Made by a program: the position numbers and the translations under genes
Notes under the pieces: model-generated
The model's input: the letters and a program-made list of their open reading frames with translations, nothing else
Database searches by the model: none
What the model was told of the DNA's origin: nothing
Part shown: piece after piece, positions 1 to 25,463 of the stretch
Layout of the letters: every line of letters begins with the position of its first letter
Numbering within the stretch: position 1 is the stretch's first letter
Virus record (IMG/VR): IMGVR_UViG_3300027810_000059
Span: 1-25,463 of that record
Source of the DNA: a virus
Length of the DNA stretch: 25,463 nt
Reading direction: 5' to 3' (one strand)

Positions 1-1
1 T

Positions 2-1030
2 ATACAAGGAACAGGTACTACAGCTAACGACTACCACTTATTAATAAATAGCCAATTTGCAGTTCTAGGTAACGGTAACGTCGGGATCGGAACGACTAGT
101 CCTAGATCAACTTTAGAAGTTGATGGACAGGTTTTAATTAGTAATACATTTCCTGCACTTGACTTTGTAGACACTAATAGTTTTACAGATGCAAATGATC
201 GCTTTAGGGTTAGAGCAGGGGGTAATCAGGGTCTTATGCAGTGGTATGACGACTCAACTTCAAGCTTGTTAACCTTAATGACATTAAATTCTGATGGTGA
301 TGTTATTGTTCCAAACGGCAACGTAGGTATCGGAACTACCGTATTTCCTTACAATACAAAGATGTCGATAAACTCATCTACAAATGCAAATAATACTTTA
401 GGGGTGCAAACAACTGACGTTATACAGGGAACTACTGGGACTATTCTATATATGGGGTTAGGGGCATCCACAGGTAATACCTACGGCTCTGTAAGAGCTT
501 TAGGGTCGGGGGGTACAACAAATGCAGACTTGGTTCTTCAGTCAGATGGAGGCAAAGTAGGTATCGGAACGACTAATCCTGGACAAAAATTAGATGTAGC
601 TGGTATTGTAAAACATCAAGGTTTAGATATGACAGCTGGTGTTCAGGTTGATCAAATAACTTCTTATACGAAAGCTTTAAATGGTACAGCAAATACATGG
701 AGATCAACTGGAATAACCTCCTCTGATATAAGTAGTTCTGGTTCTTATTTAGTTCAAGTTTATAATAATGACCACTCAGGAGCAGGCCCTGGTAATTACA
801 ATTGGTTTTGGACAGGTACAATGAGTTGGTTTGCTGGTGGAACAAATAACGCTACTACAAGCGAAATTTATTTAAACGGGTGTGGACATCACACTAATAT
901 AGTTTTTGAATTAAGAACAAAAGTAAATTATAATAGTGCACCAACTCCTTATTCTGAACTTGAATGGAAATCTAATACTAGTTTTGTAAATTCACCAAAT
1001 TGGATTTTTAAATTTAGAAGATTAATATAA
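2..1030 (+). CDS. Tail fibre / receptor-binding protein, C-terminal part (5' end outside window)
   Basis: The frame is open from base 2, so this is the last 342 residues of a longer protein. Three copies of a GNVGIGTTxP-type motif lie at about residues 23-34, 105-113 and 183-193, roughly 80 residues apart. Such motifs are typical of beta-structured phage tail fibres and spikes, each followed by a short LEVDG/LDVAG strand. The last 140 residues (from about 200) are rich in Asn, Ser, Thr, Trp and Tyr and would form the distal tip. I do not see the conserved peptidase-S74 chaperone domain often found after such repeats; the protein ends in WIFKFRRLI. The expected role is host-surface binding at the end of the tail. 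The fold is inferred from motif and composition. Confidence in a fibre-type virion protein is good; the receptor is unknown. Confidence 0.8.
   Translation: MQGTGTTANDYHLLINSQFAVLGNGNVGIGTTSPRSTLEVDGQVLISNTFPALDFVDTNSFTDANDRFRVRAGGNQGLMQWYDDSTSSLLTLMTLNSDGDVIVPNGNVGIGTTVFPYNTKMSINSSTNANNTLGVQTTDVIQGTTGTILYMGLGASTGNTYGSVRALGSGGTTNADLVLQSDGGKVGIGTTNPGQKLDVAGIVKHQGLDMTAGVQVDQITSYTKALNGTANTWRSTGITSSDISSSGSYLVQVYNNDHSGAGPGNYNWFWTGTMSWFAGGTNNATTSEIYLNGCGHHTNIVFELRTKVNYNSAPTPYSELEWKSNTSFVNSPNWIFKFRRLI
68..580 (+). repeat. Three imperfect GNVGIGTT-encoding repeats in the tail fibre
   Basis: The motif codons for V-G-I-G begin at 80, 323 and 557, that is 243 and 234 nt apart (81 and 78 residues). At DNA level the three copies share GTxGGxATCGGAAC. 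They code for evenly spaced beta-structured fibre modules and could be recombination points for swapping fibre tips. Confidence 0.7.
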
Positions 1031-1065
1031 AATAAATGGCATCATCATCTAATATAAACGGAAAC

Positions 1066-1087
1066 TAAATAAATAAATAAATAAATT
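1066..1087 (+). promoter_or_regulatory. Tandem TAAA leader before the 1088 gene
   Basis: Five head-to-tail copies of TAAA (1066-1085), then TT and the ATG at 1088. The 4-nt period puts a stop codon in all three forward frames, and the tract gives an unstructured A-rich start region with no Shine-Dalgarno sequence. The same device precedes the starts at 5184 (at a distance) and 20998. Confidence 0.6.
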
Positions 1088-1447
1088 ATGATAAATTACG
1101 ATTGGAATTGCAGAACAGTAGATGCTCGCCCTTTAGAGGACGGAGAAACAGATGTGGTATATAATGTTCACTGGAGAGTGACAGGAACATCAGATGAACT
1201 AAGCCCTGAAGGAAATGCTTATTCAGCAGGAAGTATTGGTACGCAAACTGTAACTTGGAATCCAGAAGGTACATTTATACCCTTTGAAGATTTGACTAAC
1301 GAGATAGTAGTTGAGTGGACACAAGCAGCGATGGGGGAAGAGCAAGTTGCAAATATTGAAGCTAGTATTGCTAGCCAGATAGAAAGCCTTATCCATCCAA
1401 CGTCGGTAACTCTAACTATTGGAGAGCCAATACCTATAACAGAATAA
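1088..1447 (+). CDS. Small conserved phage protein (DUF7936-like), unknown function
   Basis: A 119-residue acidic protein. It begins with a strand-rich half containing VVYNVHWRVTG and GTQTVTWNPEG. A helical stretch follows (EVVEWTQAAMGEEQVANIEA type, residues about 75-105), then a short tail. I recognise this pattern (an HWR core, then EQVxxxEAxxAxQIE) as a widespread small protein of marine phages, from memory resembling DUF7936. It usually sits near tail-fibre or structural genes, as here, directly after the fibre gene. No catalytic motif is visible. The role is unknown; a minor virion or fibre-associated protein is possible. The start is set by the ATG just after the TAAA leader. Confidence 0.65.
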   Translation: MINYDWNCRTVDARPLEDGETDVVYNVHWRVTGTSDELSPEGNAYSAGSIGTQTVTWNPEGTFIPFEDLTNEIVVEWTQAAMGEEQVANIEASIASQIESLIHPTSVTLTIGEPIPITE

Positions 1448-1459
1448 AAAAGGTAAAGT

Positions 1460-1511
1460 TTACTTAAATCACGTAATAATAAACTTAGGTAGACTAAGGT
1501 TTACTAAGTAA
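1460..1511 (+). promoter_or_regulatory. Nested inverted repeats in the groEL leader
   Basis: The 89-nt gap before groEL holds an outer inverted repeat, TTACTTA (1460-1466) with TAAGTAA (1505-1511). Inside it is a hairpin, AAACTTAG (1481-1488), loop GTAGA, CTAAGGTTT (1494-1502), with one bulged G. A further near-palindrome GTAAAGTTTAC lies just upstream. This could be an operator, an RNA structure controlling the chaperonin mRNA, or a weak terminator for the preceding gene. No clear promoter consensus was identified. Confidence 0.4.
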
Positions 1512-1536
1512 TAAAATATAATCTAATTTAATAAGC

Positions 1537-3090
1537 ATGTCAAATCAAATTGTTAAGAACCTTGCCTTTGGTGAGGAAGCTAAAAACAACGTATTTAAAG
1601 GTATAGAAAAACTCACAAAAGCTGTTAGTTCCACTTTAGGGGCTAGCGGTAAATGTGTGTTACTAGAAAACGAATTAGGACAACCTGTTATAACCAAAGA
1701 TGGTGTAACGGTTGCAAATTCAATAACACTTAGAGATCCTATTGAGAATATGGGTGCAACGCTTTTAAAGGAAGCAGCTAGGCAAACTGTGAAAGAAGCT
1801 GGAGATGGAACCACAACAGCTACAGTCTTAGCACACTCAATATTATTAGAAGCATACGCTGCAAGTAATAGCGGATCTAGGGAAATGAAAGAAGGTATTG
1901 AATCAGCTACCAAAAAAGTGATTGCATATTTAGAAAAGTTAGCAGTACCCGTTGAGGGGGATATGGTAAACCATGTTGCAACAATTTCTTCTAACAATGA
2001 TAAAGAACTTGGTAATGTTATTGCTGAAGCTTTTAAGCAAGTAGGTAAAAACGGGGTTGTTACTATGGAGGTTTCAAACGATAGCGAAACAAGTTACGAA
2101 GTAATAAACGGAGCCGCAATAGATAAACCCTTAAAAAACTTTCACTTTATCACAGATGAAAGTAAAAAAGAAGCTGTACTTGAAAACCCATTAGTATTAC
2201 TAGTGGAAAACAAAATAGAGAACATACGTAAAATTCAAAGCGTTTTAGAGTATGTTATAAAAAACAATGAGCCTTTATTAATTATTGGTGAAGCAGACGA
2301 ACAAGTCGTATCCGCTTTGGCTATGAATAAAATGAAAGGTAATATTAAGGTCAATATTATTGACACTCCTGACTTTGGAATATACAGAAAAGAAAAGCTT
2401 CAAGATTTAGCTCTACTAACAGGTGCTACGGTCGTAAATGAAGACCTTGGTGACGACTTAGATATGATAGAGGTAGAAATGCTAGGAAAGTGTTTAAAGT
2501 CCATTACAAACGACCAGGAGACTATTATACAAGTAGGTGACACTTCTATTGAAGTACAGGAAGTGATCGATTCTATACAAGATGACATTAAAAGTGAAAC
2601 TTTACCAGGTAAACTTAATAGATTAGAAAAAAGATTAGGTTTATTATCTTGTAAAGTAGCTGTTATAAAAGTAGGTGCAAGTTCAGAGGTTGAGCTTAAG
2701 GAAAAGCAAGATAGAGTTGAGGATGCAATGTGCGCTACGAAAGCTGCTATTAAAGAAGGTATTGTGCCAGGCGGTGGAATTGCTTTGTTAAATGCTTCTA
2801 CCTACATTAAGCCAAGCAACGATAACGAGCAGGTTTTATTAGAAGCTATTAAAGCTCCTTATTTAACTATACTAAAAAACGCCGGTTTAGAAGTGGTGTA
2901 TCCAAAAGGAAAAGGTAAAGGAATTAATGTAGTTACCGGTAAAGACGTTAATATGATTAAGTCTGGTATTATTGATCCTTTATTAGTTACTAAAAGCGCA
3001 TTAAAAAATGCAGCGTCAGTAGCTACAACCATATTGTCAACAGATTGTGTAATCAACAACTTAAGAGTAGAAGATGAAAGCAATAGGTAG
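1537..3090 (+). CDS. groEL: GroEL-type group I chaperonin (Hsp60)
   Basis: ATP-driven protein-folding ring subunit, 517 aa against about 545 in bacteria. All three domains are present. The equatorial ATP site shows TLGASGK (33-39), KDGVTVA with D55, and GDGTTTATVLA with D90. The matching C-terminal elements are RVEDA with D396 (the ATP-hydrolysis Asp), PGGGIAL (411-417) and IIDP with D480. The apical domain spans about residues 190-375. The usual TLGPKG is TLGASG here. The C-terminal GGM tail of bacterial GroEL is missing; the protein ends VEDESNR. The GroES- and substrate-binding face is altered: by alignment with E. coli, Y199, Y203 and L234 become Leu, His and Gln. It is followed by groES with a 17-nt overlap, the reverse of the usual bacterial order. 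The gene ends in TAG. A viral chaperonin probably folds a virion protein such as the capsid. Family assignment is near certain; the client is inferred. Confidence 0.97.
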   Translation: MSNQIVKNLAFGEEAKNNVFKGIEKLTKAVSSTLGASGKCVLLENELGQPVITKDGVTVANSITLRDPIENMGATLLKEAARQTVKEAGDGTTTATVLAHSILLEAYAASNSGSREMKEGIESATKKVIAYLEKLAVPVEGDMVNHVATISSNNDKELGNVIAEAFKQVGKNGVVTMEVSNDSETSYEVINGAAIDKPLKNFHFITDESKKEAVLENPLVLLVENKIENIRKIQSVLEYVIKNNEPLLIIGEADEQVVSALAMNKMKGNIKVNIIDTPDFGIYRKEKLQDLALLTGATVVNEDLGDDLDMIEVEMLGKCLKSITNDQETIIQVGDTSIEVQEVIDSIQDDIKSETLPGKLNRLEKRLGLLSCKVAVIKVGASSEVELKEKQDRVEDAMCATKAAIKEGIVPGGGIALLNASTYIKPSNDNEQVLLEAIKAPYLTILKNAGLEVVYPKGKGKGINVVTGKDVNMIKSGIIDPLLVTKSALKNAASVATTILSTDCVINNLRVEDESNR

Positions 3091-3334
3091 AAACTTAATA
3101 ATAAAAATCATTAAAGAAACAACTACCAAAACAAAAGGCGGTTTAATACTTAATGAAAAAAGTAGAGAAGATATAAGATATCGCAAAGCTACTATTGTAT
3201 CAGTTGGTACAGATGTTGAAGGTGTAAATGAAGATGATGTAATATACTACGACAAAACAGCTGGGCACGGAATAGAAATAGATAATGAAAAACTACACGT
3301 TATAAAGAATCAAGACGTAGTAGTGGTATTATGA
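3074..3334 (+). CDS. groES: GroES-type co-chaperonin, shortened
   Basis: The lid of the GroEL chamber, 86 aa against 95-97 in bacteria. The N-terminal strand (LIIKII) is followed by a mobile loop around residues 15-30, with TKTKGGLIL matching E. coli TKSAGGIVL; the GroEL-contacting IVL becomes LIL. Next come IVSVG and the closing half DDVIYYD...KLHVIKNQDVVVV. Between VSVG and DDVI only about 10 residues remain where E. coli has about 19, so the roof beta-hairpin is absent, as in T4 gp31. The start overlaps the groEL 3' end by 17 nt, which suggests translational coupling and matched amounts of the two proteins. The stop overlaps the next ATG (ATGA). Pairing with the adjacent GroEL is a strong inference. 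Confidence 0.93.
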   Translation: MKAIGRNLIIKIIKETTTKTKGGLILNEKSREDIRYRKATIVSVGTDVEGVNEDDVIYYDKTAGHGIEIDNEKLHVIKNQDVVVVL

Positions 3335-3777
3335 AACGATTAGAAGCAAGGGATATTAAAGATATGAACTTGCTGAAACATTATCGGGTTATACGTAAAT
3401 GGGCATGCAGGAATAACGGTTTAAATGATGCAGATCTTGAACTACTTATTTATTTTGATTGCATGGAGTTTTTTACTAAACACGATTTTAAAATAGGTAC
3501 ATACGCTTATAGCTGGGATAATAGACGATGGAATAGGTTACTAAAAGAGGGATGGATTGTAGTGTGGAGAACACGAAATAGAACCACCCAAAAATATAAC
3601 ATATATAAAGTATCCTTTAAGTGTAAACAGTTAATAAGCAAAATGTATCGAATAATGTTAGGAGAAGAAGATATACCTTCTAGCGAAAAAAGAAACAGTA
3701 TTATGCGTGGTAAAACTTATACAGATAAAGTTTTACAAACAGCAATATATAACGTCAATAAAGATAAAAATAGATAA
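3331..3777 (+). CDS. Small winged-helix-like protein, putative regulator
   Basis: 148 aa, basic, overlapping the groES stop by 4 nt (ATGA), so it is cotranslated with the chaperonin pair. Residues about 15-100 have the look of a MarR-like winged helix. Helices around VIRKWACRNNGL and LELLIYFDCMEFF are followed by WNRLLKEGWIVVWR and a beta-wing (TTQKYNIYKVSFKCKQLI). The C-terminal 30 residues are polar. I recognise this as a small conserved protein of marine Bacteroidota phages, but I cannot name a target. It could regulate late transcription or bind DNA or RNA in packaging. The fold is inferred from the helix/wing pattern only. Confidence 0.5.
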   Translation: MKRLEARDIKDMNLLKHYRVIRKWACRNNGLNDADLELLIYFDCMEFFTKHDFKIGTYAYSWDNRRWNRLLKEGWIVVWRTRNRTTQKYNIYKVSFKCKQLISKMYRIMLGEEDIPSSEKRNSIMRGKTYTDKVLQTAIYNVNKDKNR

Positions 3778-3779
3778 TT

Positions 3780-4187
3780 ATGTTTGGAGCAGCAATGGGA
3801 GCGTTTAGTGGAGGTAACGGAGGCAGCGAAAGCGGTTCTACGATGGATATGCAAGGGTGGATGAGTCAAGGCGGTAGTCCTTTCGACGCAAAAGGAATGA
3901 TGGAATGGTCTGCTAGCCAAAGCCAACAACAGGCCGACTCTAGATACCAACAATCAAATGCAAACGCACAAACTGGGCGTGTTTCGCAAAGTTACGCAAC
4001 TAATACGGGGCCCAATGTTCCTATGTCTGATTCTTATAACGCAGCTGCATCATCACCTGTTTTTCCCCCTGCAGCACAAGACCAAGCGGCTGCTGTATTT
4101 GGGAGCAATGATGAAAGACAAGGTTCTACATCTGGGTTTAAACAAGAGCTTAAAGAAAGAATAATAGGCGACTTAAATTCATTATAA
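3780..4187 (+). CDS. Gly/Ser/Gln-rich hypothetical protein
   Basis: 135 aa, starting two bases after the previous stop. Residues 1-105 are low complexity. A Gly/Ser/Met-rich N-terminus (FGAAMGAFSGGNGG) is followed by a Gln/Ser/Ala/Asn region (SASQSQQQADSRYQQ). The last 25 residues (FKQELKERIIGDLNSL) look like an amphipathic helix. It has no signal peptide and no recognisable domain. The composition resembles disordered minor virion or scaffold-associated proteins in phages, but no function can be assigned. Its place between the chaperonin operon and the endolysin gives no strong hint. Confidence 0.6.
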   Translation: MFGAAMGAFSGGNGGSESGSTMDMQGWMSQGGSPFDAKGMMEWSASQSQQQADSRYQQSNANAQTGRVSQSYATNTGPNVPMSDSYNAAASSPVFPPAAQDQAAAVFGSNDERQGSTSGFKQELKERIIGDLNSL

Positions 4188-4191
4188 CAAC

Positions 4192-4611
4192 ATGAGGGAG
4201 ATAAACAAAATAATAGTGCATTGCACTGCTACTCCTGAAAATAGAGTTGTTACTGTTGAAGATGTACGTAAGTGGCATAAAGCAAGAGGTTGGAGCGATA
4301 TTGGTTATCATATAATGATTTACTTAGACGGGACTGTTCATGAAGGTAGACCTATCGAAAGAAGTGGTGCTCATTGCAAAGGTCAGAACAGAAACTCTAT
4401 AGGTGTCGCTTACGTTGGAGGCGTTGATAAAGCTATGAACCCTAAAGACACTCGCACGGAATGTCAAAAAGAAGCTTTGTGTAATATACTAGAACATTAT
4501 AAAACTAAATATCCAAAGGTAGAAATATTTGGTCATAGAGATTTTTCTCCGAAAGCGTGCCCTAGTTTTGACGCTACTAAAGAATACGAAAACATAACTA
4601 ATATGTGGTAA
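4192..4611 (+). CDS. Endolysin: N-acetylmuramoyl-L-alanine amidase (T7 lysozyme type)
   Basis: Zinc amidase that cuts the bond between N-acetylmuramic acid and L-alanine in peptidoglycan, releasing phage at lysis. At 139 aa it is a single Amidase_2/PGRP domain with no cell-wall-binding module, as usual for phages of Gram-negative hosts. Visible ligands are H10 (IIVHCTAT), H115 (FGHRDFSP) and C123 (KACPSFD). Y39 (DIGYHIMI) and K121 match the catalytic Tyr and Lys of T7 lysozyme. Other family marks are VRKWHKARGW and SIGVAYVGG. There is no signal peptide, so export would depend on a holin; candidates lie at 5713 and 6410. Confidence is high. Confidence 0.94.
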   Translation: MREINKIIVHCTATPENRVVTVEDVRKWHKARGWSDIGYHIMIYLDGTVHEGRPIERSGAHCKGQNRNSIGVAYVGGVDKAMNPKDTRTECQKEALCNILEHYKTKYPKVEIFGHRDFSPKACPSFDATKEYENITNMW

Positions 4612-4622
4612 TATAAAAAAAC

Positions 4623-5156
4623 ATGAAAACAACAATTAAAAAGGGGCCGTGTGGGGGACCTAACCAACCATCTTGTAAGGATGAGTTAAAACGAATGGCT
4701 GAAAAGCAAGGGTTTAACAAGTCTTACCAACAAAGTATGAGTGTTTCAAACGTTGGTAATATGAAGAAGCCAGGAGTTTTAAAGGGTGGCTATAATATGA
4801 CCAATCGTAATGTTAATAATGCTGCAACGGCTGAAACTAAAAAAAGAATTAAAAATGTAACTAGCCATTCTGGGTATAAAGCTTTTACAAAAAATCCTAA
4901 TTCAAAAGGAGTTATTCGGCATGTGAAAAAATTTATAGATGGGGGCAAGAAAGGGAAACGCAGTGCGGTTAAATTTCAATTGCCAACCTTACAAGAAGCA
5001 TCTAGTTTAATAGACATTGGTAAAAAATATACAAAGTCTAAAAATATAATGGAAGACATTAGCCTTGGGGATAAAGTAAAAGCGGCATACCAAGGAGGAA
5101 AACTTGCTTTAAAATATCCTAATATATTATCTTTTGGAAAAAAACTAATGAAATAA
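4623..5156 (+). CDS. Very basic hypothetical protein
   Basis: 177 aa, rich in Lys, Asn and Gly. Near the N-terminus is a short Cys pair (GPCGGPNQPSCKDE, residues 8-21). A Lys-rich disordered middle follows (KKRIKNVTSHSGYKAF; KKFIDGGKKGKRSAVKF). The last 60 residues may be helical (LPTLQEASSLIDIGKKY and KVKAAYQGGKLALKY). No known domain is recognised. It is the first of four consecutive basic genes (4623-5702). A nucleic-acid-binding or packaged virion protein is possible, but only composition supports this. Confidence 0.6.
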   Translation: MKTTIKKGPCGGPNQPSCKDELKRMAEKQGFNKSYQQSMSVSNVGNMKKPGVLKGGYNMTNRNVNNAATAETKKRIKNVTSHSGYKAFTKNPNSKGVIRHVKKFIDGGKKGKRSAVKFQLPTLQEASSLIDIGKKYTKSKNIMEDISLGDKVKAAYQGGKLALKYPNILSFGKKLMK

Positions 5157-5169
5157 ATAAATAAATAAA
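5154..5169 (+). promoter_or_regulatory. Tandem TAAA tract at the end of the 4623 gene
   Basis: Four TAAA copies, the first of which supplies the TAA stop of the 4623 gene. The tract ends 14 nt before the ATG at 5184. It closes all three frames and gives an A-rich leader, like the tracts at 1066 and 20978. Confidence 0.5.
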
Positions 5170-5183
5170 CAATATGGGGTAAT

Positions 5184-5300
5184 ATGAAAAAGAAAAAGAA
5201 AACACCTTGTTGGGATTCTCACAAAATGGTGGGATTAAAAATGAAGTCAGGTAGAAAGGTACCTAATTGTGTACCTAAAAAGAAAACACGTAAAAAATAA
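5184..5300 (+). CDS. 38-aa basic Cys-containing protein
   Basis: Read directly from the sequence as an ATG...TAA frame of 39 codons. The product starts MKKKKKTPCWDSHKM, continues with VGLKMKSGRKVPNCVPKKK, and is very rich in Lys. The segment KMKSGRKVPNCVPK is a motif I recognise as recurring in small phage proteins and in the ends of larger marine-phage proteins, which supports a real gene. The two Cys residues (C9 and C29) could pair or bind metal. It lies between two other basic genes, with short spacers on both sides. The function is unknown. Confidence 0.6.
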   Translation: MKKKKKTPCWDSHKMVGLKMKSGRKVPNCVPKKKTRKK

Positions 5301-5305
5301 ATATT

Positions 5306-5410
5306 ATGCCAAAAGTAGGAACAAAGTCATTCGCGTACACACCAAAAGGAAAAGCAGATGCAAAAGCTTATGCTAAAAAGACTAAAAAGAAAGTTGTAAA
5401 AAAAAAGTAA
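5306..5410 (+). CDS. 34-aa Lys-rich protein
   Basis: A frame of 35 codons starting 5 nt after the previous stop. The product begins MPKVGTKSFAYTPKGKADA and ends in a Lys-rich tail (KKTKKKVVKKK). The MPKVG...FAYTPKG opening is a pattern I recognise from short basic proteins of marine phages. The gene ends in AAA AAA AAG TAA, which contains a perfect A_AAA_AAG slippery heptamer directly before the stop. A -1 shift would add a Cys-containing tail of about 11 residues (VNTKKPCGCKH). The function is unknown; DNA or RNA binding is suggested only by charge. Confidence 0.55.
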   Translation: MPKVGTKSFAYTPKGKADAKAYAKKTKKKVVKKK

Positions 5411-5447
5411 ATACTAAAAAACCTTGCGGTTGTAAACACTGATAATT

Positions 5448-5702
5448 ATGGCAACACCCAGAAAAGGAAAAGCAAAAGTAAAAATAACAGCGTCCGGTAA
5501 AAAAGTAAGTTACGGACAAGCTGGTTCAGCTAAAAGTGGAGGTCCTCGTGTTAGACCAGGTACCAGCAAAGGTGATAGCTATTGCGCTAGAAGCTTAGGG
5601 ATAAAAAAAGGATTAAGCAAAAAGAAGCAAAACGATCCTAATACTCCAAACAATTTGTCTAGAAAAAGATGGAAGTGCTCTGGAGCTAAATCTAAAAAAT
5701 AA
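5448..5702 (+). CDS. Basic conserved phage protein (DUF6321-like)
   Basis: 84 aa, strongly basic. The C-terminal half carries the pattern GTSKGDSYCARSLGIKK and then NDPNTPNNLSRKRWKCSG. This matches what I recall of the DUF6321 family in cyanophages and other marine phages (S-F/Y-CAR...MK...NDPxxxxNxxxRKWxC). Cys 46 and Cys 76 bracket this block and may bind metal. The N-terminus is Lys/Gly-rich and probably disordered. The family has no established function; a small packaged or nucleic-acid-binding protein is plausible. It is the last of the four basic genes and lies 10 nt before the holin gene. Confidence 0.7.
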   Translation: MATPRKGKAKVKITASGKKVSYGQAGSAKSGGPRVRPGTSKGDSYCARSLGIKKGLSKKKQNDPNTPNNLSRKRWKCSGAKSKK

Positions 5703-5712
5703 ATATTAATAT

Positions 5713-6111
5713 ATGAATTGGCTAAGCAGGTTATTAGGTAGCGGGACAAAAGGATTAGGTAGTTTAGCTAAAGATATTAGAGAAGCTATTAAGGGTAAAG
5801 AATTAGACCCCAACAAGCAGCTTGATATTGCAGCTAAATTAGCAGAAGTACAAACTAAAATTAATGTAGCAGAAGCTACTCACAGATCTGTATTTGTAGC
5901 AGGCTGGAGGCCTTTTGTAGGTTGGGTTTGTGGTTTTGGATTATTATACGCGGTATTATTAGAGCCTATGCTTAGGTTTATATTCACAGTAAACGGGTGG
6001 GATTCAGAGTTTCCCATTATAGACACAACCATTACAATGCAAGTACTATTTGGAATGTTAGGGTTAGCGGGATTTAGATCATACGAAAAGAAAAACAATT
6101 TAACAAAATAA
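5713..6111 (+). CDS. Holin of the GTA/3TM holin superfamily
   Basis: 132 aa. The N-terminal half is soluble and helical (LAKDIREAIKGKELD, KLAEVQTKINVAEA). It is followed by the family hallmark VAGWRPFVGWVCGFGLLY (from about residue 62) and a hydrophobic stretch to about residue 90. A second membrane segment follows at about 106-122 (TMQVLFGMLGLAGF) with a basic end (RSYEKKNN). The WRPFVGW motif is typical of the gene-transfer-agent-type holin family (Holin_3TMs). It would form the inner-membrane lesion that lets the 4192 amidase reach the wall. The arrangement with the amidase upstream supports this. Confidence 0.88.
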   Translation: MNWLSRLLGSGTKGLGSLAKDIREAIKGKELDPNKQLDIAAKLAEVQTKINVAEATHRSVFVAGWRPFVGWVCGFGLLYAVLLEPMLRFIFTVNGWDSEFPIIDTTITMQVLFGMLGLAGFRSYEKKNNLTK

Positions 6112-6123
6112 CAAATAACAAAA

Positions 6124-6402
6124 ATGGGAAAGTATTTTAACTTAGAACAAGAAACAAAAGTAATCTGTAGGAATGCAAAAGCAGTAACAAAAAGTGACAC
6201 AAATTTTACAGAAGCATTTGTGCCTAGAGGCGAGGCGGCTTTATATGTAGGCGGAGCAGGGGATGTGCACGTTAGAATGGCTGGAGACGATAGTGATGCA
6301 ACTGTAGTTTTTAAATCGGTTCCTGCAGGTTCATTTTTACGTATAGTGGTAAAAGCTGTGCTGGCAGCAACAACAGCTACTGAAATTTTAGCTATAAATT
6401 AA
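6124..6402 (+). CDS. Spike base protein-like (RCAP_Rcc01079 family)
   Basis: 92 aa, nearly all beta. It shows the sequence pattern of small tail spike base proteins first known from the Rhodobacter gene transfer agent: FVPRGEAALYVGGAGDVHV, then DATVVFKSVPAGSFLRI, then VKAVLAATTATEILAIN. In that family the protein sits at the base of head or tail spikes. It follows the holin by 12 nt. The assignment is from pattern recognition (xALYVGGAGDV...VPAGxxLxIxVKxVLAxxTTAT). The exact location in this virion is unknown. Confidence 0.7.
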   Translation: MGKYFNLEQETKVICRNAKAVTKSDTNFTEAFVPRGEAALYVGGAGDVHVRMAGDDSDATVVFKSVPAGSFLRIVVKAVLAATTATEILAIN

Positions 6403-6409
6403 TATTTGT

Positions 6410-6577
6410 ATGACCGTAGAAGATTTAAAAATTTACAGTATTAACGGATTTACGCTCGGAATATCAATGACTAGTTTAGATAACATTCTAAAAATATCAT
6501 TGTTAATAGTTACCATAGGATATACAATAAACAAATGGTATTTATTAACTAAAGAAGATAAAGACTCTAAAAACTAA
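6410..6577 (+). CDS. 55-aa single-membrane-span protein, holin-like
   Basis: A 56-codon frame starting 7 nt after the previous stop. The product begins MTVEDLKIYSINGFTLG and has one hydrophobic segment at about residues 24-47 (NILKISLLIVTIGYTI...WYLL). It ends in a charged tail (TKEDKDSKN). Small one-span proteins with a basic or charged tail near the endolysin are often holins or accessory lysis proteins in marine phages. With the 5713 protein this gives two candidate holins. The order and strong membrane segment support a real gene; the role is inferred. Confidence 0.6.
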   Translation: MTVEDLKIYSINGFTLGISMTSLDNILKISLLIVTIGYTINKWYLLTKEDKDSKN

Positions 6578-6581
6578 AATT

Positions 6582-6594
6582 CCTGTATTACAGG
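6582..6594 (+). promoter_or_regulatory. 13-bp palindrome CCTGTATTACAGG
   Basis: Perfect 6-bp arms around one central base, in the 68-nt gap after the 6410 gene. It could be a protein-binding operator or a very short hairpin. The rest of the gap (6595-6645) is AT-rich TTAATTAA/AAATTAAA sequence leading to the ATG at 6646. No function can be assigned. Confidence 0.3.
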
Positions 6595-6645
6595 TAACTA
6601 TAACTTAAGAAACAATTAATTAATCAAATTAAACTAAATTAAATT

Positions 6646-6885
6646 ATGAGTAAGATTACAAAAGAACAACTAGAAACTATTACTACGCAAAAAAGAAAAT
6701 CAGATGACCTTATCATTAACTTAGGAATGCTAGAAGCTAAGAAGCACGAGCTACTACATACATTTGCTCAGGTTAGCGGAGAACTAGAAGATACTAAGAA
6801 AGATTTGGAAAGCGAATACGGTAAAGTAAATATTGATTTACAAACTGGAGAATATACAGAAGTGGAAGATGAGCAAGATAGTTAG
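6646..6885 (+). CDS. Small coiled-coil protein
   Basis: 79 aa, charged and almost entirely helical. Heptad-like leucines run from about residue 8 to 58 (LETITTQKRKSDDLIINLG, LEAKKHELLHTF, ELEDTKKDLESEYG). The end, VNIDLQTGEYTEVEDE, may be a short hairpin. The pattern EQL..I..Q....LGxLExxKHxLLH...YGxVNIDLxTGEYT recurs in marine Bacteroidota phages near the terminase, to my recollection. The function is unknown. The next gene starts 17 nt before its TAG stop. Confidence 0.65.
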   Translation: MSKITKEQLETITTQKRKSDDLIINLGMLEAKKHELLHTFAQVSGELEDTKKDLESEYGKVNIDLQTGEYTEVEDEQDS

Positions 6886-7096
6886 AAAAATAAGTATAGG
6901 GTCAGATTATAAAAGCGATGCAATGCATTATTCCGTAGGTCAAACCGTATATGGTGGCCACGAAATAACAGCTATACTCCTTGATGAAAATGATACCTCT
7001 TATAACATCTACATAAAAAAGAATGACGAGATTATGCCATGGAAGAAATTTAATTCTAACATGGCTATATCCGTTGAATATGATTTAGAGTATTAA
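6869..7096 (+). CDS. Small conserved beta-rich protein
   Basis: 75 aa if started at the ATG at 6869. The frame is open to an earlier ATG at 6833, but the 12 extra residues overlap the upstream coiled-coil gene deeply and look unrelated. MSKIVRKISIGSDYKSDAM is the better N-terminus. Features are HYSVGQTVYGG, HEITAILLDENDTSYNIYIKK and PWKKFNSNMAISVEYDLEY. The protein is probably a small beta-barrel or sandwich. The pattern recurs upstream of terminase in related marine phages as I recall. The function is unknown. It overlaps its upstream neighbour by 17 nt and its downstream neighbour by 1 nt (TAATG). Confidence 0.65.
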   Translation: MSKIVRKISIGSDYKSDAMHYSVGQTVYGGHEITAILLDENDTSYNIYIKKNDEIMPWKKFNSNMAISVEYDLEY

Positions 7097-7701
7097 TGAA
7101 TAGTCTTGGTCAATTTATTGTTAAGCCTTTAAATGATCGGTATAATAATAAAATAAAAGTAGGTGATAAGGATCTAATCACTAATACTCAAGTAGAGGAT
7201 TGGAGATCTGTTAGCAAAGAAGCTATTGTTGTTTCAGTACCTTCTGCTTTTAAAACAGATATAGAACCAGGTGATAAAGTAATACTGCATCACAATATAT
7301 TTAGAAGATGGTACGATATTAGAGGTCTTGAAAGAAATGGTTCTACATTTTTTAAAGAAGATTTGTTTTTCGCAAACTCTGATCAAATATATATGTACAA
7401 AAGAAACGATACTTGGTATGCTAATATGGAATACTGCTTTGTGTCGCCTATTGTTGAAACAGACGTTTTAAAGAACCAAAAAGAAAAAGAACTTATTGGT
7501 ATACTAAAATACGGTAACAAGTCCTTAAAAGACGCTAAAATACTACCTGGTGATTTAATTGGGTTTAAACCTAACTCTGAATTCGAGTTTGTTTTTGAAG
7601 ACAAGCGTTTATATTGTATGAAATCAAATGATATTGTAATTAAATATGAATACAAAGGAAACGAAGAAGAGTATAATCCTAGCTGGGCACATAGCCGTTG
7701 A
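7096..7701 (+). CDS. GroES-fold (co-chaperonin-like) phage protein
   Basis: 201 aa. Two stretches look like GroES-type barrels. Residues 1-105 contain GQFIVKPLNDR, then EAIVVSVPSAFKTDIEPGDKVILHHN (GroES has an equivalent V-x-VG...VKVGDIVIF), then DLFFANSDQIYMYKR. Residues about 130-192 contain LIGILKYG, LPGDLIGFKPNS and RLYCMKSNDIVIK. The last piece aligns directly with the end of the 3074 GroES (KLHVIKNQDVVVV), including the preceding DDVIYYD/GDLIGFK strand. I recall proteins of this kind annotated as co-chaperonin in marine phages, upstream of terminase. It may fold or assemble capsid components or may only share the barrel. No mobile-loop GGI/LxL motif is obvious. The start overlaps the previous stop (TAATG). 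Confidence 0.55.
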   Translation: MNSLGQFIVKPLNDRYNNKIKVGDKDLITNTQVEDWRSVSKEAIVVSVPSAFKTDIEPGDKVILHHNIFRRWYDIRGLERNGSTFFKEDLFFANSDQIYMYKRNDTWYANMEYCFVSPIVETDVLKNQKEKELIGILKYGNKSLKDAKILPGDLIGFKPNSEFEFVFEDKRLYCMKSNDIVIKYEYKGNEEEYNPSWAHSR

Positions 7702-7918
7702 GGAATTAATTAAAGTAGCTAAAGAAGCTATTGTAGATTCAGAAGAAGATTTATCAGCGGATAAACTTAAAAATGCTGCTGCTACTAAAAAGCTGGCTAT
7801 ATTCGATGCTTTTGAAATATTAGCTAGATTAGAAGAGGAAGAGGAAAGGTTAGAAGACAAACCTAAAGAAGAGAAGAAACAAGCTTTCAAAGGCTTTGCT
7901 GAAGGAAGATCTAAATAA
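7646..7918 (+). CDS. Small acidic helical protein, possible small terminase
   Basis: 90 aa, mostly helical. ILAGHIAVEELIKVAKEAI and LKNAAATKKLAIFDAFEIL are followed by a highly charged region (ARLEEEEERLEDKPKEEKK). The ATG at 7646 lies 56 nt inside the preceding gene. No later start exists in the frame, and the GHIAVEEL helix begins soon after, so the overlap appears real. The stop TAA overlaps the TerL start (TAATG). Position directly before the large terminase makes a small-terminase role possible, but no helix-turn-helix is clear. The sequence style recurs in marine phages as a conserved hypothetical. Confidence 0.55.
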   Translation: MNTKETKKSIILAGHIAVEELIKVAKEAIVDSEEDLSADKLKNAAATKKLAIFDAFEILARLEEEEERLEDKPKEEKKQAFKGFAEGRSK

Positions 7919-10143
7919 TGTACAAGCAATCTTTATATAAAATAAATACCGACCATATAAAACCGCAAATTATAAAGCGGATGAACAGGTATAAAAAATG
8001 GGAGTATGGTTATAATGCTGAGTATGATATCGTGGTTATTAGTAGAACTGGAGAAATTGGAGAAATATATGATATCCAAGATCTTAAAATCGCTCTACCA
8101 AAAGCAACGAAAGATGTACACAAACGCTCAGATAAAAAAGATCAACAATTTTGGGAGTCTAAAGAATATCCAAAAGAATTAAGTAAAATAAAAAGTGTTT
8201 TTGATTGGGAACAATACCCTTCTGATTTTAAGGAAAAGTGGTATGATTATATTGATCAAGAATTTAATTATAGGAATGAAGGCAATTGGTTTTACAATAA
8301 CGGTAAGCCAACGTATATAACAGGTACTCATTATATGTATTTGCAATGGACTAAGATTGACGTAGGTCAACCTGATTTTAGAGAGTCTAACAGATTGTTT
8401 TTTATATTTTGGGAAGCTTGTAAAGCTGATAAAAGAAGTTACGGTATGTGCTATTTAAAAAATAGACGTTCTGGATTTTCTTTTATGTCATCATCAGAAA
8501 CAGTGCATCAAGCCACTATGTCAAGTGATGCTAGATTTGGTATATTATCAAAATCCGGTAGTGATGCTAAAAAAATGTTTACAGATAAAGTTGTACCTAT
8601 ATCTATTAACTATCCGTTTTTCTTTAAACCTATACAAGATGGTATGGATAGGCCAAAAACAGAATTAGCTTATAGAATACCTGCTAGCAAACTTACTAGA
8701 AAAAAGCTTGATTCAAATGAGCAGCTTGAAGAGTTGGTTGGGTTAGATACTACTATTGACTGGAAAAATACAGGTGATAACAGTTATGATGGGGAAAAGC
8801 TTAGATTATTAGTTCACGATGAATCTGGTAAATGGGAAAGACCTGACAATATATTAAACAACTGGAGAGTTACAAAAACTTGTTTAAGGTTAGGTAGCAA
8901 AATAGTAGGTAAGTGTATGATGGGTTCTACGTCAAATGCTTTAGAGAAAGGTGGAAATAATTTTAAACAATTATACAACAACTCAGATGTTAAAAAACGA
9001 AACCGCAATGGACAGACTAGCTCAGGACTCTATTCTTTGTTCATACCTATGGAATGGAACTACGAAGGCTACATTGATTCTCATGGATTACCTGTATTCG
9101 ATACGCCAAAACAACCAGTAATAGGGGTTGATAAAGAATTAATTGATTTAGGGGTTATAGAGCATTGGCAAAATGAAGTTGACGGTTTAAAAGAAGATCA
9201 AGATGGTTTAAACGAATACTATCGTCAGTTTCCAAGAACTACAAAGCATGCGTTTAGAGATGAAGCTAAAGAGTCTATTTTTAATCTTACTAAAATATAT
9301 GAGCAAGTAGATTATAACGAGGATTTAAAAAATACAGCGGTAGTTACAACAGGTAGTTTTGCTTGGGCAAATGGAATGAAAGATACTAAAGTGGTATTTC
9401 ACCCTAATAAAGACGGGAGATTTAAAGTATCCTGGGTTCCTCAGTATAATTTGCAAAATAAAATAATAGTAAAAAACGGTATTAAGTATCCAGGTAATGA
9501 TCACATGGGTGCATTTGGATGTGACAGTTACGATATATCAGGTACTGTTGACAAAAGAGGATCTAACGGTGCTTTGCACGGGCTAACTAAATTTAGTATG
9601 GAAGATGCTCCTCCAAATTGTTTTTTCCTAGAGTATATAGCACGACCTCAAACTGCTGAAATGTTTTTTGAAGACGTATTGATGGCATGCATATTTTACG
9701 GTATGCCTTTACTTTGTGAAAATAACAAACCTAGATTACTGTATCATTTTAAAAGAAGAGGTTACAGAGGGTTTAGTATGAACAGACCGGATAAAGTTTG
9801 GAACAAACTATCAGTTACCGAAAGAGAAATAGGTGGAATACCTAACTCTAGTGAGGATATAAAGCAGGCACACGCCGCAGCAATCGAATCTTATATAGAA
9901 ACACACGTTGGTTACAACGGGGAAACATATGGCAATATGTATATGCAGCGAACATTAGAAGACTGGGCTAAGTTTAATATAAACAATAGAACAAAACACG
10001 ATGCTTCCATTAGTTCAGGGTTAGCAATTATGGCTTGCAATAAGAATAGGTACACGCCTGTAGCTGTTAGAGAAAGTAAAGCTATAAGTTTACCTTTTAA
10101 AAAATATGATAATAAAGGATTTACTTCGCAAATAATAAAATAA
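7918..10143 (+). CDS. terL: Terminase large subunit
   Basis: The DNA-packaging motor, with an ATPase and a headful nuclease, 741 aa. The N-terminal 150 residues hold aromatic-rich blocks (WYDYIDQEFNYRNEG, THYMYLQW). The ATPase P-loop region is KNRRSGFSF (181-189), a degenerate Walker A. Walker B is LRLLVHDES with D301-E302. The RNase-H-like nuclease residues are likely D536 (FGCDSYD), E601 (LLCENN) and D695 (TKHDAS). The length and the HDESGKWE and GCDSYDISG style fit TerL of crAss-like and related Bacteroidota phages. The portal gene begins on the very next base after its stop, so the two are tightly coupled. Family confidence is high. Confidence 0.93.
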   Translation: MYKQSLYKINTDHIKPQIIKRMNRYKKWEYGYNAEYDIVVISRTGEIGEIYDIQDLKIALPKATKDVHKRSDKKDQQFWESKEYPKELSKIKSVFDWEQYPSDFKEKWYDYIDQEFNYRNEGNWFYNNGKPTYITGTHYMYLQWTKIDVGQPDFRESNRLFFIFWEACKADKRSYGMCYLKNRRSGFSFMSSSETVHQATMSSDARFGILSKSGSDAKKMFTDKVVPISINYPFFFKPIQDGMDRPKTELAYRIPASKLTRKKLDSNEQLEELVGLDTTIDWKNTGDNSYDGEKLRLLVHDESGKWERPDNILNNWRVTKTCLRLGSKIVGKCMMGSTSNALEKGGNNFKQLYNNSDVKKRNRNGQTSSGLYSLFIPMEWNYEGYIDSHGLPVFDTPKQPVIGVDKELIDLGVIEHWQNEVDGLKEDQDGLNEYYRQFPRTTKHAFRDEAKESIFNLTKIYEQVDYNEDLKNTAVVTTGSFAWANGMKDTKVVFHPNKDGRFKVSWVPQYNLQNKIIVKNGIKYPGNDHMGAFGCDSYDISGTVDKRGSNGALHGLTKFSMEDAPPNCFFLEYIARPQTAEMFFEDVLMACIFYGMPLLCENNKPRLLYHFKRRGYRGFSMNRPDKVWNKLSVTEREIGGIPNSSEDIKQAHAAAIESYIETHVGYNGETYGNMYMQRTLEDWAKFNINNRTKHDASISSGLAIMACNKNRYTPVAVRESKAISLPFKKYDNKGFTSQIIK

Positions 10144-12549
10144 ATGATAGAAACTAATTACAATAGCTCTTTTCCTAGTCAAACTGTTAGCGATGAAGAA
10201 AAAGCCAGTTCAGAATACGGCTTACAAGTAGCTAGAGCTATAGAACACGAATGGTTTGGAAGTTCTAGATCATCACAAAATAGGTTTTCGTCTAATTACG
10301 GAGCTTTCCACCAGCTTAGATTATATGCTAGGGGGGAACAATCAATTCAAAAATACAAAGATGAGTTATCTATAAACGGTGATTTATCTTATCTTAATTT
10401 AGATTGGAAGCCAGTACCTATTATTCCTAAGTTTGTAGATATTGTTGTAAATGGTATGTCTCAAAAAACATACGATATAAAAGCTTACGCTCAAGATCCT
10501 GAATCTAGTAAGAAAAGAACAGACTATGTTTCAGCTATTGTAGCTGATATGCGAACTAAAGAGTTCAACGAGCAGATGATGTCTAAGTTAGGAATGGATA
10601 CTTACAATGTTGAAAATCCAGAAATGCTTCCTGAAAATGAAAATCAACTAGCCCTTCACATGCAACTTGACTATAAACAAAATATAGAAATAGCTCAAGA
10701 AGAAATAATAAACAATGTTTTAGATAATAATAAATACACTTTAACTAAACGTAGGTTAGACTACGATTTAACAGTTATTGGTATTGCTGCTACTAAAACT
10801 AATTTTAACAAGTCAGAAGGAATTAAAGTTGATTATGTAGATCCTGCAAATATAGTTTACTCTTACACAGAAGATCCTAACTTTGAGGATTTATACTATG
10901 TGGGTGAAGCTAAGGAAGTAACGCTAGCAGAGGTTGCAAAAGAGTTTCCATCGTTAAGCAACGAAGAATTAAAAGATATAGAAAAAATGTCAAGTTCGCG
11001 TAACTATACAAGTGGATATAGTAGCAATGACGACGAAAAAGTTTCTTTAATGTATTTTGAATACAAGACTTATATGAACCAAGTCTTTAAAATTAAAAAA
11101 ACAGATCAAGGGCTTGAAAAAGCAATTGAAAAATCAGACAGTTTCAATCCACCTGAAAACGATTCATTTAAAAAAGTATTTAGAACTATAGAGGTTTTAT
11201 ATACAGGTGTTAAGCTTTTAGGTCACAATAAAATGTTGAAGTGGGAAATGTCAGAAAATATGACAAGACCATTTGCGGATACTACTAAAGTAGCTATGAA
11301 TTATTCTATTTGCGCACCTAAAATATATAAGGGTAAAATAGAGTCTTTAGTTGGTCGTATAACAGGTTTTGCTGATATGATTCAATTAACTCATTTAAAG
11401 CTACAGCAAGTTATGTCTAGAATAGTACCAGACGGTGTGTTTTTAGATATGGATGGTTTAGCTGAAGTTGATCTTGGTAACGGAACATCTTACAATCCAG
11501 CTGAGGCTTTGAATATGTACTTTCAAACAGGTAGTGTTGTTGGTAGATCTTTAACGCAAGACGGTGAAATGAACAGGGGTAAAATACCTGTGCAAGAGCT
11601 ATCTTCGTCATCAGGTCAAGGGAAGATTTCAGCACTTATAAACACTTATCAATATTACTTACAAATGATAAGAGATGTAACTGGCCTTAATGAAGCAAGA
11701 GACGGTAGCCAACCGGATAAGAATTCTTTAGTAGGACTTCAAAAGATGGCTGCTAACGCGTCTAATGTAGCTACTAGACATATATTACAAGCTGGTTTAT
11801 ATTTAACGCTTAAAACGTGTGAAAACGTTTCATTAAAAATAGCAGACTTGTTAGAGTTTCCTTTAACTCGTAACTCTATGAACAACAGTGTGTCAATATA
11901 CAATGCTGAAATTCTAGATGAAATAGATACTTTAAATTTGCATGACTTTGGTATTTACTTAGAACTAGAGCCGGACGAAGAAGCTCAACAGCAATTAGAG
12001 CAGAACATTCAAGTAGCATTGCAATCAGGAGGCATTAACTTAGAAGACGCTATTGATATTCGTCAGATTAAAAATATTAAGTTAGCTAACGAATCTATTA
12101 AGTTTAGAAGACAGAAAAAAGAAGAAGCAGACAGAGCAGCTCAACAATCAAATATAAAAGCACAAGCCGAGGCAAATGCTAAAGCATCAGAAGCTGCAGC
12201 AATGGCTGAAGTACAAAAACAACAAGCCTTATCTCAAACTAAAATACAAGTAGAACAATCAAAATCTCAGTTTGAAATACAGAAAATGCAGCAAGAAGCA
12301 GAAATTAAAAAGCAATTAATGGAAGTTGAATTCCAATATAATATGCAACTAGCTCAAGCTCAGTCCGGTGTAAAACAGGGTAATGAAAAGTACAAAGAAG
12401 ATCGTAAAGACGATAGAACAAAAATACAAGCAACTCAACAAAGCGAGTTAATTGATCAAAGAAAAAACGATTCTTTACCAAAGAATTTTGAGTCTGCAGG
12501 GTTTGACAACCTTGGTGGATTTGGCCTAGAGCAATTTGAACCTAGGTGA
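10144..12549 (+). CDS. Portal protein
   Basis: Dodecameric ring at the capsid vertex through which DNA enters and leaves, 801 aa. The wing/stem part (about 1-630) includes WKPVPIIPKFVDIVVNGM and MRTKEFNEQMM. It also has VDYVDPANIVYSYTEDPNFEDLYYVGE and VTGLNEARDGSQPDKNSLVG, motifs typical of large podovirus portals. Residues about 650-745 form a Gln/Ala/Lys/Glu-rich coiled coil, which fits the long C-terminal barrel region of P22-type and crAss-like portals. It begins immediately after TerL and is followed by the scaffold candidate and the capsid gene, the classical order. The stop is TGA. Confidence 0.9.
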   Translation: MIETNYNSSFPSQTVSDEEKASSEYGLQVARAIEHEWFGSSRSSQNRFSSNYGAFHQLRLYARGEQSIQKYKDELSINGDLSYLNLDWKPVPIIPKFVDIVVNGMSQKTYDIKAYAQDPESSKKRTDYVSAIVADMRTKEFNEQMMSKLGMDTYNVENPEMLPENENQLALHMQLDYKQNIEIAQEEIINNVLDNNKYTLTKRRLDYDLTVIGIAATKTNFNKSEGIKVDYVDPANIVYSYTEDPNFEDLYYVGEAKEVTLAEVAKEFPSLSNEELKDIEKMSSSRNYTSGYSSNDDEKVSLMYFEYKTYMNQVFKIKKTDQGLEKAIEKSDSFNPPENDSFKKVFRTIEVLYTGVKLLGHNKMLKWEMSENMTRPFADTTKVAMNYSICAPKIYKGKIESLVGRITGFADMIQLTHLKLQQVMSRIVPDGVFLDMDGLAEVDLGNGTSYNPAEALNMYFQTGSVVGRSLTQDGEMNRGKIPVQELSSSSGQGKISALINTYQYYLQMIRDVTGLNEARDGSQPDKNSLVGLQKMAANASNVATRHILQAGLYLTLKTCENVSLKIADLLEFPLTRNSMNNSVSIYNAEILDEIDTLNLHDFGIYLELEPDEEAQQQLEQNIQVALQSGGINLEDAIDIRQIKNIKLANESIKFRRQKKEEADRAAQQSNIKAQAEANAKASEAAAMAEVQKQQALSQTKIQVEQSKSQFEIQKMQQEAEIKKQLMEVEFQYNMQLAQAQSGVKQGNEKYKEDRKDDRTKIQATQQSELIDQRKNDSLPKNFESAGFDNLGGFGLEQFEPR

Positions 12550-12570
12550 TAACTATTTACTAATTTTATA

Positions 12571-12580
12571 ATATCATATC
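12571..12580 (+). promoter_or_regulatory. ATATCATATC element abutting the ATG of the scaffold gene
   Basis: The ten bases directly before the ATG at 12581 match those before the ATG at 15121 in nine positions (ATATCATATC and ATATCATATT). It may be a shared translation-start or promoter element. The basis is similarity and equal spacing only. Confidence 0.35.
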
Positions 12581-13639
12581 ATGTCAGAAACAATTAAAGT
12601 GGATCTTAGAGACGGTCCTAAAGTAGAAGTAGACAACGTTACTAAAGTTGACTTGTCTGAATCAGTTACTCCAGTAGAAGAGGTAGTTGAGGAAACAGTT
12701 GAAGAAGTAGTTGCGGAAGTAGTCGCGGACCCAGAAGAAGTAATCACTATAAACGAAGTTGCAGAAACTGAAGTTATAGCGGAAGTAGAAAAAATTATTG
12801 AGTCTACACCAAAAGAAGATTTACCTGAAAACGTAGAAAAGCTAGTAGATTTTATGAAAGAAACCGGTGGAACCGTACAAGATTACGTTAGGTTAAACGC
12901 AGATTATAGCAAAGTAGATTCAGATACGTTGTTAAGAGAGTATTACAAACAAACAAAATCACATTTAGATAACACTGAGATTGATTTCTTAATGGAAGAC
13001 AAGTTTGATTTTGATGAAGATATTGATGAGGAGCGAGATATCCGCAAAAAGAAACTCGCAAAAAAAGAAGAGGTTGCAGAAGCAAAGAATTTTTTAGAAG
13101 GTCTGAAAGACAAATACTATTCGGAAATCAAGTTGAGACCCGGATCGTCACCAGAACAAGATAAAGCTTCAGAGTTTTTCAATCGCTACAATGAGAATCA
13201 AAAAGTAGCAGAGCAACAGCATTCGACATTTAAAGAAAGCACTAAACAAATGTTTACACAGGATTTCAAAGGTTTTGATTTCAAATTAGGTGAAAAAACA
13301 TTTAGATACGGCGTTCAAAATGTAGAAAAAGTTGCAGAGAGCCAATCTAACATTAACAACCTTATTGGGAAGTTCCTAAATGACAAAGGTGAAGTAACGG
13401 ATACGAAAGGTTATCACAAAGCTATTTATGCTGCAGAAAATGCGGATACTATCGCAAAACACTTTTATGAGCAAGGCAAGGCTGATGCAGTAAAAGAAGT
13501 AGTAGCGAAATCTAAAAACGTTAGTTCAGAAGCGAGGTCGACTGCGCCTTCTGAAGTTAGTATTGGAGGATTTAAAGTAAAAGCAATTAGTGGTGTTGAT
13601 TCCTCAAAATTAAGGATTAAAAAAACATTTAATAATTAA
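12581..13639 (+). CDS. Probable capsid scaffolding protein
   Basis: 352 aa, acidic at the front and mostly helical. Residues about 30-75 are a Val/Glu repeat region (VEEVVEETVEEVVAEVV). The middle has highly charged helices (DFDEDIDEERDIRKKKLAKKEEV). The C-terminal part contains GFDFKLGEKTFRYGV, a helical domain, and a basic end (SKLRIKKTFNN). A charged helical protein with a basic C-terminus placed between portal and major capsid is the usual profile of a scaffold. There is no protease motif. The role is inferred from position and composition. The 31-nt leader carries the ATATCATATC element. Confidence 0.75.
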   Translation: MSETIKVDLRDGPKVEVDNVTKVDLSESVTPVEEVVEETVEEVVAEVVADPEEVITINEVAETEVIAEVEKIIESTPKEDLPENVEKLVDFMKETGGTVQDYVRLNADYSKVDSDTLLREYYKQTKSHLDNTEIDFLMEDKFDFDEDIDEERDIRKKKLAKKEEVAEAKNFLEGLKDKYYSEIKLRPGSSPEQDKASEFFNRYNENQKVAEQQHSTFKESTKQMFTQDFKGFDFKLGEKTFRYGVQNVEKVAESQSNINNLIGKFLNDKGEVTDTKGYHKAIYAAENADTIAKHFYEQGKADAVKEVVAKSKNVSSEARSTAPSEVSIGGFKVKAISGVDSSKLRIKKTFNN

Positions 13640-13656
13640 CATTAAAACATTTTATT

Positions 13657-15033
13657 ATGGCATTAACAGGTGGATCGGGTTTAACACCCTTCGCAAAAAA
13701 ATCGGTATTATCAACAAATTATATCGACTTTACAAGTGCAGATGCGGATAGCGCAAACTGGGCACAACAATACATTCCAGAAGTTTACGAAGCGGAAGTT
13801 GAAAGATACGGAAACAGAACTATTGGAGGATTTTTAAAAATGGTAGGAGCTGAAATTCCTATGACGTCTGATCAAGTAGTTTGGTCTGAACAAAATAGAT
13901 TGCATGTTTCTTACACGGGGCTTACTCTTTCGAATGCGGGTGCTTTAGCTTTGCTTCCAACAAACAACGTAATTGGTGTAGGTCAAACTATATTAGTTAT
14001 TAAGGCTGACGGTTCTGCTTCTGCAAAAGCTTATGTTTCTGCAATTACAAACGGAACTACTGTAGCTATTAAAGGTTACTCTAATAGCGTTGCTGAATTA
14101 GCTGCTTTAGTTGGAGCAACAGGAGTTAAAATATTCGTTTATGGTTCTGAATACAAGAAAGGTACTGATACAACAGCTGTATCTATTGAGCCTTCTTTCA
14201 CTCAGTTTTCTAATAAGCCAATTATTATTAAAGACAAGTACGAAGTAAGTGGTTCTGATGCATCTCAAATTGGATGGGTTGAAGTAACTACTGAAGGTGG
14301 AGATTCTGGATATTTATGGTATTTAAAAGGTGAAGGAGAAACTAGATTACGTTTCGAAGATTACTTAGAAATGGCTGTAGTTGAAGGTGAAAAGAAATCT
14401 GGTAACGGAGACACTCCAGCTGGAATTGACGGTACTGAAGGTTTATTCGCTGCTGTAAGTGGTAGAGGACAAGTTGATAGTGCTTATGGAGGAAACTTAT
14501 CTTCTTTCGATGCTATTCTTAAAGGACTAGACAAAGAGGGAGCTATCGAGGAAAACATGCTTTTCTTAAATAGAACTACTGCTTTAGCTTTTGATGATAT
14601 GCTAGCTGGATTAGACGGTGGAAACACAGGTGCTGGATCTGCTTACGGTGTATTTAACAACGATCAGCAAATGGCATTAAACTTAGGTTTTTCTGGTTTC
14701 AGACGTGGATCTTATGATTTCTACAAAACTGACTGGAAATATTTAAACGATGCTTCTACTAGAGGATTGGCTGCAGACGCTACTGTAAATGGTATCTTAA
14801 TTCCTGCAGGAACTTCAACTGTTTATGACCAATCACTTGGGAAAAACATTAGAAGACCTTTCTTACACGTAAGATATAGAGCTTCGGAAGCAGATGACAG
14901 AAGAATGAAATCTTGGTTAACTGGTTCTGTTGGTGGAGCAGCAACGTCTTCTTTAGATGCAATGGAAGTACACTTCCTATCTGAAAGATGTTTATGTGTA
15001 CAAGGTGCAAACAACTTTGTATTATTCACATAG
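13657..15033 (+). CDS. Major capsid protein (HK97-type fold expected)
   Basis: 458 aa, the main shell protein. An N-terminal arm leads to VYEAEVERYGNRTIGGFLKMVGAEIPM. An inserted beta-rich segment follows at about residues 90-170 (GLTLSNAGALALLPTNN through VKIFVYGSEYKKGTD), probably a surface-exposed domain. The conserved core includes YEVSGSDASQIGWVEV, GYLWYLKGEGETRLRFEDYLEMAVVEG and FLSERCLCVQGANNF at the end. The pattern fits capsid proteins of crAss-like and marine podoviruses as I recall them. Its size would make it a plausible client of the phage chaperonin. The stop is TAG, and a strong hairpin follows 16 nt later. Confidence 0.9.
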   Translation: MALTGGSGLTPFAKKSVLSTNYIDFTSADADSANWAQQYIPEVYEAEVERYGNRTIGGFLKMVGAEIPMTSDQVVWSEQNRLHVSYTGLTLSNAGALALLPTNNVIGVGQTILVIKADGSASAKAYVSAITNGTTVAIKGYSNSVAELAALVGATGVKIFVYGSEYKKGTDTTAVSIEPSFTQFSNKPIIIKDKYEVSGSDASQIGWVEVTTEGGDSGYLWYLKGEGETRLRFEDYLEMAVVEGEKKSGNGDTPAGIDGTEGLFAAVSGRGQVDSAYGGNLSSFDAILKGLDKEGAIEENMLFLNRTTALAFDDMLAGLDGGNTGAGSAYGVFNNDQQMALNLGFSGFRRGSYDFYKTDWKYLNDASTRGLAADATVNGILIPAGTSTVYDQSLGKNIRRPFLHVRYRASEADDRRMKSWLTGSVGGAATSSLDAMEVHFLSERCLCVQGANNFVLFT

Positions 15034-15049
15034 TCAAGAGTAAATTATT

Positions 15050-15095
15050 GTAATTTTTACCCTCGTTGAATCTACGGGGGTAATTATTACCTTTT
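15050..15095 (+). terminator. Strong hairpin after the capsid gene (intrinsic terminator)
   Basis: The inner stem is TACCCTCGT (15058-15066) with ACGGGGGTA (15074-15082), nine pairs with one G-U, and loop TGAATCT. One more A-T pair, a 2x2 T/T internal loop and an outer GTAAT/ATTAC stem (15050-15054 with 15086-15090) extend it. CTTTT follows. It would stop or stabilise the capsid mRNA. Confidence 0.75.
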
Positions 15096-15110
15096 AAAAA
15101 TTATTTAATT

Positions 15111-15120
15111 ATATCATATT
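15111..15120 (+). promoter_or_regulatory. ATATCATATT element abutting the ATG at 15121
   Basis: A near copy of the element at 12571-12580, with identical spacing to the start codon. Because a terminator lies just upstream (15050-15095), some promoter or read-through must serve the genes from 15121 on. The AT-rich 15096-15120 stretch is the only intergenic room for one. Confidence 0.35.
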
Positions 15121-15951
15121 ATGGCAAAACAAAATACAGCTGCAAAAGCAGTACCAGTAAAACCTGTTGCAACGAAAGAGATTGCGGTAGAACAAACAAT
15201 TATATCATCAAAGCCTTCGTGGCCTATAAAAGATAGAAGTTATTATTTAGCGGGAAACAAAGAGCCTTTAACATTTAGGTTAAACTCTAGACACTCCTAT
15301 TTAAAACCTTTACTTTATTTTGATGAGGAGAATGGAACTCAAAAAGAATTAAGATATGCTACTAATCAAAATTCCCCGTTTGTGCAAGAGCAGAATGGAG
15401 AAGCTACGTTAGGACAAATCCTTTTTGAAAACGGTATATTGTCCGTTCCAAAACAAAACCAAAACTTACAAAAATTATTATCTTTATATCATCCAGACTT
15501 AAACAAAAAGTATCACGAATTTGATGCTCAAGAAGAAGCTATTGATGAATTAGAAGATTTAGAAATAGAGTTTGAAGCAATATCAGCAGCAAGATCAATA
15601 GATATCGATCAAGCAGAAGCTATTCTTAGAGTAGAAAAAGGATCTGAGGTTGCTAACATGAGTTCTAAGGAGATTAAAAGAGATTTATATATATTTGCTA
15701 AAAGAAACCCATCTTTGTTCTTAGAGTTAGCTAATGACGAAAACGTTCATTTAAGAAACGTTGCGATTAAAGCTACTGAATCAGGGATTATATCTTTAAG
15801 CGGTGATAATAGAACATTTAATTGGGCTAGTAATAACAGGAAATTAATGACTGTGCCTTTTGATGAAAATCCATATTCAGCTATGGCAGCTTTCTTTAAA
15901 ACAGACGAAGGGATGGAAGTCTTTAGGTCTATAGAGAAAAAATTAATTTAA
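15121..15951 (+). CDS. Conserved phage protein, virion-associated candidate
   Basis: 276 aa. The order of elements is a Lys/Ala/Pro-rich start, then WPIKDRSYYLAGNKEPLTF, RHSYLKPLLYFDEENG and RYATNQNSPFVQEQ. After these come QNQNLQKLLSLYHPDLN, an acidic helix (EEAIDELEDLEIEFEA), MSSKEIKRDLYIFAKRNP, and a C-terminal VPFDENPYSAMAAFFKTDEG. I recognise this arrangement from conserved hypothetical proteins encoded just after the capsid gene in marine phages. No enzyme motif is visible. It may be a head-associated or decoration protein. It is bracketed by hairpins on both sides (15050-15095 and 15955-15998), so its mRNA level may be set separately. Confidence 0.65.
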   Translation: MAKQNTAAKAVPVKPVATKEIAVEQTIISSKPSWPIKDRSYYLAGNKEPLTFRLNSRHSYLKPLLYFDEENGTQKELRYATNQNSPFVQEQNGEATLGQILFENGILSVPKQNQNLQKLLSLYHPDLNKKYHEFDAQEEAIDELEDLEIEFEAISAARSIDIDQAEAILRVEKGSEVANMSSKEIKRDLYIFAKRNPSLFLELANDENVHLRNVAIKATESGIISLSGDNRTFNWASNNRKLMTVPFDENPYSAMAAFFKTDEGMEVFRSIEKKLI

Positions 15952-15954
15952 CAC

Positions 15955-15998
15955 GTAATATATTTATAGGGGGTAGTTGCTCTATCCCCTTATATTAC
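15955..15998 (+). terminator. Long hairpin between the 15121 and 16014 genes
   Basis: The outer stem is GTAATATA (15955-15962) with TATATTAC (15991-15998), 8 perfect pairs. A 5-nt bulge follows on the 5' side, then A-T plus GGGGGTAG (15969-15976) with CTATCCCC (15982-15989) and loop TTGCT. No U-run follows, so it may be an attenuator, an RNA-processing site or an atypical terminator. Confidence 0.55.
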
Positions 15999-16013
15999 AT
16001 TAAACAAAAATAA

Positions 16014-16706
16014 ATGGCAATAAACGTAGATACTGTTTACAAAACAGTTTTATTAATACTTAACAAGGAGCAAAGAGGATATATGACTCCTGATGAGTTT
16101 AATAAAATGGGTCAACAAGTACAGCTTGAAATATTTGAAAAATACTTTGAAGATCTAAACCAGTTGATTAGAAGTCCACAAACGGAATCTGATTATGCTG
16201 ATCGTGTCACTTATTTAGAAGAAAAAATATCTGAGTTTGAAACTACCAATCCTAGTCAAGCTGTTTCTAACGGCTCAGCTGTTCTTGCTAATTTGCACAG
16301 ACTTAATACTGTTGCTTACAACGGAATAGAATTGCAGTCATTAGGTAAAAAAGAATACTACAACATTATAAGGTCACCTTTAACAAAACCTACAGAAACA
16401 TATCCAGTATATACTCAGGAAGGTTCGACTTTAAAAATATTACCAACTTCAATAACATCTGTAGAAACTACTTTCTTAACAACACCTGTACCGCCTGTAT
16501 GGGGTTTTACGGTAGATAATAACTTACAAATTTTTATATACAATCCAGCTGGCTCAGCTTCCACAAACTTTGGCTTACACAGTTCAGAGCAAACGGAAGT
16601 AATACTTAGAATACTAGCTTATGCGGGTATAATAATAAGAGACCCTCAAGTAGTGCAAATTGCTCAAGCTAAGGTACAACAACAAAACATAAACGAAAAA
16701 AGTTAA
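16014..16706 (+). CDS. Ring / head-to-tail connector-type structural protein
   Basis: 230 aa. The N-terminal helical part (VDTVYKTVLLILNKEQRGYMTPDEFNKMGQQVQLEIFEKYFEDLNQ) is a sequence type I recognise from virion proteins of crAss-like and related marine phages. It is followed by a beta-rich middle (LHRLNTVAYNGIELQSLGKKEYYNI and YPVYTQEGSTLKILP). A final helical segment is VILRILAYAGIIIRDPQVVQIAQ. It begins a tail-assembly block; the next gene starts after 3 nt. A ring or neck position is inferred from family memory and order. Confidence 0.7.
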   Translation: MAINVDTVYKTVLLILNKEQRGYMTPDEFNKMGQQVQLEIFEKYFEDLNQLIRSPQTESDYADRVTYLEEKISEFETTNPSQAVSNGSAVLANLHRLNTVAYNGIELQSLGKKEYYNIIRSPLTKPTETYPVYTQEGSTLKILPTSITSVETTFLTTPVPPVWGFTVDNNLQIFIYNPAGSASTNFGLHSSEQTEVILRILAYAGIIIRDPQVVQIAQAKVQQQNINEKS

Positions 16707-16709
16707 TAA

Positions 16710-17798
16710 ATGGGTTTACTAACAGAAAATAATGCGCATTACTACTCGGGGCAGCAAATGTACGTACAGAAAACCGGGACTGGAACTAATGTAAATATAC
16801 CGTGGGAAGGAGACTCTGCTTTAATAGCTACCACTGGTGTATCAAATACTAATTATAGGGTTACAAGAAATAATGTTGCTCTTACGCAAGGTGTTGACTA
16901 TTCTTTAGTAGGTACATCAGTCGTGATTGTAACTACCGCGGTAGGGGATGTAATAATTATTGAGCTTTTTACGCCGGATGTACAATCTAATTATGGAAGC
17001 TACGCGTATATTTCAGTGGAAGACATTGTAAACAATTTTCAAGTTGCATACGTTGGAGAAGATAAACTTATAGCTAAAGTCAAAAGAACTGATATTATAT
17101 TTCATGCCAAGCGAGGGTTGCAAGAATTTTCTTACGATACTTTAAATAGTATTAAATCGCAAGAATTAACAATACCTTTAAATTTAAGTGTACCGTTGCC
17201 TCAAGATTATGTTAATCACGTAAGTATTAATGTTATTGATGAAAACGGTTTAAAACAACCTATTTACCCAAACCTAGTAAGTAAGTCAGCAACTAATTTA
17301 CCGATACAAGATTCTTCAGGTATACCAATGCAAGATAACTTTGGAAACAATGTTAAAGCATCTAGCTCTACAGTTGAAGAAAACTTTGCGGATTTTAATT
17401 TACAAAAAGTTTCGGGTAGAGACTCACAAAGAGGTCAAAGATACGGATTAGATCCAGTTACTTCACATTCTAACGGAGTGTATTTAATTAACAAAAGAGA
17501 AGGTAAAATTTCTTTTAGCAGCGGTTTGGCTGGTAGGCCTATAATTTTTGAGTACTTATCCGATGGACTAGCTCACGACGAAGATACTAAGGTGCCTAAA
17601 ATGGCAGAAGAAGCAATGTATGCTCACATACTATATTCTATTTTAGCAAACAGATCCAAACAACCAGAGTACATTGTAAGAAGATTAAAACAAGACAGGT
17701 CTGCTAAATTAAGAAACGCAAAAATAAGACTATCAAACATAAAGCTTAGTGAAATCATTCAAGTAATGAGAGGTAAATCTAAGCAAATTAAACACTAA
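16710..17798 (+). CDS. Adaptor / ring structural protein
   Basis: 362 aa. The first 95 residues are a beta-rich domain (NVNIPWEGDSALI, NYRVTRNNVALTQGVDYSLVG). Then comes YISVEDIVNNFQVAYVGEDKL and KRTDIIFHAKRGLQEFSYDTL. This start-of-helical-bundle pattern is typical of podovirus head-to-tail adaptors. The C-terminus holds a strongly conserved-looking block: LSDGLAHDEDTKVPKMAEEAM, ILANRSKQPEYIVRRLKQD, LSEIIQVMRGKSKQIKH. It would sit under the portal as adaptor or stopper. It is spaced 3-4 nt from both neighbours. Confidence 0.7.
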   Translation: MGLLTENNAHYYSGQQMYVQKTGTGTNVNIPWEGDSALIATTGVSNTNYRVTRNNVALTQGVDYSLVGTSVVIVTTAVGDVIIIELFTPDVQSNYGSYAYISVEDIVNNFQVAYVGEDKLIAKVKRTDIIFHAKRGLQEFSYDTLNSIKSQELTIPLNLSVPLPQDYVNHVSINVIDENGLKQPIYPNLVSKSATNLPIQDSSGIPMQDNFGNNVKASSSTVEENFADFNLQKVSGRDSQRGQRYGLDPVTSHSNGVYLINKREGKISFSSGLAGRPIIFEYLSDGLAHDEDTKVPKMAEEAMYAHILYSILANRSKQPEYIVRRLKQDRSAKLRNAKIRLSNIKLSEIIQVMRGKSKQIKH

Positions 17799-17802
17799 TT
17801 AA

Positions 17803-20800
17803 ATGGCTGAAGTAAAGAATAGTTTTTTAGCGTCTAAAATGAACAAAGATTTAGACGATAGGCTTATACCTAATAATGAATATAAGGATGCCTTAAATGT
17901 AGCTGTTTCTAACTCAGAAGGTAGCGACGTAGGTGCTTTAGAAAACATACTCGAAAATTCTAATGTATACCAAATTTCGCAAACATTAGGGTTGGGTTTT
18001 AAAAATACCGGCAAAATTATAGGATATGCAACCGATGCTTCTAACGATGACATTTATTTGTTTTATACTAATTATGCAGGGGGGTTAAACGAACACCAAG
18101 CAAGCGCTCCCAGTGGAACCACTTTTTCTGCAATAGTAAAATACAACCCATCTTCAACAGCGAGTCTTTACCTGACCATATTAGTGCGGGGAACATTTTT
18201 AAATTTTTCAGAAAAAAACCCAATATATGGTATAAATATAGTAGAAGACTTTCTTTTTTGGACCGATGATAGAAATCAGCCAAGAAAAATAAATATAAAA
18301 AGAGCTGCTGCTAATATTACTCATTATACGAGCGAAGACGATATATCCGTGGCTAAATACGCCCCATACAAAGCTATGGACTTATATAAAAGCTATGGCG
18401 GAACGTACAAAACGACCATGAAAGATGTTTCTAGTGAGTTTTTGCCAGACGGAACTACCGCTAATCCGGATTATAATGCCAATTACGCAGGTGATCCTAA
18501 TTATTTAGAAGATAAATTTGTTAGGTTTAGCTATAGAATAAAATACGAAGATGGAGAATATTCTATTATGGCTCCTTTTACGCAAATAGCTTTTATACCT
18601 AAACAAGATGGAAGTTTCTTAGCAGAAGATGAAAGCAAAACTCTTAAGAGTACAATTGTTTCCTTTATGGAAAACAAGGTAGATCAAATATCTTTAGTTA
18701 TAAATTTGCCTGATATAGGGAATAGCTTGCAAAGCAATTACAAAATAAAAGAAATAGACATACTTTATAAAGAATCTGATAAATTTACTATTAATATATT
18801 AGATACCGTTGAATTAAGTGAAATAGAAAGTCAATCGTCAACTACTAGCGTGTATGAATATAGCTATCAATCTAGGAAGCCAATTAAAACTTTACCCCAA
18901 AATCAAAGCACTAGAGTTTATGATAAAACACCTGTAAGAGCATTAGCCCAAGAAGTAAGCGGCAACAGAGTAATTTATGGTAATTTTGTAAACAAACATA
19001 CCGCTCCTGCTCATTTAAACTACCAAGTTACAGTTACCCAAAAGTTTTCTTCAGGATACAACAATGACTATTCCTGGATAGAATACCCTGAGCATACCTT
19101 AAAAAGAAACAGAAATTATCAAGTTGGATTTGTTTTAAGTGATAGATACGGAAGACAATCAGATGTTATTTTATCTGGTGTGGGGGAAAACAATGTGTCT
19201 AATATTTTCGGGGCATCAACATTTTACATGCCTTACCGAAGTAGCTCGACCAACCCTACTACTTTTTTAGCTGACATTGGTAATTCTATAAAAATTCAGC
19301 TAAACGAAACAATAAAAAGTATCAGAAGCCCTTTAACTCTTGAAAATGCTGGGGCAAGCGGCGAGCCTGGCATTTATGATGCAACTACCAATCCCACTGG
19401 ATGGTATTCATATAAAATTGTTGTAAAGCAAAATCAACAGGAGTACTACAACGTTTATTTACCTGGATTTTTAAAAGGGGATTTAAACAATGGGCCTGAA
19501 ACAGCAACACATTCTGTTTTAATAGGTGACAATATAAATAAAGTACCTAGAGACTTGCAAGAGGTTGGACCTAATCAAACCAAATACAGAAGTAGTGAAA
19601 TACTTTTTCCTGTTGTACAAAATTACAGCCCTACAAGCGCTGGTCAAAACTGGAATCAAGCGTTTTTTCCTGGAAAAAATAAGTTTAATGTAACTACGGT
19701 AGCTCCTTTTGATGCTTTAAACAGCTTAGGAAGTACAGTTGCAGGAGTTGCATCTATTTTTGAAAACGAAGAAGATCCTTTAATAATGAGAATAGGGGAT
19801 AACAAAGGGGGGTTAGGGGCAACAGATGAGTTTATGCAACCTTTTTTATCTATAGCTGAAACTACACCTTTTATATCTAACATTGACATATACTACGAAA
19901 CATCGACAAGCGGGTTAGTATCTGAGTTAAATAATATGGTGTTAACCGGAGGCGGTAACGCTATAATAGGGTTTAGTACCTTTGATTACAATCACAACGA
20001 AAATCAAAATTTTAATGGTTTAGGTACGGTATCAGGAGCTGCGGATTCAGCTTATATTACTAATGAAATAATACCTATTAATAATCTAAATCAATTATTA
20101 ATCAATACGGAAAAGGTAAGTTTATCTGTACTTGATGGTAATAATGTAGATAGGACTGGTGATTTTGATTTGCTGAAATTAAGTGCACCTTCTACTGGGT
20201 ATAGACTTAAAATAGCATCTGCGTTTTACTATGGTGTAAACGCTAGTTCAATAGAAAGTTATACTTTCACAATAGGGTTACGTAACTTAGATGACAATAC
20301 AACAGCTACATTGGATAGCAGCGTTACAAACTCAAATCAAATAGCGGTAACAGTAGTAACAGGTAATGCTCCTTTTGCTGGACAAGTTTTAGGAGGGCAA
20401 GGAATACCTGCAGCTACTGTAACATCTGTTGATAGTGGTGTTGTTACTTTAAGTACACCAGTAACAATTATATTGCCCGCCGCTACTTTATATTTTACAG
20501 CGCCTGTTACTACTGTTGTTAAAAGAGATTTAGCTTTAGGTAATATTTCCCCTTACGCTGACCCTACTACTTACACTACTCCAGCTTTTTCCACTATGGA
20601 AGGATCATATGCAGCTATACCTGCTTATAACGGAAGCTTTGATACAGGTAAGTGGCAAGACAATTTATCATATGTATGGGCCGTAAGCCAGCCTAATTTT
20701 CAATCTGGTTTAGGAACCTTTGCTATTACTAGCGCTGGAGGCTTTAGCATAATAACTTTAACCAATCCAGGGGTAGGAAGCGTGGTTTTACATCTTAGTC

Positions 20801-20970
20801 AATCAGGAGCAGTAACTGTTAATAGTGGGACTTTTACTTTTCCTATCGGATTTGACCTTAAAGTAACAATAACGGATGCTGGAGGGTTAACAACTACTGC
20901 GAGTGTAGGTTTTTACAATGTAACACCAGGTGCTTTTACCAATGCTTTTTCAACAGCTTTTGATATATAA
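17803..20970 (+). CDS. Large tail nozzle / stabilisation-like protein
   Basis: 1055 aa. The N-terminus NSFLASKMNKDLDDRLIPNN...YKDALNVAVSNSEGSDVGALENIL is a signature I recognise from marine podovirus tail nozzle or P22 gp10-like stabilisation proteins. A long beta-rich body follows, with propeller-like strands (IYLFYTNY, FLFWTDDRNQPRKINIKRA, RFSYRIKYEDGEYSIMAPFT). From about residue 830 there are extra beta domains rich in Thr, Val, Gly and Ser (ITLTNPGVGSVVLHLSQSG; FDLKVTITDAGGLTTTASV), probably Ig-like surface modules. It would form the short tail's tube end that closes the portal channel. The part after residue 830 looks more variable than the N-terminal half. Confidence 0.75.
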   Translation: MAEVKNSFLASKMNKDLDDRLIPNNEYKDALNVAVSNSEGSDVGALENILENSNVYQISQTLGLGFKNTGKIIGYATDASNDDIYLFYTNYAGGLNEHQASAPSGTTFSAIVKYNPSSTASLYLTILVRGTFLNFSEKNPIYGINIVEDFLFWTDDRNQPRKINIKRAAANITHYTSEDDISVAKYAPYKAMDLYKSYGGTYKTTMKDVSSEFLPDGTTANPDYNANYAGDPNYLEDKFVRFSYRIKYEDGEYSIMAPFTQIAFIPKQDGSFLAEDESKTLKSTIVSFMENKVDQISLVINLPDIGNSLQSNYKIKEIDILYKESDKFTINILDTVELSEIESQSSTTSVYEYSYQSRKPIKTLPQNQSTRVYDKTPVRALAQEVSGNRVIYGNFVNKHTAPAHLNYQVTVTQKFSSGYNNDYSWIEYPEHTLKRNRNYQVGFVLSDRYGRQSDVILSGVGENNVSNIFGASTFYMPYRSSSTNPTTFLADIGNSIKIQLNETIKSIRSPLTLENAGASGEPGIYDATTNPTGWYSYKIVVKQNQQEYYNVYLPGFLKGDLNNGPETATHSVLIGDNINKVPRDLQEVGPNQTKYRSSEILFPVVQNYSPTSAGQNWNQAFFPGKNKFNVTTVAPFDALNSLGSTVAGVASIFENEEDPLIMRIGDNKGGLGATDEFMQPFLSIAETTPFISNIDIYYETSTSGLVSELNNMVLTGGGNAIIGFSTFDYNHNENQNFNGLGTVSGAADSAYITNEIIPINNLNQLLINTEKVSLSVLDGNNVDRTGDFDLLKLSAPSTGYRLKIASAFYYGVNASSIESYTFTIGLRNLDDNTTATLDSSVTNSNQIAVTVVTGNAPFAGQVLGGQGIPAATVTSVDSGVVTLSTPVTIILPAATLYFTAPVTTVVKRDLALGNISPYADPTTYTTPAFSTMEGSYAAIPAYNGSFDTGKWQDNLSYVWAVSQPNFQSGLGTFAITSAGGFSIITLTNPGVGSVVLHLSQSGAVTVNSGTFTFPIGFDLKVTITDAGGLTTTASVGFYNVTPGAFTNAFSTAFDI

Positions 20971-20977
20971 AAAATAA

Positions 20978-20997
20978 TAAATAAATAAATAAATAAA
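20978..20997 (+). promoter_or_regulatory. Tandem TAAA leader before the 20998 gene
   Basis: Five TAAA copies directly abutting the ATG at 20998, equivalent to the tract at 1066-1085. It closes all frames after the nozzle gene and leaves an unstructured A-rich start region. Confidence 0.6.
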
Positions 20998-21888
20998 ATG
21001 AGCAACGGAACATTATCAACCCAATTCGAGCTTCTTTCAGGGCTAGAAAACAATAATAATAAATTAATAACAGCCGAGGATGTTTCAAACATCGTAAAAA
21101 GTAATTATCAACCAGTAATGATATGGTCAGGCATATTTACTAGAGACAACTCTATTCCAGAGGGTGGTAACAGATGGTATCCAAGAACAAATTACTATAA
21201 TCCAGATTTTTTTCAACCACGCTCTACAGGCGTAGGCGTTGGAGGTGCTGATCAAATATGGCGGTTCACAAACAGAGGGAGCTTAGCTATTAATACCACT
21301 TATACAAATATTGCAGTAAATCCCGACCCTTGGCGTGGGACTTGGCAGACATTTTCAAATCAATATATATCTAAACCCGCTACGTTTAATATTACGACTG
21401 ATGGCAACGGGGCGGTAAGTTCTTATGAGATAGTTAGTTGTGGCCAGGGTTGGTTTGGGCCAGCAGGTAATTTTTCAGGAGGTCAATGGTCCTACCCTGG
21501 GCAAACAGGAGTTTTAAACGTAACGGGTTTTTCCGGGAGTTCTTTACCTACCGTTGAATTTAATAGCCCGCTTACTCCAGTAGCGCAAGTATCTCCTACG
21601 TTTTGGGGAAATCCAGCTTGGACGCTTTCTACAAATCCGAATTCACCCGGAGACACTGTGCCTGGGCAAGGAGCAAGCCTTAATCATACTTTTATTAATA
21701 CAGCAGTTCATCGTTCTAATGCTCAAGGTAAAGGGCAGCAGAGATATAACCCGGGTTTATGGATAGGTCCAGAACCTGGTCAAACTGTAATAACCAACCC
21801 ATGGAATAATCGTCTACAAGGAGAAGGCTGGGTAAGTGATTCAAATGATGTGCCACAATATGTAACATTATGGAGAATGCCTTTTTAA
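20998..21888 (+). CDS. Aromatic/Gly-rich tail protein, unknown
   Basis: 296 aa. The N-terminus (TQFELLSGLENNNNKLITAEDVSNIVKSNY) resembles the anchoring helices found at the start of phage fibre-like proteins (ITAEDVxxIV). The rest is rich in Trp, Gly, Asn, Pro and Ser (RWYPRTNYYNPDFFQP, WRGTWQTF, GQGWFGPAGNFSGGQWSYP) and should be all-beta. There is no enzyme motif. It lies between two nozzle/propeller-type genes and has its own TAAA leader. A trimeric tail appendage or receptor-binding protein is the best guess. It could be a recently gained module. The function is unproven. Confidence 0.55.
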   Translation: MSNGTLSTQFELLSGLENNNNKLITAEDVSNIVKSNYQPVMIWSGIFTRDNSIPEGGNRWYPRTNYYNPDFFQPRSTGVGVGGADQIWRFTNRGSLAINTTYTNIAVNPDPWRGTWQTFSNQYISKPATFNITTDGNGAVSSYEIVSCGQGWFGPAGNFSGGQWSYPGQTGVLNVTGFSGSSLPTVEFNSPLTPVAQVSPTFWGNPAWTLSTNPNSPGDTVPGQGASLNHTFINTAVHRSNAQGKGQQRYNPGLWIGPEPGQTVITNPWNNRLQGEGWVSDSNDVPQYVTLWRMPF

Positions 21889-21925
21889 TACCTAAATAAC
21901 ATTATAAACAAGTAATTATAGATAT

Positions 21926-23377
21926 ATGGCAGCTATCATTGAAGTAAAATATTTTAATTCTTTTCTATTACGTAAAACTATAAACAATAGTAGTGTACCT
22001 GTTTGGTACAAAACGCCTGGTTTACAGACTAATAATGATAAGAATTGGATTATAGAAGAATCTAGAATCAGGGGGGGATATAATAATACCTCTGTTGATT
22101 TTGGAGTAAATGCTTATTTAGCTGCTGAAACTAATAATGGTGCTATTTTATCTAACAGTTTAATATATTCAGGTATATTAAACTCAAGAACAGGTGTTAA
22201 CAACACTAATCAATTTCCAGTAGGAGAAGACATAACAAGAAGTTTAGATCCATCTAATGGAAGTATACAAAAACTATACGCAGAAAATACTAACTTAACT
22301 ATACTACAGGAAAACAAAATAAGTAAAGCTCTTATAGATAAGGACGCTATTTATTCTGCAGAAGGAAGTTCTATAACAACGTCAGGAGCTCAAGTTATCG
22401 GACAAACTGTTCCTTACGGCGGGGAGTATGGTATATCTAAAGACCCGGGTAGCTTTGCTGTCTATGGTTATAGGAAATACTTTACAGATAAAAACAGGAA
22501 CGCAGTATTAAGACTTTCCTCTGATGGTATTACTGAAATATCATCTTATGGTATGAAAGACTTTTTTAGAGATAAGTTCGCTGAAATAGATTTAAACTTT
22601 AGCGAGATAGGTAAAGTTGTAGGGGGTTTTGATGTACATACTAAAACTTATGTGGTTTCTTTACAAAGCTATGATGGTATAGCATATGACACGTTAGCTT
22701 TTGACGAAAGCGTTAAAGGATGGGTTTCTAGGTATGATTACAAGCCAGATCAAATTTTTAGTTTAAAAAACAATTATTTCACTACTTTCAGTGGCGGAAT
22801 GGGAATAGAGTATGATACTCCTTCAGCTGACTTTAATGGTTTATACAAGCACTACTTTGGAACTAACTACGGTAAGTTTTATGGAAGAGCCGTTGATTCA
22901 CTTGTTACCACTGTATTTAATCCTAAAATATCTTTGTCTAAAAACTTTTTAACAATAGGTTACGAAGGAAGCGACGGATGGGAAATGAATAGCTTTTTAT
23001 CAGACACTACTGGTGTTTATAGCGGCACAGAATTTGACAGAGCTTTTCCTGTTAAAAGTTATAAGGAAGGGGAATATATAATAAACCCAGCTGACGGCCA
23101 ACCCGTATTGCCAATTTACTACCAAGCTACTTTCAGCACCCCGTTTCCACCTTACACTAAAATGAGAGCTGGTTTTGATAGAAAAGAAAACAAATATGTA
23201 TCTAATATAAAAAATAATAGTGCACCTAGACCAGGAGAGGTGATATATGGTGATACATTGTCTGGTGTAAAAGGAATGTTCGCTACAGTTACATTTTCTA
23301 TAGACGCAACAACAAATACATTAGGTAAAAAAGAATTATTTGCAGTGTCTTCTACCTACGTAGAGTCATCATATTAA
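21926..23377 (+). CDS. Beta-propeller-type tail protein (second nozzle-like piece)
   Basis: 483 aa. The start EVKYFNSFLLRKT...DKNWIIEESRIRGGYNN is followed by VDFGVNAYLAAE, SNSLIYSGILNSRTGVNNTNQFPVGEDITRSLDP and SIQKLYAENTNLTILQENKIS. Next come ALIDKDAIYSAEG, GEYGISKDPGSFAVYGYRKYFTDKNR and ITEISSYGMKDFFRDKF. These blocks form repeating beta units (TKTYVVSL, DTLAFDESVKGWVSRYDY) as in propeller domains of podovirus tail proteins. In related phages I recall this region following or being fused to the protein type encoded at 17803. It would be part of the tail hub or nozzle. Confidence is good for virion structure and moderate for position. Confidence 0.72.
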   Translation: MAAIIEVKYFNSFLLRKTINNSSVPVWYKTPGLQTNNDKNWIIEESRIRGGYNNTSVDFGVNAYLAAETNNGAILSNSLIYSGILNSRTGVNNTNQFPVGEDITRSLDPSNGSIQKLYAENTNLTILQENKISKALIDKDAIYSAEGSSITTSGAQVIGQTVPYGGEYGISKDPGSFAVYGYRKYFTDKNRNAVLRLSSDGITEISSYGMKDFFRDKFAEIDLNFSEIGKVVGGFDVHTKTYVVSLQSYDGIAYDTLAFDESVKGWVSRYDYKPDQIFSLKNNYFTTFSGGMGIEYDTPSADFNGLYKHYFGTNYGKFYGRAVDSLVTTVFNPKISLSKNFLTIGYEGSDGWEMNSFLSDTTGVYSGTEFDRAFPVKSYKEGEYIINPADGQPVLPIYYQATFSTPFPPYTKMRAGFDRKENKYVSNIKNNSAPRPGEVIYGDTLSGVKGMFATVTFSIDATTNTLGKKELFAVSSTYVESSY

Positions 23378-23391
23378 ATCAAATCAATTAA

Positions 23392-23802
23392 ATGGAATTA
23401 AATATTAGAATGCTTCAGGACTCCGATTGGGATACATTAGTATCTTGGTGGGACGGTTGGAAAGAATGGAAAGCACCTCCTAGAGACATGCTTCCTGATA
23501 ATGGCAAAGGTGGATTTATGGTTGAAAACGAAAACGGTCCTATAGTGGCTGGGTTTGTTTATACTGCAAATTCAAAAACTGCGTTATTAGAGTTTATAGT
23601 TTCAGATCCTAACTACAAAGGTAAAGATCGGAAAGAAGCAATAGAGCTTTTAATAAATGGAGCAGAAGAAGTGTGTAAAGAAAAAGGATATAAATATATA
23701 TTCAGCATTGGAAGAAATAAACATTTAATGGAAACACATAAGAAATTAGGGTATCATGTAGATACTAAGCCTTCTTACGAAATAATTAAAAAAATAGGTT
23801 AA
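23392..23802 (+). CDS. GNAT-like N-acetyltransferase
   Basis: 136 aa, the usual length of one GNAT domain. Strand one and helix one are LNIRMLQDSDWDTLVSWWDGW. Core strands are GFMVENENGPIVAGFVYT and TALLEFIVSDP. The acetyl-CoA loop region is NYKGKDRKEAIELLINGAEEV (family pattern Q/RxxGxG/A, here degenerate as YKGKDRKEA). The end, YIFSIGRNKHLMETHKKLGY, matches the GNAT pattern of a helix followed by LGF/Y. It would move an acetyl group from acetyl-CoA to an amine. The substrate is unknown. Its place among tail genes suggests modification of a virion or host protein, which is inference. The next gene starts 4 nt later. Confidence 0.68.
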   Translation: MELNIRMLQDSDWDTLVSWWDGWKEWKAPPRDMLPDNGKGGFMVENENGPIVAGFVYTANSKTALLEFIVSDPNYKGKDRKEAIELLINGAEEVCKEKGYKYIFSIGRNKHLMETHKKLGYHVDTKPSYEIIKKIG

Positions 23803-23805
23803 AAT

Positions 23806-24546
23806 ATGGCAGCAGTAACAGCAATAGTAGCGGCAAGCGCGGCAGTAATAAGTTCGGGAGTTCAAGCTATTAGCGCAAATCAGAAAGCTCAAGCAGCTAA
23901 AGGAGATGTAGCTAGAGCAAAAAACAGTTTAGAAGAGCTTGAAGCGTCAAGACAAGATATTGTGAATCCTTATGAAAACATGGAGAATCTATCGGGCATG
24001 GCCTCAGATACTTCTGGTAATTTGAAAAATAGGTTTGCAAACATAGGGGTTGCTACTCAGGCTGCTGAAATGCAAATAGAAGAAGCTGATGTTGCATTAG
24101 CTAATACTTTAGATACTTTAGCCGCTACTGGGGCAAGTGCTGGTGGAGCTACAGCTTTAGCACAAGCAGCTTTACAAAGTAAAAAAGGTGTATCTGCTAG
24201 TATTGAACAACAAGAGGTTTCTAATCAACAAAAAGCAGCTGCTGCTGAAATGCAAATTGATCAATCTAAAATGGGTGAAGAACAAAGGTTGCAAAACATA
24301 AATATGAGTGAAGCGCAAAGAATGCAAAACGCAGATGCTCAAGGTGCGGCTTATGAATTTGAAGCTAGAGAAAAAAGAGAATTGGTTGGTTTAGATAGAG
24401 CCTCAGCTCAAATAGAAAATGCTCAAGGGCAAGTTGCATCATTCCAAAAGACTAGAGATGGAGCGGTAAGTAGCGCTATTAGCGGCTTAGGTAATGTAGC
24501 TACTTCAGTGGGAGGTTATTTGGAGGAACAAAGAGAAGAACCCTAA
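23806..24546 (+). CDS. Internal virion (ejection-type) protein
   Basis: 246 aa, helical and Ala/Gln-rich. A hydrophobic N-terminus (VTAIVAASAAVISSGVQAI, residues 4-22) is followed by long coiled-coil segments (AKGDVARAKNSLEELEASRQ; AAAAEMQIDQSKMGEEQRLQ). There is a Gly/Ala linker with ATGASAGGATALAQ at about residues 108-121. This is the profile of gp14-like internal proteins ejected to form the trans-envelope channel in podoviruses. The frame ends in CCC TAA at 24541-24546, where a +1 shift would add 34 conserved-looking residues (separate entry). The next gene is another ejection-type protein. Confidence 0.68.
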   Translation: MAAVTAIVAASAAVISSGVQAISANQKAQAAKGDVARAKNSLEELEASRQDIVNPYENMENLSGMASDTSGNLKNRFANIGVATQAAEMQIEEADVALANTLDTLAATGASAGGATALAQAALQSKKGVSASIEQQEVSNQQKAAAAEMQIDQSKMGEEQRLQNINMSEAQRMQNADAQGAAYEFEAREKRELVGLDRASAQIENAQGQVASFQKTRDGAVSSAISGLGNVATSVGGYLEEQREEP

Positions 24547-24649
24547 AACAGCTTCGTACAATACGCAGGTACGAAACGCAAACGTGGACGCTCCAATTGA
24601 TCCATTAACTGGAGAAAAAGTACAATTAATGACAAGAAGAACACCTTAA
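24518..24649 (+). CDS. Short overlapping frame: +1 frameshift extension or ATT-started small gene
   Basis: This frame overlaps the end of the 23806 gene in +1. It has no ATG, GTG or TTG after its preceding TAG except a late GTG and ATG. The only upstream start candidates are rare ones such as ATT (24518). Still, the product looks like real protein: NPKTASYNTQVRNA, then NVDAPIDPLTGEKV, then QLMTRRTP. I recall similar short IDPLTGEKV/LxTRRT products in related marine phages. A +1 shift at CCC TAA would join it to the upstream protein, giving 280 residues. Otherwise it is a 43-residue gene with an unusual start, or a gene broken by an indel. Confidence 0.45.
   Translation: MWRNKEKNPKTASYNTQVRNANVDAPIDPLTGEKVQLMTRRTP
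24535..24547 (+). other. Candidate +1 ribosomal frameshift site (CCC TAA)
   Basis: The zero frame reads GAA GAA CCC TAA. A proline tRNA on CCC can re-pair with CCT one base ahead, and the next codon becomes AAA instead of the TAA stop. CCC followed by a stop codon is a known kind of +1 shift context in phages. The +1 frame is open to TAA at 24647-24649. Confidence 0.4.
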
Positions 24650-24658
24650 AAACAATAT

Positions 24659-25463
24659 ATGAGTTATAGAAATCCAAAAGCGGCACCAATCAATACAGGG
24701 GCTGCGGTATATGAAGGTATAAACAAACTTGCTGGCGATGTTTTTACATTTGCAAACAACGAAAGAGATCGTAAAGGTCAATTAGTAGCAGATAGTTTAG
24801 CTGCTCAACAAGCTATTGATGACGACGTTAATAAAATGGGGTTATCTTTAAATGAAGGTGACAACAATTTTGAAACTCAAGTGTTCGCAGAAGCTCAAGC
24901 TGCTAAAAAAGCAATTGCAGCACAGTACGAAACAATGAGTAGAACTTTTTCTTCACCGGAACAAAGAGCTAAAGCTAAAGCAGAAATAGCTAGACTTAAT
25001 AAGTATCCTGAAAATCTTGTGGCTGACCTTAGTACTGGTAAATACATTACTGACATGTACGATAAAGCCATGCAGTTACAGCAAGGGAAAACTGGATCTA
25101 TAAGCAAGTCAAATGATATTAATCTAATAGCTGTGGCTGGCGATATGAAAGCTGGCGGTAAAAACACAAAGATTGAAACCAATGCCGCTGGATCTAGAAC
25201 TTTAGTTACAACTATAGATAAAGACACTTACAGGCTTAATATATCAAATATAACCAACGGTTTAAAAACAAACCCTAACCAAACATTGTTTAAAACAGTT
25301 CAAGATGATGCGCCTGATATAAAAACTTATCAAGCTGCTTTAGGTCTTAATGACAAAACAAGCATTGATGCAATGATACTTTCTGGTAAAATGAAAAAAT
25401 CAGAATCAAAAGTTGATAGATCAGGAAAGCTAATGGACCTGTATGTATTAGACGAAGCTGAAG
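24659..25463 (+). CDS. Internal virion (ejection-type) protein, N-terminal part (3' end outside window)
   Basis: Open from the ATG at 24659 to the window edge, 268 codons. It starts SYRNPKAAPINTGAAVYEGINKLAGDVF, with a charged, mostly helical body after it. Segments include ADSLAAQQAIDDDVNKM, ETQVFAEAQAAKKAIAAQYE and PEQRAKAKAEIARLNKY, with likely coiled coils. No enzyme motif, such as a transglycosylase glutamate context, can be made out in this part. It follows a gp14-like gene, and podovirus ejection proteins are usually encoded as such a run. A large internal virion protein is therefore the best call. The opening, NTGAAVYEGINKLAGDV, is similar in style to internal proteins of marine podoviruses. 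The identity of the rest is unknown. Confidence 0.62.
   Translation, partial: MSYRNPKAAPINTGAAVYEGINKLAGDVFTFANNERDRKGQLVADSLAAQQAIDDDVNKMGLSLNEGDNNFETQVFAEAQAAKKAIAAQYETMSRTFSSPEQRAKAKAEIARLNKYPENLVADLSTGKYITDMYDKAMQLQQGKTGSISKSNDINLIAVAGDMKAGGKNTKIETNAAGSRTLVTTIDKDTYRLNISNITNGLKTNPNQTLFKTVQDDAPDIKTYQAALGLNDKTSIDAMILSGKMKKSESKVDRSGKLMDLYVLDEAE

Follow-up and report, generated by a model that had tools for sequence, protein, structure and literature searches.

A groEL-first chaperonin pair with overlapping genes in a clade of tailed phages

The chaperonin locus

The stretch of DNA analyzed here (the window, 25,463 bases) is the entire viral record IMGVR_UViG_3300027810_000059, which may be a genome fragment. 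Its features of interest are a chaperonin gene, a co-chaperonin gene that begins inside it, and a third gene directly behind (Table 1). The gene order is that given in an earlier note on this sequence, with groEL first; the groES ATG lies at position 3074 and the groEL TAG ends at 3090, an overlap of exactly 17 nt.

Table 1. Positions of the chaperonin genes and neighboring features in the window
Feature	Coordinates	Strand	Basis or remark
groEL, Cpn60 group I chaperonin subunit, 517 aa, without GGM tail	1537..3090	+	PF00118, phrog_5725
groES, Cpn10 co-chaperonin, 86 aa, mobile-loop GGLIL kept, short roof hairpin	3074..3334	+	PF00166, phrog_3188
17-nt overlap, groEL 3' end / groES 5' end	3074..3090	+	ORF coordinates
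orf3331, 148 aa, phrog_17028 (function unassigned)	3331..3777	+	4-nt overlap with groES at its start
AT-rich stretch (possible leader) immediately 5' of groEL start	1509..1532	+	Similar in relatives (upstream alignment)

GroEL and GroES are a group I pair: Both genes were recognized by Pfam and PHROGs, GroEL with E-values of 2.6e-57 (Cpn60_TCP1) and 3e-133 (phrog_5725), and GroES with 1.2e-11 (Cpn10, PF00166) and 6e-13 (phrog_3188). The PF00118 match spans GroEL residues 26–507 and scores 195 bits, where the cut-off is 34.3; the Cpn60 domain is thus full-length. The predicted GroES model (pLDDT 84.5) matches Cpn10 structures with an E-value of 5e-6, consistent with a Cpn10 β-barrel. The AlphaFold model of GroEL matches group I structures but is of moderate quality only (pLDDT 73, with a poor equatorial part), and was therefore left out of the question of ring number. 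The earlier note had listed four ATP-site aspartates, and the alignment bears this out: D55, D90, D396 and D480 of the window align with E. coli D52, D87, D398 and D495, and none of the four varies among the 80 sequences aligned from the viral clade described below. The wider ATP site (D52, D87, G88–T91, D398 and D495 in E. coli numbering) is likewise conserved in 80/80. In all 81 loci (relatives plus window), groES adjoins groEL, pointing to a partner GroES and not a built-in lid.

Phage context: A terminase, a portal and one virion structural protein were recognized in the window with PHROGs, and the phage is therefore a tailed one. An amidase (PHROGs) lies 0.9 kb downstream of groES, and the pair adjoins lysis, terminase, portal and virion genes; the GC3 of the chaperonin genes resembles that of the remainder of the record. 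The closest terminase in the phage collection is that of MW202828 (64%), a circular podovirus contig, followed by terminases from phages of Flavobacterium, Cellulophaga, Tenacibaculum and Maribacter. The phage is related to podoviruses of Flavobacteriia, and the ranking of terminases makes a host in this class likely.

Upstream signals and orf3331: Similar AT-rich stretches occur at 1509–1532 and 6621–6644, right before groEL and the ORF at 6646, each following a long intergenic gap. The pattern, picked after viewing the alignment, has two matches in the window for 0.06 expected; they may serve as a promoter of the phage or as a translation leader. A short inverted repeat, CTTAGGTAGACTAAG, lies upstream of groEL at 1484–1498; it recurs with changes in one relative (L002) and is absent from more distant ones. 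The gene behind groES, orf3331, was found in 80/80 relatives, close behind groES except in L065, L072 and L073, where it is about 1 kb off. Its dN/dS against the relative L013 is about 0.03, far under the groES value. Homologues also adjoin groES, in convergent orientation, in MW202828 and the elemo phages. A Pfam search with orf3331 returned nothing over cut-off, and a profile search of the PDB gave weak matches only, several of them MarR-like.

Relatives and selection

A scan of viral contigs in IMG/VR found 264 that encode relatives of this GroEL, of which the best 80, at 63–99% identity, were examined. In every one of the 80, groEL is followed directly by groES. As these relatives come from separate viral contigs, chance and assembly artefact were ruled out as sources of the order and overlap. 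Including the window, the overlap measures 17 nt in 57/81 loci, 4 nt in 15/81 and 20 nt in 9/81. Against relatives 88–90% identical in GroEL, dN/dS is about 0.07 for groEL (dN about 0.07, dS about 1) and about 0.05–0.14 for groES; purifying selection on groEL is strong, and groES is under it as well. The earlier note's remark that few phages carry groEL does not hold at this scale: 278 of 50,697 phage records match GroEL, and three collection scans matched 264, 442 and 585 viral stretches.

Origin of the viral GroEL

In trees from quick searches without bootstraps, the viral clade is monophyletic (SH-aLRT 99–100) and falls outside the sampled bacterial GroELs. Nesting with Bacteroidota was rejected (log-likelihood 32.6 lower, p-AU 0.0138), and the best bacterial identity is 42–43% among the genome-scan matches listed. 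The earlier note had anticipated a viral clade distinct from the GroELs of Bacteroidota and retaining the overlap, and this is what the tree, the AU test and the overlap in 81/81 loci support. It had also named the opposite outcome, a gene nested in one recent host genus with host-like gene order; no such tree was obtained.

Links to the other groEL-first phage lineages are less sharply drawn. One tree groups the window clade with the elemo and MW202828 lineages at a support of 47 and with long branches; elemoB by itself joins the window clade at SH-aLRT 88. The shared neighbor orf3331 suggests that the three lineages may have a common origin.

Gene order follows lineage

Additional scans were seeded with three other phage GroELs, from the MW202828, elemo and immuto lineages; four, one and four loci, respectively, were set aside because no groES was recognized in the flank. 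The window clade (80/80), the MW202828 lineage (76/76) and the elemo lineage (13/13) place groEL first, while the immuto lineage places groES first in 76/76, as do all 73 bacterial loci. Most pairs in the MW202828 lineage are separated by a gap of more than 200 nt. The Cellulophaga phages phi38:1 and Calle_1 carry groES, a small ORF and then groEL. Gene order thus follows lineage. According to PMC9611531, which quotes Marine et al. 2017 (ISME J 11:2479), subunit gene order tracks GroEL phylogeny, and phage-encoded GroEL together with GroES is attributed to the same work (via PMC7185714 and PMC9611531). The novelty of the order implied by the earlier note is accordingly withdrawn: groEL-first phages were already known, among them the isolates elemoB (Elemovirus) and Panino, MW202828 has the same order, and, as far as the quotation in PMC9611531 goes, Marine et al. 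2017 had linked order to phylogeny. The window represents a new member of a known group.

The overlap and how it may have arisen

In the window, groES starts with ATG AAA GCA ATA GGT AGA (MKAIGR), and the groEL frame ends there in TAG. Where the sixth GroES residue is Lys, the groEL-frame stop becomes TAA; where the sixth codon encodes Asn (GGA AAT AAT), groEL runs on to its next in-frame stop, giving the 20-nt overlap. MW202828 reads TAA TAC TAT GAA AGC TAT TGG TAA in the groEL frame across the groES start; it keeps a TAA just upstream of that start, with a 4-nt gap between the genes, and losing this first stop would yield a 17-nt overlap directly. Since the start codons of groES themselves hold a stop in the groEL frame, stop loss can create the overlap, and judging from these junctions losing the groEL stop codon is its most likely origin. 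Such an origin would require no selection on subunit ratio.

Junctions of 1, 4, 17 and 20 nt occur in the elemo lineage, all in the same gene order. The overlap is therefore recurrent, with no fixed length. Two further ideas about the junction were dropped. Nucleotide constraint beyond the overlap shows only a small excess once the overlapped codons are removed. The proposal that the overlap is mutationally locked fails because groEL can acquire an earlier stop through any of several changes immediately upstream that leave groES untouched; within the overlap, the sole single change giving an earlier groEL stop destroys the groES start.

Structural peculiarities of GroEL and GroES

GroEL tail and ring interface: The C-terminal tail of the viral GroELs is 4–9 residues long and lacks GGM in 80/80, compared with 17–31 residues in 35 bacteria. 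A GGM-rich tail typifies group I chaperonins but does not define them. The segment equivalent to residues 415–495 spans 68–70 residues, versus 78–83 in the same 35 bacteria (about 12 fewer); the placement of the gap at the ring interface depends on the alignment, the shortening itself does not. Positions E434, S463 and V464, inter-ring residues of E. coli GroEL, are absent in all 80. This argues for an altered ring interface in the viral clade, group I chaperonins being characterized by two stacked heptameric rings. A shortened GroEL was also seen in the Crassvirales phage phi14:2 (490 aa; L088 3001–4473), where the ring-interface segment measures 58 versus about 81, about 20 residues fewer; no groES was recognized in the flank examined.

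GroEL apical sites: Y203, L234, V263 and V264, sites through which E. coli GroEL touches its substrate and GroES, are replaced by H, Q/E, A and M, respectively, in nearly all members; F204 and L237 are kept. Given these changed apical sites, the function of the chaperonin may differ.

GroES roof: The tip of the mobile loop reads GGLIL in the window, and its second Gly and first Leu are invariant in 30 sequences. The stretch equivalent to E. coli residues 44–64, which includes the roof hairpin, measures 12 residues in 77/81 sequences and 14 in 4/81; it measures 16 in 29/30 Bacteroidota loci and 20–22 in most other bacteria. Two Nitrospirota GroES sequences also have a 12-residue roof segment, and the short roof is hence not uniquely viral. 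In Bacteroides phage SJC03, a 'hypothetical protein' before groEL (L084 3718–3981) proved to be a GroES with the same 12-residue roof, yet its GroEL is Bacteroidota-like. A search of open papers found no description of the tail, interface and roof features for this clade.

Proposed role in infection

We propose, with high confidence, that the locus encodes a complete group I chaperonin, of an old viral lineage found in podoviruses akin to phages of Flavobacteriia, that would serve to fold phage proteins, its gene overlap having arisen by stop loss. During infection, the phage would make its own chaperonin, whose ATP-driven cage would fold phage proteins, virion proteins most likely among them. 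Ribosomes ending groEL may go on to start groES at the overlap, and special ratio control would not be required. Because the pair is complete, the 'self-sufficient' viral folding machine of the earlier note is plausible.

The missing GGM tail, the shorter ring-interface segment and the shortened roof together suggest an enlarged or open cage, perhaps single-ring, for phage proteins. Loss of the GroEL C-tails and trimming of the GroES roof would be expected to widen or open the cage in the manner of T4 gp31, a protein without roof loops whose complex with GroEL accommodates the capsid protein gp23 (PMC6318259). A far more specific version, to which we give a low probability, is a redesigned chaperonin built from a tailless GroEL, in one ring or in weakly paired rings, and a roof-less GroES. 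Its cage would be enlarged or open at the top and reserved for a large phage protein, and it would be co-expressed with orf3331.

The earlier note had read the overlap as coupling that implies controlled subunit ratios. A selected regulatory device, in which translational coupling fixes the GroEL:GroES ratio, would account for the presence of an overlap, at one of three lengths, in all 81 copies of the clade and for the codon identity of the last 15-codon window of groEL, the highest in the gene (0.72; mean 0.54, SD 0.057). Much of that conservation, however, lies inside the overlap, where changes also alter groES. The next junction in the record is a 4-nt overlap, and several more fall within 0–4 nt; considering also the variable overlap length, its recurrence in the elemo phages, the gap in MW202828 and the sufficiency of simple stop loss, we regard the ratio device as unlikely and do not retain the claim. 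A recent capture of a host groEL, with the order rearranged afterwards, has precedents in other phages, as the GroELs of SJC03, pv27 and 2.275.O fall inside host-like bacterial clades. For the window, it was rejected by the tree and the AU test: the low identity to the bacterial matches listed, the position of the clade outside all sampled bacteria and the rejected Bacteroidota nesting leave it a very small probability.

Two other readings assign the gene pair a different task. The chaperonin might mainly buffer the host under conditions such as cold or stress, and so keep it productive, rather than fold phage proteins; most Southern Ocean viruses of the set in PMC8407431 encode at least one GroEL/GroES analogue, and a role in cold adaptation has been proposed there. 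The position of the genes beside lysis, terminase, portal and virion genes and the changed apical sites speak against host buffering, and we consider it quite improbable. Alternatively, the viral GroES could serve the host GroEL, as T4 gp31 does (PMC6318259), with the viral GroEL reduced to a decoy or moonlighting protein, to which its changed apical residues would also be suited. Every member keeps an intact ATP site and groEL is under strong purifying selection, which makes this very hard to credit. Folding of phage proteins by the complete viral pair thus remains the preferred reading.

Hundreds of environmental phage contigs encode this or a related pair, and isolates exist in related lineages (elemo phages, Panino); virally supplied folding is therefore open to laboratory testing. 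If the lost tail, interface segment and roof do enlarge the cage, the clade would offer a natural experiment on chamber size and ring number versus client.

Comparison with known systems

T4 gp31 resembles the window GroES as a phage GroES analogue without roof loops. It differs in that its partner is the host GroEL, and its structure (1g31) is a weak fold match to the window GroES (E 0.003). Phage EL gp146 and the OBP chaperonin are likewise phage-encoded Cpn60 homologues, but no GroES partner is known for them and they are far more divergent (EL is 22% identical to GroEL, PMC7185714). The chaperonins that Marine et al. 2017 reported from virioplankton share with the window a phage group I chaperonin and, according to the accounts in PMC9611531 and PMC7185714, an order that tracks GroEL phylogeny.

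Maribacter phage Panino (PP540027, PMC11590407), a flavobacterial podovirus, also has groEL before groES; in contrast to the window, a 44-aa ORF separates the two genes and the orf3331 homologue is not adjacent. MW202828 (ctfjg026, Manatee Spring) shares the groEL-first order, the short roof, an adjacent orf3331 homologue and the closest terminase, and its GroES is the only GroES match in the phage collection (39.5%), whereas its GroEL is very divergent, a gap takes the place of the overlap and the orf3331 homologue is convergent. In the isolate elemoB (Flavobacterium phage, Elemovirus, NC_062741), a second gene beside the terminase (L082 312–854; 180 aa) carries the annotation 'co-chaperonin GroES'; it gave a marginal GroES profile match (E 0.002) and no Pfam Cpn10 match. 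The chaperonin locus of elemoB differs from that of the window in a GroEL only 38% identical, an orf3331 homologue on the opposite strand and an overlap of 1 nt (4, 17 or 20 nt in some elemoB relatives), but shares groEL followed by groES, a tailless GroEL, an 83-aa GroES with a short roof, and an orf3331 homologue adjoining groES.

Follow-up and report, generated by a model that had tools for sequence, protein, structure and literature searches.

The window, by which we mean the whole stretch of DNA analysed, is an IMG/VR virus record of 25,463 bases from a marine phage. Among its proteins, the terminase, the portal and several head proteins have PHROGs family matches. The portal also has matches in 87 phage records (Flavobacterium 68, Cellulophaga 15, Tenacibaculum 2, Maribacter 1, unnamed 1). 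The window carries its own chaperonin pair at positions 1537-3334, Cpn60 (E 2.6e-57) and Cpn10 (E 1.2e-11). A 483-aa gene at 21926-23377 matches the C-terminal domain of the crAss-like phage muzzle (PF25729, E 8.2e-7), hinting at a shared tail hub. This gene is followed by an acetyltransferase gene, the gene under study, and a gene that is cut by the contig end (Table 1). Articles cited below by PMC number are cited from excerpts of their text.

Table 1. Features at the 3′ end of the window
Feature	Position	Strand	Basis
GNAT-like acetyltransferase gene, upstream neighbour	23392..23802	+	PF00583, E 0.0021, 18.8 bits, under the cut-off of 20.7
Core gene, short product of 246 aa, candidate helical virion/ejection protein	23806..24546	+	ORF; 260 distinct family members; helical model
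Putative shift site CCC_UAA	24541..24546	+	Sequence; rarity of CCC; identical site in SPP1 gp17.1* (excerpt of PMC6316719)
+1-frame tail, 34 codons plus stop, predicted long product of 280 aa	24545..24649	+	Best codon-usage frame; no start codon
Perfect 7-bp hairpin (arms 24553-24559 and 24569-24575), possible stimulator	24553..24575	+	Six bases past the stop; P 0.013 from window composition
Next gene, cut by the contig end, at the position of a gp15-like ejection protein	24659..25463	+	ORF; order matches named phages

The core ORF ends with GAA GAA CCC TAA, in which CCC occupies 24541-24543 and TAA 24544-24546; a first-pass annotation made from the sequence had likewise placed its end at CCC TAA. 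Positions 24500 to 24646 are open in the +1 frame, which begins past its own TAG (24497-24499) and closes at a TAA (24647-24649), 9 nt before the start of the next gene. The same annotation had this frame running for 34 codons without a usable start, and this was borne out: neither ATG, GTG nor TTG occurs in the +1 frame from the TAG through 12 codons past the junction, and the sole later ATG, at 24629, comes too late, six codons short of the stop. A separate start for the window tail was rejected on these grounds. Decoding CCCT as proline gives a product of 280 aa, in agreement with the 246- and 280-residue forms that had been proposed. Frame 0 closes 18 codons beyond the TAA, and therefore plain readthrough would miss the tail; readthrough of the UAA in frame 0, for which no point in favour was found, was rejected and deserves almost no credence.

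CCC makes up 18 of the 7004 codons in the 20 window ORFs (18 of 254 proline codons), a rarity that favours a programmed site. Within these 20 ORFs it is the last codon only in the 23806-24546 gene, and among the 260 family members only the window ends in CCC, so that CCC_UAA is absent at this site from all other members. The sequence CCCU (24541-24544) would let the proline tRNA slip by +1, and the hairpin region at the junction gave a fold z of -1.58. The open +1 frame alone is weak evidence, because 6% (window composition) to 13% (gap composition) of resamplings match its length. A chance open frame in an untranslated spacer, from which no longer product is made, would accord with this strict figure, and also with the 49% of shuffles in which a frame spans the gap when a frame in either direction counts and a margin of 45 nt is granted. 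Weighing against chance, the spacer of 112 nt after the gene is unusual, gaps of at least 55 nt being present at 18 of 845 other gene ends in the family loci (2 of the 18 are copies of this gene). The CCC at the stop, the codon-usage score of the tail frame, which is the highest among the three plus-strand frames, and the family pattern described below also count against chance, which we regard as quite improbable.

Protein scans of viral contigs and genome contigs yielded 462 entries including the window; removal of 18 entries running off their contig and 184 duplicates left 260 distinct members, again including the window. The only relative from the genome collection is L303 (CALKXE010000160.1), from an uncultured Saprospiraceae MAG, which may be a hint of the host or a binned virus. 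Gap statistics were calculated for 248 members, as the locus of the other 12 lacks a next gene. Of the 248, 214 had a gap shorter than 55 nt and 34 one of at least 55 nt. Where the gap measured 70-160 nt, a shifted frame spanned it in 29 of 29 members against 11.2 expected from Markov shuffles of the same gaps, which reached a maximum of 22 in 200,000 draws. At the control gene ends, open frames spanned 17 of 18 long gaps; this control did not discriminate, the 45-nt margin being generous when gaps are short, and the shuffle test took its place. After the stop of L352 there is a spacer of 359 nt, and 112 nt remain after the tail of L270, possibly representing small inserted genes.

Slippery motifs were enriched at the long-gap junctions. 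An X_XXY_YYZ heptamer, absent from the window itself, was found within the last three codons of 24 of 34 long-gap members and 11 of 214 short-gap members (Fisher p 2e-17), and G_GGA_AAN lay at the stop in 19 of 34 long-gap members and 1 of 214 others (p 3e-18); both p-values count related sequences as independent. Generic heptamers were common at control gene ends in these AT-rich genes (105 of 845), and the motif case therefore rests on G_GGA_AAN, which occurred at only 2 of the 845. Both of these are G_GGA_AAG sites (L065, L066) and belong to misplaced copies of this gene.

The set of members with a candidate tail was fixed at 34 including the window, or approximately 13% of the 260, after three members were removed by hand (L242 and L352, whose long gaps come without a motif, and L141, which has an odd frame and lacks a next gene) and two, L167 and L251, which have no next gene in the locus, were added. 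The -1 motifs in this set were G_GGA_AAG (14), G_GGA_AAC (2), G_GGA_AAA (2) and G_GGA_AAT (2), and further motifs were A_AAA_AAG (4), A_AAA_AAC (1), G_GGG_AAG (1) and U_UUU_UAA or U_UUU_UAG (2). The +1 motifs were GGG_UAA (3) and CCC_UAA (1, the window). Two candidates, L212 and L294, had no clear slip motif, and L294 has its tail in common with L310. The +1 reading of the window given in the first pass gains support from the many family shift sites located exactly at the stop, from the three other +1 sites, and from a precedent in phage SPP1 discussed below. The mean fold z downstream of the stop was -0.73 over the 34 candidates, compared with -0.09, -0.14, 0.05 and 0.18 in controls, and the folding energy past the stop did not differ from that of the upstream coding sequence (p 0.22); RNA structure 3′ of the stop is thus a moderate signal of limited strength.

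The tails have coding character. The shifted frame had the best codon usage in all 34 candidates, and in ten chosen pairs of related tails the substitutions numbered 57, 37 and 86 at codon positions one, two and three. Homologous tails occur in different frames: L118 and L125 reach the TLTPQG tail by +1 but L274 by -1, the VNAFIPGVGTFLQNQGN tail is preceded by G_GGG_AAG in L156 and by U_UUU_UAG in L428, and the LTIDTDYVPDFNFDNAS tail requires a shift in L190 but lies in frame in L199. L274 and L295 encode nearly identical protein up to the -1 junction and carry unrelated tails beyond it, as if the tails had been exchanged at the shift site. The tail could instead be a separate small gene with its own start, or be translated by reinitiation or coupling at a non-standard start. 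Short overlapping genes are common in phages, which counts for such an arrangement, as do the shifted-frame ATGs near the junction in 5 of the 34 candidates; these are opposed by the lack of an ATG, GTG or TTG start in the window and by the in-frame fusion of the same tail in L199, and we consider a separate gene very improbable.

A homologue of the window tail was not found among the other tails or the in-frame C-termini, and the PLTG motif was present in 0 of 260 in-frame C-termini. The window tail contains IDPLTGEKV, and the counterpart in Maribacter phage Panino ends with ...INPLTGKPYGIV, a match too short to weigh.

A FastTree of 150 rows placed the window as sister to L001, in which the tail is in frame. 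The closest relatives (L001, L002, L003, L304 and L308) all carry a C-terminal tail fused in frame, those of L002, L003, L304 and L308 being of similar length, and the extended window product would end at a distance past the conserved GG similar to that of the fused tails of its clade mates. Within the clade, only the window is shifted. The shifted or unshifted state required 22 changes on this tree, suggesting that the shift state turns over often; the tree is a quick one with many open forks, for which L058-L063 were omitted and 254 rows thinned to 150. In L003, the counterpart of the window gene at 20998-21888 ends early at TTC CCC TGA (3484-3489), past which the +1 frame continues to resemble the rest of the 296-aa window gene; this may be a further +1 site of the CCC_stop type or an additional C within a run of four.

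An assembly error or a real one-base indel would produce the same picture in the window if the tail is, or recently was, fused in frame as in the sisters, the shift then not being programmed. The first-pass annotation had pointed to homologues as the arbiter between a fused and an independently started small frame, and the outcome was mixed: no member of the window clade has an independent start for the small frame, as expected for a shift, but the closest relatives fuse the tail in frame, which fits a programmed shift and a recent indel alike. The in-frame tails of the five relatives and the junctions of L190 and L199, where one A in a run of A divides a shifted from a fused member, favour an indel. 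A search for a second copy of the window virus found none, and since the window is the sole CCC_UAA case among sisters fused in frame, an indel has to be considered for this contig. A random indel, however, would rarely place the rare CCC directly before the first stop, and candidate shift sites recur across the family; the rarity of CCC and this base rate of 34 in 260 favour a programmed site over an indel, which we hold to be unlikely in the window. Five sites are identical in two contigs from different metagenomes (L084/L085, L109/L110, L137/L142, L212/L213 and L333/L334), and therefore assembly error cannot explain every site. Frameshifting at the 3′ end of this gene family is thus well supported by the comparison, and the +1 site of the window, resting on one contig, is likely.

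The 246-aa protein matched no Pfam or PHROGs family at threshold. PF24072 (T7_gp14) gave no match to the window product at E<=0.1, and its Pfam gathering score was not reached; 5 of 105 family members matched at E<=0.1 (best 0.0019), L021 scoring 15.2 bits against a cut-off of 27. The model of the window product is mostly helical (residues 3-47, 80-108 and 112-236) and is of low confidence around the junction. The most hydrophobic stretch lies at the N-terminus, and the tail lacks hydrophobic character. Structure alignment covered 104 of 148 eligible relatives and the window product. Foldseek found no solved structure in the PDB at a usable E-value, and in BFVD an 'Internal virion protein' ranked second (prob 0.99, E 0.02).

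A direct search of the phage collection found no close relative of the gene. The family profile was above the inclusion threshold in 3 of 10 same-position genes of named phages and matched a fourth weakly, compared with 0 of 8 controls; at Z=1000, Tenacibaculum phage Gundel_1 gp72 gave E 5.7e-7 and Cellulophaga phage phi38:1 gp099 E 4.5e-5. These two are structural proteins in the same gene order but differ from the window gene in being single in-frame genes with the next gene directly after, and a shift at this gene was absent from all 10 named phage records examined. The elemoA phage has genes of 203, 449 and approximately 3,694 residues in this order; the gene under study may be the first of such a gp14-gp15-gp16-like block, the window ending inside the next gene. 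MS/MS data underlie the structural annotation of the counterpart in Cellulophaga phage phi18:3, but the family profile does not match that protein directly, the link running only through the elemo phage protein. For the 246-aa protein we think a T7 gp14-like ejection role probable; as PF24072 does not match it at threshold and the phi18:3 link is indirect, we call it gp14-like rather than a gp14 member. The designation 'internal virion protein' made in the first pass holds as a reasonable inference, though not as a demonstrated identity. Like the window protein, T7 gp14 is a short helical protein encoded directly before a gp15-like gene (gene order in an excerpt of PMC8954989), and the sub-threshold PF24072 matches add to the likeness, whereas the window product falls below the Pfam cut-off and has no PDB match.

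CCC before a stop had been put forward as a known +1 context in phage structural genes, and SPP1 confirms this: gp17.1* is produced at CCC_UAA, with short and long forms in tails at about 3:1 (PMC6316719). The slip and stop sequence is the same as in the window, and in SPP1 the minority product likewise extends a virion protein at its C-terminus (PMC6316719). SPP1 differs in that a tail tube protein of a Bacillus siphovirus receives an Ig/FN3-type extension of 87 residues (PMC6316719), whereas the window would add 34 residues to a helical protein of podovirus type. Listeria phages use +1 at CCC_UGA, and in PSA, A118 and A500, as proposed for the window, ribosomes slip by +1 in structural genes where a rare proline codon stands (CCC_UGA, CCC in cps) (PMC5009743); their capsid and tail-shaft genes and their hosts are different, and the likeness noted is one of shift type. 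Gene 10 of T7 and T3 (10A/10B) provides a podovirus virion protein with two C-terminal forms and unrelated extensions on related genes (PMC5009743), although it encodes the major capsid protein, shifts by -1 and involves no gp14-like protein.

The heptamer G_GGA_AAG used by the window relatives is presumably also that of the -1 frameshift in lambda G/GT. Lambda G/GT is a tail assembly chaperone and is not known to form part of the virion. The family differs from lambda in having the stop almost directly after the heptamer and a short extension, and the window itself would use +1. G_GGA_AAG was rated highly shift-prone in E. coli (PMC5009743). Regarding hosts, the prfB +1 site is kept in 523 of 726 Bacteroidia genomes (PMC8710568), and F. 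johnsoniae is reported to be inefficient at the prfB +1 site (PMC12421855), which counts against a +1 slip in the window. The excerpt of the ejection-protein review PMC8954989 contains 0 occurrences of 'frameshift', and in the literature searched, mostly outside subscription journals, no report was found of frameshifting in internal virion or ejection proteins or in Bacteroidetes phages.

Taken together, we favour, with a probability of about three in four, a helical, probably gp14-like protein made in 246- and 280-aa forms by a +1 slip at CCC_UAA, within a family whose junction is variably decoded. Most ribosomes would stop at UAA and release the short form. A fraction would slip by +1 while the stop codon waits, the proline tRNA shifting from CCC to CCU, and would add 34 residues to give the long form. 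Across the family, the C-terminal junction would be handled by -1 slippage (mostly at G_GGA_AAG), +1 slippage, in-frame fusion or the absence of a tail. The anatomy of the site, the enrichment of motifs, the coding character of the tails and the decoding of homologous tails in different frames have been demonstrated; slippage in the host, its efficiency and the entry of both forms into the virion we infer. T7 gp14 makes an outer-membrane pore (PMC8954989). For the gp14 homologue of Vibrio phage Peru-2, the ends that are not resolved have been predicted to enter the membrane (PMC13320782). If some subunits bore a C-terminal tail, it could act at such a pore. Our guess is that these subunits would carry the tail as an exposed segment that can be exchanged, and that this segment would be tuned either to the envelope of the host or to an ejection protein acting as its partner.

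A broader proposal, to which we give even odds, is that the 3′ end of the gp14-like gene in flavobacterial-type phages serves as a recoding junction, where slippage would attach an optional tail and set a fixed ratio of tailed to untailed ejection protein. The motif and direction would vary while homologous tails persist, and tails would be swapped between near-identical proteins such as those of L274 and L295. The best-known cases of frameshifting in phage virion genes concern tail assembly chaperones, tail tube proteins and capsid proteins. A shift that recurs and switches direction where the gene of a likely ejection protein ends would, if true, add a gene class to these. Gene callers would then miss such tails, and the family, with its 22 state changes, would offer a natural series for how slippage sites arise, switch direction and disappear. 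The observations suggest that some ejection complexes may use two forms of one subunit.
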